Below are positions 1 through 64,000 of a DNA stretch of 64,000 bases, piece by piece. Numbering within the stretch: position 1 is the stretch's first letter; every line of letters begins with the position of its first letter. The stretch is taken from positions 1 through 64,000 of the forward strand of contig SVGM01000009.1 in NCBI GenBank assembly GCA_015056365.1, given 5' to 3'. The position numbers and the translations under genes were made by a program. Source of the DNA: Clostridiales bacterium (GTDB taxonomy: Bacteria; Bacillota; Clostridia; Christensenellales; Aristaeellaceae). The notes beneath the pieces were generated by a model, which saw only the letters and a program-made list of their open reading frames with translations, was not told the origin of the DNA and did not search any database.

Positions 1-38
1 TGACAGGCTAGCGCTCTAACCAACTGAGCTACCGGGCC
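1..38 (-). tRNA. trnD: tRNA-Asp(GTC), 3' part missing
   Basis: Only the 5' half is in the window. Read on the minus strand it has a 7-base acceptor strand GGCCCGG, then TA, a D-arm of GCTC...GAGC around AGTTGGTTA, and the start of an anticodon loop CTGTCA, giving anticodon GTC (Asp). It is the last tRNA of a four-gene leftward cluster and is cut by the window edge, so the T-arm and CCA end cannot be checked. Confidence 0.85.
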
Positions 39-44
39 GTAAGC

Positions 45-121
45 TGGTGGGCCTTCAGGGACTTGAACCCGGGACCAACCGGTTATGAGCCGGCCGCTCT
101 GACCAACTGAGCTAAAGGCCC
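45..121 (-). tRNA. trnM: tRNA-Met(CAT), elongator type
   Basis: A complete 77-nt cloverleaf with encoded CCA. Acceptor GGGCCTT pairs with AAGGCCC, the T-arm carries GGTTCAAGTCC, and the anticodon loop CTCATAA gives CAT. The first pair is G-C, unlike initiator tRNA, which starts with an unpaired C, so this is elongator Met; a lysidine-modified Ile tRNA also has CAT and cannot be excluded by sequence reading alone. Confidence 0.88.
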
Positions 122-138
122 ATAATTGAAGGGGAAAA

Positions 139-213
139 TGGTGACTCCTAGGGGATTCGAACCCCTGTAGCCGCCGTGAAAGGGCGGTGTCTTAACCACT
201 TGACCAAGGAGCC
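139..213 (-). tRNA. trnE: tRNA-Glu(TTC)
   Basis: A complete 75-nt cloverleaf with encoded CCA. Acceptor GGCTCCT pairs with AGGAGTC (one G-T wobble), the T-arm contains GGTTCGAATCC, and the anticodon loop CTTTCAC gives TTC. It sits 17 nt from the Met tRNA and 21 nt from the Pro tRNA, consistent with processing from one precursor. Confidence 0.93.
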
Positions 214-234
214 ACAGTGAGGTGCCGGGTATTT

Positions 235-311
235 TGGTCGGGGTGAAGGGATTCGAACCCCCGGCCCCATGCTCCCAAAGCACGTGCGCTACCAGACTGC
301 GCTACACCCCG
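235..311 (-). tRNA. trnP: tRNA-Pro(TGG)
   Basis: A complete 77-nt cloverleaf with encoded CCA; acceptor CGGGGTG pairs with CACCCCG, the T-arm carries GGTTCGAATCC, and the anticodon loop TTGGGAG gives TGG. It is the first gene of the leftward tRNA operon, 26 nt downstream of the probable transcription start. Confidence 0.93.
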
Positions 312-343
312 TTCGTGTCGTGCCCACTCAGGCGACGCTGATT

Positions 344-372
344 ATGATACCCGATTGTCCCTTGTTTGTCAA
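344..372 (-). promoter_or_regulatory. promoter of the Pro-Glu-Met-Asp tRNA operon
   Basis: On the minus strand a perfect -35 TTGACA (372-367) is followed after exactly 17 nt by TATCAT (349-344). The expected start is near 337, leaving a 26-nt leader before tRNA-Pro. The stretch 312-675 has no gene and holds this promoter and the divergent nrdD control region. Confidence 0.8.
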
Positions 373-406
373 CCCCCTTTTTTACTTTTCTCAAAAAAAA
401 TTGCAG

Positions 407-430
407 ACAACAATATTTTGTTGTGGAAAA
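407..430. promoter_or_regulatory. upstream palindrome and overlapping DnaA-box-like site
   Basis: 407-424 is a 7-bp inverted repeat (ACAACAA, 4-nt centre, TTGTTGT) whose CAATAT core matches the two NrdR-type boxes near the nrdD promoter. Overlapping its right arm, 422-430 reads TTTTCCACA on the minus strand, fitting the relaxed DnaA-box consensus. A weaker relative, ACAACATATTGA, begins at 442. Whether any is bound is inference. Confidence 0.4.
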
Positions 431-540
431 CCGCACAAATCACAACATATTGATAGCCCACCTATCGCCAAAAACGTCGTATTCTATCGCTTTTTGATTC
501 TTCCGAGATGTGGATATACACCCGATGTGTATCCTCAAAA

Positions 541-589
541 ACAACAATATTTAGTATTGACTTATCCATGTATACACAATATAATGTTA
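541..589. promoter_or_regulatory. tandem NrdR-type operator boxes
   Basis: Two related AT-rich boxes, about 541-558 (core CAATAT) and 574-589 (ACACAATATAATGTTA), have equivalent core bases 32 bp apart, close to three helical turns. NrdR, the repressor of ribonucleotide reductase operons in most bacteria, is known to bind paired 16-bp boxes spaced this way. The left box touches the -35 and the right box covers the -10 of the nrdD promoter, the layout expected for repression. Confidence 0.75.
557..585 (+). promoter_or_regulatory. nrdD promoter
   Basis: TTGACT (557-562), a 17-nt spacer and a perfect TATAAT (580-585). Transcription should start near 592, giving a leader of about 84 nt before the nrdD start. 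The elements are interleaved with the two NrdR-type boxes. Confidence 0.85.
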
Positions 590-675
590 TAGCTCGCCCA
601 AACGAGTGTTGCTTGTGACCCATCACAGTACCTGTTCTGTTTACACATTGTCTACATACACAAAGGAGCATGCAA

Positions 676-3003
676 ATGATTACTTCCATTAAAAAGCGCG
701 ACGGTCGCGTCGTTCCCTTCGATCAAGGGAAGATCGAGCAGGCCATCGAAAAAGCTTTCATGGCCAGCGGTAGCCGCAAGAGCACCGATACCGCTCACGA
801 ACTTGCTAATCAGGTCGTCAACGAAGTGGAGCGCGACGAAAACGTCGACTCCATCCCTACGGTCGAGCAGGTGCAGGACACCGTCGAGCGCGTCCTGATC
901 GAAAAGGGCTTCGTCCGTTCTGCCAAGGCCTACATCCTCTATCGCGCTGAGCGCAGCCGCGTGCGCGAAATGAACACCCGCCTGATGAAGGTGTTCGAGG
1001 ACATCACTTACAAAGACGCTGTGGACAGCGACATCAAGCGCGAAAACGCCAACATCAATGGCGACACTGCCATGGGCAGCATGCTCAAGTTCGGCAGCGA
1101 AGGCGCCAAGCAGTTCTACAATATGTATGTGCTGGATCCCCGCTTCTCCAAGGCGCACAGCGAGGGTGACATCCACATCCACGACCTTGACTTCTACACC
1201 CTGACCACCACCTGCTGCCAGATCGACCTGCTGGACCTGTTCCACAACGGCTTCTCCACCGGTCATGGCGTGCTTCGTGAGCCCAACGACATCTACAGCT
1301 ACTCTGCCTTGGCCTGCATCGCTATTCAGGCCAACCAGAACGATCAGCACGGCGGCCAGAGTGTGGTCAACTTCGACTACGGCATGGCTCCCGGTGTGCA
1401 GAAGACCTACTACAAGCGCTTCCGCGATAACCTTGCCCGGGCCATGGAGCTGCTGGGCGGCCTGGAAGACGCTGCCGACAAGGCCCGTGAAATCCTTGCT
1501 CAGCTGGAAGAGGAAGGCCTGGGTCAGCCCCATTTGGCAGACGACGCCGATTACGACGCCGCGCTGAACCAGAAGCTGATCGCCGCTATGAACTGTGACG
1601 AAACCGTCGCTGCCAAGGTGATCGACTTCGTACGTTCCCACGCGCATGCCGAAACCGACAAGGCCACTTATCAGGCCATGGAGGCTCTGATCCACAACCT
1701 GAATACCATGAACAGCCGTGCCGGCGCTCAGGTTCCCTTCTCCTCCATCAACTATGGCATGGACACCTCTCCCGAAGGCCGCATGGTTATGCGCAACGTG
1801 ATGCTGGCCACCGAGGCTGGTCTGGGCAACGGCGAGACTCCTATCTTCCCCATCCAGATCTTCCGCGTCAAGGAAGGCGTCAGCTTTAACCCTGGCGATC
1901 CCAACTATGACCTGTACCGCCTGGCCATCCGTACCAGCGCCAAGCGCCTTTTCCCCAACTTCAGCTTCGTGGACGCCCCCTTCAACCTGCAGTACTACAA
2001 GGAAGGCCATCCCGAAACCGAAATCGCCTACATGGGCTGCCGTACCCGCGTCATCGGCAACGTTTACGATCCCGAGCGTCAGGTTTCCCCCCGCCGCGGC
2101 AACCTGAGCTTTACCTCCATCAACCTGCCCCGCATCGCTATCAAGGCCAAGGGTGACATTACTTGGTTCTTTGAGGAATTGGAGCGTACCATGGATCTGG
2201 TTCGCGACCAGCTGCTGGAACGTCTGGAGATCATCTCCAAGAAGAAGGTTCGCAACTTCCCCTTCCTGATGGGCGAGGGCGTGTGGATCGACAGCGAGAA
2301 CCTGGACTGGGATGACAGCGTGGCCGAAGTGCTCAAGCACGGCACCCTGTCCATCGGCTTCATCGGTCTGGCGGAAACGTTGGTCGCCCTGCGCGGCAAG
2401 CACCACGGCGAGGATCCCAGCAGCCAGAACCTGGGTCTGGAGATTGTCGGTGCCATCCGCAACTACTGCGATGAGCAGAGCAAGAAGTACAAGCTGAACT
2501 TCACCTGCCTTGCCACCCCCGCCGAAGGCCTCAGCGGCCGCTTTGTCCGCATCGACAAGGAAAAGTTCGGCGTTATCAAGGGCATCACCGATCGGGACTA
2601 CTACACCAACTCCTTCCATGTACCGGTGTACTACGCCACCAGCGCCTTTGACAAGATCCGTCTGGAAGCGCCCTACCATGCGCTGACCAACGCTGGCCAC
2701 ATCTCCTACATCGAGATGGACGGTGACCCCACCCAGAACCTGGATGCCTTCGAAAAGGTGGTTCGCTACATGCACGATCAGGGCATCGGCTACGGCAGCA
2801 TCAACCACCCCGTGGACCGCGACCCCGACTGTGGCTACAACGGCATCATCGGCGACAGCTGCCCCAAGTGCGGCCGCAAGGAAGAAGATGGTCATCCCTT
2901 TGACCGCATCCGCCGCATCACCGGCTACTTGGTGGGCAACCTGAACCGCTTCAACAACGCCAAGCGCAAAGAAGAAAGCGAGCGCGTCAAGCACAGCATC
3001 TAA
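676..3003 (+). CDS. nrdD: anaerobic ribonucleoside-triphosphate reductase (class III)
   Basis: This 775-residue protein would reduce ribonucleoside triphosphates to deoxy forms without oxygen, using a glycyl radical and formate. An ATP-cone occupies roughly residues 1-90 and gives allosteric control. The C-terminus carries a zinc site (CPKC plus an upstream Cys pair) and the glycyl-radical motif RRITGYLVG, with Gly750 as the probable radical site. Length is near the family norm. The start at 676 was chosen because AAGGAG lies 7-8 nt upstream; the ATG at 670 is too close to it. The activase NrdG, needed to make the radical, is not encoded next to it. Operator boxes upstream indicate NrdR repression. 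Confidence 0.96.
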   Translation: MITSIKKRDGRVVPFDQGKIEQAIEKAFMASGSRKSTDTAHELANQVVNEVERDENVDSIPTVEQVQDTVERVLIEKGFVRSAKAYILYRAERSRVREMNTRLMKVFEDITYKDAVDSDIKRENANINGDTAMGSMLKFGSEGAKQFYNMYVLDPRFSKAHSEGDIHIHDLDFYTLTTTCCQIDLLDLFHNGFSTGHGVLREPNDIYSYSALACIAIQANQNDQHGGQSVVNFDYGMAPGVQKTYYKRFRDNLARAMELLGGLEDAADKAREILAQLEEEGLGQPHLADDADYDAALNQKLIAAMNCDETVAAKVIDFVRSHAHAETDKATYQAMEALIHNLNTMNSRAGAQVPFSSINYGMDTSPEGRMVMRNVMLATEAGLGNGETPIFPIQIFRVKEGVSFNPGDPNYDLYRLAIRTSAKRLFPNFSFVDAPFNLQYYKEGHPETEIAYMGCRTRVIGNVYDPERQVSPRRGNLSFTSINLPRIAIKAKGDITWFFEELERTMDLVRDQLLERLEIISKKKVRNFPFLMGEGVWIDSENLDWDDSVAEVLKHGTLSIGFIGLAETLVALRGKHHGEDPSSQNLGLEIVGAIRNYCDEQSKKYKLNFTCLATPAEGLSGRFVRIDKEKFGVIKGITDRDYYTNSFHVPVYYATSAFDKIRLEAPYHALTNAGHISYIEMDGDPTQNLDAFEKVVRYMHDQGIGYGSINHPVDRDPDCGYNGIIGDSCPKCGRKEEDGHPFDRIRRITGYLVGNLNRFNNAKRKEESERVKHSI

Positions 3004-3024
3004 CATCACAATATTTCCAATGTG

Positions 3025-3082
3025 AAAACGCCTTTTTCTGTGAACAATTGCTTCTGAAGCATGACACAGAAAGAGGCGTTTT
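3025..3082 (+). terminator. nrdD terminator overlapping the spoIVB ribosome binding site
   Basis: An 18-base inverted repeat with few mismatches (AAAACGCC... at 3025-3042 against ...GGCGTTTT at 3065-3082) with a 22-nt loop ends in TTTT. The downstream arm includes AAGAGG (3071-3076), the only good Shine-Dalgarno sequence for spoIVB, whose ATG starts two bases after the stem. Confidence 0.75.
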
Positions 3083-3083
3083 A

Positions 3084-4349
3084 ATGCATTTCCGCAAACC
3101 ATACCCGACTCGGGCCCGCAGGATGACAGGCTGGCTTCTCAGCGCGCTGCTGCTGGCTATCCATTTTTCTCCCCAGGCGACCCTGCTGCGCACCCTGCCC
3201 GACTCCCTGAGCATCGCCGCCGGACAGCAGCTCTCCCTTTCCGCAGCATTCCCCCTGAAAATCGCGCTACAAGGGGATTCTTTGCCTGCCGGATCCAGCA
3301 CCGACCAAACCCTCGCCAACGCGTCTTCCGCCCCCTCTACAGCCACCATCAGCCTGTTTGGGCTGCTTCCGCTGAAGGAGGTGACCGTGGATGTACAGGA
3401 TGACCTGCGCCTGCACCCGGGCGGGCAGGCAGTAGGGGTGGCGCTGCACACCCACGGCGTACTGGTGGTGGGCACCAGCGATCTGACCGGCACCGTCAGT
3501 CCGGCGCGGGTGGCCGGATTGAAGCCGGGCGACCTGATCACCCAGGTGGGTGACGACATCGTGGAAAGCACCGACATGCTGACCCAAATGGTAGCCGCTG
3601 CAGGAGAAACCGCCCTGCCGCTCACCGTCCTTCGCGGTGAAAGCACCCTGTCGCTGACCCTGACCCCCCGCAAGGACACCCAGACCGGTTCCTACCGCAT
3701 CGGTGCCTGGGTGCGGGACAGCACCGCAGGCGTGGGAACCCTGTCTTTCTACGGCGAGGTCAGCCCCGGCGAAGGCATGCGCTACGGCGCGCTGGGTCAC
3801 GCCATCACCGACGCGGATACCCAGCAGCTGCTCACTGTAGGCCACGGCGAGATCATGACCGCCGACGTGGTGGACGTGCGCAAGGGACAATCCGGCTATC
3901 CCGGAGAGCTGAAGGGCAGTTTCCTGCGCCAGCAACACGTGTTGGGCGGGATCCGCATCAACAACCGTTTTGGCATCTACGGTGCGCTGTCGGAGCTGCC
4001 CGCACACCCGCTCTACCCCGACGGTCTGCCCATTGGGCGCAGGGATGCGGTGCACACCGGCAAAGCCACGATTCTTTCTACCGTCGATGCAGGCGGCATG
4101 AAGGAATATGACGTGGAGATCGTGGAAGTCAATCGGCAGAGCCAGCCTGCCCAGCGCAGCATGGTGGTGAAGGTTGTGGATGAGGAGTTGCTCAGCAAAA
4201 CCGGTGGCATCGTCCAGGGGATGTCCGGCAGCCCCATCATTCAAGACGGGCGGCTGATCGGGGCGGTGACCCATGTGTTTGTGAACGACCCTACCATGGG
4301 GTATGGGCTGTATATTGAGTGGATGCTGGAGGAATGCGGTAAAACATAA
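3084..4349 (+). CDS. spoIVB: SpoIVB serine peptidase (S55), sporulation checkpoint
   Basis: SpoIVB is secreted by the forespore into the space between forespore and mother cell, where it cleaves SpoIVFA and so releases the pro-sigma-K protease. This 421-residue copy has an N-terminal membrane/signal segment (about 14-32), a PDZ domain (about 105-195, including GLKPGDLI) and a C-terminal S55 peptidase domain. GHAITD (His239, Asp243) and GMSGSP (Ser383) supply the expected catalytic residues, and HVFVNDPTMGYG matches the family's signature tail. I use the ATG at 3084 because AAGAGG lies 7 nt upstream; an earlier in-frame TTG at 3048 has no such site. Confidence 0.95.
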   Translation: MHFRKPYPTRARRMTGWLLSALLLAIHFSPQATLLRTLPDSLSIAAGQQLSLSAAFPLKIALQGDSLPAGSSTDQTLANASSAPSTATISLFGLLPLKEVTVDVQDDLRLHPGGQAVGVALHTHGVLVVGTSDLTGTVSPARVAGLKPGDLITQVGDDIVESTDMLTQMVAAAGETALPLTVLRGESTLSLTLTPRKDTQTGSYRIGAWVRDSTAGVGTLSFYGEVSPGEGMRYGALGHAITDADTQQLLTVGHGEIMTADVVDVRKGQSGYPGELKGSFLRQQHVLGGIRINNRFGIYGALSELPAHPLYPDGLPIGRRDAVHTGKATILSTVDAGGMKEYDVEIVEVNRQSQPAQRSMVVKVVDEELLSKTGGIVQGMSGSPIIQDGRLIGAVTHVFVNDPTMGYGLYIEWMLEECGKT

Positions 4350-4376
4350 GCAGGGGCGGCACAGCCCCTGCTTTTT
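4350..4376 (+). terminator. spoIVB terminator
   Basis: An 8-bp perfect GC-rich stem GCAGGGGC/GCCCCTGC with a 6-nt loop, followed by TTTTT at 4372-4376. It lies directly after the spoIVB stop codon and separates it from the convergent membrane-protein operon. Confidence 0.92.
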
Positions 4377-4409
4377 CGGTTGACTTGCCCTGAGCAGGAG
4401 CACATTGGC

Positions 4410-5600
4410 TTATTTCAAAAACTCTCCTGCTTCTTGCTCAGTGACCTCATGGTCGCTGTAACGGGCACGCTCGTAAATGTGAGCGGAATGATCATTCAGG
4501 GTCTCGCGGGCGGTATGGCTTTGGAGCCATTCGGGGTGCTTTGCGCGCAGCTGGCCATAGTGGGCGCGGATGCGTTCCCGAGGAGGCAGGGCAGCCAGTT
4601 CCCTTGCGGAGACTCTGTGTTGCCGCGTTCTTGTGAGAACATAGTGTTCTTTCCCTTGCGTTCTGGTATCCTGCACTTCGTCCACATAGTCCTCGGTGAC
4701 AGAGGCAGCATAGCTTTGCAAGCGGTGAAACAGCCAGCGCACCAGCACGCACAATTTTTTCCACAGCTTCTTCACCGCCCAAGCCAAAAGCACAACCACC
4801 ACAACGGCGGTCAACCCCAACAGGATTCGTTCCATCCATAGGGCAAATGCGCTGGGAGGCGTTCCTTCACCCAGAATACTCATATTCATCGTGTCGCTGT
4901 CCGGCTTGCTGTCCGTCACTTCCCGTATCGCCTGCAGCGAGAAAAGCCAGCGGATCACTGCATTCACTGCCTGCCGCAACCATTCCCACAGGGATTCCAG
5001 CAGCTTGCGTAACGTAGGAATGAGGGAGATCAGCAGCGCCGTGCCCAGCATCATCCAGATAATGGCCCGGTTTCTGCGGCGAATGATCTGCGGCACACCT
5101 TTGCCGTCAGGCATGGCGGAAACAAGACTGTATCCGTTCAGGGTCATCAGCGCCACAGCCAGGAAAATGATCAGGCTTATCAAAAGGGGCGTTTGAGCCG
5201 ACGAATACACTGTATCGCGCATCGCCTTCTCCATCAGGTTCAGGTAAATCTGGGCCAGGGTATGAATACACAAGCCGCCAAAAACGGCTGCATACGTCAA
5301 GGCATCCCGAGCAGGCAATGTCGCAAACAGCAGGATGGTATAGGCCAGCGCTGTGACCAGCACCACCACCTGGGGCAAGCCTGCGATCCCGGCAGCCAGT
5401 ATCCCCATCGACAGCGCAATGGCCACAAGCAGCCTGTGTTTTCCGGGCAGCAGCATGCATACGCCAGCTGCCAACAGGTAGGCCAGCGGCATGAGCATCA
5501 GCTGGGGCACACCGTTGCCACAGCCAAGCAAAACAGGCAGAGGAGCCGTGCCTGCGGCCAGCAGAAGCGGCGTCGCAAGGCGTTCCCATTTAGGATTCAC
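4410..5600 (-). CDS. membrane protein with DUF4129-like C-terminal tail
   Basis: This 396-residue polytopic protein has about seven hydrophobic segments in residues 10-210, a further one near 255-285, and a cytosolic tail. The tail contains REREIRAHY-like and YERARYSDHEVTEQEA sequence typical of DUF4129, usually found C-terminal to transglutaminase domains in MoxR-DUF58 operons. No transglutaminase domain is present here. GTG start at 5600, preceded by GGAGGAGGG, overlaps the DUF58 gene by 11 bp, so translation is probably coupled. Function unknown; a membrane partner in MoxR-dependent assembly of surface or metal-binding proteins is the family-level guess. Confidence 0.7.
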   Translation of the reverse strand: MNPKWERLATPLLLAAGTAPLPVLLGCGNGVPQLMLMPLAYLLAAGVCMLLPGKHRLLVAIALSMGILAAGIAGLPQVVVLVTALAYTILLFATLPARDALTYAAVFGGLCIHTLAQIYLNLMEKAMRDTVYSSAQTPLLISLIIFLAVALMTLNGYSLVSAMPDGKGVPQIIRRRNRAIIWMMLGTALLISLIPTLRKLLESLWEWLRQAVNAVIRWLFSLQAIREVTDSKPDSDTMNMSILGEGTPPSAFALWMERILLGLTAVVVVVLLAWAVKKLWKKLCVLVRWLFHRLQSYAASVTEDYVDEVQDTRTQGKEHYVLTRTRQHRVSARELAALPPRERIRAHYGQLRAKHPEWLQSHTARETLNDHSAHIYERARYSDHEVTEQEAGEFLK

Positions 5601-6672
5601 GGCGACCCTCCTCCCTGTCCAACAGGTGCAGCTGCACTGTATTGCCCGCGTCGCGCAGCGCCTGCATCTTCACCTGAATCTCCGGGCTTTCGTAAACGGA
5701 AAGGATCAGAATATCCATGCCTGTAAAAGTCATTACCTCATCCAGGAAGTTGGTGAAGCGCTTTACAAAGCGCACCTGCAGCCTTGCCATGGCCGCCAGA
5801 AGTTCCTCTTCCCCTATACTGGTTCCGGGAGGGAAAATGACGCATTTGTCTTGATCCTTCAGAGGCATACTGGCGCCAAATCCGCAATTCACGCCCCGAC
5901 GCATCGCCTCCACGCACAGGGTGGCGGCGACTGAAATAGCATACTCCACCGGTCCCTGCTCATAGTCCATCAGGTCGCCCCACTGGTGGCTGCTCAACTG
6001 GCTGTTGATGATAACCATCAAACGGGTATCGGCGGTAAAGTCATGGGTACGCACCTGCAATTCGCCTGTGCGGGCAGTGGCCGCCCAGTGGATATCCCGC
6101 ACATGATCACCCTGATGATAAGGGCGCAGACCGTCAACAAGAAAGGGATCCTGCAAAAGCCGCCGGTGCACGGTGATTTCGCCCAGCAGGCGATACAAAG
6201 GCTTGGGCATCTCCTCTGGCTGAAGCAGTCTTGGATAGACCAAAATAGGCGCAGAAAGATTCTGTTCGCAGCTGGCGCAGGCCAAGCCCAACAGATCGCC
6301 AGCAGTAATGGTGACATTGCCAATGTCGTATGCGCCCCTGTGCAAAAGCCGCACCTTATGCCGCCGGGTGATCTGCTGATAGGGCATGAGCATGAACAGG
6401 CTGCGGTGGTACATGTCACCGCTGACTTTCAGGTTATCCTGCCTGCCGAAACGCAGATGCCGGGAGATGCGGGATTCCATCCGAAGCCAGGGCACCAGCA
6501 GCGGACGGTCGTTACGGACAACCTCAACGACCTCCACGGTGTCTCCTTCATACGCGCAGGGCACCGAAAACCGCCGCTGGCACTGCATCCCCTTAAGGGC
6601 AAAGCCGCGCAGCACCAGATCGAACAGCAGGTTCATAACGGCCAAAACAAATAAGATCACCAGCGCGTTCAT
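5590..6672 (-). CDS. DUF58 domain protein (vWA-like) of the MoxR operon
   Basis: The 360-residue product begins with a hydrophobic segment (about 3-25) and carries the DUF58 signature near the middle: GLRPYHQGDHVRDIHW followed by ARTGELQVRTHD. DUF58 proteins resemble von Willebrand A domains and act with MoxR AAA+ ATPases in poorly understood assembly or chaperone systems. The start overlaps the MoxR stop by an ATGA and the stop overlaps the next gene, so all three genes are translationally linked. Confidence 0.88.
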   Translation of the reverse strand: MNALVILFVLAVMNLLFDLVLRGFALKGMQCQRRFSVPCAYEGDTVEVVEVVRNDRPLLVPWLRMESRISRHLRFGRQDNLKVSGDMYHRSLFMLMPYQQITRRHKVRLLHRGAYDIGNVTITAGDLLGLACASCEQNLSAPILVYPRLLQPEEMPKPLYRLLGEITVHRRLLQDPFLVDGLRPYHQGDHVRDIHWAATARTGELQVRTHDFTADTRLMVIINSQLSSHQWGDLMDYEQGPVEYAISVAATLCVEAMRRGVNCGFGASMPLKDQDKCVIFPPGTSIGEEELLAAMARLQVRFVKRFTNFLDEVMTFTGMDILILSVYESPEIQVKMQALRDAGNTVQLHLLDREEGRRES

Positions 6673-7613
6673 GGTGCATCCTCAGTGGGAACAGGGAGGG
6701 ATCGCAACGTTTCGCGGATGAAATCTGCCCCGCTTTGTCCGTGCAGGCCTCGCATCACCAGGCGGTGAGCCAGCACCGGAACCGCCAGCTCCTTTACATC
6801 ATCCGGAATCACGTAGTCTCTACCCCGTATAGCCGCCAGGGCTTGGCTGGCGCGCATCAGGCTGAGCATCGCACGGGGAGAAGGGCCAAGCCGCACCACA
6901 TTGGCGTCGCGGGTTGCCTCGCACAGGGCGGCAATATAATCCATCACCGGTGCAGACACCTGACACGTTCCGTACAGTGCCTGAGCCTTGGCAAGCTCTG
7001 CCGCCTCGGCTACAGGGCAAAGATCCGCCAGAGGCTGGTTTTGCTGGAAGCGGACAAGCATAGCCAGGGCTTCCTCCCGGGTGGGATACCCCAGGGATAA
7101 CTGCATCAGAAAACGATCCAGCTGTGCCTCCGGCAACGGGAAGGTACCCTGGGTTTCCACAGGGTTCTGAGTGGCGATCACCAGGAAAGGCGCATCCAGA
7201 GGATAGGTCGTTCCGCCTTCGGTTATCTGACGTTCCTCCATGCACTCCAGCAGAGCGCTCTGGGTACGGGGCGTAGCACGGTTGATCTCATCTGCCAGAA
7301 AAATATGACAGAACACCGGCCCGGGTACAAACTCGAACCCGCCGGTTTTTTGCCGGAACACCCGGGTACCGGTCACATCTGAGGGCAGCAGGTCAGGGGT
7401 GAACTGCACGCGAGCAAACTTTCCGCCTACAGAGCGGACCAGCGCTTTGGCCATGGTGGTTTTGCCGGTGCCGGGCACGTCCTCCAGCAGCACATGGCCG
7501 CCGCAAATCACGCAGGCCAGTACAAGTTCAATCTCCTTTTCCTTGCCAATAATCACCTTCTGTACATTTTGTGCAATCTTCCGGGCAAGGGACGCGATGT
7601 CGGAATAAATCAT
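6669..7613 (-). CDS. MoxR-family AAA+ ATPase
   Basis: A 314-residue AAA+ ATPase with Walker A GTGKTT (in LLEDVPGTGKTTMAKAL), Walker B IFLADEIN, sensor-1 IATQNP and an arginine-rich C-terminal lid (GPSPRAMLSLMRASQAL). MoxR proteins are thought to act as chaperones with DUF58/vWA partners, here encoded immediately downstream. The start at 7613 is set by AGGAGA 8 nt upstream; 56 in-frame codons before it have no conserved character. A sigma-A promoter lies 33 bp upstream. Confidence 0.93.
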   Translation of the reverse strand: MIYSDIASLARKIAQNVQKVIIGKEKEIELVLACVICGGHVLLEDVPGTGKTTMAKALVRSVGGKFARVQFTPDLLPSDVTGTRVFRQKTGGFEFVPGPVFCHIFLADEINRATPRTQSALLECMEERQITEGGTTYPLDAPFLVIATQNPVETQGTFPLPEAQLDRFLMQLSLGYPTREEALAMLVRFQQNQPLADLCPVAEAAELAKAQALYGTCQVSAPVMDYIAALCEATRDANVVRLGPSPRAMLSLMRASQALAAIRGRDYVIPDDVKELAVPVLAHRLVMRGLHGQSGADFIRETLRSLPVPTEDAP

Positions 7614-7645
7614 GCGGTTATCTCCTGTCCAAACAACTTTTTTCC

Positions 7646-7674
7646 ACAATAACACGTTTGCATATATCTGTCCA
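7646..7674 (-). promoter_or_regulatory. promoter of the moxR operon
   Basis: Minus strand TGGACA (7674-7669), 17-nt spacer, TATTGT (7651-7646). The start would be near 7639, about 26 nt before the moxR ATG. A TTTTCCACA site (7640-7648 on the plus strand) overlaps the -10. Confidence 0.55.
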
Positions 7675-7710
7675 GCATAAAAGCCACCGCGAGGCGGCCC
7701 GACCATCAGC

Positions 7711-7744
7711 AAAGGCCGTGTTCCTTTTGGGAAACACGGCCTTT
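7711..7744 (-). terminator. hairpin after the D-aminoacylase-like gene
   Basis: AAAGGCCGTGTTYCC arms pair across a short AAAA loop. It lies about 94 bp beyond the stop of the gene ending at 7838. The uridine tail is only TTT within the stem, so termination may be weak; it also separates that gene from the moxR promoter. Confidence 0.6.
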
Positions 7745-7837
7745 GTTCATTGTACATATCCTCTGGGAATATGCATTGCAAGGGATCTGCTCCGACACAG
7801 GGCGAATGTTTTTTCTCAATACCGTCGCCCGGGCTGT

Positions 7838-9460
7838 TTACACGCCAATCGCTCTGCCGCTATTTTTCAGCGCCGCCTCATCCAGCGTTTCACCGTCCAT
7901 CACCAGACGGCCATTGATCCAAACCTTATGGATGCCGAAGGATTTCTCCTGATCCGGCTGTGCGGCGGACAGTTCCTCCTCACTGAATACCGTCAGGTCA
8001 GCAAAACAACCCGGACGAATATAGCCGCGTTCCTTAAGCCCGAAGCGTTCTGCCGTCGCGCCGGTCATGCGGTGAATGGTGTTAGGCAGTGTGTCGCCGG
8101 TGCCCAGCAGGGAATCCCGCAGGAATTTAGGAAAACAATCGTAGATCGCAGGATTCTGCACGCCGTGATCCTCCACCCATGCATCCGTCATGTACAGACA
8201 GCGGGGATCATGTTCAAACTGGCTGATAATCTCCGGCGTGGTATAGGGGCCCATGTTGACACGACCTTTGAAATTGCTCTTCTCGCAGAGCATGAGGTAA
8301 GCGTTCAGATCCGAAAGTCCTTCCTCCTGCGCGATCTGATGAACCGTCTTCCCTTCATATCTCTCGTAACCCTCCCCGATATAGGCGACCTGTATGTCCT
8401 TAAAGCCGAAACCCAGCAGCAGGCTGGAAACAAACACCAGTACGCTCAGTTTCAGACGGTTGAACGGCTTTTTGCGCTCTTCGGGGGACATCGCCTGATA
8501 CCATGCCGGCAGAATGACCGTAATGACGGACACGCCCAGCGTTTCGTTATAGATATCAAACATCATGTCCACTCCCTGCTTGCGCAAACGCTCCACAATG
8601 GAGAGAAACTCATCCTTATCCTTGAAGGAACGCCTGCCAACGAAGATGGCGTGGGAATAGTGCAGCTTCGTTCTGGTGCCGCTGACCACGTCCGCCAGCT
8701 CGTCCACGGCACGGAGCAGATGGGATCTGCCCAGCAGCTCAGGGTAGGACATGGATACGGCGGAGTTTGCCCGGGGATGGACGGTCAGCGGACGATCATA
8801 CTTTTCGCACAGCAAGGCGACCTTTTTCAGCTCCTCAGTCTGGGCGTACAGGCCGGGATCGTACATCAATCCCAGAGAGATACCTGCCGCGCCCTGCTGC
8901 AGAGCCTCCTCCAAAATCGCCAGCATCTGGGTTTCTTCCTCAGAGGTCAGTGGACGGTTGGCGCTGCCGGAGACGGAAGCGCGGGCGGTGCAGTGTCCAG
9001 CCAGCACGGCCATATTGCAGGGCATGTTCCGATCCACGGCTGTCAGGTAATCACGTACCTGCCCCATAGGGCCGGCGCAGTTGTCAAAGAAAAACAGACC
9101 GCCACCCATCTTCTCCTTGTGGGCGCTGTCGTCAGAGAAACCGGTGGCAGCCAGACCGCAGTTACCGGCCACAAAGGTGGTGATGCCCTGACGGATGAAG
9201 GGAGCAAAGTATTTCAGCGGCTCCTTGCGAATGGCGAACCAGTCATTGTGAGAATGCGCGTCGATGAAGCCGGGCGCGAGGCTCAACCCCTGCAGGTCGA
9301 TCACACAGCAGTCATCAGTCTCAGGAATATTGGCTTCCACCTTGATAATCCGGTCGTCACACACAAGCACGTCGCCCACAAAGGGGGCCGCGCCGCTTCC
9401 ATCATATATCTTTGCATTTCGAAGAAGGAACCTATTCTGTTTGTTCTGCTCGCTGGTCAT
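7838..9460 (-). CDS. N-acyl-D-amino-acid deacylase family amidohydrolase
   Basis: This 540-residue protein fits the amidohydrolase-3 / D-aminoacylase family, metal-dependent hydrolases that remove acyl groups from N-acyl-D-amino acids. The metal site begins with PGFIDAHSHND near residue 75, then GNCGLAATG, ISLGLMYDPG, HYSHAIFVGR, and the family's closing GYIRPGCFADLTVF. It is slightly longer than typical members (about 480-530). The start at 9460 was chosen for GGGAGGTG 5 nt upstream; the longer frame reaching 9637 crosses the promoter. No signal peptide, so it acts in the cytosol. Substrate specificity cannot be read. Confidence 0.85.
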   Translation of the reverse strand: MTSEQNKQNRFLLRNAKIYDGSGAAPFVGDVLVCDDRIIKVEANIPETDDCCVIDLQGLSLAPGFIDAHSHNDWFAIRKEPLKYFAPFIRQGITTFVAGNCGLAATGFSDDSAHKEKMGGGLFFFDNCAGPMGQVRDYLTAVDRNMPCNMAVLAGHCTARASVSGSANRPLTSEEETQMLAILEEALQQGAAGISLGLMYDPGLYAQTEELKKVALLCEKYDRPLTVHPRANSAVSMSYPELLGRSHLLRAVDELADVVSGTRTKLHYSHAIFVGRRSFKDKDEFLSIVERLRKQGVDMMFDIYNETLGVSVITVILPAWYQAMSPEERKKPFNRLKLSVLVFVSSLLLGFGFKDIQVAYIGEGYERYEGKTVHQIAQEEGLSDLNAYLMLCEKSNFKGRVNMGPYTTPEIISQFEHDPRCLYMTDAWVEDHGVQNPAIYDCFPKFLRDSLLGTGDTLPNTIHRMTGATAERFGLKERGYIRPGCFADLTVFSEEELSAAQPDQEKSFGIHKVWINGRLVMDGETLDEAALKNSGRAIGV

Positions 9461-9491
9461 GCAAGCACCTCCCAAACGACGATTTTTCTCA

Positions 9492-9520
9492 ATTATATAG
9501 GAACACAAAAGAATAATCAA
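9492..9520 (-). promoter_or_regulatory. promoter of the D-aminoacylase-like gene
   Basis: Minus strand TTGATT (9520-9515), exactly 17 nt, perfect TATAAT (9497-9492). Start expected near 9485, leaving about 25 nt to the ATG. A 17-bp palindrome lies 11 bp upstream of the -35. Confidence 0.82.
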
Positions 9521-9530
9521 CGCACTTGAC

Positions 9531-9547
9531 ATATGCAGACTGCATAT
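9531..9547. promoter_or_regulatory. palindromic operator candidate
   Basis: ATATGCA-GAC-TGCATAT is a perfect 7+7 inverted repeat, flanked by TTGAC on the left and CAA on the right. It sits just upstream of the leftward -35 and about 100 bp before the rightward promoter at 9651, a position suited to an activator or repressor. No regulator gene is adjacent. Confidence 0.5.
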
Positions 9548-9650
9548 CAACTGTTCGAGCAACTCGCCAAAGTGCGTTTGCGTCGGCGTCTTGGGTTGCT
9601 GAACGAAAGTGCCTTGCCACCAAGTGATGCCAATCAATCTTCTCTATCGT

Positions 9651-9679
9651 TTGACAAGCAGATTGTGCTTTGCTATCCT
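9651..9679 (+). promoter_or_regulatory. promoter of the unknown membrane-protein gene at 9713
   Basis: Perfect TTGACA (9651-9656), 17-nt spacer, TATCCT (9674-9679), start near 9686. AAAGGA at 9698 and ATG at 9713 follow in order, which argues against the longer open frame starting at 9533. Confidence 0.7.
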
Positions 9680-9712
9680 ACTCCAGGAGATGATTTGAAA
9701 GGACTGCCGCCA

Positions 9713-11056
9713 ATGCTCCAAACCATCAAAAAGCACCCGCTGGGTTTTCTTCATTCCATGTCCTGGGTCGGCGCGGGCGCAACCATGCTGTATTCCATGC
9801 GTTACGAAAGCGCAGGGTATCCGGAAGCTCTGTTTGCCGAAGCAGCCGTGATTCTGTTCCTCGTGTGCTGCGGCGTCTTCCTGCTTACGCCCCTGATCGG
9901 ACTGATCATCAAGCTCGTACGTAAGCAGCGCCCCTCCGTCACGCAGGAATGCCATTTTGTAAGTGCTGCAGCCAAATGGTATGAGAGCACCCGTTCCGAT
10001 TTTTTCTGGTATTATGTGATCATCGTTCTTGTGCCCATCCTACCCATCGCCGCCCTTCTCCTCCCCGCCCAGGAGCAATACATCGCCTGCGTTTTCATTA
10101 TCACCATTGGCATTTCCATATGGCTGTGCTTTGTCTTAACCGAGATGCCCGCAACACGGCTGCTGAAAGTGCGGGATACAGAAGACCGCTTCGATATCAG
10201 GGTCGGTGCATCCGCCGAACAGATGGATGCGCTCCATGCCGGCGATACGTTTGGACTTTCCAAACGCCTCTGGGCCAGCCGCAGAGACTATCTCTACAAT
10301 ATGCTGCTCAAGGAAGAGGTCATCGACCAGCGTGACCGAATCACCTGCTACGACCTTCCCGTTTCCACGTTGGCCGCCCATTATCGCCTGAAGCAGGATT
10401 CCTTCCGTGAGGAAGACGTGATCTGGATCCCCCTTGCCCAGTTTTTCCACAGAAAAAGCACCAAGGGCTTTCAGGTAATCCAGAAGCTGTTCACTCACAG
10501 TTTGTCCGACATTGCTAATCTTCGCTTCCAAAACAACCGCAGCAGCAACCCGGAGGACTATCACCACTCCAGCACAGACCTTCGCCTTGAGCCGGACGAA
10601 GACGCTGTTCTTTGCGTCCATAAGAACGTGACCCGTCTGTTCGCTGCCACCGCACAGGAAGGAAATCGGCTCTATCATGGCTGTATGCTGCTGATCAAAG
10701 GGGCAAGGCTGGATGGCGTCAAATGGGATCGTTTTGAGAATCTGGCGACGGGACCCATCGGGGACGGCGAGTCTGCCGATGACGATCTGAATCCGCAACA
10801 GGCGCAGACCTTCTACGATCTGCTGCTGAAAGGTGCATTCCCGTACACGCTCTGCTCCCTTACCTACCACGAACAGGAAAAGAAGCTGGCGCTGGAGATC
10901 TGGACCGAGCCCGCGGAACCCGGCAAAGTCAATCGTCAGGTTGCCGCCTTTACCTCCGATGATGGGCTGAACTATTGGCTGGTGCTTTCCTACGACGAGC
11001 TGAAGTGGTATTGGATGAACTCCGCCACGATGGATGCTTCGCCTCGCTTCTACTGA
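9713..11056 (+). CDS. unknown membrane protein with a large soluble C-terminal region
   Basis: I do not recognise this 447-residue protein. Four hydrophobic segments occupy about residues 15-35, 42-65, 100-122 and 128-150, with a basic loop (KLVRKQRP) between the second and third. The remaining 300 residues look globular and cytosolic, with several aromatic-rich stretches (WYWMNSATM near the end, HSSTDLRLEPDEDAVL mid-way) but no motif I can name. The start at 9713 is supported by AAAGGA 9 nt upstream and a promoter just before it. It has its own promoter and is followed by a GNAT acetyltransferase gene in the same direction. Confidence 0.7.
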   Translation: MLQTIKKHPLGFLHSMSWVGAGATMLYSMRYESAGYPEALFAEAAVILFLVCCGVFLLTPLIGLIIKLVRKQRPSVTQECHFVSAAAKWYESTRSDFFWYYVIIVLVPILPIAALLLPAQEQYIACVFIITIGISIWLCFVLTEMPATRLLKVRDTEDRFDIRVGASAEQMDALHAGDTFGLSKRLWASRRDYLYNMLLKEEVIDQRDRITCYDLPVSTLAAHYRLKQDSFREEDVIWIPLAQFFHRKSTKGFQVIQKLFTHSLSDIANLRFQNNRSSNPEDYHHSSTDLRLEPDEDAVLCVHKNVTRLFAATAQEGNRLYHGCMLLIKGARLDGVKWDRFENLATGPIGDGESADDDLNPQQAQTFYDLLLKGAFPYTLCSLTYHEQEKKLALEIWTEPAEPGKVNRQVAAFTSDDGLNYWLVLSYDELKWYWMNSATMDASPRFY

Positions 11057-11106
11057 TGCAGCCGCCTCCCGCAAAGCAACATCTCATCACGAAGGAAGGC
11101 CTTTCC

Positions 11107-11631
11107 ATGCGCACGCATATCTATTTTGAAACAGAGCGGTTAACCGTTCGCCAGTACACGCTGAATGATATAGACGGACTGTTCCGAATCATGTCCGATC
11201 GCAGGGTCCATACCTATACCAAAGACAAGGACCATCCCTGGGATGAACAGCGAACCGAAGAATATATCAGATTTATGATCCAGCATGATTTCCGGACCTT
11301 GGATTGTTTCCACGGCGCAGTGATTGAAAAAAGTACAAATCAATTGATTGGGCTATGCGGATTAAATCCCTATCAGGCAGGCGAGCCCGAGATTGAGTTT
11401 AAATTGGGCGTATCCTACTGGGGCAAAGGGTATGCAACGGAACTGGGAAGACAGATCATTCAGGAGGCTTTTGCTGCCACCGGTATTCGGGGAATCTACG
11501 GCATGGCGCAACCGGAAAACGTTGCATCCAGAAGAGTATTGGAGAAGATCGGCATGAGCTATTCAGGCAACCGAGTATTCAGAGACCACGAGGATGCGTT
11601 TTATTACATTGCCAATCCAAACACCCATTGA
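11107..11631 (+). CDS. GNAT family N-acetyltransferase (RimJ/RimL type)
   Basis: A 174-residue acetyl-CoA-dependent acetyltransferase. The N-terminus ETERLTVRQYTLNDIDGLF and the central VSYWGKGYATELGRQI (acetyl-CoA pyrophosphate loop) are typical, followed by PENVASRRVLEKIGM, the helix that closes RimJ/RimL-like members. The substrate could be a protein N-terminus, an antibiotic or a small amine and cannot be told. AAGGAAGG precedes the ATG by 7-8 nt. It lies 50 bp after the membrane-protein gene and is probably cotranscribed. Confidence 0.9.
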   Translation: MRTHIYFETERLTVRQYTLNDIDGLFRIMSDRRVHTYTKDKDHPWDEQRTEEYIRFMIQHDFRTLDCFHGAVIEKSTNQLIGLCGLNPYQAGEPEIEFKLGVSYWGKGYATELGRQIIQEAFAATGIRGIYGMAQPENVASRRVLEKIGMSYSGNRVFRDHEDAFYYIANPNTH

Positions 11632-11662
11632 TGAGAATAGGACCATATAGAAATGAAAAACA

Positions 11663-11690
11663 AGTCACAGCAGCATTTATCGCTGTGACT
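11663..11690 (+). terminator. hairpin after the acetyltransferase gene
   Basis: Perfect 9-bp arms AGTCACAGC/GCTGTGACT with a 10-nt loop, 32 bp after the stop codon. The tail CGAACGATTTTAG is only weakly U-rich, so it may be a terminator or simply a 3'-end hairpin. Confidence 0.5.
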
Positions 11691-11738
11691 CGAACGATTT
11701 TAGACCCTCGCCGATAGCGAAGTGTCCGAATAGCAGTG

Positions 11739-11797
11739 AACGCCAGACTGTGGATTCAGTCTGGCGTTTGAACGGCTCGACAAATGGGAATTGTCAT
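11739..11797. repeat. composite hairpin repeat, copy 1
   Basis: 12-bp perfect arms AACGCCAGACTG (11739-11750) and CAGTCTGGCGTT (11757-11768), then 15 bp later the near-palindrome ATGGGAATTGTCAT (11784-11797), which touches the stop codon of the AT-rich gene. The same arms and an equivalent second palindrome recur at 36754-36809 beside another AT-rich gene. Confidence 0.75.
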
Positions 11798-12162
11798 TAC
11801 TCTCCATAGGGATAATAATGTTCTGCTTTTGATTGGAACTCTCTCAAAAATACTATTTTACCATTGTTGTCAAAATCTGCGATGGTGACTCCATCAAACC
11901 CGTCTGTATTACCCTCGTAGTTGCATTTGAAGTACCATTCTGCAATTATGGTTTTGTTATGTTCTATCGTTTGTTTAATTGTCCATTCCAAAACCCTACC
12001 CTTGTTATTCCATTCCTCAAACCATTGAATCATTTGAGGCAATCCATGGTATTCGGGTCCATAACATTCACTATATATAATATCATCGCTAAATATTTCT
12101 TTTACCGTTCTAAGGTCTACTTCTATCCAAGCCTGAAAATATTTCTGTATAATCTCAGTCAT
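11797..12162 (-). CDS. SnoaL-like / NTF2-fold small protein
   Basis: This 121-residue protein has the look of a SnoaL-like polyketide-cyclase/ketosteroid-isomerase fold: an opening helix (IIQKYFQAWIEVDLRTVKEIF), DDIIYSECYGPEYHGLPQMIQWFEEW, and a closing beta strand. Such proteins bind or isomerise small molecules; the ligand here is unknown. ATG at 12162 follows GGAGGAG at 6 nt; the upstream TTG is less likely. The gene is much AT-richer than its neighbours, and it sits between two copies of the 10-bp sequence CCGATAGCGA, so recent acquisition is likely. Confidence 0.72.
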   Translation of the reverse strand: MTEIIQKYFQAWIEVDLRTVKEIFSDDIIYSECYGPEYHGLPQMIQWFEEWNNKGRVLEWTIKQTIEHNKTIIAEWYFKCNYEGNTDGFDGVTIADFDNNGKIVFLREFQSKAEHYYPYGE

Positions 12163-12234
12163 AGTACACTCCTCCAAATTCTTTTTTTCGATTGTATACC
12201 AAGTATATCATCCAGAAACAGCACAATCAGGAAA

Positions 12235-12273
12235 GGCTGCGTCAAGCAACTTGACACAGCCGTACTGTTTTTT
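12235..12273. terminator. hairpin with T-run between the SnoaL-like gene and rpiB
   Basis: GGCTGCGTCAAG (12235-12246), 3-nt loop, CTTGACACAGCC (12250-12261), one mismatch, then GTACTGTTTTTT. On the plus strand it has a good U-tail; on the minus strand it could end rpiB transcripts, whose gene stops at 12418. Confidence 0.55.
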
Positions 12274-12417
12274 GAACACTCCACCGATAGCGATGGTCGT
12301 TTTTTTCGTATGACAAAACCAGCCGCATACAGCTCAGCGGCGCATTGTGCGCCCGCTGCGCTCGGCATTTTGCGCTGTGGTGCAGGCAGACTCTGCCGCG
12401 CTTCGGCGCAAAGCGGA

Positions 12418-12867
12418 TTACTCCAGCTCCTCACGACGATCCAGCTTGTCGATCAGCGCAACACGGCGGGCGTGGCGCTCACCTTCAAAGGAGGTCATCA
12501 GCCACACGCGGACGATATCCTTGGCCAGCTCGGTGCCCACCACGCGGGAGCCCAGGGACAGCATGTTGGCGTTGTTGTGCAGGCGGCTCATCTTGGCGGT
12601 ATAGGTATCGGAGCAGATCACGCAGCGGATGCCCTGCACCTTGTTCACCGCCATGCCGATGCCGGCGCCGGTGCCGCACAGCACGATGCCCAGATCGCAC
12701 TCGCCGCTGGCAACAGCCTTTGCAGCGCGCGCGCCGTAAATAGGATAATCCACGCTTTCGCGCTTGTTGGTGCCGAAATCCTTATAGGGGATGCCCAGTT
12801 CATCCAGCACAGAAATAACAGTGGGTTTGAGGTCGATACCAGCGTGGTCACATGCGATGGCAATCAT
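12418..12867 (-). CDS. rpiB: ribose 5-phosphate isomerase B
   Basis: A 149-residue RpiB/LacAB-family isomerase interconverting ribose 5-phosphate and ribulose 5-phosphate in the pentose phosphate pathway. ACDHAG at the N-terminus binds phosphate, and CGTGAGIGMAVNK carries the catalytic Cys. HNNANMLSLGSRVVG is the family's second signature. Length is standard. GGAGGCG precedes the ATG. It has its own promoter with a leader of about 120 nt. Confidence 0.96.
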   Translation of the reverse strand: MIAIACDHAGIDLKPTVISVLDELGIPYKDFGTNKRESVDYPIYGARAAKAVASGECDLGIVLCGTGAGIGMAVNKVQGIRCVICSDTYTAKMSRLHNNANMLSLGSRVVGTELAKDIVRVWLMTSFEGERHARRVALIDKLDRREELE

Positions 12868-12998
12868 GGGAAAAACGCCTCCTTGCGTATGAGTAGCACC
12901 TTGGGTCTTTAGGGTAGGAAAAGCAGGTGCTCCCGGGCAACATACAGGGCCGTGACACCATAGACCACGCGCCCCGCATATGCAATTCTTCTACAGGA

Positions 12999-13027
12999 AG
13001 TATATCATATCCAAGCCGTCCGGACAA
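12999..13027 (-). promoter_or_regulatory. rpiB promoter
   Basis: Minus strand TTGTCC (13027-13022), 17-nt spacer, TATACT (13004-12999). Start near 12992; the rpiB leader is about 124 nt and I see no recognisable riboswitch in it. Confidence 0.65.
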
Positions 13028-13062
13028 GGGTAGATTGCGCCGAAACGGAAGCAAAAAACAGT

Positions 13063-13392
13063 TCAGAGCAGTTCTTCCAGTTTTCTGAGAAACCGGTTTT
13101 CTCCGATCTTGTTCAGCTTGTTGAATAGTGCCTGGCTGCCGCCGGAGGTAATGGCGCTGAGCTGCACCGGCTGACCGGCGCCGCCCTGGAACAGGGTGAC
13201 CGTCATACTGACCCGGTTCTCCCCGGCCAGACTATACCGTTCAAATACCCGCACGCTGCAGCGCACATCGCCAGAGCGAAAGTCGCTGCCATCTTCCTGG
13301 GAAGCAGACAGGCTGCCGCTGAGAATCCCCTGTTCGATCCGCAGCAGCAATCCGGTAAAGTCTTCCGACAGGTTCCTTTCCAGCTTTGCCAT
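13063..13392 (-). CDS. small conserved protein, probably DUF6054 family
   Basis: A 109-residue soluble protein. The block SGSLSASQEDGSDFRSGDVRC-like region near residues 25-48 and SAITSGGSQALFNK near residue 80 match my memory of a Clostridia-specific family of unknown function (DUF6054). No catalytic motif is evident. AGGAGG lies 7 nt before the ATG. It follows the MBL-Nudix gene by 54 bp and is probably cotranscribed with it. Confidence 0.6.
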   Translation of the reverse strand: MAKLERNLSEDFTGLLLRIEQGILSGSLSASQEDGSDFRSGDVRCSVRVFERYSLAGENRVSMTVTLFQGGAGQPVQLSAITSGGSQALFNKLNKIGENRFLRKLEELL

Positions 13393-13446
13393 TTGTCATC
13401 CTCCTGACCATTATTCTGGGAATACTGCCATAGCGCCTGTTTGGGC

Positions 13447-14676
13447 CTATTCGCACACCACATGGGTGACCCCAGCCGCCCAGTCCAGAATGCTCCGTTC
13501 ATCGCAGCGGTTCAAATTCTCCGGCAGCTGATCCCGGGCAAAAAAGCGGTGTTCCAGCGCTTCGTCGGTATCCTGCATGGGATCGCCTACATAGTCACGG
13601 CTGACAAAGGCGATCAGGGTGCAGTAGCAGATATCTCCGTTGGGGTAGTAGATGTAGCGGTCCTCGCCGGTGTACACGCCCAGCAGCTGCATCTCGCCCA
13701 CCACGACGCCGGCCTCCTCCCAGGCTTCCCGGCGGGCTGCTTCCATGGCGGTCTCCCCCATTTCCATAGCTCCTCCAGGAGGAGCCCAGCAGCCATTGTC
13801 ACGCCGCTTCTGCAAAAGAATCTCGCCTTTTTCGTTCTCCAGAAGCACCGTGCATCCGGCCATCATCAGCGGCGCGTGGCCCACATCGCGGCGCAGCTTG
13901 CGGATATAATCGTTCCGATATGCCCGCACCAGTTTGCGGCCTTCCGCCTCACGCCGGCAGTCTTCCATCTGCACCTGCAGATAGCCCACAGCCCCTTCCT
14001 TCTCCATGGGGTCGCCGTGGCCGTTCAGATGATGCAGATATTCAAGCCCGGTCAGGAAATCAATCCAGCTGGCAAGACCGGCCTCCTCATACATCCCCTG
14101 CCCCTGGTAGAGATCTTCGCAATCGCCGTCTCCCACCAAAAGCGCCGCTTCTTCAGGCACATACACCACCAGCGAATCTTCGCTGTGGGGCGAAGGACGG
14201 ACCAGCAGCTCTGCCGTAACGCCGCCCAGCGCCAGTGTGAGATCCTCCTTCAGAGTGGTCTGCGCCTGCACGACACGGATCTGCTGCGGGTCGCCGTATT
14301 CCAGCATGATGTGCATATTGCAAAAAGCGATGTCCTCGCCGGTCTTCTCCCGGCGCATCATTGCCCGGCGATCCCATGCCCAGTTCATGACCTGTGCCAG
14401 CTTCTGCTGGGTGGTTTCCGTGGCCATGGTTTCGCCCCGCACCGCGCACAGGCCAAAGGTGTGATCCCAATGCCAGTGGGTGATAACCGTATAGTCAGGC
14501 AGGGGCAGGCCCTGCTTCTGCAGCGCTGCATAGAAAGTCTCCACATGCGCCGGGGATGCGCCTGCATCCACCGCAAGGCTGCCTTCATCGCCCCGGATAT
14601 AGTACAGGTTGGGACGATCGGTGCGCTGGTCATAAGGCAGCACCCAGATACGATCTGTGATCTGTTTGAGAGACAT
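13447..14676 (-). CDS. MBL-fold hydrolase fused to a Nudix hydrolase
   Basis: This 409-residue protein joins two hydrolases. Residues 1-230 are a metallo-beta-lactamase fold with HWHWDH (67-72), SPHSED (His164), GDGD (183-186) and His220, a complete metal set. Residues 270-405 are a Nudix domain with a full Nudix box starting at Gly302 (Gly302, Glu308, Arg316, Glu317, Glu320, Glu321, Gly323). Both active sites look intact. The start at 14676 follows GGAGGA. It lies 75 bp downstream of rpsT with a terminator between. A two-step hydrolysis of one substrate is possible but is inference. Confidence 0.88.
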   Translation of the reverse strand: MSLKQITDRIWVLPYDQRTDRPNLYYIRGDEGSLAVDAGASPAHVETFYAALQKQGLPLPDYTVITHWHWDHTFGLCAVRGETMATETTQQKLAQVMNWAWDRRAMMRREKTGEDIAFCNMHIMLEYGDPQQIRVVQAQTTLKEDLTLALGGVTAELLVRPSPHSEDSLVVYVPEEAALLVGDGDCEDLYQGQGMYEEAGLASWIDFLTGLEYLHHLNGHGDPMEKEGAVGYLQVQMEDCRREAEGRKLVRAYRNDYIRKLRRDVGHAPLMMAGCTVLLENEKGEILLQKRRDNGCWAPPGGAMEMGETAMEAARREAWEEAGVVVGEMQLLGVYTGEDRYIYYPNGDICYCTLIAFVSRDYVGDPMQDTDEALEHRFFARDQLPENLNRCDERSILDWAAGVTHVVCE

Positions 14677-14694
14677 CGCTTTTTCCTCCAACGC

Positions 14695-14723
14695 AAAAAA
14701 CGGAAGGGTGATCCTTCCGTTTT
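14695..14723 (-). terminator. rpsT terminator
   Basis: AAAACGGAAGG/CCTTCCGTTTT stem (about 11 bp) with a 5-nt loop, followed on the minus strand by TTTTTT (14700-14695). It lies 28 bp after the rpsT stop codon. Confidence 0.88.
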
Positions 14724-14751
14724 GCTTTTCATGCATGAGAAGCTCGAATTG

Positions 14752-15012
14752 TTACTGGGCGGCAGCCAGCTTCTTGGCCAGACGGGCCTTCTTGCGGTTG
14801 GCCGCATTCTTGTGCAGATTGCCCTTGGTAACGGCTTTATCGATAGCGGAGGTGGTAGCGCTGTACTGAGCGGCAGCATTGGCAGCGTTCACAGCGACCT
14901 CCGCTTCAAACTTCTTAACGGCGGTCTTCACCTTCGACTTCACGATACGGTTGCGCAGATTCTTCTTCTCGCTGACCTTCACGCGCTTGATAGCGGACTT
15001 GATATTCGGCAA
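14752..15012 (-). CDS. rpsT: 30S ribosomal protein S20
   Basis: An 86-residue lysine- and alanine-rich protein starting MPNIKSAIKRVKVSEK, the typical S20 N-terminus that binds 16S rRNA in the 30S body. It begins with TTG at 15012, with AAGGAGGTG 7 nt upstream; the E. coli rpsT gene also uses UUG and is autoregulated, so the rare start may be meaningful here too. It is monocistronic or nearly so, between its own promoter and terminator. Confidence 0.97.
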   Translation of the reverse strand: MPNIKSAIKRVKVSEKKNLRNRIVKSKVKTAVKKFEAEVAVNAANAAAQYSATTSAIDKAVTKGNLHKNAANRKKARLAKKLAAAQ

Positions 15013-15051
15013 CGTGGTTCACCTCCTTGGTATTTATCAGTCGCACGGTTC

Positions 15052-15080
15052 ATTGTATCACTACTTGTACAAAAAAGCAA
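15052..15080 (-). promoter_or_regulatory. rpsT promoter
   Basis: Minus strand TTGCTT (15080-15075), 17-nt spacer, TACAAT (15057-15052). Start near 15045, giving a short leader of about 33 nt. Confidence 0.7.
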
Positions 15081-15116
15081 TAGGTTTGACCATGTTTTTT
15101 GCAAGATCAAAAAACA

Positions 15117-16415
15117 CTATTTTGCGAGTCTTTCATCAGCCATGGGTGTCAGGCAAGTCAGCAGCGCGGTGGCAGCGAATGCGCTAACTGCCACCGTGCG
15201 AGCGGTAAAATACGCATGATTATACGTATGGTTCTGTGTACAGAAAAACCACGCAAACGGCAGCAGCGCTACGCAAGCCAGCACAGACCATTTCCCGGGC
15301 GCGGCGGACGGCATAGAATAACCTTTGCAGCGTCCACGGATCACCATGGCTATCCAGCCCACAACCGCAACCACGCCCACCATCAGATACACGCGCTTAA
15401 CGAAGATACTCAATACGGCTTTCAATACGTCGAAGTAGGATATTCTAACCTGCCCAGTCACATCCGAGCTGCGCTCCGATATCTTTGCCAGCAGATTAGC
15501 CCAGAACCATGGTTCCCTGCCAAAGATCCCCGCCAAGATCCATTTTCCTGCCCACATGCCAAAATATCCCAACGCCCAGCACAGACCGCAGGCGATGAAA
15601 CGTTTCCATTCATCGGCCACTTTGTTTGCCGGGAATAGGAACACACAAAGCACAAAAGGCATACCGAAAGTGGCAACCGGATAGGTGAGATAATCCACAA
15701 AGCTGGTAAACATACCAACCAGCAGAAAGAATATAGACAAGCGGTTTCCGTCAAAGCGGGACGGCGGCAGATACAGCAGCAGAAGCATCGCCCCTAACAG
15801 GGTGCAAAATGCAGTGGAATATTGAAGGGAAAAACCCGCTGCCATAGGCGTGATACACAACAGAGAAAGAATAAAACAAGGCGTCAACCGTCCCAAACGC
15901 CGCCTGCACAACCCGGCAATCACCCCTGTCATCATGCAGCCCTGAACAATAGTCAACAGCATACGGATATCCATATAGCTGAATACCATCAGCAGCGGCT
16001 TGAGAAAAAGCAGGTAGCCGTGCCAATAACGAGAAACAGGGAAGGATTCCAGACCCTCAGAACCAACTTCTCCATACATTTGCAATGTATGGAACGCGCT
16101 GCCTTCGCTAATGTATCGACTGCCCTGTACAGCACGCATCGTCAACGTTTGTTCGCTCTCATGCACCGCATGCAGCATCATGGCAGCATCGGTGGAATTG
16201 TCCAGCTGCGTCGTCAAATAACCCGGCACAAGTTGTTCATTGGGCCCTTCGCTCGCCCATTCACCATTCAGTGCAGGGATAGACGCCTTTACGTTCTTCG
16301 CCATAGGCGCTATTGGCAGCGAGTACACAGCCAGCAACAGCAAAAAGCCCAAAATAATTCCACAAATCAATATTGCAAAACTTTTCAAAAGTAGCCTCCA
16401 GCCACAGCTCTTCAC
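15117..16415 (-). CDS. polytopic membrane protein, coupled to a GT-C-like gene
   Basis: A 432-residue protein with about ten hydrophobic segments: one at residues 10-32, a long extracytoplasmic region of about 90 residues with SRYISEGSAFHTLQMYG, then nine more. This layout (first helix, large external loop, many helices) resembles GT-C glycosyltransferases or O-antigen-type proteins, but I find no clear catalytic motif. Its ATG overlaps the stop of the upstream GT-C-like gene by 4 bp, so the two are translated together and probably act together. Function unknown. Confidence 0.65.
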   Translation of the reverse strand: MKSCGWRLLLKSFAILICGIILGFLLLLAVYSLPIAPMAKNVKASIPALNGEWASEGPNEQLVPGYLTTQLDNSTDAAMMLHAVHESEQTLTMRAVQGSRYISEGSAFHTLQMYGEVGSEGLESFPVSRYWHGYLLFLKPLLMVFSYMDIRMLLTIVQGCMMTGVIAGLCRRRLGRLTPCFILSLLCITPMAAGFSLQYSTAFCTLLGAMLLLLYLPPSRFDGNRLSIFFLLVGMFTSFVDYLTYPVATFGMPFVLCVFLFPANKVADEWKRFIACGLCWALGYFGMWAGKWILAGIFGREPWFWANLLAKISERSSDVTGQVRISYFDVLKAVLSIFVKRVYLMVGVVAVVGWIAMVIRGRCKGYSMPSAAPGKWSVLACVALLPFAWFFCTQNHTYNHAYFTARTVAVSAFAATALLTCLTPMADERLAK

Positions 16416-18037
16416 TGAGCCTCTCCCCCTTCTATCGCATAAATCACCATCATAGAAGAGCCATAAGAATCAAGAGACACCACAGGCACCATACGCTCAT
16501 CCGCTTCAAAACCCGCCAGCGCAGCATAGCTTAGGTTCGACAAAACATACTGAGCCTGTTCACGATCTTGTACCACCACAAGACGATCTTCCTCCAGATA
16601 CCTTTTCGCCGATTCCAACCCCGACATCGAGCTACCATCGCTGGCCGTGATGTATACTTCTCCTTGCGTACTCTCCAACAATTCATTGATTGCATCCATG
16701 CAACTCAGATTCCACCAATCCATATCAAACAGCGATGCGCGATTTTCCACGGGAACCAGCAGGTTAAAATATCCATATTGGTAGGGATGATTGACTGCTA
16801 TGCCAACACCGGTAAAAAGCATACAACCGCTTAATGCAGCAGCTAACACCCTTTGCCTGTTACGTCTGGTCTTGCAGGCTTCCCACAGCTGCGCAAGCCC
16901 CCGCATCGCGCACAACACCATAGGACCATAAAGAAAATACATATGCCGCCAGCCGTTGTACAACAGTGGACGAGCTACGAAGCATGCCAGCGCTGGACAT
17001 ACCCACGCCAGCAGCGCCGTTAACGCCACCAAAAACGATCTGTTTTCCAAAACGATCTTCGGATATACCGCAAATCTTTTCAGCAGGAGTATCACGCCTG
17101 TTGCTAGCAACAAAAGAATCCACAAAGGCGTCGTCACAACAATCATCACCGGCAGATAGATACGGGGCGGATGGGTGCTGGGACCATGGTACATCCTGCC
17201 CACAAACAAAGTGCTATTGCCCCATCTGGAAAAGCCCACTGCGTTGCGCAGACAGTAGGCAAGAAACTCCGGGGGATCTGCCAAAAAACTTGGGGTCAAA
17301 AAAGCATACATAAGGAAGGATCCCATCAGGACCATTACACCCAAAAGGATACTGCGACGGTTGAGTTGAGAGGTTGCCCTCAGATGGAGGATCACCATCA
17401 ACCCAAATAAGCAGCAATACGCTATGCCGATCACCCGTGTGCCAGCACAGAACCCTGCAGCTACCACAAAACCAAGTCCACGCTTCCAATCCGGTTTTTC
17501 CATCAGCCTTACCGCTTGCCAAAAAAGCACCAGCACAGCTGTCATCAATGCAATGTCCTTGTTATTATAGTGACCCTCAGCAAAAAAACGAGGCGAGCAC
17601 AACATGATGACAACACCAACGCAGCACAGCAGACGGGAAAAGCCCAGATGAAGACCAATTGCATACAATGCCCATAGTCCCAATACAAAGATCGCCCAAG
17701 TGTATAAGCGCCAAATCACCGTCTGTTGGCGCAAAGAAAGCGCGTCATTCGTCACCGCCCAAAACAGCGGATAATACATACAAATGCCGTGGTCCCGTTC
17801 ATCACTTTCCGATATTCGAGGAATATGTTCCATACGCTCTAACGCATCGCTATAGCTTGTATTTGCAGGGATCAATACAGCATATTCCTTCAGAGCCATT
17901 CGCAGGATGTTCATTTCGCCCAGATCATCCCATCCGTTGCCATAGTCATCCACAGTCAGCATGCCCACCAGCAAGACGAATAAAAAGAAAAGAACAACTG
18001 CTGCTTTCGCATGCTTCTTCACACGCTGCAAAACCAT
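16412..18037 (-). CDS. GT-C type membrane glycosyltransferase-like protein
   Basis: A 541-residue membrane protein. After the first helix (about 10-28) an acidic VDDYGNGWDD motif sits in the first external loop, where GT-C enzymes bind metal and lipid-phosphate sugar. About ten helices follow, then WRHMYFLYGP (a PMT-like feature) and a soluble extracytoplasmic C-terminal domain of about 110 residues. The likely role is transfer of a sugar from a polyprenyl-phosphate carrier to a surface molecule; this is family-level inference. The ATG at 18037 follows AAGGTG at 9 nt. Base composition is a little AT-richer than the flanks. Confidence 0.65.
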   Translation of the reverse strand: MVLQRVKKHAKAAVVLFFLFVLLVGMLTVDDYGNGWDDLGEMNILRMALKEYAVLIPANTSYSDALERMEHIPRISESDERDHGICMYYPLFWAVTNDALSLRQQTVIWRLYTWAIFVLGLWALYAIGLHLGFSRLLCCVGVVIMLCSPRFFAEGHYNNKDIALMTAVLVLFWQAVRLMEKPDWKRGLGFVVAAGFCAGTRVIGIAYCCLFGLMVILHLRATSQLNRRSILLGVMVLMGSFLMYAFLTPSFLADPPEFLAYCLRNAVGFSRWGNSTLFVGRMYHGPSTHPPRIYLPVMIVVTTPLWILLLLATGVILLLKRFAVYPKIVLENRSFLVALTALLAWVCPALACFVARPLLYNGWRHMYFLYGPMVLCAMRGLAQLWEACKTRRNRQRVLAAALSGCMLFTGVGIAVNHPYQYGYFNLLVPVENRASLFDMDWWNLSCMDAINELLESTQGEVYITASDGSSMSGLESAKRYLEEDRLVVVQDREQAQYVLSNLSYAALAGFEADERMVPVVSLDSYGSSMMVIYAIEGGEAQ

Positions 18038-18121
18038 GACCCCCGCCACCTTTTCCACAAGTCAGCCCGTTCTATCATTATTGTTCTCACATAGAATGTT
18101 CTGAATCATTAATCATCAAAA

Positions 18122-18150
18122 TGTATAACATAACCACATTTTCTTGTCAA
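18122..18150 (-). promoter_or_regulatory. promoter of the GT-C-like gene pair
   Basis: Perfect TTGACA on the minus strand (18150-18145), 17-nt spacer, TATACA (18127-18122). It lies just downstream of the azlD terminator and about 85 bp before the ATG. Confidence 0.68.
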
Positions 18151-18161
18151 GAAACATAAAG

Positions 18162-18185
18162 GCCGGGGACGAACACATCCCCGGC
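18162..18185 (-). terminator. terminator of the xpaC-azlD operon
   Basis: Perfect 8-bp GCCGGGGA/TCCCCGGC stem with an 8-nt loop, then CTTTATGTTTCTTG on the minus strand. It starts 9 bp after the azlD stop codon. Confidence 0.82.
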
Positions 18186-18194
18186 ACCCTTGTC

Positions 18195-18506
18195 TCAATG
18201 TAAAATCATTGCCACCACATAGGCAGCCAGGCAGGCCGCTGCCGCCACGGTAAGCAGTCCTTTACCCATCCAGCCCAGCACCACTGCCGCTGCAACGCCT
18301 GCAATGGCCCCCGGCAGACTTCCTGTGGAGGAAAACACCGCAGGGATGGTCATGGCGCCCAGCACTGCATAGGGCACGTAATACAGAAACGCCTGCAAAA
18401 ACTTACTGCGCACCTTGCCGCGAATGGCCGCCAGGGGCAGCATACGGATCAGGTAGGTCACCCCGGCCATCACCAGCACATATTTGAAGAAGGCGCTCCA
18501 TTCCAT
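18195..18506 (-). CDS. azlD: AzlD family small transport subunit
   Basis: A 103-residue protein with four hydrophobic segments, including TYLIRMLPLAAIRGKV, the conserved AzlD stretch. AzlD pairs with AzlC to export branched-chain amino acids or their analogues. Its ATG overlaps the azlC stop by one base (18506), so the two subunits are translated together. Confidence 0.93.
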   Translation of the reverse strand: MEWSAFFKYVLVMAGVTYLIRMLPLAAIRGKVRSKFLQAFLYYVPYAVLGAMTIPAVFSSTGSLPGAIAGVAAAVVLGWMGKGLLTVAAAACLAAYVVAMILH

Positions 18507-19228
18507 CAGCTCAGCGCCTCCTCTCCGTCCTCAGGCTGGCTGTTTTCCGGCGGCGGCAGAAGCCACGCACCCAGCGCAGAAGCCACAACCGCACAAATAA
18601 TGATGCGGAAGCCGTCGGAAATAAAGCTCAGCGCCGGCAGGAAGGTAATCAGGCAGCTCATGATAACTGCCATCAGCACCACCACCCGCACCTCGCGCAT
18701 GGCGCGCACCGGCGGCAGCACGATGGCGATGAACATACCGTAGATGGCGATGCCCAGCGCACTGGTGACAGAAGCCGGCAAAAGGCCGCCTGCCAGCGCG
18801 CCCAGCGCCGTACCCAGCACCCAGCCCGCAAAGGGGCCGTTGGTCAGTCCATAGAGATAGGCCCTGCCTACCTTGCCCGGCTGAGACGACGCCACAGCGA
18901 ACACCTCATCGGTGTTGCAAAAGGAAACAAGCAACCGATGAGGCGTTGTCATGCTATGATCCAGCTTCTGGCTCAGGCTGATGCTCATCAGCGCATAGCG
19001 CAGATTGATGGTCAACTGTGTCAGTGCCATCTCCGCCAGTCCGGCGCCGCCGGCCATCAGCTGCAGGCCGGCCAGCTGCCCGGCGCTGGTCACATTCAGC
19101 AGGGAGATCAGCACAGCCTGCACCGGGGTAAGCCCCAGTGCAGTGGCTTGAATGCCAAAGGCGAACGACACGGACAGGTAGCCCAGCGCAATGGGAATCC
19201 CGTCCTTGAAACCCTTCCAGTATCGCAT
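18506..19228 (-). CDS. azlC: AzlC family amino acid exporter subunit
   Basis: A 240-residue membrane protein with the AzlC signature: FKDGIPIALGYLSVSFAFG at the N-terminus, TSAGQLAGLQLM, and NLRYALMSISLSQKL. With AzlD it forms a branched-chain amino acid (4-azaleucine) exporter. It is 6 bp downstream of the TPM-domain gene, so it belongs to the xpaC operon; the reason for the link is not known. Confidence 0.94.
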   Translation of the reverse strand: MRYWKGFKDGIPIALGYLSVSFAFGIQATALGLTPVQAVLISLLNVTSAGQLAGLQLMAGGAGLAEMALTQLTINLRYALMSISLSQKLDHSMTTPHRLLVSFCNTDEVFAVASSQPGKVGRAYLYGLTNGPFAGWVLGTALGALAGGLLPASVTSALGIAIYGMFIAIVLPPVRAMREVRVVVLMAVIMSCLITFLPALSFISDGFRIIICAVVASALGAWLLPPPENSQPEDGEEALS

Positions 19229-19234
19229 CGTATC

Positions 19235-20095
19235 TTACCGCTTTCCGCGCAGGGCATCAATCAGCGCGTTGATGCCAAACAGGCTCAGAATCCAGCCAAG
19301 AGGCGAACAGCCGCAGCCAATGCGGCGGTAGTTGCCCTTGCCCTGATTGCGCGCCTTGCGTACGGGGGTGCTCTGACTGAAGATGATCATCACCAGAATG
19401 ATCAACACAATCCAGCCGCCCACGCCCAGGCCGTTATCCTGCTGATCGCGGTTGGCATGATAATCGTTGTAGTGAGCGCTGTTGTCATTGACGTTATCCA
19501 TCACTTCGCTCCACAGATGGTAACCGGCACCCATCAAGGAGGACACAGGATTCTGCTGAACGGCGGTGTTACCGTCATAGGCGGCCAGCGCCTTGGGCAG
19601 CTTCAGCTTCTCGTCATAGCGCTTATTGAGCAGATCGTTAAAGGCAATAAAGTACTTGCCGAAAGCAGCGTCGTACTGCTGAGCGGCGATCAGCGTTGCA
19701 AAATCGGAGGAGGTATACATCAGGTTGTCCAGATTCTGCTTCCCCAGCTTGCTTTCCGCCTTGCTGCCCACTGCCGTGGCAAAGCTGTCTTCGCCGGCAG
19801 CGCACAGCAGCAGCACAGCGTTGTCGCTCAGCTTCCAGTGAGCGAACAGCTCGTTGGCATAGGTCTGAGCGTCCAGACCATCCAGGAAATGAACGATGGC
19901 CACGTGCACTTCCACATCGGTCTCATCTTCCACATCCTCGGCATACTCGGTCAATGCAGCGCTTACGTCTGTGCTCAGCACGTCCGCATCATCGGTCAGC
20001 GCACCGCGCAGGGCGGGCATACGTGCGCCGGCCGCAGCCACGGCGCTCATCAGCACCATCAGTACGCAAAGTACCCCACAGATCCATCTTTTCAT
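19235..20095 (-). CDS. TPM domain membrane-anchored protein
   Basis: A 286-residue protein with a signal peptide (residues 1-27, cut near VAAAGA), an extracytoplasmic TPM-phosphatase-like domain (about 35-165, ALTDDADVLS at its start and SDNAVLLL inside), a transmembrane helix near 228-246 (GGWIVLIILVMIIF) and a basic Gly-rich tail. TPM proteins are often encoded with LemA proteins, as here, but their role in bacteria is unclear. ATG at 20095 follows AAAGGAG. Confidence 0.85.
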   Translation of the reverse strand: MKRWICGVLCVLMVLMSAVAAAGARMPALRGALTDDADVLSTDVSAALTEYAEDVEDETDVEVHVAIVHFLDGLDAQTYANELFAHWKLSDNAVLLLCAAGEDSFATAVGSKAESKLGKQNLDNLMYTSSDFATLIAAQQYDAAFGKYFIAFNDLLNKRYDEKLKLPKALAAYDGNTAVQQNPVSSLMGAGYHLWSEVMDNVNDNSAHYNDYHANRDQQDNGLGVGGWIVLIILVMIIFSQSTPVRKARNQGKGNYRRIGCGCSPLGWILSLFGINALIDALRGKR

Positions 20096-20129
20096 GTTAA
20101 CTCCTTTAGCGTTCATCACTGTCAGCGCC

Positions 20130-20672
20130 TCACTCGTACATCTCCAGCGGGCTTACACCCAGCATTCTGGCCAAATAGCCGATGCCCGGTGCTTCCAACC
20201 TCTGGTTGAATTCCGTCGCCGCCTGATTGTACAGGCTGATCTTGTCCGTGCCGGACAAATTGCGCAGGTCACCTTCCAGCATACTCAGATATTGCTGATC
20301 ACGCTGGTTTTCCTGGAAACTGGGGGTTTCCAGCAACTTGGCCTTGACCGCCGCAACATTAGCGTCGAGGTTGTCGTTCTCCGCCTTTTTGGCGGCAAGC
20401 GGCTGGTTTTCATCCGTGAGGATGGCCGCGCACTGGCTCAGTTTCTCTACGTCCGGATCGTTGGCCAGGTGACGGCGAGCGACGACGCAGAGGTTGTGTC
20501 CGTCCGCGCCCCGGTAACCCAGCACGTCCATGAGGCCGTTATCGCCGTTGAGCAGCGCGTCTACCTGCTTCTTTTCGTCCGTATAGCCGCTGACTGCGCC
20601 GTACAGCACGCCAAAAAGCACAAGTACCAGCGAAATAAGGATACACACACCGATGGGTAAACTTTTTTTCAT
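20130..20672 (-). CDS. lemA: LemA family protein
   Basis: A 180-residue protein with one N-terminal transmembrane helix (about 7-28) and a helical domain. YNQAATEFNQRLEAPGIGYL near the C-terminus matches the LemA repeat that normally ends in a Tyr/Phe-Glu pair. LemA proteins are envelope-associated and of uncertain function. It lies between telA and the TPM gene in one operon. Confidence 0.85.
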   Translation of the reverse strand: MKKSLPIGVCILISLVLVLFGVLYGAVSGYTDEKKQVDALLNGDNGLMDVLGYRGADGHNLCVVARRHLANDPDVEKLSQCAAILTDENQPLAAKKAENDNLDANVAAVKAKLLETPSFQENQRDQQYLSMLEGDLRNLSGTDKISLYNQAATEFNQRLEAPGIGYLARMLGVSPLEMYE

Positions 20673-20703
20673 TGCGGTTCCTTTCCTTCTGCGGGGATTT
20701 GAG

Positions 20704-20768
20704 TTCCGCTCCGACGCACAGGCGCCGGAGCGGAAGCAAACATCTGTATCACGCGGCTCTGCAGCCGC
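20704..20768 (-). other. two intercistronic hairpins between telA and lemA
   Basis: In the 119-bp gap, GCGGCT/AGCCGC (20753-20768, 4-nt loop) and TTCCGCTCCG/CGGAGCGGAA (20704-20735, 12-nt loop) form two stable stems without a T-run. They may stabilise or process the mRNA so that telA and lemA are expressed unequally; that is inference. Confidence 0.55.
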
Positions 20769-20791
20769 TATTTTGCTTCAGACGGCGTACC

Positions 20792-22045
20792 TCAAGCACG
20801 CAGATCCAGCAGCTTCTTCTTGAGGTCGACTTCCATACCGGCCAGTTCCTGCTCGGCAGCCAGACGCTGATTGCGGCCTTCCTCCTGAATGCGCATCACT
20901 TCGGTGATGGTGTCCATCAAATCCTGGTTGGTCTGGCGCAGGGTGTCCAGGTCGATGATGCCGCGCTCAGCTTCCCGAGCCGTCTCGATGGTGCCAACCT
21001 TGAGCGCTTCAGCGTTCTTGCGCAGCAGATCGTTGGTCATATCGGTCACAGCGGACTGGGCCTTGAGGGCCTCCTGGCTGCGGTGCATACCCAGAGCGAT
21101 CAGGATCTGGCTCTTCCACAGGGGCAGGGTGTTGCTCAGGGTGGACTGGATACGCTCCACCAGCAGGCTGTCGTTGTTCTGCAACAGGCGGATCTGAGGC
21201 GCCATCTGCAACGCCACCTGGCGGGTCAGCTTCAGGTCATGGAGCTTCTTTTCGAAGCGGTCGCAGTTCGCGGCCAGGTCGTTGGCACGCTGGGCGTCCA
21301 TGGCGTCGCCGCTCTGCTGGGCACGGGTGGTGAGCTGCACCAGGTCGCTGGAGCGAACCTGCTCCAGTTTCTTCTCACCCGCGATGATGTACATAGACAG
21401 TTCCTTGAAGTACTGGGTATTCATATCGTAGAGGTGGTTGAACATGCTCACGTCCTTGAGCAGCTGCACCTGATGCTTCTCCAGTTCGCCGGAGATCACA
21501 TCCACATTGGCGTCCACCTTCTGGTACTTGGTCTGCATATCGTTGATGGCCTTCTTGGCATTCCAGAACACGCCGGACAGACCCTTGGGCTTCTCGGCAG
21601 CGGAGCCAAAGCCCTTGATCTCGTTGACCAGGTTCACCAGCATATTGCCCACGGCGCCGGTGTCGTTGGTGCGGACGGTGGAGAGAGCGTTCTCGCTGAA
21701 ATCGGCGATCTTCTTCTGGGCGTCAGCGCCGTAGAGCAGCACATGGTCGGTGTTGTTGATGTCGATCTTCTTGACAAACTCATCGATATTGCGCTTGTCT
21801 TCCTCGGTGAGCATGGCATTGTCCATGTCCTTGACAGCCTGCACGGCCTGTGCGGCGGCCTGAGCGGCAGCGGCAGCCTCGGCTTCAGCCCTGGGGGCGG
21901 CGTTCATTGCGCTCTCGATGGCGGCGTTGGCCTCGTCCAGCACCTGCTGGCTGGCAACGGCGGAAACGGGCTCCAGCGTCAGCACGGGAGCGGCGGCTTG
22001 AGTACCCTCGGCGGGCGTAACAGGGGTATTGTTGAATTCAGACAT
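20792..22045 (-). CDS. telA: TelA family toxic-anion resistance protein
   Basis: A 417-residue soluble, largely helical protein. After an Ala/Pro-rich N-terminal 75 residues, the TelA family core runs to the end, with GLSGVFWNAKKAINDMQTKY and LLQNNDSLLVERIQSTLSNT as recognisable blocks. TelA homologues were found through tellurite resistance, but most are linked to general envelope stress. It follows xpaC by 41 bp, the common xpaC-telA pairing. Confidence 0.9.
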   Translation of the reverse strand: MSEFNNTPVTPAEGTQAAAPVLTLEPVSAVASQQVLDEANAAIESAMNAAPRAEAEAAAAAQAAAQAVQAVKDMDNAMLTEEDKRNIDEFVKKIDINNTDHVLLYGADAQKKIADFSENALSTVRTNDTGAVGNMLVNLVNEIKGFGSAAEKPKGLSGVFWNAKKAINDMQTKYQKVDANVDVISGELEKHQVQLLKDVSMFNHLYDMNTQYFKELSMYIIAGEKKLEQVRSSDLVQLTTRAQQSGDAMDAQRANDLAANCDRFEKKLHDLKLTRQVALQMAPQIRLLQNNDSLLVERIQSTLSNTLPLWKSQILIALGMHRSQEALKAQSAVTDMTNDLLRKNAEALKVGTIETAREAERGIIDLDTLRQTNQDLMDTITEVMRIQEEGRNQRLAAEQELAGMEVDLKKKLLDLRA

Positions 22046-22086
22046 GGTGTTTCCTCCTCGCGCATATTGTTTCAGACTTCGTTGCG

Positions 22087-23052
22087 TTACTGTTGCTGTT
22101 TTTGATTCTGCGGCGCCTGGGCCATGGCCTGACCGCCGTAGGTGGGATAGAGCTGACCGTCAAGGGTGGGCACCTGGGGGAAATGCTGCTGGGCCTGCTG
22201 CTTGGCGCTCTCCACCGCCTGATTCACACCACTGCTTGGGGTGATGACAGGGGCGGCGTGGTACTGAGGCTGTGCCGCAGGCTGTGTCTGCACCGCCTGG
22301 GCGGCCTGCTGAATCTGACGCTGGGCCCGGTTGATCTCGTTGTCCAGCATGGCAGCCTGCCGGGCCTGCTGAGCGGCCTTGCGCAGGTCGTTCTCGGTAA
22401 GTCCATCCCGCTTGAGCATCTGCTCCAGCACGTCGATATCCGTGGCAATATCCAGCATATCGTCGCGGTACAGATTATCCAGCATATTGTGGCAGCCCTT
22501 GATCACCACGCCCAACGCCTCGTCGATGCGCTGGCGCGCCTTGAAGCTTTCGGCGCTGCCGTAGTCCCGCTCGCCCAGCAGACGATAGCTTTTGACCATC
22601 TTGAGGGTGGTGGGTAGGTAGTAGTCCATGAACTTGCGAATCTGAGCGGCCTTGGCGGGCTTGTCATACACCGCGCGGAAGATCTCCGCGCACTGATTTT
22701 CCAGCTCATCCAGCTTGGCAGAAAGGGATTCGTCCGGGATCTTGGCATTTTCCTCGCGGATCTCCAGAATCATCTCGCGTCCGCGGGTCAGCAGCTCATC
22801 CACTTCGGGGTTGCCGGTATCTACCAGCACCTTTTTGAGGCTTTCCGGCTCCTTGTTGTGGGTGGTCAGGTCCAGTCCCTGCGCCATGACCCGGATGACG
22901 GAACCAGCAAAAAAGCTCAGCGCCCCAGCCAGCAGATAGCTGCCCAGCGTGTGGGGATGGAACAACACCGAATACAGAGCGAAAATCGCGCCAAATGCGA
23001 TGATTCCGGCCCCCAGCCCGCTTTTTTGCTTCTTGTCCTTTCCTTTGCTCAT
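22087..23052 (-). CDS. xpaC: XpaC family protein (5-bromo-4-chloroindolyl phosphate hydrolysis type)
   Basis: A 321-residue protein with two N-terminal hydrophobic segments (about 13-30 and 36-56), a helical XpaC core (GNPEVDELLTRGREMILEI, then DYYLPTTLKMVKSY), and a Gln/Pro-rich flexible C-terminus from about residue 235. XpaC proteins normally partner TelA. AAGGAGCATTGTA precedes the ATG. It is the first gene of the six-gene operon. Confidence 0.88.
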   Translation of the reverse strand: MSKGKDKKQKSGLGAGIIAFGAIFALYSVLFHPHTLGSYLLAGALSFFAGSVIRVMAQGLDLTTHNKEPESLKKVLVDTGNPEVDELLTRGREMILEIREENAKIPDESLSAKLDELENQCAEIFRAVYDKPAKAAQIRKFMDYYLPTTLKMVKSYRLLGERDYGSAESFKARQRIDEALGVVIKGCHNMLDNLYRDDMLDIATDIDVLEQMLKRDGLTENDLRKAAQQARQAAMLDNEINRAQRQIQQAAQAVQTQPAAQPQYHAAPVITPSSGVNQAVESAKQQAQQHFPQVPTLDGQLYPTYGGQAMAQAPQNQKQQQ

Positions 23053-23120
23053 TACAATGCTCCTTCAACATGCTGTGATCGCCTGTCCGCATGCCAAACA
23101 GTGACACGTGGCCAAAATAA

Positions 23121-23149
23121 ATTATACCATAGTTTTGCCCCGGTGAAAA
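23121..23149 (-). promoter_or_regulatory. promoter of the xpaC-telA-lemA-TPM-azlCD operon
   Basis: Minus strand TTTTCA (23149-23144), 17-nt spacer, perfect TATAAT (23126-23121). Start near 23114, about 62 bp before the xpaC ATG. The -35 is weak, suggesting an activator or modest basal activity. Confidence 0.65.
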
Positions 23150-23317
23150 GGGGCGGCGCGGAGGCGAGGGCAGGGATTGGGCGATCCCCGCTGAAAATAT
23201 GATAACACATCCGGTGGAAAAAATGATCGGGAGCTGTTTGAAAGCAGCTATGGAACTGCTAAAAAATACATTAGAAAATGATGAAAGCCAACAGGAGATG
23301 TCTGACTGTCTAAGCGA

Positions 23318-23348
23318 AGCAAGCGCCCCGGGAGCCGGAGCGCTTGCT
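23318..23348 (-). terminator. hairpin after the aconitase gene
   Basis: Perfect 9-bp AGCAAGCGC/GCGCTTGCT stem with a 13-nt loop, 5 bp after the stop codon. There is no T-run on the minus strand, so it may be a 3'-end stabiliser rather than a strict terminator. Confidence 0.5.
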
Positions 23349-23353
23349 GTTAT

Positions 23354-25285
23354 TTATTTGCCTTCCTGAGCGATCATGTTGATCAGGCCGCCAAAAAGGA
23401 TCATCTTGCGCTGACGATCGGTCAGTTCCAGCTTCATCATAGCGGTGAAGCCCTTGGTCTTGTTCTCTACGGGAATTTCCGTCGCGCCGCTTTCCACCAG
23501 CTGACGGATGCCGGGAAGGGCGATGGTATCCTGCTGGTCGAAGCGGTCGTAGTCGGCTTCGTTCACAAACACCAGCGGCAGAATGCCGTTGTTGATCAGG
23601 TTGGCCTGATGGATGCGGGCAAAGCCCTTGGCCAGCACGCCGCGGATCTTCAGGTACAGGGGCACCAGCGCCGCATGCTCGCGGCTGGAGCCCTGACCGT
23701 AGTTCTGACCAGCCAGCAGGAAGCCGCCGCCGGCTGCCTTTGCGCGGGCAGGGAAGGTAGCGTCTACAGGAGCCAGGCAGTGCTCGCTCAGCTTGGGGAT
23801 GTTGCTGCGGAAGGGCAGCAGGGAACTATCGCTGGGCATGATGTGGTCGGTGGTGATGTTGTCCTCCATCTTCAGCAGCACGTCGCCGGAGAGATCCTCT
23901 GCCAGCGCATCTGCCTGGGGGAAGGGCTTGATGTTGGGGCCGCGGACAACTTCTACATCGGCGGCTTCCTCAGCGGAGGCGGGCGGGATGATCAGGTTGT
24001 CGCAGTAGTCGAACAAATCGGGCATATCAACGTTCAGATCGGCATCGGTGTCCCGGGGATCGGCCAGATAGCCGGTGAGGGCGGTCATAGCAGCGGTCTC
24101 GCAGCTAACCAGATAGATGCCCGCGCTCTTGGTGCCGCTGCGGCCGAAGAAGTTGCGGTTGTTGGTGCGGACGCTGACGGCGTTGGTGCTGGGGCTCTGG
24201 CCCATGCCGATGCAGAAGCCGCAGGCGGTTTCGGTGATACGGGCGCCCGCCTGGATCATGTCATGCAGCGCACCGTTCTGGCTCAGCATGGCCAGCACCT
24301 GACGGCTGCCGGGAGCAATGACCAGCGACACGTCGGGATGGACGGTCTTGCCCTTCAAAATGGCGGCCACGCGCATCATGTCCTGATAGCTGGAGTTGGT
24401 GCAGGAGCCGATGCACACCTGATCCACCTTGATCTGGCCGGCTTCTTTAACAGACTTCACATTGTCGGGCATATGGGGCAGCGCCACCATGGGCTCCAGC
24501 TGGGACAGGTCGATCTCCACAGTCTCGTCGTAGGTTGCGTCCTCGTCGGCGGTGAGGGGCATGAAGTCCTCCTCGCGGCCCTGGGCCTTGAGGAACTGGC
24601 GGGTCACTTCGTCGCTGGGGAACACGGAGGTGGTAGCGCCCAGTTCCGCGCCCATGTTGGTGATGGTGGCGCGCTCAGGAATAGACAAAGTCGCAACGCC
24701 GGGGCCGGTGTATTCCATTACCTTGCCCACGCCGCCCTTGACGCTGAGGCGGCGCAGCAACTCAAGGATAACATCCTTGGCGGCAACGCCACGCTGAAGG
24801 CTGCCGGTAAGGCGCACATTAACCACGCCGGGGCAGCTCAGGTAATACGCGCCGCCGCCCATGGCCACCGCCACGTCCAGGCCGCCTGCGCCGATGGCGA
24901 TCATGCCCAGGGCGCCGCCGGTGGGGGTGTGGCTGTCGCTGCCCAGCAAAGTCTTGCCGGGCTTTCCGATGCGCTCCAGCTGCACCTGATGGCAGATGCC
25001 GTTGCCAGGCTTGGACAGGTACACGCCATGCTTCTTGGTCACGGTGGCGATGTACTTGTGATCGTCGGCGTTTTCAAAGCCGGTCTGCAGGGTGTTGTGG
25101 TCGATGTATGCGATGCTTTTCTCGGTCTTCACCCGGGGAATACCCATGGCCTCAAACTGCAAATAGGCCATGGTGCCGGTGGAGTCCTGGGTCAGGGTCT
25201 GGTCGATGCGGATGGAGATCTCAGTGCCGCGTTTCAGCTCGCCGGATACCAGATGCGCCGCGAGGATCTTTTGCGTAACGTTCAT
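23354..25285 (-). CDS. acn: aconitate hydratase, short single-chain type
   Basis: This 643-residue protein isomerises citrate to isocitrate with a 4Fe-4S cluster. Cluster cysteines are in CIGSCTNSS and ACGFCIGMG; LLGSDSHTPTGGALGM and TDHIMPS are aconitase signatures; the swivel domain with GQNYGQGSSREHAALVP forms the C-terminal 170 residues. It is shorter than AcnA (about 890), matching the compact aconitase seen in many anaerobes; a homoaconitase or isopropylmalate-isomerase-like role is less likely. No other TCA gene adjoins. It is a single-gene unit with its own promoter and a leader of about 135 nt. Confidence 0.92.
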   Translation of the reverse strand: MNVTQKILAAHLVSGELKRGTEISIRIDQTLTQDSTGTMAYLQFEAMGIPRVKTEKSIAYIDHNTLQTGFENADDHKYIATVTKKHGVYLSKPGNGICHQVQLERIGKPGKTLLGSDSHTPTGGALGMIAIGAGGLDVAVAMGGGAYYLSCPGVVNVRLTGSLQRGVAAKDVILELLRRLSVKGGVGKVMEYTGPGVATLSIPERATITNMGAELGATTSVFPSDEVTRQFLKAQGREEDFMPLTADEDATYDETVEIDLSQLEPMVALPHMPDNVKSVKEAGQIKVDQVCIGSCTNSSYQDMMRVAAILKGKTVHPDVSLVIAPGSRQVLAMLSQNGALHDMIQAGARITETACGFCIGMGQSPSTNAVSVRTNNRNFFGRSGTKSAGIYLVSCETAAMTALTGYLADPRDTDADLNVDMPDLFDYCDNLIIPPASAEEAADVEVVRGPNIKPFPQADALAEDLSGDVLLKMEDNITTDHIMPSDSSLLPFRSNIPKLSEHCLAPVDATFPARAKAAGGGFLLAGQNYGQGSSREHAALVPLYLKIRGVLAKGFARIHQANLINNGILPLVFVNEADYDRFDQQDTIALPGIRQLVESGATEIPVENKTKGFTAMMKLELTDRQRKMILFGGLINMIAQEGK

Positions 25286-25425
25286 TGTCTTCCTCCAAAA
25301 TCATGATACTGCCGCCCGTTCCCAGCAAAGGTGGGCGGGCAAATGTCTCTTTGCATTCCGAAGGGGTCGCCTTGGCATACATTCCGCTGATGGCGAATGC
25401 GTGTCAGGCAGCCCCTGTGCTATCC

Positions 25426-25454
25426 AGTATACGGACAGGGGGCGTCTGTTTCAA
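25426..25454 (-). promoter_or_regulatory. aconitase promoter
   Basis: Minus strand TTGAAA (25454-25449), 17-nt spacer, TATACT (25431-25426). The leader of about 135 nt contains a GCCCGCC/GGGCGGC hairpin (about 25311-25340) just before the start region, possibly regulatory. Confidence 0.72.
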
Positions 25455-25500
25455 TGGATACAGGGAAAAAGTGCAGTACAAGAACAGGTTTCAGTGCAGC

Positions 25501-25547
25501 AAAAAAACATAAAAGCGGCGCCCGCCCGCACAAGGGGCGAACACCGC
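25501..25547 (-). terminator. terminator of the mrnC-to-pbp operon
   Basis: A 13-bp stem with G-T wobbles (GCGGTGTTCGCCC against GGGCGGGCGCCGC) with a 7-nt loop, then TTTTATGTTTTTTT on the minus strand. It lies 27 bp after the penicillin-binding-protein stop. Confidence 0.9.
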
Positions 25548-25573
25548 CGGGTGTCTGCATCAAAAAGGGGGAA

Positions 25574-27004
25574 TTACCTCCCTGACTGCTGGATGAGGTA
25601 GGCAAAGATCTCGCGGGCGATGGGCGCAGCCGCCTTACCGCCGCTGTTGCCTTCCTCCACAAAGACCGATACCGCATAGGGATAGGCAGGGTCGTCAATG
25701 TAGCCCACAAACCAGGCATGGGTCACATACTTGCCGTCCAGGCTGCTTTCTGCGCTGCCGGTCTTGCCTGCAATGGACACGCCCTCCACCGCAGCGGACT
25801 TGCCGGTGCCGTTGAGCACCACATCCTTCATGTAGGTTTCCAGTTTGGCTGCTGTGGCGCTGTCGCAGGCCTGCCGGTACACCTTCTGGGAGTAGGTCAT
25901 CCGCTGCACGCCCTTGGGGCTGACCACCTCTTTGAGTATACGGGGCTCCATCATCACGCCGTCGTTGGCGATGGAAGCCGCCACCATGCACATATGCAGC
26001 GGCGTAGCAGCCACCTGACTCTGTCCCGCGCCGCTCCATGCGATCTCAAAATCGTTGCGGTTCTTGGTGGGATAGACGCTGTTCTCCACCACCAGATCGC
26101 GGAAGAGAAAATTATCATTAAATCCGAAGCCTTCCGCCGTCTTGCGCAGAGCCTCGTCGCCCATGAGCAGCGCCGCCTGGGCAAAGGAGTTATTGCAGCT
26201 GACCCTGAATGCCTTGTCCAGCGTGATCATCCCGTGGTGCTCATAGCCATAGTCGCGGATGATCTGCTCCATGATCATGGTGGCGCCTGTGGAGCAGTCA
26301 AAGGTACGGGTCTCTGCCTGGGGCAGGTGGTTCAGCGCAGCCACAGCCGTAACGATCTTGAACGTGGAGCCCGGAGGCAGAACGCTCTGAAGCGCGCGGT
26401 TCCAGAAAGGATGCTGTGCATTGCTGGAAACGGCTTTCAGGTCGCTCATGGGGTCAAAGGCTGGCAGACTCAGCAGGGCCAGCACCTCGCCGGTCTGGTA
26501 ATTCATCACCACGGCAGCGCCGGCCTTTCCCTTGCTGTTCTCCTCCCGGTCAAACACCGCCGCAATGGTGGTCTGCAGCTTGGAATCCACCGTCAGGGTC
26601 ACGTTGTCCCCCCGGCGGCTTTCGCCGGAAAACAGGGCGATGACCCGTTCCTTCAGGCTGGTTTCAAAACCCCACAGATAAGACGCCTGAAACGCGTCCA
26701 CCGAATTGGCCACATTACCCTCTCCATCGCCCACCAGATGCACCATAGCCGTGCGGGTGTAGGGATCGGATGCATAGGTACGTTTGCCTTCTGCGTCGGT
26801 GGTGGCAAGCACCACGCCGTTGCGGTCGATGATATCGCCGGGGATCACGGTCTTGCGCGCCGCGCGGTAGCGTGTGTTGTAGCTTGAGCCAAACCATCGG
26901 CTGCCGTAGGTAGACACGGAATATACGCCGTAGGCGCCCGCCACCACCAGCAGGGCGATGAGAAAAAACGCCATCAGGCGAAACCGCACACGCTGCTGCT
27001 TCAT
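25574..27004 (-). CDS. penicillin-binding protein 2 type transpeptidase
   Basis: A 476-residue class B penicillin-binding protein. One N-terminal membrane helix (about 10-32) anchors it, and a short linker region replaces the full pedestal domain. The transpeptidase domain has SxxK in PPGSTFKIV, SxN in VSCNN and KTG in IAGKTGSAE, all intact. It crosslinks peptidoglycan outside the membrane and presumably works with the FtsW/RodA polymerase encoded 18 bp upstream. The pair could serve elongation, division or the spore; adjacency to sigH and an FHA gene is common in Clostridia. Confidence 0.92.
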   Translation of the reverse strand: MKQQRVRFRLMAFFLIALLVVAGAYGVYSVSTYGSRWFGSSYNTRYRAARKTVIPGDIIDRNGVVLATTDAEGKRTYASDPYTRTAMVHLVGDGEGNVANSVDAFQASYLWGFETSLKERVIALFSGESRRGDNVTLTVDSKLQTTIAAVFDREENSKGKAGAAVVMNYQTGEVLALLSLPAFDPMSDLKAVSSNAQHPFWNRALQSVLPPGSTFKIVTAVAALNHLPQAETRTFDCSTGATMIMEQIIRDYGYEHHGMITLDKAFRVSCNNSFAQAALLMGDEALRKTAEGFGFNDNFLFRDLVVENSVYPTKNRNDFEIAWSGAGQSQVAATPLHMCMVAASIANDGVMMEPRILKEVVSPKGVQRMTYSQKVYRQACDSATAAKLETYMKDVVLNGTGKSAAVEGVSIAGKTGSAESSLDGKYVTHAWFVGYIDDPAYPYAVSVFVEEGNSGGKAAAPIAREIFAYLIQQSGR

Positions 27005-27022
27005 TCCGTTTCTCTCCTATCG

Positions 27023-28339
27023 TCAGTTTTCTTCGTCCGCAAGCTGCATATGAGCCTGCTGCGCCATGGTGCGGCTGATCTCGTAGTCATAGCTCAGATC
27101 GTCGCGGTTCAGGCTGTCCACACCCTGCAAAAGCCCGATCAACCCCATGCAGCTGATCATGGAGGTGCCGCCGTAGCTGACAAAGGGCATGGTCACGCCG
27201 GTGAGGGGGATCAGCTTGAGCACGCCGCCAATGATGACAAAGGTCTGGATGCCGATCATGGCGGTGGCGCCCATGGCAATGAGCCCATAAAAGCCGCGCC
27301 GCGCCGACACCGCGATGCCCACGCCACGGATGATCAGAATGGCGTACATCAGCAGGGTCAGGATGCCAAAGGCAATGCCGAACTGCTCGCAGATGACTGC
27401 GAAGATACAGTCCGTGAAGTAGACAGGGATCACCCGGGGCGCGCCCAGACCCAGACCCACGCCAAAGACCCCACCGGAAGCGATGGCCATCAGAATCTGG
27501 GCAATCTGATAGCCGGAGGTTTCATAGTACAGCCACGGATTCTGCCAGATGGCGACGCGCTTCTTGACATGGGCAAACATCTGGTAGCCCAGCACTGCCG
27601 CGCCGCCGGCGCCCACCAGACCCACGCCGGTGAGCAGCAGATTGCCGGTGTTGGCATAGAAGAGGATCAGCGCCGTAAAGTAATAGATCAGCGCGGTTCC
27701 CAGGTCCTTCTGCAGCATGAGAATGCCCAGACAGACCAACGAAAAGCCCAGCCACGGAACGATCCTGCGGCGGCTCATGAAGTAACTGAGGATCAACACC
27801 AGCGCCAGCTTGACCACCTCGCTGGGCTGAAGGCTGGTGCCGCCCACATTGATCCAGTTGGTGGCGCCGTTCTGCTCCGTACCGATGGCCAGCGGCAGCG
27901 CGATCAGCAGCAGTGCGCCGATCATCACCGGCCAGATCATCACCCGCCAGTGGCGCACATAGCGCACCACCATGATGCACGCCAGCATCGCCACGATGCC
28001 CAGACCATAGTACATAGCCTGCTGAAAACCGCGGCTGGTGCCCGCATCCACGTCGGTGGAATAAAGGATCAAAACGCCCAGCGCACACAGGAAATTGGTA
28101 ATGCCCAGCAGCAGCTTGTCCGCCGGGAAGAACCGGGGCAGCCACATGGTGGCCGCATAAATCAGCGCCGGAACGATCACCGCAAGAGCGATACCCGTCA
28201 AATCAATTTTTTCTTTAAAGGAAATCAGCAAAAACGCGCTACAGAAAAACAGCATGATCACCGATACCATGCGCCTGTCCGGCTGGCGGCGGAGCCTCTG
28301 CTTCTCACGCTGTGCTTTACGGTCGGCAGCTCTTCCCAT
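27023..28339 (-). CDS. FtsW/RodA/SpoVE family SEDS peptidoglycan polymerase
   Basis: A 438-residue membrane protein with about ten helices. SEDS features include LQPSEVVKLALVL, QKDLGTALIYY, and PVTFVSYGG-like TMPFVSYGGTSMIS near the C-terminus. SEDS proteins polymerise glycan strands from lipid II together with a class B PBP, which is the next gene. Its start shares a base with the FHA-protein stop (28339), so translation is coupled. Sequence reading does not separate FtsW from RodA or SpoVE. Confidence 0.92.
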   Translation of the reverse strand: MGRAADRKAQREKQRLRRQPDRRMVSVIMLFFCSAFLLISFKEKIDLTGIALAVIVPALIYAATMWLPRFFPADKLLLGITNFLCALGVLILYSTDVDAGTSRGFQQAMYYGLGIVAMLACIMVVRYVRHWRVMIWPVMIGALLLIALPLAIGTEQNGATNWINVGGTSLQPSEVVKLALVLILSYFMSRRRIVPWLGFSLVCLGILMLQKDLGTALIYYFTALILFYANTGNLLLTGVGLVGAGGAAVLGYQMFAHVKKRVAIWQNPWLYYETSGYQIAQILMAIASGGVFGVGLGLGAPRVIPVYFTDCIFAVICEQFGIAFGILTLLMYAILIIRGVGIAVSARRGFYGLIAMGATAMIGIQTFVIIGGVLKLIPLTGVTMPFVSYGGTSMISCMGLIGLLQGVDSLNRDDLSYDYEISRTMAQQAHMQLADEEN

Positions 28340-29421
28340 TACACGCCACCTCCCAGGTACTTGTCCCAGAAGCGCTCCTTGGCTCTGGCAGCCTCGTCCC
28401 GGCCCACATAGGCGCTCTTGGGCGGCATGGACGCATCCGTGCGGTCCTCGTCCTCGCCGTACTCGTCAAAGAGCTCCGCATCCTGCATCTCTTCCGGCCA
28501 CTGCAAAAGCGGCCAGGCGTCTTCGTCCTCCGCCTCCATTTCAGGGGGATAGAAGGGCTGATCCACCTCAAAGGAGATCTGGCGGCTGGGCCGGGCATAG
28601 GGGTTGCTATCGCCGGAGGGTCGGACGATTTCCTCCTGCGCAGGCTGGCTGACCGGCTGTGCAGGACGCTGGAAAGCAGCGGCACTGCTATTCTGTGCGG
28701 CGCACTGGGCTGCATTCTGAGCGGCCTGCTGCTGCGCCCATTGCTGGGCCATCCACTGCTGCCATGCCATCTGCTGCATATACTGCTGTTGCTGCGCCTG
28801 CTGGTACTGCAGATACTGCTGCCACATCTGCATCTGCTGGGGCGTGGCGTCCTGGACAGGCGCCGCCATACGCGCGGAATCTGCCGCGTCTTCACCGTCA
28901 GCGTCCATTTCCCTGCGCAATGCATAGCCGCCGCCCATCAGATCCAGCCCCACGTCGTAGCCGGCAAACATCCTCAGCCGCAGCTGACATTCGCCCACAT
29001 ACAACCGGGAGCCGTGCACCATGCAAAGCCCGGAGGGCACATCCGTGCTCTCGATCCCGTCCACAGCAAAGCCGCTGCCTTTCACGGGGGTGAGTACAAG
29101 GCCTTTCTTTTCATCGTAGCTGAACCACAGGTGCTTCTTTTCCACGCCATTGGCAGGAACGCAAAGGTCGTTGGAGCGCAATGACCCCAACGTACCCTCA
29201 AACGGAACGGAAAGCACATCGCCGTCCCGGAGCGAACCTGCTCCCGAAACGACCACCAGCTCGCCGATATAGCCCGCGTCCGGCAAAAGACGCAGGCGTT
29301 TTTTGCGCTGCTTGCGCTCGCGGGCATACCAGCGGTAGCTCCGCCACACGATCAGCGCCATGAGAAACAAAAACCAGAACCGGGCTGCCAGCGCAACGAC
29401 CTCATAAATCTCAGCAGGCAT
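28339..29421 (-). CDS. membrane-anchored FHA domain protein
   Basis: A 360-residue protein: N-terminal transmembrane helix (about 8-28), basic stretch, then an FHA fold (about 75-155, with GTLGSLRSNDLCVP and the GSRLYVGE strand), and a long Gln/Met/Trp-rich segment (about 195-240, WQQYLQYQQAQQQQYMQQ) followed by an acidic tail. FHA domains read phosphothreonine, so it may link a Ser/Thr kinase to the FtsW/PBP pair downstream. No kinase gene is in the window. It overlaps sigH by one base. Confidence 0.8.
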   Translation of the reverse strand: MPAEIYEVVALAARFWFLFLMALIVWRSYRWYARERKQRKKRLRLLPDAGYIGELVVVSGAGSLRDGDVLSVPFEGTLGSLRSNDLCVPANGVEKKHLWFSYDEKKGLVLTPVKGSGFAVDGIESTDVPSGLCMVHGSRLYVGECQLRLRMFAGYDVGLDLMGGGYALRREMDADGEDAADSARMAAPVQDATPQQMQMWQQYLQYQQAQQQQYMQQMAWQQWMAQQWAQQQAAQNAAQCAAQNSSAAAFQRPAQPVSQPAQEEIVRPSGDSNPYARPSRQISFEVDQPFYPPEMEAEDEDAWPLLQWPEEMQDAELFDEYGEDEDRTDASMPPKSAYVGRDEAARAKERFWDKYLGGGV

Positions 29422-30185
29422 CAGTCATCCTCCTGCGCCTTGCTTTCTGCAAGGGATTTTTCCAGCTTGCGCTTCACTCTCTGCAGGGCGTTGTCGATGG
29501 ATTTTACGTGCCGGCCCAGCTTGTCTGCAATCTCCTGATAGCTCTTGCCGTCCAGATAGGCGTTGAGCACGTCCTGCTCCAGCCCGGACAGCACCTGATC
29601 CACCTTGTCTCGGATGTTGACGATCTCTTCCCTGCCGATGATCAGTTCCTCCGGGTTCTGAGCATGGCCCTCCACGATCACATCCATCAGGGTGCGGTCG
29701 CTTTCCTCGTCGTAGATGGGCTTGTTCAGGGACACATAGCTGTTAAGAGGAACGTGCTTTTGGCGGGTGGCGGTCTTGATGGCGGTGATGATCTGCCGGG
29801 TGATGCACAACTCCGCAAACGCCCGGAAGCTGCTCAGGCGCTCGGGCTGATAGTCCCGCACCGCCTTGAACAGACCGATCATGCCCTCCTGCACGATATC
29901 CTCATGATCCGCACCGATGAGAAAGTAGCTGCGCGCCTTGGAGCGCACAAAATTCTTGTATTTGCTCAGCAGGAATTCCACCGCCATGCTGTCCCCCTGC
30001 TGCGCCAGTTCCACCACCTGCTCGTCGGTACGATCGGCAAACAGGCCGGACAGCTGCCAGCTGTCCGATGTGCTGTCGCTGACTTCAGCTTCCTCCAGCG
30101 CCTCCTCATCCTCCAGAAGCTCTTCGCCCTCCACGGGCATGTCCTCGTCATGAAGATGAAGCTGATCCTCTCCGGAATACGTCAT
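29421..30185 (-). CDS. sigH: RNA polymerase sigma-H factor (Spo0H)
   Basis: A 254-residue sigma-70-family factor with region 2 (YKNFVRSKARSYFLIGADHE then DIVQEGMIGLFKAVRDY) and region 4 (LSGLEQDVLNAYLDGKSYQE with a helix-turn-helix). The NKPIYDEESDRTLMD stretch between them is typical of sigma-H. It switches genes for the transition to sporulation and competence. An acidic N-terminal extension of about 45 residues is longer than in B. subtilis. Its place just after mrnC-thyX-rlmB-yacP is the conserved Firmicutes order. Confidence 0.94.
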   Translation of the reverse strand: MTYSGEDQLHLHDEDMPVEGEELLEDEEALEEAEVSDSTSDSWQLSGLFADRTDEQVVELAQQGDSMAVEFLLSKYKNFVRSKARSYFLIGADHEDIVQEGMIGLFKAVRDYQPERLSSFRAFAELCITRQIITAIKTATRQKHVPLNSYVSLNKPIYDEESDRTLMDVIVEGHAQNPEELIIGREEIVNIRDKVDQVLSGLEQDVLNAYLDGKSYQEIADKLGRHVKSIDNALQRVKRKLEKSLAESKAQEDD

Positions 30186-30216
30186 AGCGGATTTTCACCT
30201 GCCTTTTCAAACAAAC

Positions 30217-30741
30217 TTATTTCTGCCGCCTCAGCTCGTCCAGCATCTCAAACTGCTCCCGGCTGAGGGCATTGCGCAACGAACCGCCCTGAGCGGCGGA
30301 CGCCTTGCTGCCTGCGGCTGCCACATACCGTCCGCGGCCTCGATCTTGTTCGCTGCGGATCTCGCGCCACAGTTCCCGGGCGCTGACGCGGGTAGCGCCC
30401 CTGCCCAGGATCAGCGTTTGCTCCACGCCGTCGCTGGTGGCCACGCGCGCTTCCCTGTACTTGGGCAGCATCTGGCACATCCGCTCGATGAAGTGGTCGG
30501 CGGTTTCCCCGTGCCGGGTATAGACCACGGTGAGCTCCTTGCGGGTCTCCACCGTGCGCAGCGGACGTTCGGTGCGGTAGCCGTCAAATACAAGCCAGAC
30601 CTCCTGACCAGTATATCCGGCATAGTCCTCCAGAAGGTGGATCAGCCGGTCCCGGCACTCGTCCAGCGGCCAGTTTTCCCGGTCCGCCTGAGGCCACGCA
30701 CCGATGATGTTGTAGCCGTCCACGTACAAAAGCGGCTTCAT
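30217..30741 (-). CDS. yacP: YacP/Rae1 NYN-domain ribonuclease
   Basis: A 174-residue NYN-domain protein starting MKPLLYVDGYNIIGAWP, with the acidic active-site residues Asp8 and Asp in LVFDGYR, and VVYTRHGETADHFIERM, then ATSDGVEQTLILGRG. The homologue Rae1 of B. subtilis cleaves mRNA in the ribosomal A site. It begins 3 bp after rlmB, as in the usual gene order. Confidence 0.9.
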   Translation of the reverse strand: MKPLLYVDGYNIIGAWPQADRENWPLDECRDRLIHLLEDYAGYTGQEVWLVFDGYRTERPLRTVETRKELTVVYTRHGETADHFIERMCQMLPKYREARVATSDGVEQTLILGRGATRVSARELWREIRSEQDRGRGRYVAAAGSKASAAQGGSLRNALSREQFEMLDELRRQK

Positions 30742-30744
30742 GGC

Positions 30745-31974
30745 TTAACGGGCACGCATGGCGGCATAGAGCAGGATGCCTGCCGCCACGCTGGCGTTGA
30801 GGCTATCCAGCTTGCCCCGCATGGGCAGAGACAAGGTCTTGTCGCACAGGGAGAGCACACGGCGGCCAACGCCTTCGCCCTCCGCGCCGATGACCAGCGC
30901 CAGCGCGCCACTCAGGTCGGCGGTGCCGTAGTCCTCGCCGTCCATATCGGCGGCGTAGACCCAGATGTTCTGATTCTGAAGCTCGATAATGGTATTGCCC
31001 AGGTTGCTGACGCGAGCCACAGGCAAATGCTCCACCGCGCCTGCGCTGGCCTTCACCGCTGCAGGGGTCAGGCCAACGGCCCGACGTTCCTGCACGATGA
31101 CGCCGTGGGCGCCAGCGCACTCAGCGGTACGGATGATCGCGCCCAGATTGTGGGGGTCGGTGATACCGTCCAGCAACACCAGGAAGGGCGCTTCGCCGCG
31201 CTCCTCAGCCAGAGCCAGCATGTCCTCCACGGTGGCGTACTGATAGGCGGACGCAAAGGCAAGCATGCCCTGATGATTGTGGGTGATGGCGTCCAGACGG
31301 ACACGATCCACTTCCTGTACGGGGATGCGGCGTTCCTTGGCCATCTGCACGATCTCCCGGGCAGAGCCGCTCAGCTCGCCACGGGCCACCAGCAGCTTTT
31401 CGATATCCCGGCCGCTCTTGAGGGCCTCGCGGATAGGATTACGGCCGGAGAGCAGGTTCTCGTTGGGCACCACTTCCGCCTCTGCGCCCATGACGGGATT
31501 GTCATAGGCCACGGGGGCGTCGTAGCGATAGCGGTCGTAGCCGCGCTCCTCCTGCTGGGGAGCGGGACGGCGGTCGCGTTCGAAGCCGCGGTTTTCGTTG
31601 CCGCGGTACCCGCCCTTGCCCTGGGGACGGCGGCCGTTCTCAAAGCCGCGGCCTTCGCCGTGGAAGCTGCCCTTGCCCTGGGGACGGCGGCCGTTCTCAA
31701 AGCTGCGGCCTTCGCCGTGGAAGCTGCCCTTGCCCTGGGGACGGCGGCCTTCCTCAAAGCTGCGGCCTTCACCGTGGAAGCCACCCTTGCGGTTGTCATT
31801 GCTGCGGTAGCCGCCCTTGCCCTGGGGACGGCGGCCTTCCTCAAAACTGCGGTTGCCGCTGCGGGGCGCCTTGCCGCCATAACGGCTGCCTTCATCGTCA
31901 AAGCCGCCGCGCATCATGGCGCGTTCCTGCTTTTCTTTGCGGGATACCTTCTTGTGCTGATCGTAAAATGCCAT
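30745..31974 (-). CDS. rlmB: 23S rRNA 2'-O-methyltransferase (RlmB/TrmH type) with a repeat-rich N-terminus
   Basis: A 409-residue SpoU-family enzyme. The last 245 residues hold the substrate-binding domain (LLSGRNPIREALKSGR) and the knotted SAM domain with DGITDPHNLGAIIRTAE, ALVIGAEGEGV and LPMRGKLDSLNASVAAG. The first 150 residues are an added basic Gly/Arg-rich region built from 19-residue repeats (core RRPQGKGSFHGEGRSFE), absent from the usual 250-residue RlmB. Such RGG-like tails bind RNA. Expected to methylate 23S rRNA near G2251. Confidence 0.92.
   Translation of the reverse strand: MAFYDQHKKVSRKEKQERAMMRGGFDDEGSRYGGKAPRSGNRSFEEGRRPQGKGGYRSNDNRKGGFHGEGRSFEEGRRPQGKGSFHGEGRSFENGRRPQGKGSFHGEGRGFENGRRPQGKGGYRGNENRGFERDRRPAPQQEERGYDRYRYDAPVAYDNPVMGAEAEVVPNENLLSGRNPIREALKSGRDIEKLLVARGELSGSAREIVQMAKERRIPVQEVDRVRLDAITHNHQGMLAFASAYQYATVEDMLALAEERGEAPFLVLLDGITDPHNLGAIIRTAECAGAHGVIVQERRAVGLTPAAVKASAGAVEHLPVARVSNLGNTIIELQNQNIWVYAADMDGEDYGTADLSGALALVIGAEGEGVGRRVLSLCDKTLSLPMRGKLDSLNASVAAGILLYAAMRAR
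31621..31840. repeat. 57-bp tandem repeats inside rlmB
   Basis: The block starting ctggggacgg recurs at 31621, 31678 and 31735 (exactly 57 bp apart) and again at 31822 (87 bp on). Each unit encodes 19 residues of the basic, Gly-rich N-terminal region. Units are nearly identical at DNA level, implying recent duplication and possible length variation between strains. Confidence 0.9.
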
Positions 31975-32032
31975 TTTCTTCCCCTGACTTTCTTTCCGTA
32001 ATCATTGATCTGCTATGGGTTAGGGCGTTCGC

Positions 32033-32797
32033 TCAGTCCTGATCAGGCTGCGCGTCCGCCTGTTTCATGCGTTCCAAAAATGCCTTGCGCTGGCTGCGCA
32101 TCTCCAGCATCCTGCCGCAGCTTCTGCCGCCTTCGGGGCAGACGCCGCTGATGCAGCCGGGGCCCGCGTCGGCAAACAGCGCCGGGGCAATGGGATACAC
32201 CTGCTCGTACATGCTCTGCGCCATGGCGCGGATCTCCCACTGGGCGCGGTTGCACATGCGCAGGCTGAAGAAATGCCGCAGTTCGCGGGCGTTCATGGTG
32301 AACAGAATACGTGTCTCGCACGCGCCAGGAAGTACGAAGCGTGCATCCTCGTTGCTCTTCTCGCCGGCGTTGCCCAGCCGCTCCTGCCACATCTCGTACC
32401 AGGACTGCATTTGGGCCATCTGCGCCTCGTATTCAGCCACTGCGTCCTCGCCCAGCTCGCGGATGGAGGGGGGCACAATATAGCCAAAGCCGCTCTGATA
32501 GCTGACGTAGCGCTGGCTCTGCACGCTGAAGGAGGCGATCCGGTGACGGGTCAGCTGCGCCAGCAGTACCCGGCTTACCCCCTCCACCAAAAAACTGAAG
32601 GAGGCATGCTCCAGCACACTTTCGTGCCCCATGCCCATCACTTTTTCTACAAATGCCTGCTGATCTTTCAGGCTTACCTGCTCTACCAGCGAGTCCACGT
32701 TGCCGCCCGCATAGCACAGGCGCGCGCCCAGCGCCACCAGCGCCTGACTGGCGTCGGTATGCCTCACCAGCTGCACACGAAGAGAACGTTCCGGCAT
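32033..32797 (-). CDS. thyX: FAD-dependent thymidylate synthase
   Basis: A 254-residue ThyX, making dTMP from dUMP with methylene-tetrahydrofolate and reduced FAD. The diagnostic RHRX7S motif is RHRIASFSVQS (residues 84-94), followed by QRYVSY. GHESVLEHASFSFLVEG is the other signature. ThyX spares tetrahydrofolate and is common where ThyA is absent. GGGAGG precedes the ATG. The C-terminal 20 residues look species-specific. Confidence 0.96.
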   Translation of the reverse strand: MPERSLRVQLVRHTDASQALVALGARLCYAGGNVDSLVEQVSLKDQQAFVEKVMGMGHESVLEHASFSFLVEGVSRVLLAQLTRHRIASFSVQSQRYVSYQSGFGYIVPPSIRELGEDAVAEYEAQMAQMQSWYEMWQERLGNAGEKSNEDARFVLPGACETRILFTMNARELRHFFSLRMCNRAQWEIRAMAQSMYEQVYPIAPALFADAGPGCISGVCPEGGRSCGRMLEMRSQRKAFLERMKQADAQPDQD

Positions 32798-32841
32798 GGC
32801 ATTTTCCTCCCTTTGGATATCATTTGCATAACCAATTTATT

Positions 32842-33249
32842 TTACTGGTTTGGCAAGGCAATGTCAAACAATTCGGCGATTCTTTCCATCTGTCCAGACA
32901 GGTAGAGGTAGCCGAAGAGCGCCTCCAGTCCGGTGGCCTGGCTGTAGGCCAGAGGGTCCTGGTTTTTGGGGGCGGCGTGGTGCGAATGTGCATTGCCGCC
33001 GCGGCGCAGCACATCGGCCTCCGCCTCGGTGAGATGGGGCTGGATCCGTTGACAGGCCTGTGCCTGTGCGCCAGCATTGACCATGGCCACTGCTCGCTTG
33101 TGCAGCGTGCCTGCGTTGGCGCTGCTGTCCAGAAGACGCCTGCGCACCAGCAGATCCCATACGGTATCGCCAATAAAGGCCAGAGACAGCGGGTTTTTCA
33201 GTTTTGCTTCCGTCACGCTCATGGTGGCTTGAGATAACAAATCGTGCAT
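32842..33249 (-). CDS. mrnC: Mini-ribonuclease III
   Basis: A 135-residue Mini-III, an RNase III catalytic domain without a dsRNA-binding domain, which trims 23S rRNA ends in Firmicutes. LAFIGDTVWDLLVRRRLL contains the catalytic Asp, and GLEALFGYLYLSGQ supplies the second acidic cluster. The start at 33249 follows AAAGGAC. It is the first gene of the eight-gene operon that ends with the penicillin-binding protein. Confidence 0.94.
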   Translation of the reverse strand: MHDLLSQATMSVTEAKLKNPLSLAFIGDTVWDLLVRRRLLDSSANAGTLHKRAVAMVNAGAQAQACQRIQPHLTEAEADVLRRGGNAHSHHAAPKNQDPLAYSQATGLEALFGYLYLSGQMERIAELFDIALPNQ

Positions 33250-33294
33250 GCCGTCCCGTCCTTTTTCATTGGTGTCGTATAAAGACCCAGTTTG

Positions 33295-33323
33295 ATCATA
33301 GCATGACGGAGGCTGTGTTTCAA
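33295..33323 (-). promoter_or_regulatory. promoter of the mrnC-thyX-rlmB-yacP-sigH-FHA-ftsW-pbp operon
   Basis: Minus strand TTGAAA (33323-33318), 17-nt spacer, TATGAT (33300-33295), start near 33288. The next obvious stop signal is the terminator at 25501-25547, about 7.8 kb away; gaps between genes are 0-60 bp. Confidence 0.75.
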
Positions 33324-33467
33324 GCGGTAAAGAATCAAATTCTCAAGTGATTGACAAAGAGGATGCAGGAGATCATCCCTTTCAAGCCCCTTGCGGAGCC
33401 CGAAACGATTACGCCGCAAGGTTTCACAAGCAATCGAAGTGCTATGAAGGTGCATAGCAAGGCAATC

Positions 33468-34244
33468 TCATTCCTGTGTATTCGTCTCTTCGCCCTCCGC
33501 CAGGCGGACAAGTAGCTGCCGGTAGGCGGTCAGCCCATCCGCCAGGGAAACGGCGATCTTTTGATGGTAATCCGGCGACAAAAGCAGCTTTTCCTCTTCT
33601 GCGTTGCTGATGAAGCCGCACTCCACCAGCGCCGAGGGCAGCTTGCTGCGCAGCACATAATAATCACCGGGCATGGCCTTTCGCTGCTTCTTGGGCATTA
33701 GCCCGTCGATCAGCGCCTGCTGCAATACCCCTGCCAGCAGCCGTCCGTCCTCTCCGCCCTTCTGATAAAACACCTGAGGGCCGCTTTCGCTGCGGGAGCG
33801 GTATTCGTTGAGATGAATGCTGAGAAACACATCTGCTCCCGCCTCAAGGGCGATGTCCACCCGGCGCTGCAGATCCTGCCGCTTGCGCTGTTTGGTGGCA
33901 GTGTCCCCCTCGGCAAGGCACACGTCCTCCCGGCGGGTCAGCACCACGGTGGCGCCCCTTGCCGTAAGTTCCTTCTCCACCGCCAGCGCGATCTCAAGGG
34001 TGGTGATCTTTTCCCAGACGCCGCTGTCATGCGCCCTGGCGCCGCCGTCATAGCCGCCATGCCCCGGATCCAGCGCCACCACAAAGCCGCTGAGCGCTCC
34101 TGCCTTTGCAGCGTCGGATTCTGCAGGGCACACCTCCTGACCGCCCATGCACAGCGCAGCGACCAAGAAGAGAAGCACCAGCAGTGCACAAATCCGCAGC
34201 CTGCCCATGCGGCTGCGCAGCAGCGGATCTTTCCAGTCTCTCAT
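33468..34244 (-). CDS. cwlD: spore cortex N-acetylmuramoyl-L-alanine amidase CwlD
   Basis: A 258-residue amidase_3 zinc hydrolase with an N-terminal membrane/signal helix (about 17-36). Zinc and catalytic residues are His62 (LDPGHGGYDGG), Glu78, His144 (LSIHLNE) and Glu208 (ALVECGFISNAEEE). CwlD removes side peptides from muramic acid so that muramic-delta-lactam, the mark for germination enzymes, forms in the spore cortex. A general cell-wall amidase is the alternative. The ATG at 34244 follows AGGAGG; earlier ATGs up to 34310 lack a site. Confidence 0.9.
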   Translation of the reverse strand: MRDWKDPLLRSRMGRLRICALLVLLFLVAALCMGGQEVCPAESDAAKAGALSGFVVALDPGHGGYDGGARAHDSGVWEKITTLEIALAVEKELTARGATVVLTRREDVCLAEGDTATKQRKRQDLQRRVDIALEAGADVFLSIHLNEYRSRSESGPQVFYQKGGEDGRLLAGVLQQALIDGLMPKKQRKAMPGDYYVLRSKLPSALVECGFISNAEEEKLLLSPDYHQKIAVSLADGLTAYRQLLVRLAEGEETNTQE

Positions 34245-34693
34245 TCTGTGCCTCCTGTTTTTCCACAGCATATGCCCCCGTCTCGCACACCATTCCTGAT
34301 TTATCCGCACTTCGCTGCTTTTTCCTCAGGTTTTCCGCAAAACAAACTGGGTTTGTCTATGCTTTTCCACACGCCCCCTCTTGATTTTCCAGCGTTTGAG
34401 CCTCCGCTGTGGAAAACCCCTTCCACCAAGCGGTCTTTTTCCGCCCCCGATTTGGCTGGTTTCAGCGACCGATCCGCATGCTTTTCCACAGTTTGATCTG
34501 TAAACAAACCGCTGCATTTTTCTTTCCATACATACCTTTTTGAGATATTTCACACCACAGCTGATGTCTTCACTTTTCCACATTTTCTCCTCTGTCGGGT
34601 TTTTGGGCCCGTTGCGTTCCCTCGGCAGGAAAAACCGTTTCTGTGTGGAACTCTTCCTATAACAATCAAAACTACATAAGTGAGGGATCTTCC
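34245..34693. other. gene-free divergent region with five DnaA-box-like sites
   Basis: 449 bp between cwlD and the beta-galactosidase gene contain TTTTCCACA at 34259, 34363, 34482 and 34574 on the plus strand and once on the minus strand (34408-34416). These fit the relaxed consensus TTWTNCACA. The plus strand is strongly pyrimidine-rich. I see no clear sigma-A promoter in either direction, though both flanking genes must be served from here. Confidence 0.6.
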
Positions 34694-36706
34694 ATGGCAG
34701 CTAAACGATTTCTTCATGGTGCCGACTACAATCCTGAACAATGGATCAAATACAAACGCGAGGTATGGAAGCAGGACATGGAGCGTGCCAAGCAGGCTGG
34801 GGTTAACGAGCTGAGCGTCGGCATTTTCTCCTGGTCGTTCCTGGAGCCGGAGGACGGCGTCTACGACTTCAGCTGGCTGGACGAAGTCATGGATATGCTC
34901 CACGAAAACGGCATCCGCGCCATTCTGGCCACGCCCAGCGGTGCACGTCCCCCGTGGATGGCCAAAAAATACCCTTCCGTGCTTCGAATGGATCACGAGC
35001 GCAAGCCCAACGTGTTCGGCGGCCGCCACAATGCCTGCTACTCCTCCCCGGATTTCCGCCGCAAGGTAACGGAGATCAATACCCAGCTGGCAAAGCGCTA
35101 TGCCAATCATCCAGCGCTGTATATGTGGCATGTCTCCAACGAATACAACTACGAATGCCACTGTCCCCGCTGCCAGGAAGCCTTCCGCGACTGGCTCCGT
35201 GCGCGGTACCATACCATCGACAACCTGAATGATTCCTGGTGGAATACCTTCTGGTCCCACCGCTTCTCCGACTTCTCTCAGGTGGAAAGCCCCACCACCC
35301 CCAGCATGCTGGGCGAATGGGAATCACCCAACCACAATTTGGCGTGGCGGCGTTTCTGCTCAGATCACCTGGCGGCGTTTTTTGAGCTGGAGTGCGAACC
35401 GCTGCACAAGTACACGCCCAACATTCCCGTGACCGCCAATCTGATGCACACCTTCCCCGGACTGGATTATTTCGATCTTGGCCGCAGGATGGATGTGGTC
35501 AGCTGGGACAACTATCCTCGCTGGAAGGGCGACGAGGAGGACGTGGCTATCAGCGCTGCCACCTCCTTCAAGCACGACCTGATGCGCGGCACAGGCGGAC
35601 AAAAGCCCTTCCTAATGATGGAATCCTGCCCCGGCGCAGTCAACTGGGGCGACCACAACACCCTGCCCCCGCCGGGAACGGTGCTGTATCAAGGCATGCA
35701 GGCGCTGGCTCACGGTTCGGATTCAGTGCAGTATTTCCAGTTCCGCGCCGGCCGGGGCGGCAGCGAGCAGTTCCATGGCGCCGTCCTCTCCCCCGACGGC
35801 AGCGACCAGACCCGCGCCTTCCGGGAAGTGAGTGAAACGGGGCGCATGCTGGAGAAGCTGGACGAAATCGCAGGCAGCAAAACCGACAACAAAGTGGCGC
35901 TGGTGTATGACTGGCACGTCCGCTGGGCGCTGGATTATGCCTGGCTGGGTCACCGCTTCGACCAGAAATACGAAGAAACTGTGCAGGCGCATCACACTGC
36001 CCTCACCGCTGCCGGTTACGGCGTGGATGTGATCGATCAGCTCAGCGACCTGACCCCCTACAAGGCCGTGGTGGCGCCCATGCTGTTCCTCCTCCGGGAC
36101 GGCTTTGCCCAGCGTCTGACCAACTTTGCCAAGGCCGGCGGCGTAGTGATGCTCACCTACCTCAGCGGCTATGTGGACGAAGAAGATCTACGCTATATGG
36201 ATACGCCGCCGCTGGAAGCCCTCACCGGCGTGCGGGTGGATGAATGCGACGCCTTCACTCACGGGCACGAGAACAGCTTCCTGTGGCGGGATGTGCAGTG
36301 GCCCATCAAGGAAGTGGCCCAGCTCTCCACCCCCATCACCGCCCAGGTGCTGGCGGACTACCAGCAGCAGTTCTACAAGGGGATGCCCACCCTGACCCGG
36401 AATGCAGTAGAAAAAGGCTACTGCTATACCCTGCAGGCGCGTACCCACATTGATTGTCTCACCGCTGTTTATCAGGATCTGCTCCAAAGCCACGGCATCG
36501 AGCCGCTGGTGGGCGGTCTGCCCGCTGGCGTGATCGCCACTGCCCGCTACGGCGCAGATGGACAGCGGTATCTGTTCCTGCTCAACAGCCAGCGCGAGCC
36601 TGTGTCCGCTGCACTGCCTGCTGGGCTGACAAATCTGCTCACCGGAGAGACCACCCAGGGAGATACCGTGCTCAATGCCTTCAGCGTAACGGTGTTCCGG
36701 GGATAA
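34694..36706 (+). CDS. beta-galactosidase, glycoside hydrolase family 42
   Basis: A 670-residue GH42 enzyme. LHGADYNPEQW opens the TIM barrel; the acid/base Glu150 is in WHVSNEYNYECHC and the nucleophile is Glu310 in FLMMESCPGAVNW. Cys115, Cys155, Cys157 and Cys160 match the family's zinc site. The middle trimerisation domain and short beta C-terminal domain follow. No signal peptide, so it acts on imported galactosides; the family in gut bacteria often prefers beta-1,3/1,4/1,6 galacto-oligosaccharides. The ATG follows GAGGGA. It stands alone, with no sugar transporter beside it. Confidence 0.93.
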   Translation: MAAKRFLHGADYNPEQWIKYKREVWKQDMERAKQAGVNELSVGIFSWSFLEPEDGVYDFSWLDEVMDMLHENGIRAILATPSGARPPWMAKKYPSVLRMDHERKPNVFGGRHNACYSSPDFRRKVTEINTQLAKRYANHPALYMWHVSNEYNYECHCPRCQEAFRDWLRARYHTIDNLNDSWWNTFWSHRFSDFSQVESPTTPSMLGEWESPNHNLAWRRFCSDHLAAFFELECEPLHKYTPNIPVTANLMHTFPGLDYFDLGRRMDVVSWDNYPRWKGDEEDVAISAATSFKHDLMRGTGGQKPFLMMESCPGAVNWGDHNTLPPPGTVLYQGMQALAHGSDSVQYFQFRAGRGGSEQFHGAVLSPDGSDQTRAFREVSETGRMLEKLDEIAGSKTDNKVALVYDWHVRWALDYAWLGHRFDQKYEETVQAHHTALTAAGYGVDVIDQLSDLTPYKAVVAPMLFLLRDGFAQRLTNFAKAGGVVMLTYLSGYVDEEDLRYMDTPPLEALTGVRVDECDAFTHGHENSFLWRDVQWPIKEVAQLSTPITAQVLADYQQQFYKGMPTLTRNAVEKGYCYTLQARTHIDCLTAVYQDLLQSHGIEPLVGGLPAGVIATARYGADGQRYLFLLNSQREPVSAALPAGLTNLLTGETTQGDTVLNAFSVTVFRG

Positions 36707-36753
36707 ACGCAGCAATCAAAAAAGCCTGACATATACAGGTGCTTGCAAAATAC

Positions 36754-36809
36754 GAAACGCCAGACTGTACTCACAGTCTGGCGTTTTCACACACCATGGC
36801 AATTGCCAT
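36754..36809. repeat. composite hairpin repeat, copy 2, also a terminator
   Basis: GAAACGCCAGACTGT (36754-36768) and its complement (36773-36787) form a 15-bp stem ending in TTTTC, a good bidirectional terminator for the beta-galactosidase gene. A perfect palindrome ATGGCAATTGCCAT follows at 36796-36809. Its 12-base arms are identical to those at 11739-11768. Confidence 0.8.
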
Positions 36810-36832
36810 GTATAGAAGTGCGCCCTTCGTCG

Positions 36833-37351
36833 CTATGCCGCATAAATCGTTAAAGCCTTCGCCACAGCAATGTGTGTTCTGACTTCTTTGGGTAAAGGAG
36901 CTTTCAACTTCAGACCCTTTTGAAGAATAACTCTTGAGGTATCGTGGATGATCTGTTCGGGAAAAGCGGACGCGATTTGGCTCAGACTTTTGTAGTTGGC
37001 ATCATAATATAATTTTGCGCGTACCGCTTTTACACCGGGTAGTAGATACAATTCCCGAAAAGAATCCGCTTCTGCTTCATTGGCGGCAATTTCTTCTATT
37101 TCTTTCAACTTGCTATCTTTTACGTCATACATGACCAGAAAACGTTGAAAAAGTCTTACCATTTCTTCATTTGGTAGCCCCATCTCAATCAAAATTTCAT
37201 CCGGAAGCTCCAAGCATTCTGTTTTAGAAAAGGTATGATTTTTCACAAAGTTTTTCATCAGTATTTCTTTGTATTGAATTAGCGGAAAATATCGTTGCAA
37301 TAGACAGTCCTCATTCAGCAGGATATCCAATGCTTGAATTTGATAATTCAC
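36833..37351 (-). CDS. AT-rich orphan gene with a helix-hairpin-helix-like motif
   Basis: I do not recognise this 172-residue soluble, mostly helical protein. FRELYLLPGVKAVRAKLYY followed by DANYKSLSQIA (about residues 97-130) resembles the helix-hairpin-helix pattern seen in DNA-binding or DUF4332-like proteins. Base composition is far AT-richer than the flanks. Direct copies of TTCGTCGCTAT flank it (36826-36836, overlapping the stop codon, and 37452-37462). It probably arrived by transfer. A GGAGGG ribosome site precedes the ATG. Confidence 0.6.
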   Translation of the reverse strand: MNYQIQALDILLNEDCLLQRYFPLIQYKEILMKNFVKNHTFSKTECLELPDEILIEMGLPNEEMVRLFQRFLVMYDVKDSKLKEIEEIAANEAEADSFRELYLLPGVKAVRAKLYYDANYKSLSQIASAFPEQIIHDTSRVILQKGLKLKAPLPKEVRTHIAVAKALTIYAA

Positions 37352-37513
37352 CCATATCCCTCCTTTTCAACAACTACCGACTTGTCAGGCTGTAAAGCTC
37401 CATATCAACATATCTTGGATTTTCTCAAACCATCGCAACGAAAGTTGATCGTTCGTCGCTATATTGGCACGACCCACGTATGATGATGTCGCGCAACTTG
37501 CGCCCCGCGTTTT

Positions 37514-37813
37514 TCAACCGCCATGCTTCCCCTGCCGGAACTTCCCTGCCAGCGCGGTCAGGTGCTCCACAATGCGGGGATTCCACGGGATCTTTTGCTC
37601 CAGATCAGCGCAGGGAAACAGCGGACATACGCCGCAGAATGCCACGCCGTGTTCCTGAACACAGGCATGGATCGGACAGCGCCCGCTCTGGCTCCATTCC
37701 TCGCAGTGCCCGTCCGTCTCCCGGCAGCCCCTACAGCGGCCGTCCAGCTTCTTCTCGCAGCCAGCGCAGCATTCACCGCAGGCCGTCACCTGGGAAAAGT
37801 CCGTCCGTTCCAT
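37514..37813 (-). CDS. DUF3795 cysteine-rich protein
   Basis: A 99-residue protein with the DUF3795 pattern: CGECCAGCEKKLDGRCRGC, then CPIHACVQEHGVAFCGVC and PLFPC. The paired cysteines probably bind zinc. The function of the family is unknown; it is frequent in anaerobic Firmicutes. The ATG at 37813 follows GGGAGGCG. The longer frame upstream overlaps the rightward gene at 37941 and is not credible. Confidence 0.85.
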   Translation of the reverse strand: MERTDFSQVTACGECCAGCEKKLDGRCRGCRETDGHCEEWSQSGRCPIHACVQEHGVAFCGVCPLFPCADLEQKIPWNPRIVEHLTALAGKFRQGKHGG

Positions 37814-37940
37814 AGATAGGCGCCTCCCATGCTTTCTTGTCCTCATGATAGCACGCCCGAGTATGCCTGTCCATGCCTGGCAGCACAACCGACATATCCA
37901 CGTCCCTTGCCGGCATAGGCTGACAAAAAGGAGTGAGGGC

Positions 37941-39050
37941 ATGATGGAAGCTGCAATGCACCGCATGATTATGCTCAGACCCATGCAGACCGGGCTGAGC
38001 GGATACGCCCGCCTGCAGACCGAGGCTGGCTCCATGCTGATCCAGATCAATGTACGGGGACTGAGCGGGCAAGAGATCCGCGCCTTCTGGTACGCAGGGG
38101 AAGGCATGGTACGGGAGGTAGGCCGTGCCGCAGCCAATCGCCGGGGAGAAGCGGCCCTGAGTACGGAGCTGCCAGCCCAGCCGCTTGCGCCCAGTAGGCT
38201 GATGGCGCTGCTCATCGCTGATGGCGCGGACGAGCCCCGCCCGCTGATGATCGGGCTGTGCACCGTCCAGAGCGCAGGCAGCCTGATGGACGCCAAGAAC
38301 GCGCTGCTCGGACTGTGTGAAAAGCTAAAAAAGGAAAACCGCAAGCGCAGCGCTCCCGCTGAAATGTCCCCTCCATCCACATCCGCCCCAAGCATGCCAG
38401 CTTTGCAGGATACGCCGCCGAATCCAAAAGCGTCTGCCACCGATGCACCTGCGCACAGTGCAAGTCCTGCAAAAATACCCACTGCCTACCCCACGCCCCA
38501 ACCGGAACAGATCCCCCACGAAAAAAAAGCGCCCCTTTACACCCGGAGCCGGTATGCTCCGGCGGACGATCCGCCCAGAGAGGTCTTTTTGCCTGCCATT
38601 GACCCGCGATCCTATCTGGAGCGGTATCAGGCCAAAGAAAAAGCCCCCGATGGTGATCGGGAGCTGCCTGCGCAGGCTGAATCTGCGTCAGAAGCGATGC
38701 ATGAACCGCCCGTTTCCGTACCGTTTCACTCTTCGTCGGGGGTTCCGGTGGATGAACTGCCTGCCCTGCGCTGGCCTGCCGGGTTTGAGCGGTTGGCGCA
38801 GCTCTTCCGGCAACTGCCTCCCTGCCGGCTGATGGACTGGCCGGGCTGGCGGTTCGTGCGCATCCCCGGGGAACCCAACAGGCTATGGATCGGCTACCAG
38901 CAGCAGGATGCGCAGGTGATCCGCGTTGCCTATGCCATCCCTGCTGGGGTCACGCCCCCCGCCGGACAGCCCTTCCAGCTGCGCCGCGGCGCGGACGGGC
39001 AGGTATATCAGCTGCTGGTTCAGAGGCCCACGATCCAGTCGCCCAGTTGA
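37941..39050 (+). CDS. unknown protein: two small domains joined by a Pro-rich linker
   Basis: I do not recognise this 369-residue protein. Residues 8-115 form a compact beta-rich domain (SGYARLQTEAGSMLIQINVR at its start, DAKNALLGLCEKLKK at its end). Residues 120-260 are a low-complexity Pro/Ala/Ser linker. Residues 275-365 form a second domain (PCRLMDWPGWRFVRIPGE, then LWIGYQQQDAQVIRVAYAIP). No signal peptide. AAAGGAGTGAGGGC precedes the ATG. It overlaps the convergent HAD phosphatase gene by 31 bp. Confidence 0.7.
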   Translation: MMEAAMHRMIMLRPMQTGLSGYARLQTEAGSMLIQINVRGLSGQEIRAFWYAGEGMVREVGRAAANRRGEAALSTELPAQPLAPSRLMALLIADGADEPRPLMIGLCTVQSAGSLMDAKNALLGLCEKLKKENRKRSAPAEMSPPSTSAPSMPALQDTPPNPKASATDAPAHSASPAKIPTAYPTPQPEQIPHEKKAPLYTRSRYAPADDPPREVFLPAIDPRSYLERYQAKEKAPDGDRELPAQAESASEAMHEPPVSVPFHSSSGVPVDELPALRWPAGFERLAQLFRQLPPCRLMDWPGWRFVRIPGEPNRLWIGYQQQDAQVIRVAYAIPAGVTPPAGQPFQLRRGADGQVYQLLVQRPTIQSPS

Positions 39051-39679
39051 TCCGGCGTAGCAAAAAGCTGCTCGGCTCCTGCTTCCAGGAGCTGCTGCCG
39101 GGTGCGAAATCCCCAGGTGACCGCTGCGCAATCCACGCCGGCATTTGCCGCCGTGAGCACGTCCACGTCGCTGTCCCCTGCGTAGAGGGTACGTGCCGGG
39201 TGAGCGCTCATGGCGGCCATCACCAGCCGCAGGCTGTCAGGCGCAGGCTTCAGCGGCACATCATCCCTGCCGCCCCAGGCTTCGTCCAGCAGACCGGCAA
39301 AGTGTTCTTCACACAGGCTCTTCACGTTCTCGTCGTTCTTGTTGGAAACCACCGCCATACGAACGCCAGCTTTTTTCAGCCGTTGAAGCAGCGGCAGGAT
39401 CCCCGGATAGGGCGCGGTGCAATCGTTGTTATGCAGGGCGTAGATCCGGCGGAAAGAAGCCAGCACTTCCTCGCAGACTACCTGATTCTCCCGCTGCGCC
39501 TCCGGCAGCGCCCGCACCACGAGCAGCCGAATGCCGTTGCCTACAAAGGTGCGAACCTCCTCCCGGGAACGGGCAGGATAACCGTGCTCCGCAAGGGCTG
39601 CGTTCACCGCATTGGTCAAGTCGTCCAGCGTATCCAGCAGCGTCCCATCCAGATCAAAAAGAACCGTATCATATCGCAT
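39020..39679 (-). CDS. HAD-family phosphatase (phosphoglycolate phosphatase-like)
   Basis: A 219-residue HAD hydrolase. Motif I is LFDLDGTLLDT (nucleophile Asp), motif II VVSNKN, motif III Lys in LKPAPDSL, and motif IV YAGDSDVD; the helical cap lies between motifs I and II, as in Gph. It would dephosphorylate 2-phosphoglycolate, from DNA repair, or another small phosphoester. Its 3' end overlaps the convergent gene by 31 bp. Confidence 0.9.
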   Translation of the reverse strand: MRYDTVLFDLDGTLLDTLDDLTNAVNAALAEHGYPARSREEVRTFVGNGIRLLVVRALPEAQRENQVVCEEVLASFRRIYALHNNDCTAPYPGILPLLQRLKKAGVRMAVVSNKNDENVKSLCEEHFAGLLDEAWGGRDDVPLKPAPDSLRLVMAAMSAHPARTLYAGDSDVDVLTAANAGVDCAAVTWGFRTRQQLLEAGAEQLFATPDQLGDWIVGL

Positions 39680-39719
39680 GAGTCTGTTTCCTTCCTTGGT
39701 GCGTACTCAATGTGCTTCC

Positions 39720-39748
39720 ATCATAGCACCCGGCTGCCCGGGGCGCAA
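39720..39748 (-). promoter_or_regulatory. possible promoter of the HAD phosphatase gene
   Basis: Minus strand TTGCGC (39748-39743), 17-nt spacer, TATGAT (39725-39720). The -35 is poor; the -10 and spacing are good. Confidence 0.45.
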
Positions 39749-39846
39749 GTTTTCCCTCAGGCAGGAATCCAGCTGTCTGATGACGAAAATAAGATGGATG
39801 ATTGTTATCTGCAAATCCGAGTTACCTCCGAAAGGGCGTTATCACC

Positions 39847-40878
39847 ATGATACGAAGGACCTCGTGCATCATCGCCAGAAGCAGCGATCCCTGCCGCAAC
39901 CTGGCCATTGAGAAGCATCTGATGGATACGCTGCCGGAAGATACGGCCATTCTGTTTCTCTATCAGAACGACTGTGCCGTTACCGTAGGACGCAACCAGA
40001 ATCCCTGGTATGAATGCAATGTGGAACCCTACCTGGAATCCGGCGGTACGCTCACCCGCAGACTCAGCGGCGGCGGCACGGTATATCAGGACCCCGGCGT
40101 GCTGAACTTCAGCTTCATCCTGCCAAAGACCCACTTCAACACCAAACAGCAGCTGAATATGGCAGCAGCGGCCGTCCAGCGCATGGGCATCCCGGTGCAG
40201 TCCGCTCCCGGCGGCAGCATTGCCTCTCTGGGCCGCATCTTCTCCCAGAACGCTTTTTTCAAGGCAGGCTCCACCGCCCTGCACAACGGTTCCCTGCTGG
40301 TTCATGCAAACATCGATGCCATGGAAAGCTTCCTGCTCCCGGGCGGCAAACGGCTCAAGGGCAAAGCACGCCCCAAAATCGACTCCCTCTACGGCAACCT
40401 AAGGGAGATCAGCCCGGAGATTACCATCGAAGGGCTGGAAGAATCCCTATACAATGTATTTGCATCCACCTTCGGCACACAGCCGGTCTTTCTGGATGAG
40501 CAGATGCTGGACGAGCGCACCATCGAGCAGCTGACCCTGCAATTCGCCAACCCGGACTGGGTGTATCCCGAGGCGTTGCCCTACAATTTCTCCGTGGACG
40601 AGCACTTCCCCTGGGGCGACGTTACCGTGCTCCTGTGGCGGGAAAACGGCGTCATCCGCGCCTCCCGCATCTTCTCGGACGCTATGGAAGCCGCTCTGTT
40701 TGACCGCATCCAGCAGGCGCTCACCGGCTGTCCGTTCCTCATCGGCGCCATCGGCACCCGTTTTCAACAGCGCCTGGGTCTGATCAAAGACCCTCGGCTG
40801 CTTCAGATCGCCGGCGATGTATGCACCCTGATCTGTGGCCGCATCCGCGCCATGGACAGGCAAGGCGAAGGCGCCTGA
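39847..40878 (+). CDS. lipoate-protein ligase A-like protein lacking the catalytic lysine
   Basis: A 343-residue protein with the LplA fold: N-terminal ligase domain to about residue 250 and a C-terminal accessory domain. RRLSGGGTVYQD (71-82) is the lipoyl-AMP loop, with Gln81 where His is usual. The motif that in LplA reads GRKxSGxA is here GRIFSQNAF (129-137), so the lysine that contacts lipoyl-adenylate is Ile131 and the Gly is Gln134. ALHNGSLLVHANI corresponds to the HHGTLL strand. It may bind a different acid or be inactive. It is monocistronic, ending at a strong terminator. Confidence 0.78.
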   Translation: MIRRTSCIIARSSDPCRNLAIEKHLMDTLPEDTAILFLYQNDCAVTVGRNQNPWYECNVEPYLESGGTLTRRLSGGGTVYQDPGVLNFSFILPKTHFNTKQQLNMAAAAVQRMGIPVQSAPGGSIASLGRIFSQNAFFKAGSTALHNGSLLVHANIDAMESFLLPGGKRLKGKARPKIDSLYGNLREISPEITIEGLEESLYNVFASTFGTQPVFLDEQMLDERTIEQLTLQFANPDWVYPEALPYNFSVDEHFPWGDVTVLLWRENGVIRASRIFSDAMEAALFDRIQQALTGCPFLIGAIGTRFQQRLGLIKDPRLLQIAGDVCTLICGRIRAMDRQGEGA

Positions 40879-40894
40879 TTTCTCCCCAAACTTA

Positions 40895-40935
40895 AAAAAC
40901 CGGACTGTTTTTTGTTTCAGCAGTCCGGTTTTTGT
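40895..40935. terminator. bidirectional terminator
   Basis: AAACCGGACTG/CAGTCCGGTTT stem with a 13-nt loop, then TTTTTGTTG on the plus strand and AAAAAA (TTTTTT on the minus strand) on the other side. It ends the ligase-like gene from the left and the amidohydrolase gene from the right. Confidence 0.88.
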
Positions 40936-40966
40936 TGTATTGCTTCAGGCAAAACCGCATTTGGGT

Positions 40967-41764
40967 TCAGTCCAGCGTTTCCAGAAACGCCTCGAAGTTT
41001 CCGTGAGCGATTTTCTCCTGTTCCTGGGCGGTCAAGGGCAGGCTCAGGAAACGACGCACCTCCTCCTCAGGCTTCCACATGGGATAGTCTGTGCCGAAAA
41101 ACACCCGATCCACGCCATAGTGGCGGATCACCTCCGCCGCAGCCTCCGGCTCCAGGGCGTACAGGCTGCTGGAGGTGTCCACCCACACACCGGGACGCCC
41201 TGCCAGCTCCTTCCATGCCTCCTGCCATACCGACCAGCCGCCCAGATGGGCACAGATGATCTTCAGATGCGGCACCTGATCCAGCACCCGGGCGATGCGC
41301 TCGGGCTGGCTGTACGGATAGCGCATATCGCCGGTGTGTACCAGCACCGGCAGCCCATGATCCGCCAAAACGCGGAACATACGCACTGCCCCGTCGCCGT
41401 CGGAGAGGAACTGCTGAATATCCGGATGCAGCTTCACGCCGTGGAGACCACCCGCCTTGATGCGCTTTGCTTCGCCTTCCACATCCGGATAGTCCGGATG
41501 CAGCGTACCAAAGCCGATCAGCTTATCACCGTGCTCGGCGGCGGTGCGCATCAGGTAATCGTTGATGGAATGCACCCGCTCCTGGGTAGTGGCGACGCTG
41601 TGCACCAGAAAGCGCTCCACGCCGGCTGCGGCGCCATGGGTAAACAGCCCGGCCAGCGTGCCGTCCATCAGGCAGGGAATGTCATAGAACGTACCGATGG
41701 AGGCCGCCGCCTTCAGGGCGATGGCGTCGGGATAAATATGGGCGTGGGTATCGATAAATCTCAT
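40967..41764 (-). CDS. amidohydrolase 2 family (TIM-barrel metal hydrolase)
   Basis: A 265-residue amidohydrolase. FIDTHAHIYP supplies the first HxH metal ligands, HGVKLHPDIQQF and VLVHTGD the next, ICAHLGGW the fourth His, and FGTDYPMW the catalytic Asp. Members decarboxylate or hydrolyse cyclic acids and lactones; the substrate is not evident. The ATG at 41764 overlaps the TGA of the preceding 53-codon frame (ATGA), and GGAGG lies 10 nt upstream. Confidence 0.88.
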   Translation of the reverse strand: MRFIDTHAHIYPDAIALKAAASIGTFYDIPCLMDGTLAGLFTHGAAAGVERFLVHSVATTQERVHSINDYLMRTAAEHGDKLIGFGTLHPDYPDVEGEAKRIKAGGLHGVKLHPDIQQFLSDGDGAVRMFRVLADHGLPVLVHTGDMRYPYSQPERIARVLDQVPHLKIICAHLGGWSVWQEAWKELAGRPGVWVDTSSSLYALEPEAAAEVIRHYGVDRVFFGTDYPMWKPEEEVRRFLSLPLTAQEQEKIAHGNFEAFLETLD

Positions 41765-41922
41765 TCTGATAGTGCCTCCGTAAGATAGATTTGCAGCTGT
41801 TCCGAGTTGGCAAGACCCCGGGTGATGGCCATTGCCTTGACCATCAGCGCCCGCTGAAGAAGCGCCGACTCCGCAATTGGAAGAGGCCGTGTTATAGATT
41901 CGGATTGTCGCTTCCTGCTCAT
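41761..41922 (-). CDS. small ORF translationally coupled to the amidohydrolase
   Basis: A 53-codon frame whose product starts MSRKRQSESITRPLPIAESA and continues as a probable helix with ALMVKAMAITRGL. Its TGA overlaps the ATG of the amidohydrolase gene, a classic coupling arrangement. The ribosome site is imperfect: GGAGG lies 14 nt before the ATG or 11 nt before an adjacent TTG. I do not recognise it; it may be a leader peptide or a small subunit. Confidence 0.45.
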   Translation of the reverse strand: MSRKRQSESITRPLPIAESALLQRALMVKAMAITRGLANSEQLQIYLTEALSE

Positions 41923-41990
41923 CAAGCAAGGGGCAACCTCCGCAGCTGCAGAGATTACCCCCTGAATCAATCGGTGATTACCGTCGGCCT

Positions 41991-42920
41991 TTATGCCTGA
42001 ACGGCGGTGTCCTGCTCCGTCTTGGGCACGAACACGTTGTCCGGCTTGTCCACATGGTACTCGCAGCCGTTGTTGTAGAACACCTGCTCCGGAGGCGTTT
42101 CCAGCAGCTCGGGATTCTTCAGGCACTTGTTCATCGCCGCAAAGAAGCGGGCGTACATGGCGCCGCCGCAGACGCGCTCGTCAGCGGTAATGCCGATGGG
42201 CAGCGTACACTTGCGCACGGGGTTGCCCTGGGCGTCAACGGTATTGTAGCGCTGGGGCTTGCCCATGCCGAAGAACAGGCTGGTATTGCCGAAGTTGTAG
42301 ATATGATGATACACCTTCATCAGGCCAATGGAAGCGTTGTTGGTAATGAACATGCTGGTATGGAAGGGCAGTTCATCCAGCAGCGCCTTGGGGCACAGGC
42401 CGTAGCGGTCCAGCAGCTTCACCAGGCCCACCACGGCAGTGGCCAGGCCGGGCACCTTCAACAGCGTGGACGCCAGCTTGATCACAAAGCTGCCCGCAAC
42501 GGGATCGCGGTTGCTATTGATGGCCTTCTGCACGCGGGCATTTACGTCGTAGATGGTATCGGTGGGATCGAAGAAGATCTTGACGGCATTCTCCTCGATG
42601 CTGCCGTCGGGGGTATTGAGCAGCAGGGTGAAGCTGACGGTCAGTTCCTTGCGGTTGTAAAACTGCTTGTTCATGATGAAGCGATTGACCTCAGGCACCT
42701 GGGACACGCCGCGCACGAAAGCGGCGATGATGATCTCCATAAAGGTGATCTTCACGCCTTCACGGGCCTTTTTGGCGATGTAGCGCATCAGGGTTTCGTA
42801 TTCCACCTCATGATCCAGGAACACCTGCGCGTCGCAGCGCATGGGCATCAGGTACGGGGTAATCTGCACAATGGGGTCGATGTCCTTTACACGGCGGCCT
42901 TCCGGACGAAATCCAAACAT
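41991..42920 (-). CDS. lipoyl-less 2-oxo acid dehydrogenase E2-like acyltransferase
   Basis: A 309-residue protein with the chloramphenicol-acetyltransferase/E2 catalytic fold but no lipoyl or peripheral-subunit-binding domain. The C-terminal segment LPIGITADERVCGGAMYARF aligns with the E2 motif DHRxxDGA, with Glu248 for the catalytic His and Gly252 for Asp. Lipoyl-less relatives in Clostridia keep DERxCDG in my memory, so the His loss is a family feature and the Asp loss is extra. Ser or His residues elsewhere (HTSMFITNNASIG) follow the E2 pattern. Substrate unknown. ATG at 42920 follows AAAGGAAGG. Confidence 0.75.
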   Translation of the reverse strand: MFGFRPEGRRVKDIDPIVQITPYLMPMRCDAQVFLDHEVEYETLMRYIAKKAREGVKITFMEIIIAAFVRGVSQVPEVNRFIMNKQFYNRKELTVSFTLLLNTPDGSIEENAVKIFFDPTDTIYDVNARVQKAINSNRDPVAGSFVIKLASTLLKVPGLATAVVGLVKLLDRYGLCPKALLDELPFHTSMFITNNASIGLMKVYHHIYNFGNTSLFFGMGKPQRYNTVDAQGNPVRKCTLPIGITADERVCGGAMYARFFAAMNKCLKNPELLETPPEQVFYNNGCEYHVDKPDNVFVPKTEQDTAVQA

Positions 42921-42990
42921 GAGTATCCTTCCTTTCGTAAGATCCGCGCCACGCCGCCCTGCTGGTAACGAAAGATAATGGCACATATGA

Positions 42991-43048
42991 GAATCAGGCA
43001 ACGTTCAGCGTATGAATCAGGCCTATTGTACCCTGAAACGCCTGATTC
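42991..43048. promoter_or_regulatory. three GAATCAGGC operator boxes
   Basis: GAATCAGGC occurs at 42991-42999 and 43014-43022, and inverted as GCCTGATTC at 43040-43048. The last two flank the -10 of the promoter at 43025-43053 and the third lies downstream of the start. Such placement suggests a repressor site. Confidence 0.6.
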
Positions 43049-43053
43049 GTCAA
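43025..43053 (-). promoter_or_regulatory. promoter of the E2-like gene
   Basis: Minus strand TTGACG (43053-43048), 17-nt spacer, TACAAT (43030-43025), start near 43018, inside the second operator box. The leader is about 98 nt. Confidence 0.8.
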
Positions 43054-43132
43054 GGAAAACCAGGCTTTTGACCAGCATAAGAACAACCGCAGCGCACCCA
43101 CTCCCGCTTAGGCAGGCACTTGCCCAAAATAC

Positions 43133-43164
43133 AAAAACCGCCATGCAAGCGCATGACGGTTTTT
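43133..43164 (-). terminator. terminator of the zinc-ribbon gene
   Basis: AAAAACCGYCATG arms pair around a 5-nt loop, with TTTTT and then TGTATTTTGG on the minus strand, 11 bp after the stop codon. Confidence 0.9.
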
Positions 43165-43175
43165 GATTCCATCTA

Positions 43176-43454
43176 TTAAGCCTGGCGATGGGCGGCAAAG
43201 CACTCGCTACAGTAGATGGGACGGTCGCTCTTGGGAATGAAGGGCACCGTGGTGGGAGCGCCGCAGGCAGCGCAGGTGGTTTCGTAGGACTCGCGGGGAG
43301 CGTTGGCGCGGTTGGCCTTGCGGGCAGCGCGGCACTCCTTGCAGCGGGTGGGCTCGTTCTGGAAGCCCTTTTCAGCGTAGAACTCCTGCTCGCCGGCAGA
43401 GAATACGAATTCAGCGCCACAATCGCGGCACACCAAAGTCTTGTCTTCGTACAT
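43176..43454 (-). CDS. double zinc-ribbon protein
   Basis: A 92-residue protein with four CxxC knuckles: CRDCG, CKECR, CAACG and CSECF, forming two zinc ribbons. EFVFSAGEQEFYAEKGFQNE between the first two is characteristic of a widespread but uncharacterised zinc-ribbon family. Nucleic-acid or ribosome contact is plausible. The ATG at 43454 follows GGAGG (43468-43464). The transcript appears to start with the structured RNA at 43485-43692. Confidence 0.85.
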   Translation of the reverse strand: MYEDKTLVCRDCGAEFVFSAGEQEFYAEKGFQNEPTRCKECRAARKANRANAPRESYETTCAACGAPTTVPFIPKSDRPIYCSECFAAHRQA

Positions 43455-43484
43455 GGTTGGGATCCTCCGATTTTCAATGAATTG

Positions 43485-43692
43485 TGCATTCGGCTGACCT
43501 GGTCTTTGCCCCCACACTCGCCGACTGGAGGGTCTGCTCATCGCGTCAGCGCCCTACTCGCCCTCTCTCGCCGCGTACGGCGGTCGGACTTACCTCTAGA
43601 ACGCGCCATGCTCACCGGGACTTTTGCCCGGCTTACGTGGACCGCTTTGCCCGCGTCTGGCATCGGCTTGCAACCACAGACCCGAATGCAAC
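43485..43692 (-). ncRNA. structured RNA of about 208 nt, leader or stand-alone; class unproven
   Basis: A strong promoter starts a transcript near 43692 that opens and closes with TGCATTCGG (43690-43682) and CCGAATGCA (43493-43485), a 9-bp closing stem. Inside are CCGGG/CCCGG, CCGC/GCGG, GTCTG/CAGAC, CCGAC/GTCGG and GAGGG/CCCTC pairings, some crossing. No reading frame in this span has a ribosome site. It ends 17 nt before the GGAGG of the zinc-ribbon gene. Size, closing stem and host group fit the raiA-type RNA of Clostridia; 6S RNA is an alternative. I could not run a covariance search. Confidence 0.6.
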
Positions 43693-43698
43693 GGCAAC

Positions 43699-43727
43699 AT
43701 TATACGGCGCAGGGTGGTAAAATTCAA
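43699..43727 (-). promoter_or_regulatory. promoter of the structured RNA and zinc-ribbon gene
   Basis: Minus strand TTGAAT (43727-43722), 17-nt spacer, perfect TATAAT (43704-43699), start near 43692, immediately at the RNA's closing stem. Confidence 0.8.
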
Positions 43728-43804
43728 GGGGTATTTCTGTATCCAACTTGCATTTCTTTCCATTTTTTGAGATTTCTGGACACAAAGCGCCTTGTTATTT
43801 CCCC

Positions 43805-43833
43805 TTTACACCCTTTTTTTCTTCGTGTATACT
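43805..43833 (+). promoter_or_regulatory. promoter of the Na/Pi transporter gene
   Basis: TTTACA (43805-43810), 17-nt spacer with a T-tract, TATACT (43828-43833), start near 43840, giving a leader of about 63 nt. Confidence 0.78.
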
Positions 43834-43902
43834 GTATGCGTACATAATGGGTAAGAATGGAGATTTCGTCACGAAGGATGGCGAAAAAGGAGGAAACAAC
43901 CA

Positions 43903-45537
43903 ATGAGTTTCTCAACGGTACTTTCGCTGATGGGCGGTCTGGGACTGTTCCTATTTGGTATCAACATCATGGGCGACGGCCTTGAGCAGGCCGCCGGTAA
44001 CCGCATGAAAAAGCTGCTGGAGGTGCTGACCAAGAACCGCTTCGTCGGCATGCTGGTAGGTCTTTTTGTTACAGCTGTCATCCAGTCCAGCTCCGCCACC
44101 ACGGTTATGGTGGTGGGCTTCGTCAATGCCGGTCTGCTCCAGCTGGCGCAGGCCATCGGCGTGATCATGGGCGCCAACGTCGGTACTACGGTTACTTCGC
44201 TGATGCTGTCAGTCGATCTGGATTTCAGCATGATCTTCTGCGCCATCGGCGCCGTCTGCCTGCTGGCAGGCAACCGCTCCGGCCTGAAAACGCTGGGCCA
44301 GATCATGCTCGGTCTGGGCATGCTGTTTGTGGGTATGGACACCATGTCCGAAGCCATGAAGCCCCTGCGTGACTGGGACGGCTTCCGCAATATGATGGCC
44401 GCAGCTTCCAATCCCGTGGTGGGCGTGCTGGTAGGCGCCGTGGTCACTGCTGTGGTACAGTCCAGCTCCGCCAGCGTCGGTATTTTGCAGGCCGTTGCTG
44501 CAACAGGCGCCATCAGCCTGCAAGGCTGCATGTACATCCTGTTCGGTCAGAACATCGGTACCTGTATCACCGCTATGCTGGCCAGCGTGGGCACCAACCG
44601 TACCGCCAAGCGCGCAGCTGTGGTTCACCTGCTGTTTAACTGCATCGGCACGCTGGTCTTTATGGTGATTGCCTCCCTCCTGCCCTTGGCTGACTGGGTG
44701 CAGACCATGGCGGGCGACAATCAGCGCTTCCAGATCGCTCTGGTGCATATCATCTTCAACGTCACCATGACCGTGCTGCTCCTGCCTGCTGCTCCCTTGC
44801 TGGAAAAGCTGGCCTGTCTCATCGTGCGCGGCGACGCCGATCTGCAGGAGCCCATGAAGCTGTGCCACTTCGACACCCGTTTGTTCTCCACGCCCCCGGT
44901 CGCGGTGCAGCAGCTGTTCCGCGAAGTACAGCGTATGGCGGATATCGTAACGGAGAACTTCCGCTTCGCCATGGACTACTTCTTCGATCCCAAAGATAAG
45001 GACATCAACGACTTCAACCACCAAGAGGAAGTTGTGGACTACCTCAACGCCGAGATCACTCAGCATCTGATCGAAGCAAAAGGTCTGAGCCTGAACAACA
45101 ACGACAACCGTCTTGCCGGTTCCCTGTTCCATGTGGTCAACGACCTGGAACGCATCGGCGACCATTGCGTTAACATCATCGACATCGCCGACGCCCGCGC
45201 CAAGGAAAAAACCGCCTTCTCCTCCAAAGCAGAAGCCGAAATCCAGCAGCTGTCCGACATGGTGGTCACCATGCTGGAGAAGAGTATCAGCATTGTTAAG
45301 GCGCAGATCACCGACGTAGACGTGATCGGCGAAGTCATCCAGCTGGAAAGCAAGGTGGATGACCTGAGCGAACAGCTTGCCGCCCATCATGTGGACCGCG
45401 TCAAGAACAAGAAGTGTACCCCCAAGAACGGTATGCTTTATCTGGATATGATGAACAACCTGGAGCGTATCGCCGACCATGCGGACAACCTGGCCGCTTC
45501 CGTGGAGAAGAAAGAAACCAACACCCTGCTGTGGTAA
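43903..45537 (+). CDS. Na/Pi cotransporter family protein with PhoU domain
   Basis: A 544-residue transporter. Two inverted membrane repeats carry the signatures VIQSSSATTVMVVGF and VVQSSSASVGILQAV, which form the sodium and phosphate sites, within about nine helices (residues 1-305). A cytosolic PhoU-like helical domain (about 340-540, with ERIGDHCVNI and ERIADHADN) follows. It imports phosphate with sodium; in some bacteria relatives mostly export it. AAGGAGG lies 9 nt before the ATG. Single gene between a promoter and a terminator. Confidence 0.93.
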   Translation: MSFSTVLSLMGGLGLFLFGINIMGDGLEQAAGNRMKKLLEVLTKNRFVGMLVGLFVTAVIQSSSATTVMVVGFVNAGLLQLAQAIGVIMGANVGTTVTSLMLSVDLDFSMIFCAIGAVCLLAGNRSGLKTLGQIMLGLGMLFVGMDTMSEAMKPLRDWDGFRNMMAAASNPVVGVLVGAVVTAVVQSSSASVGILQAVAATGAISLQGCMYILFGQNIGTCITAMLASVGTNRTAKRAAVVHLLFNCIGTLVFMVIASLLPLADWVQTMAGDNQRFQIALVHIIFNVTMTVLLLPAAPLLEKLACLIVRGDADLQEPMKLCHFDTRLFSTPPVAVQQLFREVQRMADIVTENFRFAMDYFFDPKDKDINDFNHQEEVVDYLNAEITQHLIEAKGLSLNNNDNRLAGSLFHVVNDLERIGDHCVNIIDIADARAKEKTAFSSKAEAEIQQLSDMVVTMLEKSISIVKAQITDVDVIGEVIQLESKVDDLSEQLAAHHVDRVKNKKCTPKNGMLYLDMMNNLERIADHADNLAASVEKKETNTLLW

Positions 45538-45567
45538 TCCATTCCCAGCAGATGACAAAAAGCAAGC

Positions 45568-45600
45568 AAGCCAAGGCAAAAAAGCCTTGGCTTTGTTTTT
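45568..45600 (+). terminator. terminator of the Na/Pi transporter gene
   Basis: Perfect 10-bp AAGCCAAGGC/GCCTTGGCTT stem, A6 loop, then TGTTTTTT, 30 bp after the stop codon. Confidence 0.92.
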
Positions 45601-45702
45601 TATCAATAATGAAAGCTTTGGGCAGCACACCTCCACACGCAACGACTACCGATATTGCAAGATGGGCGGCTTCTATCCCCCAAAAAACCTTGTCGATGAT
45701 TT

Positions 45703-45730
45703 GAGCCAGGGTGTTTTCACCTGGCTCTTT
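45703..45730. terminator. hairpin at the end of the secA-to-DUF4363 operon
   Basis: GAGCCAGG/CCTGGCTC arms enclose a short G-T-rich loop between the convergent transporter and DUF4363 genes. The T-rich side (TTTCTT) is on the plus strand, so it is a better back-up for the transporter than a terminator for the leftward operon. Confidence 0.55.
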
Positions 45731-45734
45731 CTTA

Positions 45735-46118
45735 CTACAAGATATTCTGCCAGTGAAATGCAACGCCCTCCCTGATGTCTGCCAGTGCGTCTGTCAGCTC
45801 ATCCAGCGCCATCAGACTCTCCTTGCGCCAACCCTCCTCCAGCGACGTGGTCAGCTTCAGCAGGGCCTCGTTTACCTCTCTGGTGTGATGGTGACTGATC
45901 AGGCAGTTCAACCAGCCTACCTCTCCCTGCCAGCGAGCGTGCATGTATGCCTGTTCTTCCAGCGCTTGATCCAGCCGCTTTTCTGCCGTCAGTCTGCGTA
46001 CCTGCTCCGCCTGCTCCAAATACTCCCCTACGAAACGATTCAGGCTGTATTCCATCCAGATACCCAGCGAAACGCCCAACAGCGTCATGACCGTGATCAA
46101 TACAATGGCTCTGCGCAT
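45735..46118 (-). CDS. DUF4363 family membrane-anchored protein
   Basis: A 127-residue protein with one N-terminal helix (about 4-24) and a helical external part, with Trp-rich spacing (HARWQGEVGWLNCLI) typical of DUF4363. The ATG at 46118 overlaps the TAA of the DUF421 gene (TAATG), so the two are co-translated. DUF421 and DUF4363 proteins occur together in spore-formers; their task is unknown. Confidence 0.82.
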   Translation of the reverse strand: MRRAIVLITVMTLLGVSLGIWMEYSLNRFVGEYLEQAEQVRRLTAEKRLDQALEEQAYMHARWQGEVGWLNCLISHHHTREVNEALLKLTTSLEEGWRKESLMALDELTDALADIREGVAFHWQNIL

Positions 46119-46840
46119 TACCACATCACCTCGTCCTCAGCCATCACCTGCTGCCTCAGCGGCGGCTGCCCGTGAAAGCCGTAGGCGCTCATCACGCCGT
46201 CCGTATCCAGATAGCACAAAAGCACGTCTGCATACTTCTCAAACCCGATCTCCCCGAGCTTTTCCTTCAGCCACGCTTCTCCCTTGCCACACAAACCCAA
46301 ATTGGTTTTTTCCAGTTTGCCGTCCATCACCAGCGTCAGCGGCACGCCTTCGTAGCCAGTTTTCACCCCCAGATCGTTGGGGCTGACCGGCCTGTACCGT
46401 CCGCTGGGGAACACGGTAAGCTTACCGCTGGTCTCCATGATGGCCGTGCCCACCTCGGTGGGGGTGAGCACCCCTCCGGTGCGCAGTTCCTCCAGCAGGT
46501 CGTTGAGGTTAAAGCACAGCTTTTTCAGCGCTTTGTAATCAATCTGGCCATTGCGGATTACCACAGTGGGACGTCCGCTGAAAAAAGCCCGCATGCGTTG
46601 GCTTTTCAGGGAAAGGAGGCTGAATAGCTGATGAAGCACAATCAGCGACGCCATGGGCGCAACGCCCCGCCAAAGGGGCGTGTCCGGGCTTTCCATGGGC
46701 GTAGCCGCCAGGTCGGCGATCATGATGGCGATCACCAGCTCAAAGGGCTGCAGTTGCCCCACCTGCCGCTTGCCCATCAGGCGCACAGTGATCACCGCAA
46801 CGCTTACCAGTATCAAACTACGGATAAGAACCGTCAGCAT
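46118..46840 (-). CDS. DUF421 / YetF-like membrane protein
   Basis: A 240-residue protein with three N-terminal helices (RLMGKRQVGQLQPFELVIAI and AATPM are the family's signature) and a cytosolic C-terminal domain with GRPTVVIRNGQIDYKALKKL. DUF421 proteins such as YetF are spore-membrane or envelope proteins in Bacilli and Clostridia. It starts 3 bp after bofC, so it belongs to the secA operon. Confidence 0.9.
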   Translation of the reverse strand: MLTVLIRSLILVSVAVITVRLMGKRQVGQLQPFELVIAIMIADLAATPMESPDTPLWRGVAPMASLIVLHQLFSLLSLKSQRMRAFFSGRPTVVIRNGQIDYKALKKLCFNLNDLLEELRTGGVLTPTEVGTAIMETSGKLTVFPSGRYRPVSPNDLGVKTGYEGVPLTLVMDGKLEKTNLGLCGKGEAWLKEKLGEIGFEKYADVLLCYLDTDGVMSAYGFHGQPPLRQQVMAEDEVMW

Positions 46841-46843
46841 CCC

Positions 46844-47416
46844 TTACGACTCCACGCTTTCCAGCCAGTTTGTCAATTCCAGATCAGACGAAAAACCTAC
46901 CCCCGCTTCCAGCTCCTCCTGAACCGCAGCCGGCAGGCTCTTTACCTCCGTATCCAGTTCCTTTTCCAACGCCATCGCATCGCCATATTTGTTGCGGTAT
47001 ACGCACAGTTTGCCGCTGGGGTCGGACATCAGCACCACATGATCCGGGCAGAACAGATCCGGCCGCCTGACCATGCTGATCTGCGAAGGCGCAAACTCGG
47101 TGATCTGCCACTCCGGATACAGCGGTTCCACCTCCTCCAGCGTCTTGCCGTAAAGCTCCACAGGCGCCGTGACCCTTCTGGTGACCACGTGCTCACAGCG
47201 GGTATAGGTAAGCGTCTGCATCAGCTCTGCGCCGTCCACTACCCGGTTTTCATCCCCCGCACCTACCTCCTGGGACGGAATTTCTCCATCCGAAGCTGCA
47301 TTCATAGGCAGAAATGCCGCAGCCAGCACGAGCAAAAGCACCGCAGCGCCAAACAGCAGCGCTACGGTGTTCTTTTTGATCCATGAGGATCCGTTATTCT
47401 GTTGATTCATGCGCAT
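46844..47416 (-). CDS. bofC: BofC-like forespore signalling protein
   Basis: A 190-residue protein: N-terminal helix (about 16-36), then a BofC-type C-terminal domain. TLTYTRCEHVVTRR, EWQITEFAPSQISMVRR, FCPDHVVLMSDPSGKLCVYRN and ELTNWLES follow the family's spacing of one Cys-x-His and one Cys-x2-His pair. In B. subtilis BofC restrains SpoIVB, whose gene is also in this window. The ATG at 47416 follows AAGGA. Confidence 0.75.
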   Translation of the reverse strand: MRMNQQNNGSSWIKKNTVALLFGAAVLLLVLAAAFLPMNAASDGEIPSQEVGAGDENRVVDGAELMQTLTYTRCEHVVTRRVTAPVELYGKTLEEVEPLYPEWQITEFAPSQISMVRRPDLFCPDHVVLMSDPSGKLCVYRNKYGDAMALEKELDTEVKSLPAAVQEELEAGVGFSSDLELTNWLESVES

Positions 47417-47478
47417 CCGTTCCTTTCCTGATTTGGATGGAAACAGGATGCCCAAAAGAAAGATCAAATATGTACTGG

Positions 47479-48345
47479 TCACTGTTCGATGCGGTCAACC
47501 ACCCAGATGACGCCGTCGGTGCGCAGCCTGACGATGCCCGGCACGCTGGAGATCAGGGGCAGCCCTTTCTCCTCGCAGTCCGCTACCGTTTCCTTGATGG
47601 ATACCAACTTGGAGGTAACAATGGCCAGCTCCGGCGATACATTCTCCAAAAAGCGCCAGCCGACCTTGGCCACGCCGTGATGGGGATACTTCAGGATATC
47701 CGCTTTCAGGCCGAACTCCGGAGGCTTCTTATTCAGGCTGCCCTGCGCATGGGTCTCGATATCCGCGCCCATCAGCAGGCGGCGCTCGCCGTAGAAGACC
47801 ATCATGGCGGCAGAGCGGTTGTTGACGGTGTAGGAGGTAAAATCCTTCTGCATGATCACCATGCGCACATCGCCCAGCATCATTTCGTCGCCGTTTTTCA
47901 CCCGTTCGATGGGGATACCGCGCTCACGGATCACCCGCAGGGTGGAGCGCATCTGGCGATTCTCGTCCTCCGGGAAGGCGATGACAAACTTGTCCACCTG
48001 CATATCCTCAGGCAGGTACTGAAAGCCCATGATATGGTCGTCGTGAGGATGGGTATTGAAAGCGATGTTCAGGTGATCCACACCCAGTTTTTCCATGGTT
48101 TCCATCACCACTGGTGCCTGGCCTACGGTGGCGGCGTCGATCAGCATGGTCTGATCGCCAAAGCGCATGATGCAGGCGTCCGCGCCGAAAATCTCCGGAA
48201 AATAGACCTCCAGCAAGGTCACGCCTTCCTCAAAAGCATACTCCGCATCCGGGTTGTCGATCAGATTGATCACGCTGCCCTGCGCCATAGCAAAGGCGGG
48301 AAAGAGCATCACGACAATCAGTACCAGAATCCACGTTTTTTTCAT
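47479..48345 (-). CDS. secreted MBL-fold hydrolase (ComEC-C-like)
   Basis: A 288-residue protein with a signal peptide (1-21, AMA cut) and a metallo-beta-lactamase fold: FNTHPHDDHIMGF supplies HxHxDH-type ligands, then MGADIE and YPHHGV. This pattern fits the stand-alone ComEC C-terminal-like hydrolases, often acting on nucleic acids or phosphodiesters outside the membrane. It lies between tsaD and bofC in the operon. Confidence 0.85.
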   Translation of the reverse strand: MKKTWILVLIVVMLFPAFAMAQGSVINLIDNPDAEYAFEEGVTLLEVYFPEIFGADACIMRFGDQTMLIDAATVGQAPVVMETMEKLGVDHLNIAFNTHPHDDHIMGFQYLPEDMQVDKFVIAFPEDENRQMRSTLRVIRERGIPIERVKNGDEMMLGDVRMVIMQKDFTSYTVNNRSAAMMVFYGERRLLMGADIETHAQGSLNKKPPEFGLKADILKYPHHGVAKVGWRFLENVSPELAIVTSKLVSIKETVADCEEKGLPLISSVPGIVRLRTDGVIWVVDRIEQ

Positions 48346-48372
48346 TTCAGTCTCTCCGTTTTCTTGTGTTCA

Positions 48373-49431
48373 TCAGCACAGCGGCAGCGACGGCACCGCA
48401 TTCAGGTTCAGTTCTGCCAGCTCGCCCTTGCGCAGACGATAGTACGCTGCCGAACCGATCATGGCGGCATTGTCCGTACAGAGCCATCGTTCCGGCATGC
48501 ACAGGCGGAAGCGACGTTTCTCGCTCAGCCGGGTCAGCTGCTCCCGCAGACGCCGGTTGGCGCTGACGCCTCCGGCGATGCACAGGGTGTCAAGGCCGCT
48601 GTCCCGAAGCGCCAGCATGGCCTTTTCACACAGGGTATCCACCACTGCCTTTTCAAAGGAAGCCGCCAGGTCTGCCCGGGGCAGCGTTTCACCCTTCTGA
48701 TCCATCTTGTGGCATGCGTTGAGGAATGCCGTCTTCAGGCCGGAAAAGCTGAAATCGTATTTCCCGTCCAAATGGGGACGGGGCAACGGCAGATAGGTGT
48801 CGTCGCCCTCCAGCGCCAGCTTGGACAGCAACGGGCCGCCGGGGTAATTCAGCCCCAGCACGCGGGCAGCCTTGTCAAAGGCCTCGCCCGCAGCGTCGTC
48901 CACCGTCTGCCCCAGCAGGGTATAGTCAGCGTAATCGTTCACTCGGATGATATGGCTGTGGCCGCCGCTGACCACCAAACAGATGAAGGGCGGCTCCAGA
49001 TCGGGATGACTGAGCCAGTTGGCGCTGACGTGACCCTCGATATGGTGCACCGGGATCAGCGGCAGACGGCTGGTGTAGCTCAGTCCCTTCATGCAGTTGA
49101 CGCCGGTGAGCAGCGCGCCCACAAGGCCGGGGCCATAGGTCACCGCCAGCGCATCCACATCCTGCAGCGTCATGTCCGCTTCCTTCAGCGCCTGATCAAT
49201 CACCCGGTCGCAGGCGTCCACATGGGCGCGGCTGGCGATCTCCGGCACTACGCCGCCATAGAGGGCGTGGGTATCCACCTGGGAAAAAATTACTGAGCTG
49301 AGAATCTTCCGCCCGTCCTCAATGATGGCGGCGGCCGTTTCGTCGCAGCTGGATTCAAGTGCCAGGATCCGTACCGAAGCCTTGCCCTGCAGTTTTTCCA
49401 GCTTTTGTTGCATTTCCAGTGGGGTGTTCAT
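48373..49431 (-). CDS. tsaD: tRNA N6-threonylcarbamoyladenosine transferase TsaD
   Basis: A 352-residue ASKHA-fold enzyme that attaches threonylcarbamoyl to A37 of ANN-decoding tRNAs with TsaB and TsaE. LALESSCDETAAAI opens the domain; HHIEGHVSANW and SGGHSHI hold the metal site; CIAGGVSANRRLRE closes it. The first 18 residues before this core are additional. The start at 49431 follows AGGTGAG. TsaB and TsaE genes are not in the window. Confidence 0.96.
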   Translation of the reverse strand: MNTPLEMQQKLEKLQGKASVRILALESSCDETAAAIIEDGRKILSSVIFSQVDTHALYGGVVPEIASRAHVDACDRVIDQALKEADMTLQDVDALAVTYGPGLVGALLTGVNCMKGLSYTSRLPLIPVHHIEGHVSANWLSHPDLEPPFICLVVSGGHSHIIRVNDYADYTLLGQTVDDAAGEAFDKAARVLGLNYPGGPLLSKLALEGDDTYLPLPRPHLDGKYDFSFSGLKTAFLNACHKMDQKGETLPRADLAASFEKAVVDTLCEKAMLALRDSGLDTLCIAGGVSANRRLREQLTRLSEKRRFRLCMPERWLCTDNAAMIGSAAYYRLRKGELAELNLNAVPSLPLC

Positions 49432-49447
49432 GTCTCTCACCTGAATC

Positions 49448-50245
49448 TTACTTGTTGCCGCCCTTGAGCAGGCTGCACAGCGGCGCAACCACCACCGGCA
49501 GCAGCACGATGCCGCCCAGCAGCATGGCAAACGTAGTCACGATGGGCTGCATAAAGGCCTTGAACATATCGGTAGTAAAGATCTGCATGATCACTTCGCC
49601 GTTGGAAAAAATGCCGTCCTTGATGAAATGCTGATGGATGAACATCCAGAAGCCTTCAAAATCAAAGTACGCCCAGCCGATGATGCCGCCGACAAGAGCA
49701 AGCGGCAGAATCACGCCGATATAGTAGCCAGCACCGGAAAAACCGCTGCGGCCCTTTCGGCTGCTGGTGATCACCCGCAAAAGCAGGACGCCTGCCACCG
49801 CCAGCAGCGCATAGAACGCCTTCTGACCGATATCCACCCAGCCCTTGACGGTATCCATATGGGCCATAAAGTCATCAGAGATCGGGATGGGAAATTCAAT
49901 GCCCATAACGGACAAAGCAGGCTTCCACTCGTCCGTCTTGTTCACCAGATAGTCGATGGTCTCCTGAGCAAACTGGCTGAGCAGTTCAGGCGTGGCCAGC
50001 GAGTCGGTCAGCCCGGCGCCCTTGGTCAGCCCGGAAGGCAGACCGGGAATGGTTGCATTGCCCAGCACGATCTGCAAAAGCTCGCCCACGTCCGCCTTTT
50101 CCAAGGCAGCTTCGAATACCTCCACCTTGGTGGCGTTGGTGTACAGCGAGAAGGCAGCCGCCAGCAGCACCAGCAGCAGACCCAGAATGAAACAGGTCAG
50201 AAACGCGCCGCGGGACTTCTTGAGCATCTTTACCGTCTTTTGCAT
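49448..50245 (-). CDS. DUF1461 membrane protein
   Basis: A 265-residue protein with four hydrophobic segments (about 14-34, 140-160, 173-195, 240-258). YFDFEGFWMFIHQHFIKDGI near residue 195 corresponds to the DUF1461 signature of a D-F-x-G-F followed by FH. Family function unknown. It begins 11 bp after prfB. Confidence 0.78.
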   Translation of the reverse strand: MQKTVKMLKKSRGAFLTCFILGLLLVLLAAAFSLYTNATKVEVFEAALEKADVGELLQIVLGNATIPGLPSGLTKGAGLTDSLATPELLSQFAQETIDYLVNKTDEWKPALSVMGIEFPIPISDDFMAHMDTVKGWVDIGQKAFYALLAVAGVLLLRVITSSRKGRSGFSGAGYYIGVILPLALVGGIIGWAYFDFEGFWMFIHQHFIKDGIFSNGEVIMQIFTTDMFKAFMQPIVTTFAMLLGGIVLLPVVVAPLCSLLKGGNK

Positions 50246-50256
50246 GGTTTTCTCCC

Positions 50257-51354
50257 TTACTGCATCTTCAGGAACGCCGTAATGAAGCCGTCCAGGTTGC
50301 CGTCCATCACGTCATCCACATTGCCGCTTTCAAAGTTGGTACGGTGATCCTTGACCATGGTGTAGGGCTGGAAGACGTAGGAGCGGATCTGGCTGCCCCA
50401 CTCGATCTTCTTCATTTCGCCCTTGATATCCGCCATCTGGGCTTCCTTCTCGCGTTCGCGAAGCTCCAGCAGGCGGCTCTTCAAAATGCGAAGACAGACC
50501 TCGCGGTTCTGGATCTGGCTGCGCTCATTCTGGCACTGGGCCACGATGCCGGTGGGAATATGGGTCATACGCACGGCGGAGTCGGTACGATTAACGTGCT
50601 GACCGCCAGCGCCGCCGGCACGATAGGTGTCGATGCGGACTTCCTCCATGTTGATCTCGATATCGCCGTCGTTCTCCATAATGGGCGCAACGTCCAGAGA
50701 GGAGAAGGAGGTGTGGCGGCGGGCGTTGGAGTCAAAGGGCGAGATGCGCACCAGACGGTGCACGCCGCGCTCGGAGCGCAGGAAGCCGTAGGCGTTTTCG
50801 CCTTCCACCTGGAAGGTTACGCTCTTGAGGCCAGCTTCGTCGCCGTCCAGAATATCGTTGACGGTGACCTTGTAGCCGTGGCGCTCGCAATAGCGGGTAT
50901 ACATACGGTAGAGCATCTGGGTCCAGTCCTGGGCCTCGGTGCCGCCTGCGCCCGCATGCAGGCTCAGGATGGCGTCGCAGTTATCGTATTCGCCGCGCAT
51001 CAGGGTCTCCAGCTCCAGGGCTTCCGCGTCATCGTTGAGCGCGGTGAGCTCATTCTCGCACTCGGCGCCCATGTCGTCGTCGGGTTCTTCATCCAGCAGC
51101 ATCAGCATGGCCTCGATATCGTCGGCACGGCTGTGCAGGCTGTCCACATGGTTCAGCTTATTCTCGATCTGGCTTACCTTGCGGTTGACGGAGGTGGAAC
51201 GCTCCAGATCGTTCCAGAATTCGGGGGCGTTCATTTCTTCTTTCAGCTCCACCAGCTCCTCCTGCAGATGGGGCAGGTTCAAGGCGTCGGCGGCTTTTTC
51301 GATCTTGTCACGCAGCTTTCCAAGCTCCACGCGATAGGCTTCGGTATCAATCAT
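50257..51354 (-). CDS. prfB: peptide chain release factor 2
   Basis: A 365-residue RF2 that releases peptides at UGA and UAA stops. RISPFDSNARRHTSF holds the SPF tripeptide that reads the stop codon, and YRAGGAGGQHVNRTDS the GGQ loop for the peptidyl transferase centre. The reading frame is continuous from its ATG: the usual +1 programmed frameshift near codon 25 is absent. AAAGGAG precedes the ATG. The position after secA is conserved. Confidence 0.96.
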   Translation of the reverse strand: MIDTEAYRVELGKLRDKIEKAADALNLPHLQEELVELKEEMNAPEFWNDLERSTSVNRKVSQIENKLNHVDSLHSRADDIEAMLMLLDEEPDDDMGAECENELTALNDDAEALELETLMRGEYDNCDAILSLHAGAGGTEAQDWTQMLYRMYTRYCERHGYKVTVNDILDGDEAGLKSVTFQVEGENAYGFLRSERGVHRLVRISPFDSNARRHTSFSSLDVAPIMENDGDIEINMEEVRIDTYRAGGAGGQHVNRTDSAVRMTHIPTGIVAQCQNERSQIQNREVCLRILKSRLLELREREKEAQMADIKGEMKKIEWGSQIRSYVFQPYTMVKDHRTNFESGNVDDVMDGNLDGFITAFLKMQ

Positions 51355-51423
51355 CGGGATTAGCTCCTTTCAGGATGTTCCCCGCAACGGACGGGGAGGG
51401 GGTCACGGCTTGCCAGAAGGATC

Positions 51424-54138
<2,715 letters not shown>

Positions 54139-54220
54139 ACCCAAGGCTCTTGTTCTCCTTATCGTCAAAAGATGCCGCAACCGGGACAGACCCGTATGCG
54201 GTCAGTTTTACGCATCTTAT

Positions 54221-54250
54221 ATTATAGCATGGCGGAGTAAAGCTTAGCAA
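54221..54250 (-). promoter_or_regulatory. secA operon promoter
   Basis: Minus strand TTGCTA (54250-54245), 18-nt spacer, perfect TATAAT (54226-54221), start near 54214, giving a leader of about 76 nt. Confidence 0.7.
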
Positions 54251-54270
54251 GCAAAACCGCGCAGAATAAC

Positions 54271-54301
54271 AAAAACAGCGCCAGCATTCCTGCTGACGCT
54301 G
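54271..54301 (-). terminator. terminator ahead of the secA promoter
   Basis: CAGCGTCAGC/GCTGGCGCTG stem (one G-T wobble) with a 6-nt loop, then TTTTTGTTATT on the minus strand. It is about 200 bp past the ABC ATPase stop codon and ends transcripts before secA. Confidence 0.9.
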
Positions 54302-54499
54302 CGAGAGGTTTCCAAATCCATACGTATTCATGAAAGCCGTGCATCTTGCGCCTTCGATGCTCTCTGCGCTCGCAGCAAGGCACTTCGGCGCAAGGTTTGT
54401 AGGCTCTGCCCACCCCCGGCAGGAAACTGAGTTTCCTGCACCTTCCACCTTTTCACCCCTCTGACGCTGTCAGGTCGTATTCTCGGGGATGGCTTAAGC

Positions 54500-55579
<1,080 letters not shown>

Positions 55580-55580
55580 A

Positions 55581-57551
55581 TCAATCACTCTCCTTCGCTA
55601 TCATTAGCTTGTTGGCACGCCGCTGTGCGCGCGGGTTGCTGGTTCCGAAGTACTTGATGCACAGGTTCATCAGCACGATAGCCGCATAAACGATGGCAAT
55701 CAGGATGGTGGCGTAGGCGCAGGCAACGCCATAGGCACCCTTCTCAGCAAACTCGTTGATACGGCAGGTGATGAGCAGGTAGCGCGGGGTCACCAGCAGG
55801 ATGATGGCGCTGATGGCGGTGATGGAGCGCACGAAGGTAGTCACCAGACCGCTGAGGAAGGAATCCTTGATCAGCGGCAATGTAACGGAAGTAAACACCT
55901 TGGCGCTGCCGGCGCCCAGGTCGTAGGCAGATTCCTCGATGGACTTATCGATCTGCCGAAGCGCCGAGATACCGCTGCGGGTACCCACCGGCAGCGAGCG
56001 CACTACGAAAACGATCACCAGAATGATGCCTGTGCCGTAGATGCCCTGCAAGAAACCGGTACGGAACACGCCGCCCGCGAAGCCGCGGATGAAGCCAACG
56101 CCCAGAACGGTGCCGGGCACGGCCATGGCCAGCATACTGACAAACTCGATAAAGCCCTTGCCTTTGAACTTCTTCTTGACCACCAGGTAGGAGATGATCA
56201 TGGAAAGCAAGGCCGTAATGGGCGAGGCAATCAGCGACAGCACGAAGGAATCGGTGAAGGCCTTGAAGCCGTCGTCGCGGAACAGCTGCTGGAACCACTT
56301 CAGGCTCAGGCTGTAGTCCCGGCCCCAGAGTTTGAACAGGGCGCCGAAGGGAATGGCGATGTACATCAGGATAACGAAGGCGGAGATGGCCGAGCAGATG
56401 GCCGTCAGGGGCACGCGCACGCTCTTGTCCTCGATGGGGGCGCGGGCGCGGCTAGCCTTGCCGGTAAGGGTGGCCGCCGTCTTGGCTTCCAGATAGTACT
56501 TCTGCACAAGGAACAGCACCAGCGTGATGCAAAGCAGCACCACAGCCATGGCGGCTGCGCCGGTGGTATCGTAGCTGCCGCCGGTGATGCGCAGGTAGAT
56601 GGTGGTGGCCAGCGTATCATAGCTGCCGCCGATCATCATGGGGTTGGCAAAGTCCGCCACGGACTCAATAAACGTGACCAGGAAGGCGTTGCCCAGACCC
56701 GGCAGCATCAGCGGCAGAGTCACGGTGGTGAATACCTTCCAGCGGCTGGCGCCCATGTTGCGGGCCGCCTCCTCCATGGAGGGGTCAATGTTCTTGAGCA
56801 GGCCCTTGAGCATCATGTAGCACACCGGGAAGAAGGTGAGAATCTGCACGATGGCAATGCCGCTGAGGCCGTATACGTCGCTGTCGTAGATATGCAGCAG
56901 TTGACGAGTGATAAGACCGCCGCGGCCGAAAAGCAGGATCATGGACAGGGACAGCACAAACGGCGGCGAAACCACGGGCAGCGTGGATACCACGTCGAAC
57001 ATCTTCTTGACCACCCGGGAGCGGACCTTCACATAGCAGTCCACATAGGCGAACAAAAGGCCCACCACCACCGCGCCGAAGCTGGTGATAAAGCCCAGCT
57101 TCAGGGTATTGAAGAAGGCCGTATTAAAGGTGTAATCCTTGAAAATGCGCGGGAAGGCCTCAGCTGTCCAGTAGTTCAGCTTTACCTTGACATAGGCGTT
57201 GGCGGGATCGACCTCATCGCCTTCCTTGAGCGCACGTCCATTTTTGGCGTACAGGCATCCGTAGGCGGTGTCCAGCTCATCCAGCGGGATCACGAATTCT
57301 GCATTCTTGCTGCCCAGCACACGGATGGCCTGCCCGTCCTGTTCATAGGGGATCCGTTCTTCGCCGGCGCGCACGCTCTCCAGAGAGATCAGCTCCGTAT
57401 TGGTCACGTGTACGCTGTCCATGAGCAGCATCGCCAGCGGATAGAGGATAAACAGCGCCAGCAGAACCACAAGCAGCACGATGGTGCCTACCATTACCGG
57501 GTCACCAAAGAACTTTTTGCGCTCCAACGCCGCGCTCTGTCGTGTTTTCAT
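55581..57551 (-). CDS. ABC transporter permease, two fused domains (FbpB type)
   Basis: A 656-residue permease with twelve or more helices. Two transmembrane domains are joined in one chain, each with an EAA loop contacting the ATPase: EEAARNMGASRWKVFTTVTL and EESAYDLGAGSAKVFTSVTL. An extracytoplasmic insertion of about 90 residues follows the first helix. This layout is typical of iron(III) and 2-aminoethylphosphonate importers. A terminator-like hairpin separates it from the binding-protein gene. Confidence 0.92.
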   Translation of the reverse strand: MKTRQSAALERKKFFGDPVMVGTIVLLVVLLALFILYPLAMLLMDSVHVTNTELISLESVRAGEERIPYEQDGQAIRVLGSKNAEFVIPLDELDTAYGCLYAKNGRALKEGDEVDPANAYVKVKLNYWTAEAFPRIFKDYTFNTAFFNTLKLGFITSFGAVVVGLLFAYVDCYVKVRSRVVKKMFDVVSTLPVVSPPFVLSLSMILLFGRGGLITRQLLHIYDSDVYGLSGIAIVQILTFFPVCYMMLKGLLKNIDPSMEEAARNMGASRWKVFTTVTLPLMLPGLGNAFLVTFIESVADFANPMMIGGSYDTLATTIYLRITGGSYDTTGAAAMAVVLLCITLVLFLVQKYYLEAKTAATLTGKASRARAPIEDKSVRVPLTAICSAISAFVILMYIAIPFGALFKLWGRDYSLSLKWFQQLFRDDGFKAFTDSFVLSLIASPITALLSMIISYLVVKKKFKGKGFIEFVSMLAMAVPGTVLGVGFIRGFAGGVFRTGFLQGIYGTGIILVIVFVVRSLPVGTRSGISALRQIDKSIEESAYDLGAGSAKVFTSVTLPLIKDSFLSGLVTTFVRSITAISAIILLVTPRYLLITCRINEFAEKGAYGVACAYATILIAIVYAAIVLMNLCIKYFGTSNPRAQRRANKLMIAKESD

Positions 57552-57574
57552 GGGCGTTCACCCCTTTGTTGTCG

Positions 57575-57614
57575 CGGAAAAAATGGAAGGGGATGGGATC
57601 GCTCCCATCCCCTT
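57575..57614 (-). terminator. intercistronic terminator/attenuator in the ABC operon
   Basis: Perfect 11-bp AAGGGGATGGG/CCCATCCCCTT stem with a 6-nt loop, then CCATTTTTTCC on the minus strand, between the binding-protein stop (57681) and the permease start (57551). Partial read-through would give more binding protein than permease. Confidence 0.85.
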
Positions 57615-57680
57615 GGGCTGTATATGCTCCTTAGAAAGCGTTCAACGGAACGTTTTCTTCAGATGCTTATTGATGATGGA

Positions 57681-58754
57681 TTATTCGGTCTTGAAGCGGT
57701 TGTCAGCAGCAGCGCCCAGGGCGTTGAAGAAATCTTCCACGTACTGGGTGGTGTTGTTCTTGGCATCTTCGAAGTCGTAATCAATCACGTTGTTGGGATC
57801 CAGGCCGAAGGGCTCCACAGCAGCGGGCTGCTGGGCGGAGTTGATGACCAGGAACTGATAGCTCTCGGCGTCGTCAGCCAGCTCAACGCACTCGGGAGAC
57901 AGGGCGTACTCAACCCACAGCTTGGCAGCGTTGGGATGAGCGCAGCCTTCGAAGATAGCGGTGGCGCCGATTTCGAAGCTGGTGCCTTCCTCGGGGATGA
58001 TCAGGGCGATGTTGTCGTAGCCGGAGAGGATCTGAGCGATGCCGTCATGCAGGAAGCCAACGCCGATGACGCATTCGCCGATACCGACCTTCTTGGAGGG
58101 GCCGGAGCCGGACTTGGTGTACTGCTGGATGTTCTTGTCCAGTTCCACGAAGTACTGCATGGCTTCGTCGTGGCCCTTCATCTGCACCATGGTGTTGATG
58201 ATCAGCTTGGCGGTGCCGGCGGTGTTGGGGTTGGACATCCAAATCAGGCCAGCGTATTCAGGCTTGAGCAGGTCGTCCCAGCCCTTGGGAGCTTCCAGAC
58301 CCAGGCGGTCCAGTTCTTCGGTGTTGACCATGAAGCCCAGGATGCCCTTGTAGATGCCGTACCAGTAACCATCGGCGTCACGGTACATGGGGTCGGCCAG
58401 GTCAGCAGCGTTCTGCGCTTCGTAAGGCATCAGCCAGCCTTCCTTGGCAGTCTCGTTGTAGGGGTCGGTGGTGCCGCCAAACCAGACGTCGCCGGAGGGA
58501 TTGCCTTTTTCTTCGGAAATCTTGGCCTGCACTTCGCCGGTGGAGAGGCGCTGATAGTGGGTCTTGATGCCGTACAGTTCTTCAAAGTGCTTGGCAGCAG
58601 CGGCCAGGTAGGGCTCTTCGCAGGAGCCGTAGACCACCAGCTCGCCCTCTTCCTGAGCAGCAGCGATCAACGCGGGGTCGATTTCGGCAGAAGCGAAGCT
58701 CATGCAGCCCAGAAGCATCGCCAGAGCCAGAAGCAGAGAAAACAGTTTCTTCAT
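57681..58754 (-). CDS. ABC transporter substrate-binding protein (iron/phosphonate type)
   Basis: A 357-residue type II periplasmic-binding-fold protein with a signal sequence (1-23). LLGC near residue 17 could be a lipobox; ASA before Glu24 is an alternative signal-peptidase site. ELVVYGSCEEPYLAAAAKHFE and GDVWFGGTTDPYNETA match the FbpA / aminoethylphosphonate-binding group. No clear iron-ligand tyrosine pair can be assigned by eye, so the ligand is open. It is the first gene of the operon, followed by permease and ATPase. Confidence 0.9.
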   Translation of the reverse strand: MKKLFSLLLALAMLLGCMSFASAEIDPALIAAAQEEGELVVYGSCEEPYLAAAAKHFEELYGIKTHYQRLSTGEVQAKISEEKGNPSGDVWFGGTTDPYNETAKEGWLMPYEAQNAADLADPMYRDADGYWYGIYKGILGFMVNTEELDRLGLEAPKGWDDLLKPEYAGLIWMSNPNTAGTAKLIINTMVQMKGHDEAMQYFVELDKNIQQYTKSGSGPSKKVGIGECVIGVGFLHDGIAQILSGYDNIALIIPEEGTSFEIGATAIFEGCAHPNAAKLWVEYALSPECVELADDAESYQFLVINSAQQPAAVEPFGLDPNNVIDYDFEDAKNNTTQYVEDFFNALGAAADNRFKTE

Positions 58755-58814
58755 GGTTCTTTTCTCCTTTTAAGTTGTTATCGGACGCTCTTTCGGCGTC
58801 ATTCATGTACACAC

Positions 58815-58844
58815 ATTATACAAGGAACCTGCCGTCCATGTCAA
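58815..58844 (-). promoter_or_regulatory. ABC importer operon promoter
   Basis: Minus strand TTGACA (58844-58839), 18-nt spacer, TATAAT (58820-58815); both hexamers perfect. Start near 58808; leader of about 54 nt with AAAGGAG before the ATG. No Fur-like palindrome is evident over it. Confidence 0.85.
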
Positions 58845-58927
58845 CCGCTTCCTGTCTTTTTGCCCACAGGGGATCACGCATTGCCACCTTCTGCCCGGCG
58901 AAGGAGAGCCTCCTTTGAGCGATTCGC

Positions 58928-58956
58928 TTTTCATCCCGGAAAGAATATGATATGAT
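58928..58956 (+). promoter_or_regulatory. promoter of the NAGPA-domain gene
   Basis: TTTTCA (58928-58933), 17-nt spacer, TATGAT (58951-58956), start near 58963, 25 nt before the ATG. Confidence 0.6.
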
Positions 58957-58987
58957 ACAAAAAAACGAAACGAAAGGATTTTTTGCC

Positions 58988-59872
58988 ATGCGTAAGCTGA
59001 TGATCTTACTTGTCTGTCTGTTTCTTCTGACAGCTTCGTCCGCGCTGGCGCAGCAGGGCGCCGCGCCCCTGCCGCCGTATGACCATACGTTCTTCGGGGA
59101 GCTGATCGCGGCTCACGATTCCGATACGCTCAAGTGGCAGATTGAACAGTTTGCCTACGAAGAAGCGGAATGCTACCTGACCAAGGTATGGATGGCCGAC
59201 CCGGGCAAGCAGATCGGCAAGGCTGCTTCCGACTGGCAGCAGAACGTGCAGGACACCGCCCAGCTGGCCCTGCAGGAGCCTGACGCTTCCCTGATCATCA
59301 ACGCCAGCGGCTACGTCACCCGGGTGTACAGCTGGATTCCGGACAACTACCCCGGCGTCAGCAGCGACTATTTTTTCACGCCCCTGGGCTCTGTCACGGT
59401 GACCGACGGCGTGGTGTACCGCTGCCTGGAAGGCGTGCCCTACTACGGACTGACGCTGAACGAGGACGGCCTGCGCCTTCATGTGGGGGACGATCCCCAG
59501 ACCGTGCTGGCTGAAAACCCCAGCCAGACCTGGTCGTTCTATGTGGAATGCCCGGTGATCGCGGATCATCAGTCCATCCTTGACCCGGAATGGCGCTTCA
59601 CCCATTCTCGGGCTATGCGCACCATTGTGGCAAAAATGGACGCAAACAACTACCTGCTCCTGACGGTGACCCGCACTAAGAACGGGCTGAGCATGCAGCA
59701 ATGCGTAGACTTCCTGCTCAGCGAATTTTCTCCCGAATGGGCGTACAATCTGGACGGCGGTCCCTCCAGCGCGCTCATGTTCCGGGACGACATGAGCAGG
59801 CTGAACCCCGTGTGGTCAAACGGTCAGGAAAACGTAGATATCATGACGTTCTCCGAGCTGCCCATGGAATGA
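58988..59872 (+). CDS. secreted phosphodiester glycosidase (NAGPA) domain protein
   Basis: A 294-residue protein with a signal peptide (1-20, ALA cut) and a NAGPA/DUF2233 domain, whose signature NLDGGPSSALMF lies near residue 258. Related enzymes cleave N-acetylglucosamine from phosphodiesters; bacterial members are linked to cell-wall or capsule sugars. AAAGGA precedes the ATG. It is 49 bp upstream of the phosphorylase-like gene and probably cotranscribed. Confidence 0.88.
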   Translation: MRKLMILLVCLFLLTASSALAQQGAAPLPPYDHTFFGELIAAHDSDTLKWQIEQFAYEEAECYLTKVWMADPGKQIGKAASDWQQNVQDTAQLALQEPDASLIINASGYVTRVYSWIPDNYPGVSSDYFFTPLGSVTVTDGVVYRCLEGVPYYGLTLNEDGLRLHVGDDPQTVLAENPSQTWSFYVECPVIADHQSILDPEWRFTHSRAMRTIVAKMDANNYLLLTVTRTKNGLSMQQCVDFLLSEFSPEWAYNLDGGPSSALMFRDDMSRLNPVWSNGQENVDIMTFSELPME

Positions 59873-59921
59873 TCGCACCCGGAATCCGCTTTTTGAACAA
59901 AAACCAACAGAGGTGTTAGGA

Positions 59922-63011
<3,090 letters not shown>

Positions 63012-63052
63012 GGCACGCACGGGCTGAACCAGCCCTTAAATCAACGCTCTCA

Positions 63053-63088
63053 AGCCAGCAGACAGCAGCCTCTGTCCGCTGGCTTTTG
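63053..63088 (+). terminator. terminator after the phosphorylase-like gene
   Basis: AAGCCAGC plus GACAG pairs with CTGTC plus GCTGGCTT (one mismatch) around a short loop, then TTTT. A smaller GGGCTG/CAGCCC hairpin precedes it at 63022-63036. Confidence 0.8.
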
Positions 63089-63102
63089 CTCAGGTTTCTG
63101 CT

Positions 63103-63131
63103 TTACTGTTTCCTTCCCATGGCGTATACTG
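63103..63131 (+). promoter_or_regulatory. promoter of the last amidohydrolase gene
   Basis: TTTACT (63103-63108), 17-nt spacer, TATACT (63126-63131), start near 63138 and a leader of about 89 nt. Confidence 0.68.
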
Positions 63132-63226
63132 ATATCAAACATACTCACAGCAAAAGCGAGCCGATCGGACAAGCGAAAAACCAACGTTCTCTTCACCCCC
63201 CATCTGCATACAAGGAGGAAACCTAC

Positions 63227-64000
63227 ATGCTGCTGATCAAAAACGGCCTGATTCACAACGCCATTGACCGCGAACCCTTTGTGGCTGACCTGCTGGTGGA
63301 CGGAACCAAAATCGTCAAAATCGAAAAAGACATCGTCTGCGAGGATGCGCAGGTGTTTGACGCAACCGGACTTGAGGTGTATCCCGGCTTTGTGGAGGCC
63401 CACTGCCACACCGGCCTGGACGGCCACGGCATCGGCTACGAAGGCGCAGACTACAACGAAATGGGCGACATCATTGCCTGCCACCTGCGGGGTATCGACG
63501 CCATCGAGCCTCGGGACGAGATGCTCAAAGAAGCCCGGGAAGCAGGCGTGACCACCCTGTGCGCAGGTCCCGGCAGCGCCAATGTGCTGGGCGGCACCTT
63601 CGTGGCCTACAAGCCCGTAGGCGTACGGATCGACGATATGATCATCAAGGCTGAAGTGGCCATGAAATGCGCCTTTGGCGAAAACCCCAAGCGCTGCTAC
63701 CGGGACAAGGGTGACTCCAGCCGCATGACCACCGCCGCCAAGCTCAGGGAGATGCTATTCAAGGCACGGGAATACCAGCAGAAGCTGGAACGCGCCGCCG
63801 GCGACCCGGAAAAGGCTCCTGCCTTTGACATGAAGCTGAACGCCCTGCTGCCGGTGATGCGCAAAGAGATACCCCTGAAGGCTCATGCCCATCAGGCGGA
63901 TGACTTCTTCACCGCGCTGCGCATCGCCCGGGAGTTCGACGTGGACATCACCCTGGAACACGTCACGGAAGGCCATCTGGTGCCCGATGAGCTGGCCAAG
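63227..64000 (+). CDS. amidohydrolase (imidazolonepropionase-like), 3' end outside the window
   Basis: The first 258 codons are present, open to the window edge. The protein starts MLLIKNGLIHNAIDREPF, a beta-strand cap of amidohydrolases, then YPGFVEAHCHTGLDGHGIG with the HxH metal ligands, GVTTLCAGPGSANVLGG, and KAHAHQADDFFTALRI and LEHVTEGH as later ligands. AAGGAGG lies 7 nt before the ATG. Members of this group hydrolyse cyclic amides or D-amino-acid derivatives. It has its own promoter after the phosphorylase terminator. Confidence 0.88.
   Translation, partial: MLLIKNGLIHNAIDREPFVADLLVDGTKIVKIEKDIVCEDAQVFDATGLEVYPGFVEAHCHTGLDGHGIGYEGADYNEMGDIIACHLRGIDAIEPRDEMLKEAREAGVTTLCAGPGSANVLGGTFVAYKPVGVRIDDMIIKAEVAMKCAFGENPKRCYRDKGDSSRMTTAAKLREMLFKAREYQQKLERAAGDPEKAPAFDMKLNALLPVMRKEIPLKAHAHQADDFFTALRIAREFDVDITLEHVTEGHLVPDELAK

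Follow-up and report, generated by a model that had tools for sequence, protein, structure and literature searches.

We have found that the minus strand of a 64,000-nt stretch of clostridial DNA (the whole stretch analysed, hereafter the window, to which all coordinates refer) encodes at 43690-43485 an RNA of an already described family, raiA (alias ModT), and that the zinc-finger gene next to this RNA is a conserved neighbour of raiA, a point that the initial annotation of the locus did not contain. We consider it probable (roughly 0.6) that a trans-acting raiA RNA is made here as the leading segment of a bipartite transcript that also carries the zinc-finger gene, and that the RNA then becomes a stable species.

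Results

The Rfam covariance model of raiA (RF03072) matches the window at 43690-43485 on the minus strand over model positions 1-209, with 187.3 bits (cut-off 101.3; E 8e-48); apart from it, only three tRNAs in the 64-kb window score above an Rfam cut-off. This full-length match settles the class, and the initial annotation, which had guessed at a raiA-type RNA, was correct on this point. It had also taken the density of possible helices as a sign of structure, which is a weak argument: folded by itself, the sequence reaches -85.8 kcal/mol (z -1.30), an unremarkable value that 20 of 200 shuffles equal or surpass. It is because of the score of the covariance model and the covariation, and not because of helix density, that we regard the RNA as structured. 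In an alignment of 84 rows from the window's family (two rows with long inserts, L112 and L113, were omitted), standard pairing is found in 81% of cells over the 57 Rfam pairs, compared with 34-48% in controls in which the pairing partners were slid by 1-3 columns, and double-sided changes occur in 36 of the 57 pairs (636 cells) compared with 19-27 pairs (108-262 cells) in the controls. The helices thus covary in homologues, where a lack of covariation had been named beforehand as grounds for abandoning the proposal. Many core pairs are nearly invariant in the 84 rows and hence uninformative for covariation, and five Rfam pairs (54-81, 55-80, 61-74, 134-155 and 135-154) are standard in at most 10% of rows, a poor fit that is perhaps due in part to a register shift. 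Matches to raiA above cut-off are present in 85 of 100 genomes of the window's family and in none of 14 control genomes; low-scoring copies occur in G067 (124.7 bits) and G028 (108.5 bits). We note that in another family of the class, f45, the raiA matches (L127, L131-L135) span 335-348 nt instead of approximately 205-210 nt, pointing to a large insert in six of six.

The elements on which the initial annotation was built (promoter, stem and 448-bp gap) are all present at the locus. The gap separates the start of the zinc-finger gene (ATG at 43454) from that of its divergent upstream neighbour (43903), a Na/Pi transporter with PhoU domains. It contains a predicted sigma-A-type promoter, TTGAAT-17-TATAAT (43699-43727, minus strand), that matches the consensus at 10 of 12 positions and is one of three promoter-like sites returned by a scan of 42800-44000, compared with 0.7 expected. 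Transcription starting approximately 7 nt past the -10 box would begin near 43692, 2 bases ahead of the Rfam start at 43690. The interval first proposed for the RNA, 43485-43692, begins at this likely transcription start. The RNA (43485-43690, minus strand) is closed by a perfect 9-bp stem between 43690-43682 (UGCAUUCGG) and 43493-43485 (CCGAAUGCA), and, as judged from the sequence, the raiA RNA of the window would have its own housekeeping promoter with a start at this stem. A 30-nt spacer follows (43455-43484, minus strand), in which a heuristic search detects no terminator and in which the ribosome site GGAGGA (43468-43463) lies 16 nt from the 3' end of the RNA. The gene behind it (43176-43454, minus strand) encodes 92 aa that comprise two zinc-finger domains of the treble-clef type (PF13451 zf_Tbcl and PF23477 zf_Tbcl_2), and its product also matches TIGR04272 (CxxC-x17-CxxC), the profile scores of 92.7, 66.2 and 65.9 bits all exceeding the curated cut-offs. 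On the 3' side of this gene is an intrinsic-terminator-like hairpin of 15 pairs with a 4-nt loop and a T-rich tail (43132-43165, minus strand); with this hairpin as its end, the transcript would be approximately 560 nt long. Elsewhere in the window (41991-42920 on the minus strand and 39847-40878 on the plus strand) we noticed a stand-alone partial 2-oxoacid-dehydrogenase acyltransferase-like domain, covering profile positions 150-230 of 232, near a lipoate-protein ligase.

We refer to a locus as linked if raiA is followed by a two-domain zf_Tbcl gene on the same strand, and to the window's family as f1. Among the 86 raiA matches above cut-off in f1 (three fragments below cut-off were excluded), 71 are linked, as are 70 of the 82 with at least 250 nt of downstream sequence. 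Searching the class returned 57 genomes with raiA, 56 besides the window's own, of which 53 were counted; the other three belong to family f6 and have no zinc-finger motif in the 4-7 kb of sequence covered. Linkage is found in 20 of the 53 counted loci (f24, 11/11; f45, 6/6; f5, f40 and f53, 1/1 each), so that it is seen in six families including f1, and the 33 unlinked loci are spread over ten families. The spacer between the RNA and the zinc-finger gene measures 28-66 nt, except in f24, in which it measures 113-120 nt. Because family genomes that possess PF13451 carry only one to three copies of it, this spacing is not a product of chance. A pattern consisting of the raiA 3' end, a gap of 36-66 nt and a zinc-finger start is found in at least 120 stretches of public genome contigs; the 80 pattern matches listed include Clostridia, Clostridiales, Eubacteriales and Christensenella, many of them from the rumen or gut, and two named matches are both assigned to the Eubacteriales within Clostridia by NCBI taxonomy. 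A partial literature search found no tie between raiA RNA and a zinc-finger gene, and the word 'zinc' has no occurrence in the available text of PMC11706538 and PMC11751092. Such a report would most probably be found in Soares 2024 or Weinberg 2017, which lay outside this search, so we do not claim to be the first to describe the association.

The usual neighbours of raiA RNAs are comFC upstream (74%) and raiA/hpf downstream (66%; Soares 2024 as quoted in PMC11706538). Using phmmer on 1.5 kb at each locus, with hpf, a gene of ribosome hibernation, taken as the homologue of the raiA gene, we found neither of these neighbours, which are common but not defining, within 1.5 kb in the window; the hpf gene of the window's genome is on a different contig. 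Among the linked f1, linked class and unlinked class loci, a comFC-like gene lies upstream in 14 of 71, 5 of 20 and 17 of 33, respectively, and hpf follows within 1.5 kb in 0 of 71, 12 of 20 and 25 of 33 (three of these 25 were checked with family models). When the search was widened to 4 kb for loci with at least 3.5 kb of sequence (43 in f1, 23 in the class), hpf was found in none of the 42 linked loci of the window's family with enough sequence. In the 12 linked class loci with hpf (10 of 11 in f24, 1 of 1 in f5 and 1 of 6 in f45) this gene lies on the same strand behind the zf_Tbcl gene, so the zinc-finger gene there sits between raiA RNA and hpf, and the transcription unit may be longer in these loci; the remaining f24 locus runs off the end of its contig. 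The loci with this arrangement of raiA RNA, zf_Tbcl and hpf are L041-L043, L045, L049, L056, L117, L121, L122, L124, L127 and L128.

Several features bear on whether raiA and the zinc-finger gene are transcribed together. Ahead of raiA, the promoter-like match averages 9.3 of 12 positions in linked loci (n = 89, 2 of 91 dropped for short flanks; 7.2 when shuffled) and 10.4 of 12 in unlinked loci (n = 48; 7.0 when shuffled). A heuristic search of the short spacer detected a terminator in 0 of 91 linked loci, whereas the same kind of search over a longer stretch, 120 nt after raiA, detected one in 17 of 45 unlinked loci (3 of 48 were dropped for short flanks). Only 41 of 88 linked loci have a terminator within 110 nt behind the zinc-finger gene (3 of 91 were again dropped). 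The f1 spacer is too short to hold a promoter of the zinc-finger gene's own, and a promoter inside the raiA RNA could conceivably serve this gene. raiA and the zinc-finger gene appear to share one transcript in these Clostridia.

Either part can be found without the other. Twelve of the 82 assessable f1 loci and the 33 unlinked class loci have raiA and no linked zinc-finger copy; in the 12 f1 loci raiA is high-scoring, and 11 of the genomes have only an unlinked paralogue and one has no PF13451 match. In the class, 18 of 57 genomes with raiA have no PF13451 match, as counted from the genome table of the search. Many family genomes hold two zinc-finger copies. In a tree of 90 of the 91 linked proteins and 40 unlinked proteins picked from the listed matches, which is based on few columns, does not resolve 55 of its 123 inner branches and requires 4 changes of the linked label, 20 unlinked f1 copies form one clade (SH-aLRT 99), and the linked copy is distinct from this unlinked paralogue. 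Among 15 family genomes without raiA, eight have a PF13451 gene; it belongs to the unlinked type in seven of them and to the linked type in the eighth, G072, the types having been assigned by eye and the genomes being incomplete. G072 retains a promoter-like box, a ribosome site and an intact zinc-finger gene behind an approximately 113-nt raiA remnant (21 bits; L305:200-360) that has kept its 5' part and 3' end and lost its middle. Such independent occurrence counts against the idea that the zinc-finger gene needs raiA as its switch, and equally against the idea that raiA RNA needs the zinc-finger protein as its partner.

The longer, conserved leader between raiA and the zinc-finger gene in f24 (113-120 nt in L041, L042, L043, L045, L047, L049, L056, L117, L121, L122 and L124) is confined to f24 among the 291 class genomes (11 genomes) and always occupies this position; in the loci tried, no Rfam model scores above its cut-off on it. 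It may form nested arms (GUG/CAC, GGU/ACC and AGAAC/GUUCU), and its loop AUCCC could pair with GGGAU of the ribosome site, which is invariant in the 11 rows, in a candidate pseudoknot-like arrangement over the start site.

Discussion

We favour the reading that the 5' portion of the zinc-finger transcript gives rise to raiA as an RNA in its own right. Transcription would begin at the promoter directly ahead of the closing stem, pass through raiA and the spacer, which has no detected terminator, and continue through the zinc-finger gene to the terminator behind it. Cleavage or trimming in the spacer would then most likely yield a stable, compact RNA of approximately 205-210 nt, and the zf_Tbcl protein would be translated from its own ribosome site. 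The shared transcript and the cleavage in the spacer are what we infer from the layout of the locus and its homologues; abundance and action in trans would be expected here by analogy with other species. ModT ranks with the most abundant and most stable transcripts of C. difficile, and its long form rivals 5S rRNA in stability; it is transcribed from a SigA promoter, its action is in trans, and both the stationary-phase change and sporulation are affected by it (PMC11706538). The initial annotation had wavered between a very long regulatory leader and an abundant RNA with a passenger gene. The separate loss of either part favours an independent RNA over a long leader, and so narrows the choice toward the former without closing it.

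A sub-case of this explanation is that the zinc-finger gene is hitch-hiking, borrowing a strong housekeeping promoter without any functional tie to the RNA. The separate losses and the different neighbours of raiA elsewhere are what one would expect of a passenger, but the same gene family is found directly behind raiA in six families and the f1 pair stays together with no hpf nearby, and we regard a mere passenger as conceivable, if somewhat improbable.

It is also possible, and in our estimation distinctly less probable, that RNA and protein constitute a functional unit, with zf_Tbcl either partnering raiA RNA or taking part in the process that the RNA serves. The recurrence of linkage in six families, the raiA-zf_Tbcl-hpf order in f24, f5 and one f45 locus, and the retention of the RNA-zinc-finger pair in f1 even though hpf is absent from the neighbourhood are all consistent with such a unit, as is the divergence of the linked f1 copy from the unlinked paralogue. 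The finding that the linked type persists in just one of the eight raiA-less f1 genomes with a zinc-finger gene, and there behind a raiA remnant, points the same way, and first signs of protein association have been described for ModT (PMC11706538). Nevertheless, the 12 f1 loci with a high-scoring raiA and no linked copy, together with the raiA genomes of the class that have no PF13451 match, speak against it, and a fold search returned nothing specific. We think it similarly doubtful that a raiA-zinc-finger unit, whether a ribonucleoprotein or a dual-function transcript, arose inside the raiA RNA-hpf neighbourhood and persists where hpf is located elsewhere. Were there such a unit, genome context would have pointed to zf_Tbcl as a candidate partner protein for raiA RNA.

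The least probable of the alternatives, and one we consider unlikely, is that raiA acts in cis here as a long leader that tunes the translation or stability of the zf_Tbcl message. Rfam files raiA as cis-regulatory/riboswitch; order, strand and short gap are fixed in 91 loci, the short and near-constant f1 spacer being also what is expected of a cis-regulatory leader; and, as far as seen, the promoter is found only ahead of the RNA. A review describes the distance between raiA RNA and gene as unlike that of a riboswitch (PMC11477304), but in the window's lineage this distance would fit one. When RNA, spacer and gene start are folded together in silico, the ribosome site is predicted to be largely base-paired (unpaired value 0.35 on average, exceeding 0.5 in 14 of the 71 linked rows), and the f24 loci have an extra leader whose AUCCC could pair with the invariant GGGAU of the ribosome site. 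The fitting distance and the predicted pairing thus leave room for control in cis. However, the pairing partners of the ribosome site differ, with none in common among the 13 of 71 rows inspected, raiA occurs without a linked zinc-finger gene in 12 of 82 f1 and 33 of 53 class loci, the gene persists behind a decayed raiA in G072, and the action reported for the RNA of C. difficile is in trans (PMC11706538).

The initial annotation had mentioned that raiA-type RNA is implicated in sporulation. That link comes from other species; in the window's family a Spo0A_C match is present in 58 of 100 genomes, including the window's own, and is absent from 31 of the 71 genomes with a linked unit, 24 of these 31 being at least 90% complete, which makes sporulation unlikely as the general role of raiA. 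We also note that a further Spo0A_C-like match in the window's genome (G000:C16:138745-138996) is read through one TAG, that a match in its genus mate G057 likewise contains one TAG, and that an unlinked zinc-finger paralogue lies approximately 2-4 kb from a Spo0A_C match in G065:C22, G090:C6 and G005:C3. The lineage separates raiA RNA from sporulation and offers natural losses of either part of the unit, and the linkage supplies a concrete protein, zf_Tbcl, to test in connection with raiA RNA.

Conservation of this RNA family extends over more than 2,500 species (PMC11706538), and structures of the C. acetobutylicum raiA RNA have been solved (PMC11751092, PMC12286853). The RNA of the window resembles the raiA motif RNAs of C. 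difficile (ModT) and C. acetobutylicum in matching RF03072 at 209 of 209 positions and in having a sigma-A-type promoter match at its closing stem, and it shares the covarying helices of the Rfam family, including a 7-pair helix that we equate with pk-1 of the solved structure. In C. difficile, the forms of the RNA terminate at two sites (PMC11706538), whereas no terminator was detected in the spacer of the window. Unlike the usual raiA RNA, that of the window has a zf_Tbcl gene starting 30 nt behind it. OLE RNA, which has the protein partner OapA, is abundant and structured and is encoded next to a small-protein gene. The raiA-zinc-finger pair is like OLE in that a structured RNA adjoins a small-protein gene, and differs from it in the RNA family to which that RNA belongs.
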